Below the pieces are notes generated by a model, which was not told the DNA's origin, made no database searches, and worked only from the letters and a program-made list of their open reading frames with translations. From Bacillota bacterium (GTDB lineage Bacteria > Bacillota_B > Desulfitobacteriia > Desulfitobacteriales > Desulfitobacteriaceae), in contig JAJYAS010000289.1 of the NCBI GenBank assembly GCA_021779415.1, positions 1 through 5,326 of the forward strand: DNA of 5,326 bases, read 5' to 3'. A program made the translations under genes and the position numbers. This document shows, in pieces, positions 1 through 5,326 of this stretch. The first letter of the stretch is position 1, and each line of letters begins with the position of its first letter.

Positions 1-117
1 TTTCTGAAAAGCCTCTTCACCCCAAGGATACCAATCAACGGGGTTATAAGAATGTTGGAGAAGGTAGGGTGACTTTTCATTAGCTAATCTATTGGGTATT
101 CGGTTATTTGTAGTCAT
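1..117 (-). CDS. yyaL: YyaL/DUF255 (SSP411-type) thioredoxin-domain protein, N-terminal 39 codons only
   Basis: Reading leftward from an ATG at 117-115, the first 39 codons are open and run off the window edge. Residues 7-37 contain the block [14 protein letters not shown] followed by [13 protein letters not shown]. This is the characteristic N-terminus of the DUF255 family (B. subtilis YyaL, animal SSP411/spermatogenesis-associated protein 20), in which a thioredoxin-like fold precedes a six-hairpin glycosidase-like domain. Family members are usually close to 600-700 residues, so most of the gene lies to the left, including the thioredoxin CxxC region, which cannot be checked here. The start is supported by an AAAGGTGGTG Shine-Dalgarno sequence on the minus strand, a few bases upstream. 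The biochemical role of the family is poorly defined. The gene points away from everything else in the window and is probably unrelated to the sugar-acid module. Confidence 0.88.
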
Positions 118-173
118 GGGAATCACCACCTTTCAATTTGAATTTTATAATTAAGGGAAGCCGATTTAATCTA

Positions 174-202
174 ACTCTATTTTTACATAATTTCCATTTC
201 AA
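174..202 (-). promoter_or_regulatory. Candidate sigma-A promoter for the YyaL-family gene
   Basis: On the minus strand TTGAAA (202-197, five of six matches to the -35 consensus) and TAGAGT (179-174, four of six to the -10) are separated by 17 bp. The pair lies about 57 bp upstream of the YyaL-family start codon. The -10 is weak, so this is only a best candidate by eye. Confidence 0.35.
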
Positions 203-231
203 TCATAGCTTATCCGCTCCTTTGAGGACGA

Positions 232-266
232 GAAATTATTTCATAATATGTAGGAGGAATAATTTC
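232..266 (+). repeat. Stem-loop presenting AGGAGG in its loop
   Basis: GAAATTATT (232-240) and AATAATTTC (258-266) are perfect 9-bp complements around a 17-nt loop that contains AGGAGG (252-257). A loose promoter-like pair lies just before and within it (TTGAGG near 222-227, TAATAT near 244-249). It could be the 5' part of a short transcript ending at the terminator at 363-385, where the CCCTCC arm is complementary to this purine loop. The stem is all A/T apart from its terminal pair, so stability is modest. Confidence 0.3.
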
Positions 267-362
267 AAAATTATTTAATTATTACAAGAGATGTTTGGAG
301 GGGCTAGGTAGCAATTTCTCTTATTGAGTGAAGTATTTAAATAGGGGAAGGGACAAAACGGT

Positions 363-385
363 AAGGAGGGGAAACCCTCCTTTTT
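363..385 (+). terminator. Intrinsic terminator with no assigned upstream gene
   Basis: AAGGAGGG (363-370) and CCCTCCTT (375-382) form a perfect 8-bp stem closed by a GAAA (GNRA-type) tetraloop. T residues continue through 385, so the run is TTTTT from 381. The T-run is only on the right side, so it would stop rightward transcription. Since the gene at 1-117 is leftward, the terminated transcript must start inside 118-362, or read in from antisense transcription of the YyaL-family gene. Confidence 0.7.
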
Positions 386-403
386 CCATCTCAATTATGT
401 AAT

Positions 404-451
404 AAATTAACTAGCTAGAGCGTTGGATATAATGCTATGGCTAGTTAATTT
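404..451. repeat. Inverted repeat, 12-bp perfect arms
   Basis: AAATTAACTAGC (404-415) is exactly complementary to GCTAGTTAATTT (440-451). A further interrupted inner stem is possible (AGC 419-421 with GCT 434-436), leaving a loop that includes GGATATAAT. No T-run follows on either strand, so it does not look like an intrinsic terminator. It may be a structural element of a transcript or a protein-binding dyad; the function is unknown. Confidence 0.65.
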
Positions 452-598
452 CCCAGTATATAATTTCAGACAGGAGGAATATGCAGGAAATGTATAGAGT
501 TCCTCTTTAAGAAGTGATTTTTTGTAAATTGAGTTAATTATGGGGAATTGCAAAATGGATATAAAAGGTCAAGGCAATCCTAAATGAGGTGAAGTAGA

Positions 599-685
599 AT
601 GGGTAATTTGTCAGAGCTAAAAAGTTCAATTGTCGCCGATTCTTTTTATTTCCTTACTATTAGCTCATTCGACTACTTTCCTTAA
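599..685 (+). CDS. Possible 28-residue small protein, unrecognised
   Basis: An ATG at 599 opens 28 codons to a TAA at 683-685. It is preceded by GAGGTG (586-591) with a 7-nt spacer, a plausible ribosome binding site. The predicted peptide begins MGNLSELKSSIVADS and ends with an aromatic-rich stretch (FYFLTI, FDYFP). I do not recognise it, and it has no convincing promoter or clear membrane segment. Short ORFs of this length arise readily by chance in AT-rich DNA, so this is a weak call resting only on the Shine-Dalgarno placement. Confidence 0.2.
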   Translation: MGNLSELKSSIVADSFYFLTISSFDYFP

Positions 686-728
686 AAACGAAGAGCCTTG
701 CCTTAAAGAGCTCATAAGCTTACGGAAA

Positions 729-773
729 TTTATTACGCTATTTGTAATATAATATTACAAATAGCGTAATAAA
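729..773. repeat. 45-nt palindrome with 21-bp perfect arms
   Basis: The arm 729-749 (begins TTTATTACGCTA, ends TTGTAATA) is perfectly complementary to 753-773, with only TAA (750-752) between them. Every one of the 21 base pairs matches. The bases outside break the symmetry at once (A728 against A774). There is no T-run on either side, so it is not a standard terminator. The centre contains a TATAAT string. A large operator, a cruciform-forming element or the remnant of a mobile-element end are all possible. Confidence 0.85.
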
Positions 774-921
774 AGAAGCTTGAAACCATTGCACATAATC
801 TTACGAATGATTCACAGCATATGGATTATGTACAATTTAGGTCAAGAAAAGGAGACCTGCGGGTTGTCTCTGAACGTGTTGCATATTAGGGATTGTAAAT
901 TTCGTGATTTGAGGTGGGAAA

Positions 922-1296
922 ATGAAGAGATGGGTCGTTGGAACAATTTGTTCATTTTTTATAATCTTCGCTTCGTTAGCATCTATGATTCAATTTTCTA
1001 ACGGATGGACAGTAGGGGATTATATTTTCAAGTTTCTAAATCAACCACCGTGGTCGAACAGTTTATCAGGGACACATTATAGTGTAATAGCTTTTCTGCT
1101 ATTATTGCTTGCAGGAGCCATCTGTTTAAGATTTTCGTTAGAGTCAGCACCTTCTAAATTAGCCAAAAGGCTAAATATCATGACTCTAATTTTGGTTTTA
1201 TGTTGGTTGCCAATTACTTATGCAGGTGAACAACTAGTTATGAGATTTTCTACAGGGATTAACTCTATTGGATCACTAGCCTTGCATAAAGTTTAG
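922..1296 (+). CDS. Hypothetical membrane protein, 124 residues
   Basis: The ATG at 922 follows GAGGTGG (911-917) at a short but acceptable distance, and the frame stays open to a TAG at 1294-1296. The protein has three likely hydrophobic segments: about residues 4-24 (after MKRW, a membrane anchor or uncleaved signal), 52-70 (a Leu/Ile/Ala-rich stretch) and 85-101 (IMTLILVLCWLPITYAG). Between the first two is a polar, aromatic loop (WTVGDYIFKFLNQPPWSNS) that is probably exposed outside the cell. A basic stretch (KLAKR) before the third segment suggests a cytoplasmic loop. I do not recognise the family and see no catalytic motif. The gene is monocistronic and convergent with the downstream regulator, with a terminator-like structure between them, so its job need not relate to sugar-acid use. 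The start and the membrane character are the parts I trust. Confidence 0.72.
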   Translation: MKRWVVGTICSFFIIFASLASMIQFSNGWTVGDYIFKFLNQPPWSNSLSGTHYSVIAFLLLLLAGAICLRFSLESAPSKLAKRLNIMTLILVLCWLPITYAGEQLVMRFSTGINSIGSLALHKV

Positions 1297-1395
1297 TATG
1301 ACATACTCTTACTCTTTTTAAATTTTGCTGATTTTTCTGTTGTCCGCCAACTGCATGCCCATTCGTCATGCTTTAATTTCGGATTTTTACGTTTT

Positions 1396-1452
1396 ACCGG
1401 GGCTATACCCTAGGAACAACCGCTCTTCTTTGTAAGCCCGGTTTATTTTTTT
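1396..1452 (+). terminator. Probable intrinsic terminator of the membrane-protein gene
   Basis: ACCGGG plus CT (1396-1404, with one bulged G) pairs with AGCCCGGT (1435-1442), and TTATTTTTTT follows at once (1443-1452). The T-run lies only on the right, fitting termination of rightward transcription from the 922-1296 gene. The 30-nt loop is longer than usual and the bulge lowers stability. The T-run overlaps the stop codon of the convergent regulator. Confidence 0.5.
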
Positions 1453-3364
1453 AATAAGTCTTTTTGATTCCAATTCTATAATTTTTTAGTTTCCGATAGA
1501 GTGTACTTCTGTCCATTCCTAGTAATTTGGCTGCAAGCGTTATATTTGAATTACATTGTGCCAATGCGGAGGTAATCCTATTTTCTTCAGATAGTAAAGA
1601 AGTGTGGTCTGTAATGTTAGTTGGTTCTGATTTATCTTCTCGGTCTTGCCAATATTTCCTTATCACATCTTCGGTAATAACTTTTTCATTGGCGATCACG
1701 ACTAATCTTTCGATGAAAAACCTTAATTCTCTGACATTTCCTGGCCAGTCATATTCAGCAAGATAGTCATATCCCGTAGAGGTGAGTTCCAGTTGCTTGA
1801 GGTGTTTTCGTTTATAATATTCCAAGAAATGATGTGCGAGATATTTTACGTCGTTGGGCCTATTGCGTAATGGCGGCAAATTCATTGTCAATACCTTAAG
1901 CCTGTAAAAAAGATCTTGTCTAAAATGTCCTTCTTTAATAAGTTCCATCAAATTCTTATTGGTAGCAGCAATAATCCTCATATCAACAGGTATATATTTG
2001 TCATCTCCTAGCCGCATGATTTGTTTTTCCTGCAATACTCGAAGTAACCGACTTTGACCATATTTGTCCATTTCTGAGATTTCGTCAAGAAAAATTGTAC
2101 CTCGATGTGCCATTTCAAATAAACCAGGTTTACCTTTTTTTGTTGCTCCTGTAAATGCTCCTTCTACATAGCCAAATAGTTCGCTTTCAAGTAAGTTTTG
2201 CGGTAACGCGGCGCAATTGACGGCAACGAATGGCCCGTTCTTCCTTGGGCTTTCATTGTGGATACTTTGGGCAAATAATTCTTTTCCAGTTCCTGATTCA
2301 CCTGAGATTAATACAGTCGCGTTGATTAAGGACATTTCTTGAGCGATTCGTTTGGTTTCAATAATCTGGCTAGAGATTCCTAAAATATCAGCAAATTGAT
2401 ATTTTGCAACAAATCTTCTCGCGATAACTTCATTACGGATTCTGGCTTCCATTTCCTGAATGCGAGTAACATCCTGAAAAGTAATGATTGCACCTATGAT
2501 CAATTGGTCAACGACTATAGGTGCAATGTTAAGGCTGATCCAGGTAGCACCAAGTTGCGTTACTTGGCCGATGGATTGTTGTCCTTCTTGTAAACATTTT
2601 TCAACATCTATGAAGGTTAGCACCAAATTTATTTTTTGTCCGAGCATCTCTTTGGCCGAGCGATTTAACAAGCGTTCTGCAGTTGGATTAAACACTTTGA
2701 TGACTCTCTCCTGATTTATACTTATGATGCCTTCTAATGAAGAGTCCACTAACGCTTTAAATTCTTGAGCTCGCTCTTTTTCGATTTTTCGGCCCAAGGC
2801 AATTTTTTGAGCCTCTAAGAAGGCTGCTCGAATGGAAAAATCCCCGGAACGTATGAGATAAGTCTTTAATCCTTTTTCTGCTGCTAAAAGAATTGTTTTT
2901 ATTCCACCCACCACAATATTAGCATCTGTTACTGCGACTTCTGCTATTTTTAAGGGTATATCCTCAACTGTTTTAAGAGGATAAATGGTCAATTCAATAT
3001 CGAAAATGTTTGATAGCACTTCGATGTCATCTACCATGTTGCTATACGCAAGTATTGCAACTTTTGGGTGAGACAACCCTGTTATCTTTTTGGATTCATG
3101 GAAAACCTGTGCCAGGTCTTGTCCAGTAATGGCGATTTCAACAACAGGAATTCTAACCCCGGACTCAATAATTAATTTGGCTGTGCCGCCCCTACAGACG
3201 ATAACATCAACATCCTCGTTTTGCAGTTTGTTGGCAAGCCTAATTCCTTTATTCAGTCGTGCTAAATATAAATCAAATTGATAGTCTAAGCCAAGTTCGT
3301 GCATAATTTCCTTTCCTTGAAGAAATAATTGCTTATCGGGAGCAATAAAAGCTATTTTAGACAA
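1451..3364 (-). CDS. Sigma-54-dependent activator with PrpR_N, PAS, AAA+ and Fis-type HTH domains
   Basis: This 637-residue bacterial enhancer-binding protein should remodel the sigma-54 RNA polymerase closed complex using ATP. Residues 1-190 resemble the PrpR N-terminal sensor (VIVCRGGTA 54-62; [15 protein letters not shown] 151-165; [10 protein letters not shown] 173-182). Residues 200-300 look like a PAS domain ([18 protein letters not shown]). The AAA+ domain (about 320-550) has Walker A GESGTGKE (355-362), the sigma-54 contact loop GAFTGA intact (402-407), Walker B GTIFLDE (422-428), putative arginine fingers in FRQDLFYRL (481-489) and sensor II PGNVREL (541-547). A Fis-type HTH closes the protein (about 595-634, [17 protein letters not shown]). 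It is longer than E. coli PrpR (about 530 residues), in line with the added PAS domain. The start is TTG: AGGAGG lies 11 nt upstream, an in-frame TAA lies three codons upstream, and the next ATG (residue 21) would cut into the sensor. Divergence from the transporter operon suggests it controls that operon; the ligand is unknown. Confidence 0.93.
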
Positions 3365-3375
3365 TTGTGCTTAAT

Positions 3376-3381
3376 CCTCCT
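3376..3381 (-). promoter_or_regulatory. Ribosome binding site that fixes the TTG start of the regulator
   Basis: On the minus strand AGGAGG (3381-3376) is followed by an 11-nt spacer and TTG (3364-3362). The spacer is slightly long. No other start codon lies in frame between the upstream TAA and residue 21, so this site decides the start. Confidence 0.75.
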
Positions 3382-3388
3382 AATATAC

Positions 3389-3400
3389 GGATATATATCC
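3389..3400. repeat. 12-bp perfect palindrome before the regulator gene
   Basis: GGATATATATCC is self-complementary and lies 8 bp beyond the regulator's Shine-Dalgarno sequence, inside its predicted 5' leader. It might be a small operator or a weak hairpin. Alternating AT palindromes of this size can also arise by chance. Confidence 0.4.
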
Positions 3401-3465
3401 TTATTGATCAATGGCATATACTTCAGTTTCACTATGGTTATATAAAGAATCTTGGATTCGATTTA

Positions 3466-3471
3466 ATTATA
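3466..3471 (-). promoter_or_regulatory. Candidate -10 element for the regulator gene
   Basis: A perfect TATAAT occurs on the minus strand (3471-3466) about 100 bp upstream of the regulator's TTG start. The sequence 17 bp further upstream does not resemble TTGACA, so the promoter would be weak or need help. That -35 position lies directly beside the large dyad at 3500-3539, which would suit autoregulation. Confidence 0.3.
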
Positions 3472-3499
3472 CACGTTTAGAGGGCATTTACACCACATA

Positions 3500-3539
3500 T
3501 GTAGCACTTACCACAACGTTTGTCGTGGTAAGTGCTACA
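3500..3539. promoter_or_regulatory. Large dyad, probable upstream activator site (enhancer) for the sigma-54 activator
   Basis: TGTAGCACTTACCAC (3500-3514) and GTGGTAAGTGCTACA (3525-3539) are perfect 15-bp inverted arms around a 10-nt centre that is itself partly symmetric. The centre is near 3519.5, about 72 bp upstream of the -24 box at 3591 and about 98 bp upstream of the predicted start site. That fits the usual location of enhancer-binding-protein sites. Arms of this length could hold more than one dimer. No T-run follows, which argues against a terminator. Binding by the adjacent regulator is inferred from position and symmetry. Confidence 0.8.
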
Positions 3540-3589
3540 ATTATTCTGGAAACGGTTAGCTAAAGCTAGGAAATTCAACATTTTGACGA

Positions 3590-3606
3590 TTGGCACAGTT
3601 ATTGCA
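3590..3606 (+). promoter_or_regulatory. Sigma-54 (-24/-12) promoter of the transporter-dehydratase operon
   Basis: TTGGCAC (3590-3596), five bases, then TTGCA (3602-3606) matches the sigma-54 consensus TGGCAC-N5-TTGCW at every conserved position. The GG (3592-3593) and GC (3604-3605) doublets have the required 10-bp gap. Transcription should start near 3617, leaving a leader of about 230 nt before the transporter. The intact GAFTGA activator encoded divergently provides the partner such a promoter needs. Confidence 0.9.
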
Positions 3607-3636
3607 AAAGATAGACTATATGCGAAGCGTTATTGT

Positions 3637-3650
3637 GGTAAATGGTTACC
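3637..3650. repeat. Small inverted repeat GGTAA-N4-TTACC in the operon leader
   Basis: GGTAA (3637-3641) and TTACC (3646-3650) flank four bases. With the two bases before it the sequence reads GTGGTAA, the same heptamer as the inner part of the 3525-3539 enhancer arm. It sits about 20-30 bp downstream of the predicted start site. It could be a second, weaker binding site for the activator or a chance similarity. Confidence 0.35.
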
Positions 3651-3752
3651 GTAAGAGCAGCGCTAAAGGTTTAGATTTTAAAATGAAGGGGATGAGAAAA
3701 ATAGACAGAGATTACGATTCAGCAGAAAACGTCTAGCAAAGTGCTTCAAATC

Positions 3753-3809
3753 AAAGGAGGTAAATGCTAGGATGATGAATCGATGATGTGCCTGAAGGAG
3801 CTAATCTAA
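3753..3809 (+). other. Strong Shine-Dalgarno followed only by tiny overlapping ORFs in the leader
   Basis: AAAGGAGGT (3753-3761) is a nine-base match to the 16S anti-Shine-Dalgarno, stronger than that of the transporter itself, yet no normal gene follows. The ATG codons after it give MLG (3764-3775), MMNR (3772-3786) and MMCLKELI (3783-3809), the last two overlapping by their TGA/ATG. A leader peptide, a ribosome-binding control element or the remnant of a lost gene are possible. Nothing shows that any of these is translated. Confidence 0.4.
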
Positions 3810-3849
3810 GTTAATTATTGATTTAATAAAAATGAGGAGGGGCTTGTTA

Positions 3850-5157
3850 ATGAAATCGAACCCTGTGAATCTCAGGAAAACAAATATTCGCTATTTTATC
3901 TTGGCTATGCTGTTCGTTGTTACAACGTTGAACTTTGTAGATCGTTCGACAATTTCTATGGCTGCTCCAGCCATGAGGAAAGATCTTGGGATTAATACAG
4001 TGAATATGGGCTATATTTTTTCTGCTTTCGGCTGGTCATATACCGCCCTACAAATTCCCGGGGGATGGCTACTGGATAAGTTTGGTTCTAGAATAGTTTA
4101 TGGCGTAGGCCTTATACTATGGTCTTTGTTTACTTTCTTTCAAGGTGCGGTAGGTTTCTTCGGAGGGGCAGCAGGTTTCATAATCTTATTCGCTCTACGG
4201 CTTTTGATGGGAGTTAGTGAAGCACCTGCATTTCCGGCGAACAGCCGACTGACGACAATGTGGTTTCCAACGCATGAACGTGGTTTAGCATCGGCAATTT
4301 TTAATTCTGCGCAATATTTTGCTTTGGCAGTTTTTAATCCGATCATGGGATGGATTCTAATTAAATTTGGCTGGCCGCATGTATTCTATTCGATGGGTAT
4401 AGCGGGAATCATTCTGGGAGTTATATGGTTTGCCGTAATTCGTGATCCCAGAAATCATCCAAAAGTGAATCAAGCGGAACTGGATTACATTCAATCCGGG
4501 GGTGGTTTGGCGGATCTGGTGGACAGCAATAGCGTTATTAAATGGTCTTATGTTCGTAAACTTGTTACTAATCGGATGATGATTGGCATATATCTTGGAC
4601 AGTTTTGTTTGAATGTAAGCACATGGTTTTTCTTGACGTGGTTCCCCACGTACTTGATTACAACTAGGGGAATGTCAATTCTGAAGGTGGGCCTTCTTGC
4701 TGCGATTCCTGCCATTGGAGGCTTTGTTGGTGGTGTGCTTGGCGGTTATGTCTCGGATTGGTTACTGCGAAAAGGTAAAAGTCTGACTTTTGCTCGCAAG
4801 TTCCCAATTGTTTTAGGATTACTTTTGTCGGGCAGCATTATTCTTGCGAACTATGTTAGCACTACGTCGGTTATTATTGCTGTCATGTCGCTAGCGTTTT
4901 TTGCCAAAGGCTTTGGTGGTCTTGGTTGGACAGTTGTCAGTGATACATCTCCCAAAGAAATGTTGGGGTTAAGTGGAGGTATTTTCAATTTCGCAGGTAA
5001 CATTGCCAGTATCGTCACGCCAATCGTTATTGGATATATTCTCAGCGTAACCCACTCTTTCAACGGAGCGTTGATCTTTGTTGGGGCAATGGGGATTTTG
5101 GGAGCCTTATCTTTCTTAATTATTGTTCAAGACATTAAGCGAGTAGAATTTGATTAG
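3850..5157 (+). CDS. gudP: MFS transporter, ACS family, glucarate/galactarate (GudP/GarP) type
   Basis: This 435-residue major facilitator should import D-glucarate and/or galactarate with protons across the cytoplasmic membrane. About 12 hydrophobic segments are visible, with a cytoplasmic central loop near residues 197-235. Family marks are NFVDR (28-32), the motif-A-like GGWLLDKFGSR (71-81), RLLMGVSEAPAFPANSR (117-133) and WFPTHERG (138-145). From memory, it lines up along its whole length with E. coli GudP (450 residues), including MGYxFSAF, IFNSAQYFA, SRMMIG-like NRMMIG, RGMSILK, GGVLGG, PKE-GLSGG and SFNGALI near the C-terminus. I chose ATG 3850 over the in-frame ATG 3832 because AGGAGG (3835-3840) lies 9 nt before 3850, whereas the 3832 codon abuts this site and lacks its own. 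It is the first gene after the sigma-54 promoter, and the dehydratase gene follows 73 bp on. Glucarate and galactarate cannot be told apart by sequence alone. Confidence 0.9.
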   Translation: MKSNPVNLRKTNIRYFILAMLFVVTTLNFVDRSTISMAAPAMRKDLGINTVNMGYIFSAFGWSYTALQIPGGWLLDKFGSRIVYGVGLILWSLFTFFQGAVGFFGGAAGFIILFALRLLMGVSEAPAFPANSRLTTMWFPTHERGLASAIFNSAQYFALAVFNPIMGWILIKFGWPHVFYSMGIAGIILGVIWFAVIRDPRNHPKVNQAELDYIQSGGGLADLVDSNSVIKWSYVRKLVTNRMMIGIYLGQFCLNVSTWFFLTWFPTYLITTRGMSILKVGLLAAIPAIGGFVGGVLGGYVSDWLLRKGKSLTFARKFPIVLGLLLSGSIILANYVSTTSVIIAVMSLAFFAKGFGGLGWTVVSDTSPKEMLGLSGGIFNFAGNIASIVTPIVIGYILSVTHSFNGALIFVGAMGILGALSFLIIVQDIKRVEFD

Positions 5158-5179
5158 GAAAACAAAGGGAGTGTTCCAA

Positions 5180-5209
5180 ATGTGTAATTTTGGAGCAACG
5201 ATAAGATGA
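5180..5209 (+). other. Nine-codon ORF in the transporter-dehydratase gap
   Basis: ATG at 5180 reads MCNFGATIR to a TGA at 5207-5209. GGGAG (5167-5171) lies 8 nt upstream, a fair ribosome binding site. An imperfect hairpin, TCCAAA (5175-5180) with TTTGGA (5189-5194), covers its start. This may be coincidence or a translational coupling device between the two operon genes. Confidence 0.2.
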
Positions 5210-5230
5210 AATACCAGGAGGATTTACCTA

Positions 5231-5326
5231 ATGCCAAGGCTCATGAACCAAGAAGAAGCACCGCTTTATATCAAAATCAATCCAATAGACAATGTTGCAA
5301 TCGTTGTTAATTCGGGAGGCTTACCT
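5231..5326 (+). CDS. garD: Galactarate dehydratase (GarD-like, UxaA/GarD family), N-terminal 32 codons only
   Basis: The reading frame starts at ATG 5231, 9 nt after AGGAGG (5216-5221), and runs off the window after 32 codons. The N-terminus contains PLYIKINPIDNVAIVVNSGG followed by LP. This is the start of the SAF-like domain of the GarD/UxaA dehydratases and resembles GarD (E. coli FYIKVHDTDNVAIIVND) more than altronate dehydratase UxaA (YIKIHALDNVAVALAD). GarD converts galactarate to 5-dehydro-4-deoxy-glucarate. The complete enzyme is usually about 510-525 residues, so its catalytic part lies outside the window. The 73-bp gap after the transporter has no terminator, which supports one operon and a sugar-diacid substrate for both. 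A related UxaA-family hydrolase remains possible because only the first domain's start is visible. Confidence 0.8.
   Translation, partial: MPRLMNQEEAPLYIKINPIDNVAIVVNSGGLP

What the first reader, a model, noticed from the sequence alone, without database searches (positions are those of the whole stretch)
1451..5326. Sugar-diacid (glucarate/galactarate) operon apparently driven by a PrpR_N-type sigma-54 activator
Seen: a divergent enhancer-binding protein with intact GAFTGA, a near-consensus -24/-12 promoter, a large upstream dyad, then a GudP-like transporter and a GarD-like dehydratase. Known: E. coli controls these genes with CdaR, B. subtilis with a GntR-type regulator, and the PrpR_N domain is best known from propionate (2-methylcitrate) control. 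Inferred: here the PrpR_N sensor, helped by a PAS domain, responds to a sugar diacid or a catabolite and gives all-or-none sigma-54 control. I know of no characterised regulator of this combination, but could not search.
Basis: partly seen in the sequence, partly recalled or inferred. Interest (0 to 1): 0.72.

Follow-up and report, generated by a model that had tools for sequence, protein, structure and literature searches.

The report
Sigma-54 switch for galactarate catabolism operon
A bacterial regulator that carries a sensor domain best known from propionate metabolism sits back to back with galactarate (sugar diacid) breakdown genes, and the DNA between them carries the sites expected of a sigma-54 on/off switch, a pairing kept in a number of related bacteria.

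Summary
Window 1451-3364(-) encodes an intact 637-aa enhancer-binding protein (PrpR_N, PAS, AAA+ with GAFTGA, Fis-type HTH). Opposite lie a perfect -24/-12 promoter (3590-3606), a DgoT/GudP-type permease (likely start 3850, not 3832) and the first 32 codons of a galactarate dehydratase gene (garD). The large dyad is an enhancer array: three 16-bp dyads at 3491, 3512, 3533, exactly 21 bp apart; a motif from eight other loci ranks them first in the window. In 13 of 14 loci with PrpR_N at least 60% identical, garD lies on the opposite strand behind the divergent promoter. Relatives add a GudL-like aldolase (9 of 13) and garR (8 of 13), so the pathway is galactarate catabolism. All 13 related genomes examined hold a sigma-54 DNA-binding domain. 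The protein is not PrpR (below the NCBIfam cut-off). Sigma-54 control of this dehydratase superfamily in Bacillota is already in print as prediction, so this is a new variant of a known kind; the PrpR_N link, triple phased enhancer and galactarate target did not turn up in my ten searches. The ligand is unknown. Regulator plus promoter are 93% identical to a Desulfosporosinus MAG while the genes behind are 67%: structural genes may have been swapped beneath a conserved switch.

The parts
1451..3364 (-). sigma-54 enhancer-binding protein, 637 aa, TTG start
   Evidence: TTG at the same place in L001, L002, L003, L009, L018, L019, L020; ATG or GTG there in L004-L008
2798..3286 (-). PrpR_N sensor domain (residues 27-189)
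   Evidence: Pfam PF06506 5.8e-36; PDB 2q5c 6e-10, 2pju 4.2e-6
2468..2764 (-). PAS domain (residues 201-299)
   Evidence: Pfam PF00989 1.1e-7; PDB PAS hits 5fq1, 8bjp, 2w0n
1883..2383 (-). AAA+ sigma-54 interaction domain (residues 328-494); GAFTGA at 2144-2161
   Evidence: Pfam PF00158 7.1e-68; GAFTGA in 25 of 25 EBPs compared
1478..1588 (-). Fis-type helix-turn-helix (residues 593-629)
   Evidence: Pfam PF02954 1.7e-10
3491..3506 (.). enhancer dyad 1 (CACCACATATGTAGCA), centre about -118 from inferred start
   Evidence: rank 1 in window with motif from eight other loci
3512..3527 (.). enhancer dyad 2 (CACAACGTTTGTCGTG), centre about -97
   Evidence: rank 2; core ACAACGTTTGT identical in L001, L002, L020
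3533..3548 (.). enhancer dyad 3 (TGCTACAATTATTCTG), weaker, centre about -76
   Evidence: rank 3
3590..3606 (+). -24/-12 sigma-54 promoter TTGGCACAGTTATTGCA; inferred start near 3617
3850..5157 (+). MFS permease, DgoT/GudP (ACS, glucarate-transporter-like) type, 435 aa
   Evidence: start chosen by ribosome-binding site and alignment
5231..5326 (+). first 32 codons of galactarate dehydratase gene garD, cut by window end
   Evidence: blastp to GarD of 11 loci, best 2.3e-12, 52-92% identity; GarD of five of those loci over TIGR03248 cut-off by hmmscan

Best explanation
A sigma-54 switch for galactarate catabolism. The regulator dimer recognises 16-bp dyads (consensus TRCAACAATTGTTGYA). Three dyads on the same face of the helix (21 bp = two turns) can gather three dimers, that is one hexameric AAA+ ring, about 76-118 bp upstream of the start at a -24/-12 promoter where sigma-54 RNA polymerase waits in a closed complex. 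A ligand, most likely galactarate or its dehydration product 5-keto-4-deoxy-glucarate, binds the PrpR_N domain (PAS possibly adding a second input), frees ATPase activity, and the GAFTGA loop opens the promoter of permease-garD and, by analogy with relatives, aldolase and garR. Shown by sequence: domains, promoter, phased dyads, conserved pairing, sigma-54 in relatives. Inferred: DNA binding by this protein, hexamer on three dyads, ligand, direction of control.
For: Domains. Perfect promoter, present in all 14 garD-divergent loci counting the window, L003 with a -12 mismatch. Dyads: a motif from eight loci, without the window, L001, L002, L020 and L019, ranks 3491, 3512, 3533 as 1, 2, 3 in the window at exact 21-bp steps; the training sites had been picked with the 13-locus motif, so the test is not wholly independent. 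21 bp stands out in the spacing scan of 14-33 bp over 13 loci (triple score 22.3; next 3.4 at 24). Dyad 3 to TGG is 58-59 bp in window, L001, L002, L004, L005, L019. garD behind the divergent promoter in 13 of 14 loci with PrpR_N at least 60% identical. Window EBP in a 6-row clade, all garD-adjacent, support 100/100; L020 was not in that tree. Sigma54_DBD in 13 of 13 genomes, partial in G017. No Diacid_rec domain (CdaR type) within 100 kb of garD on the same contig in those 13.
Against: No expression, binding or ligand data. In a sample not chosen by the regulator the pairing is not universal: of 10 garD-bearing genomes among 28 in the order of G001, a PrpR_N match lies within 5 kb of garD in 5, not in 4, and 1 cannot be told. 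Three dyads at 20-21 bp steps are seen in 7 of 14 loci, two in 5, one in 2. The L011 regulator (61%) faces other genes. The -24/-12 element is not special to garD loci: 5 of 8 distant loci have one too. Residues special to the garD-linked sensors are few and undistinctive. Contigs are short, so absence of CdaR nearby is soft; Diacid_rec proteins exist elsewhere in 15 of 18 genomes.
Confidence: 0.83

Rival explanations
1. The regulator does control the operon through sigma-54, but senses a different acid (e.g. glucarate, tartronate semialdehyde/glycerate, or another diacid carried by the permease) or a redox/energy signal through PAS, with PrpR_N as a general carboxylate sensor.
For: PrpR_N matches number 1-15 per genome in 18 genomes, some of them pieces, so paralogues probably read various acids; a second such regulator in L009 (7178-9088+) precedes genes for a four-carbon acid-sugar kinase (PF07005/PF17042), PdxA, a DHDPS-type protein and a 2-hydroxyacid dehydrogenase. 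gudD joins the operon in L004.
Against: Of the eight partner genes looked for, garD is the only one present in every one of the 13 divergent loci.
Confidence: 0.35
2. The protein is a true PrpR (2-methylcitrate sensor) and its position beside garD is accidental or a cross-talk arrangement.
For: PrpR_N domain; second-best NCBIfam hit is TIGR02329 PrpR.
Against: 382.4 bits against cut-off 499.2; PAS domain besides PrpR_N; conserved pairing with garD. Genes of the 2-methylcitrate cycle were not searched for.
Confidence: 0.04
3. The phased array is a site for autoregulation of the regulator gene, and operon control runs through a distant regulator such as CdaR.
For: Dyads lie between the divergent genes; Diacid_rec (CdaR-type) proteins exist elsewhere in 15 of 18 genomes.
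Against: Distance from dyad 3 to the -24 box is fixed at 58-59 bp in six loci, while dyad 1 lies 60-133 nt from the regulator start in the same loci.
Confidence: 0.08

Closest known systems
XduR with kdgT-uxaA in Clostridiales (PMC6615313, predicted)
   Same: Sigma-54 activator predicted to drive a sugar-acid permease plus a dehydratase of the UxaA/GarD superfamily (the kinship of UxaA and GarD is in the Pfam model names)
   Different: Target is uxaA, listed as pectin degradation; UAS reported as TGT-N10-12-ACA; sensor domain of XduR not given in the sections I read; Pelosinus is not named in the text
PrpR (Salmonella/E. coli prp operon)
   Same: PrpR_N sensor, AAA+, Fis HTH
   Different: Below TIGR02329 cut-off, PAS present here, different neighbouring genes
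NorR-norVW triple enhancer (PMC2941729, passages)
   Same: Three enhancer sites upstream of one sigma-54 promoter, there reported essential and a scaffold for higher oligomers
   Different: NorR senses NO through GAF; here three sites are seen in 7 of 14 loci and are untested
CdaR (E. coli gud/gar regulator)
   Same: Regulates galactarate/glucarate genes
   Different: PucR-type regulator (PMC7652997 passage), not an enhancer-binding protein; none near garD here
gud/gar pathway with GudL aldolase (PMC11775122, passages)
   Same: garD, DapA-like 5-KDG aldolase, garR
   Different: That text has no mention of rpoN and 'sigma' only as a supplier's name; one cluster pair it describes carries CdaR

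Membership tests
sigma-54 enhancer-binding proteins | AAA+ domain with Walker A and GAFTGA, C-terminal Fis HTH | tested here: met
sigma-54 enhancer-binding proteins | rpoN in the host | tested here: inconclusive
   Sigma54_DBD in 13 of 13 related genomes, partial in G017; no genome is held for the window
PrpR (TIGR02329) | score over equivalog cut-off | tested here: not met
   382.4 bits, cut-off 499.2
PrpR (TIGR02329) | 2-methylcitrate as ligand (recalled) | not testable with these tools
   needs binding assay
PrpR (TIGR02329) | 2-methylcitrate cycle genes next to it (recalled) | not tested
   not searched for; neighbours identified are galactarate genes
CdaR regulators | Diacid_rec domain PF05651 | tested here: not met
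   not among Pfam hits at E <= 0.001
XduR group | UAS of TGT-N10-12-ACA | tested here: inconclusive
   TGT-N10-ACA occurs between dyads 1 and 2 in window, L001, L002, L020, where a 21-bp step would make it anyway; it is absent from L003, L006, L007, L008, L018, L019, L057 with N10
NorR-like triple enhancers | three regularly placed sites upstream of the promoter | tested here: met
   window and 6 further loci of 14; function untested
galactarate dehydratase TIGR03248 | full-length score over cut-off 730.85 | tested here: inconclusive
   window holds 32 residues only; GarD of L001, L007, L009, L018, L020 over the cut-off
ACS-type sugar-acid permease TIGR00893 | score over cut-off 395 | tested here: met
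   461.5 bits

The most novel reading that the evidence does not exclude
[quoted passage not shown] the regulator-enhancer-promoter unit is stable while the catabolic genes behind it are exchanged between lineages, as the 93%/67% break behind 3714 suggests.
Probability: 0.45. Interest if true: 0.55.

Novelty: new variant of a known kind. Interest (0 to 1): 0.42.

Why it matters
PrpR_N domains are numerous in these bacteria (1-15 matches per genome in the 18 examined), and the one ligand I can name is 2-methylcitrate (recalled). A conserved partner gene, an exact DNA motif and a consensus promoter make one of them directly testable, and would give a galactarate-responsive sigma-54 switch. The break between a conserved control region and divergent structural genes suggests a way in which operons change content under one switch.

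Tried and rejected
Considered and rejected: true PrpR (below cut-off); CdaR as local regulator (no Diacid_rec within 100 kb on the same contig in the 13 genomes with the pairing); the dyad as a terminator (neither of the two terminator-like hits in 1300-3900 lies in it; no Rfam match in the window); the dyad as a single operator (it resolves into three sites). Looking for sensor residues special to garD-linked regulators gave four positions in the first 300 residues, two of them in PrpR_N, none telling. The structure model (mean pLDDT 80.3, pTM 0.50) was good for PrpR_N and PAS but poor across parts of AAA+; the 50 rows shown of the Foldseek search were AAA+ activators and added nothing on the ligand. 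My first idea that the DapA-like aldolase of the relatives was unreported is wrong: it fits GudL (PMC11775122 passages); the forms at garD here carry M or L and K or R where, by my own alignment, that paper has M110 and K194, so the second residue often differs from that paper's clade. My first count missed L008 as a garD locus because my ORF caller dropped the gene; one search corrected it. The tree labels L008 as not garD-adjacent, so its count of label changes is off.

Papers: PMC6615313 sections 5 and 7 and passages; PMC3162934, PMC2941729, PMC11775122, PMC7652997, PMC11770544, PMC4371752, PMC12316311 passages only; PMC9130780 and PMC12069270 term look-up, nothing found; the rest search listings. 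Statements that something is not in print rest on the ten searches; I saw 40 of 266 papers and 20 of 28.
Full report
What is there. The minus strand 1451-3364 encodes a 637-aa protein with PrpR_N, PAS, sigma-54 AAA+ and Fis-type HTH domains, Walker A GESGTGK and GAFTGA intact. On the plus strand a permease of the D-galactonate/glucarate type follows. The frame from 5231 gives 32 residues matching GarD of 11 related loci at 52-92% identity. The permease most likely starts at ATG 3850: GAGGAGG lies 9 nt ahead and the alignment with relatives begins there, so 3832 is six codons too early.

Promoter. TTGGCACAGTTATTGCA (3590-3606) is a perfect -24/-12 element; one match with up to one mismatch allowed in the window against 0.04 expected. 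In the 260 nt upstream of each regulator the element is present in 14 of 14 garD-divergent loci (window, L001-L009, L018-L020, L057), with a -12 mismatch in L003. It is also found in 5 of the 8 distant loci without garD (L010, L012, L013, L015, L021; not in L014, L016, L017), so it marks this kind of regulator rather than garD.

Enhancer. A palindromic motif found in 13 of those loci (L008 not used) reads TRCAACAATTGTTGYA. I rebuilt it from eight loci, leaving out the window, L001, L002, L020 and the near-duplicate L019; it then ranked 3491, 3512 and 3533 first, second and third of the entire window, exactly 21 bp apart. The eight training sites had been chosen with the 13-locus motif, so a little circularity remains. 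Scores as high as the three sites occur 26, 37 and 94 times in 688,129 positions of L001-L038, which themselves include the true sites. A step of 21 bp stands out among 14-33 bp. Sites scoring at least 6 at 20-21 bp steps number three in window, L001, L002, L003, L004, L005, L019; two in L007, L008, L009, L018, L020; one in L006 and L057. Single-base shuffles (1300) reach at most 3.4 for the triple score; the seven three-site loci reach 37.2-54.0 and the other six motif loci 9.0-25.7, all with a motif trained on them. The array also contains TGT-N10-ACA between dyads 1 and 2 in window, L001, L002 and L020, the UAS class reported for XduR and fourteen other clostridial groups (PMC6615313 passage). 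I cannot settle from sequence which unit the protein reads, but gaps between dyads vary while the dyad-2 core is kept in window, L001, L002, L020, and L011, L055 and L057 carry a single strong dyad. In the eight distant loci no dyad scores above 6 except a weak one in L014.

Partner genes. The regulator search of genome contigs gave 38 loci, 21 of them (L001-L021) over nearly the whole length. Among 14 loci with PrpR_N at least 60% identical (L001-L009, L011, L018-L020, and L057, which was found through garD) garD lies on the opposite strand behind the divergent promoter in 13; for L020 the 94% is over 118 residues because its regulator is broken, and in L018 garD is the third gene, behind another kind of permease and one more gene. 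The exception L011 has in that place an 80%-identical 55-aa stretch of the aldolase gene, and no garD match at E <= 1e-50 in its genome. In eight more distant loci (L010, L012-L017, L021; 44-52%) garD is not in the fetched DNA, some of which is short. L055 (44%), found through garD, has garD 4.3 kb beyond its PrpR_N domain on the same strand. In the 13 loci the first gene is a permease or garD itself; a DapA-like aldolase is present in 9, an HpcH/HpaI-family protein in its place in L002, garR in 8 (GarR over NCBIfam cut-off tested in L001 and L020). GarL over cut-off occurs in 0 of 16 genomes (weaker matches in 6), KdgD in 1 of 16. The DapA-like enzyme fits GudL; the Enterocloster gudL complements an E. 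coli garL deletion (PMC11775122 passages). So the route is galactarate, 5-keto-4-deoxy-glucarate, pyruvate plus tartronate semialdehyde, glycerate (enzymes by family, pathway from established knowledge).

How general. In a sample not chosen by the regulator, 10 of 28 genomes in the order of G001 hold garD; a PrpR_N match lies within 5 kb in 5 (G001, G004, G005, G008, G111) and not in 4 (G099, G100, G114, G119). In G100 and G119 one lies about 11 kb off, in G119 some 3 kb ahead of the aldolase gene of the same cluster. G104 cannot be told because garD is cut by the contig end. In the class of G017 only 2 of 82 genomes hold garD, so its presence in a Desulfosporosinus-like host looks acquired (inference). 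The same search for the regulator across the class of G001 did not complete.

A mosaic. Window 1393-3714 is 92.7% identical to L020 (Desulfosporosinus MAG), but 3877-5326 only 67.4%. Other contig lengths shared by the two lists (10798, 66252, 16489) pair the closer permeases with regulators of 69-71%. Against a special event: L002's permease too is only 75% to that of L001, L003 and L020 but 85% to L018, so permeases turn over or change fast in general, and the 32 residues of GarD decide nothing. The break lies behind the promoter, between 3714 and 3877. The simplest reading is replacement of structural genes beneath a kept switch; faster change of the permease alone is not excluded. A 99%-identical regulator is labelled Peptococcaceae.

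Mechanism and what is shown. Sequence shows an activator with all parts needed for sigma-54, a matching promoter, phased dyads and conserved pairing; Sigma54_DBD is found in 13 of 13 related genomes, partial in G017. The comparison to NorR, where three enhancer sites are essential and scaffold the oligomer, is from passages of PMC2941729. Ligand, binding and direction of control are inferred.

Known before. Sigma-54 control of a kdgT-uxaA pair (XduR) was predicted in Clostridiales (PMC6615313, section 7); COG2721 altronate dehydratase and MFS permeases are named as sigma-54-regulated in Bacillota (PMC12316311 passage); that GarD falls in COG2721 is recalled. A predicted sigma-54 site before a galactarate dehydratase gene is listed for Ralstonia solanacearum (PMC4371752 passage). 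PrpR_N is listed among sensor domains of clostridial activators. Searches showed no paper on a PrpR_N regulator of galactarate genes (of, 40 of 266 papers were listed); the library lacks most subscription journals.

Noticed in passing
window 3714-3877: Fall from 93% to 67% identity to L020 behind the promoter; also about 56 nt not seen in L020/L002, with AAAGGAGG before a four-codon frame (ATG ATG AAT CGA TGA, 3772-3786), perhaps a leftover gene start.
   Followed up: partly
window 729-773: Perfect inverted repeat, 22-nt arms with 1 nt between, outside the larger reading frames; function unknown.
   Followed up: no
window 404-451: Inverted repeat, 21-nt arms, 86% complementary, outside the larger reading frames.
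   Followed up: no
window 1-117 (-): Start of a thioredoxin-like (DUF255, Thioredox_DsbH) protein gene running off the window, Pfam 2.7e-12.
   Followed up: partly
window 922-1296 (+): 124-aa probable membrane protein, no Pfam family above cut-off, no convincing match in the related loci L001-L021.
   Followed up: partly
L002 6707-8020, L003 3400-4716, L004 3382-4629, L007 6881-8155, L019 3447-4772, L055 1957-3237: A nickel-pincer cofactor isomerase (NPN_iso_grp_22 over cut-off in the first five; L055 by similarity) sits in or beside these galactarate operons; it may epimerise hexaric acids (guess). The text of PMC11770544 has no 'group 22', 'glucar' or 'galactar'.
   Followed up: partly
L020 10001-11921: The 94%-identical regulator of the Desulfosporosinus MAG reads as three pieces; sequencing error or gene decay not decided.
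   Followed up: no
L011 9579-9743: A 55-aa stretch of the aldolase gene, 80% identical, remains opposite the regulator where the galactarate genes are gone; one strong dyad is kept.
   Followed up: no
L009 7178-9088 (+): A second PrpR_N activator beside genes for a four-carbon acid-sugar kinase, PdxA, a DHDPS-type protein, a 2-hydroxyacid dehydrogenase and a permease: perhaps the same scheme for another sugar acid.
   Followed up: partly
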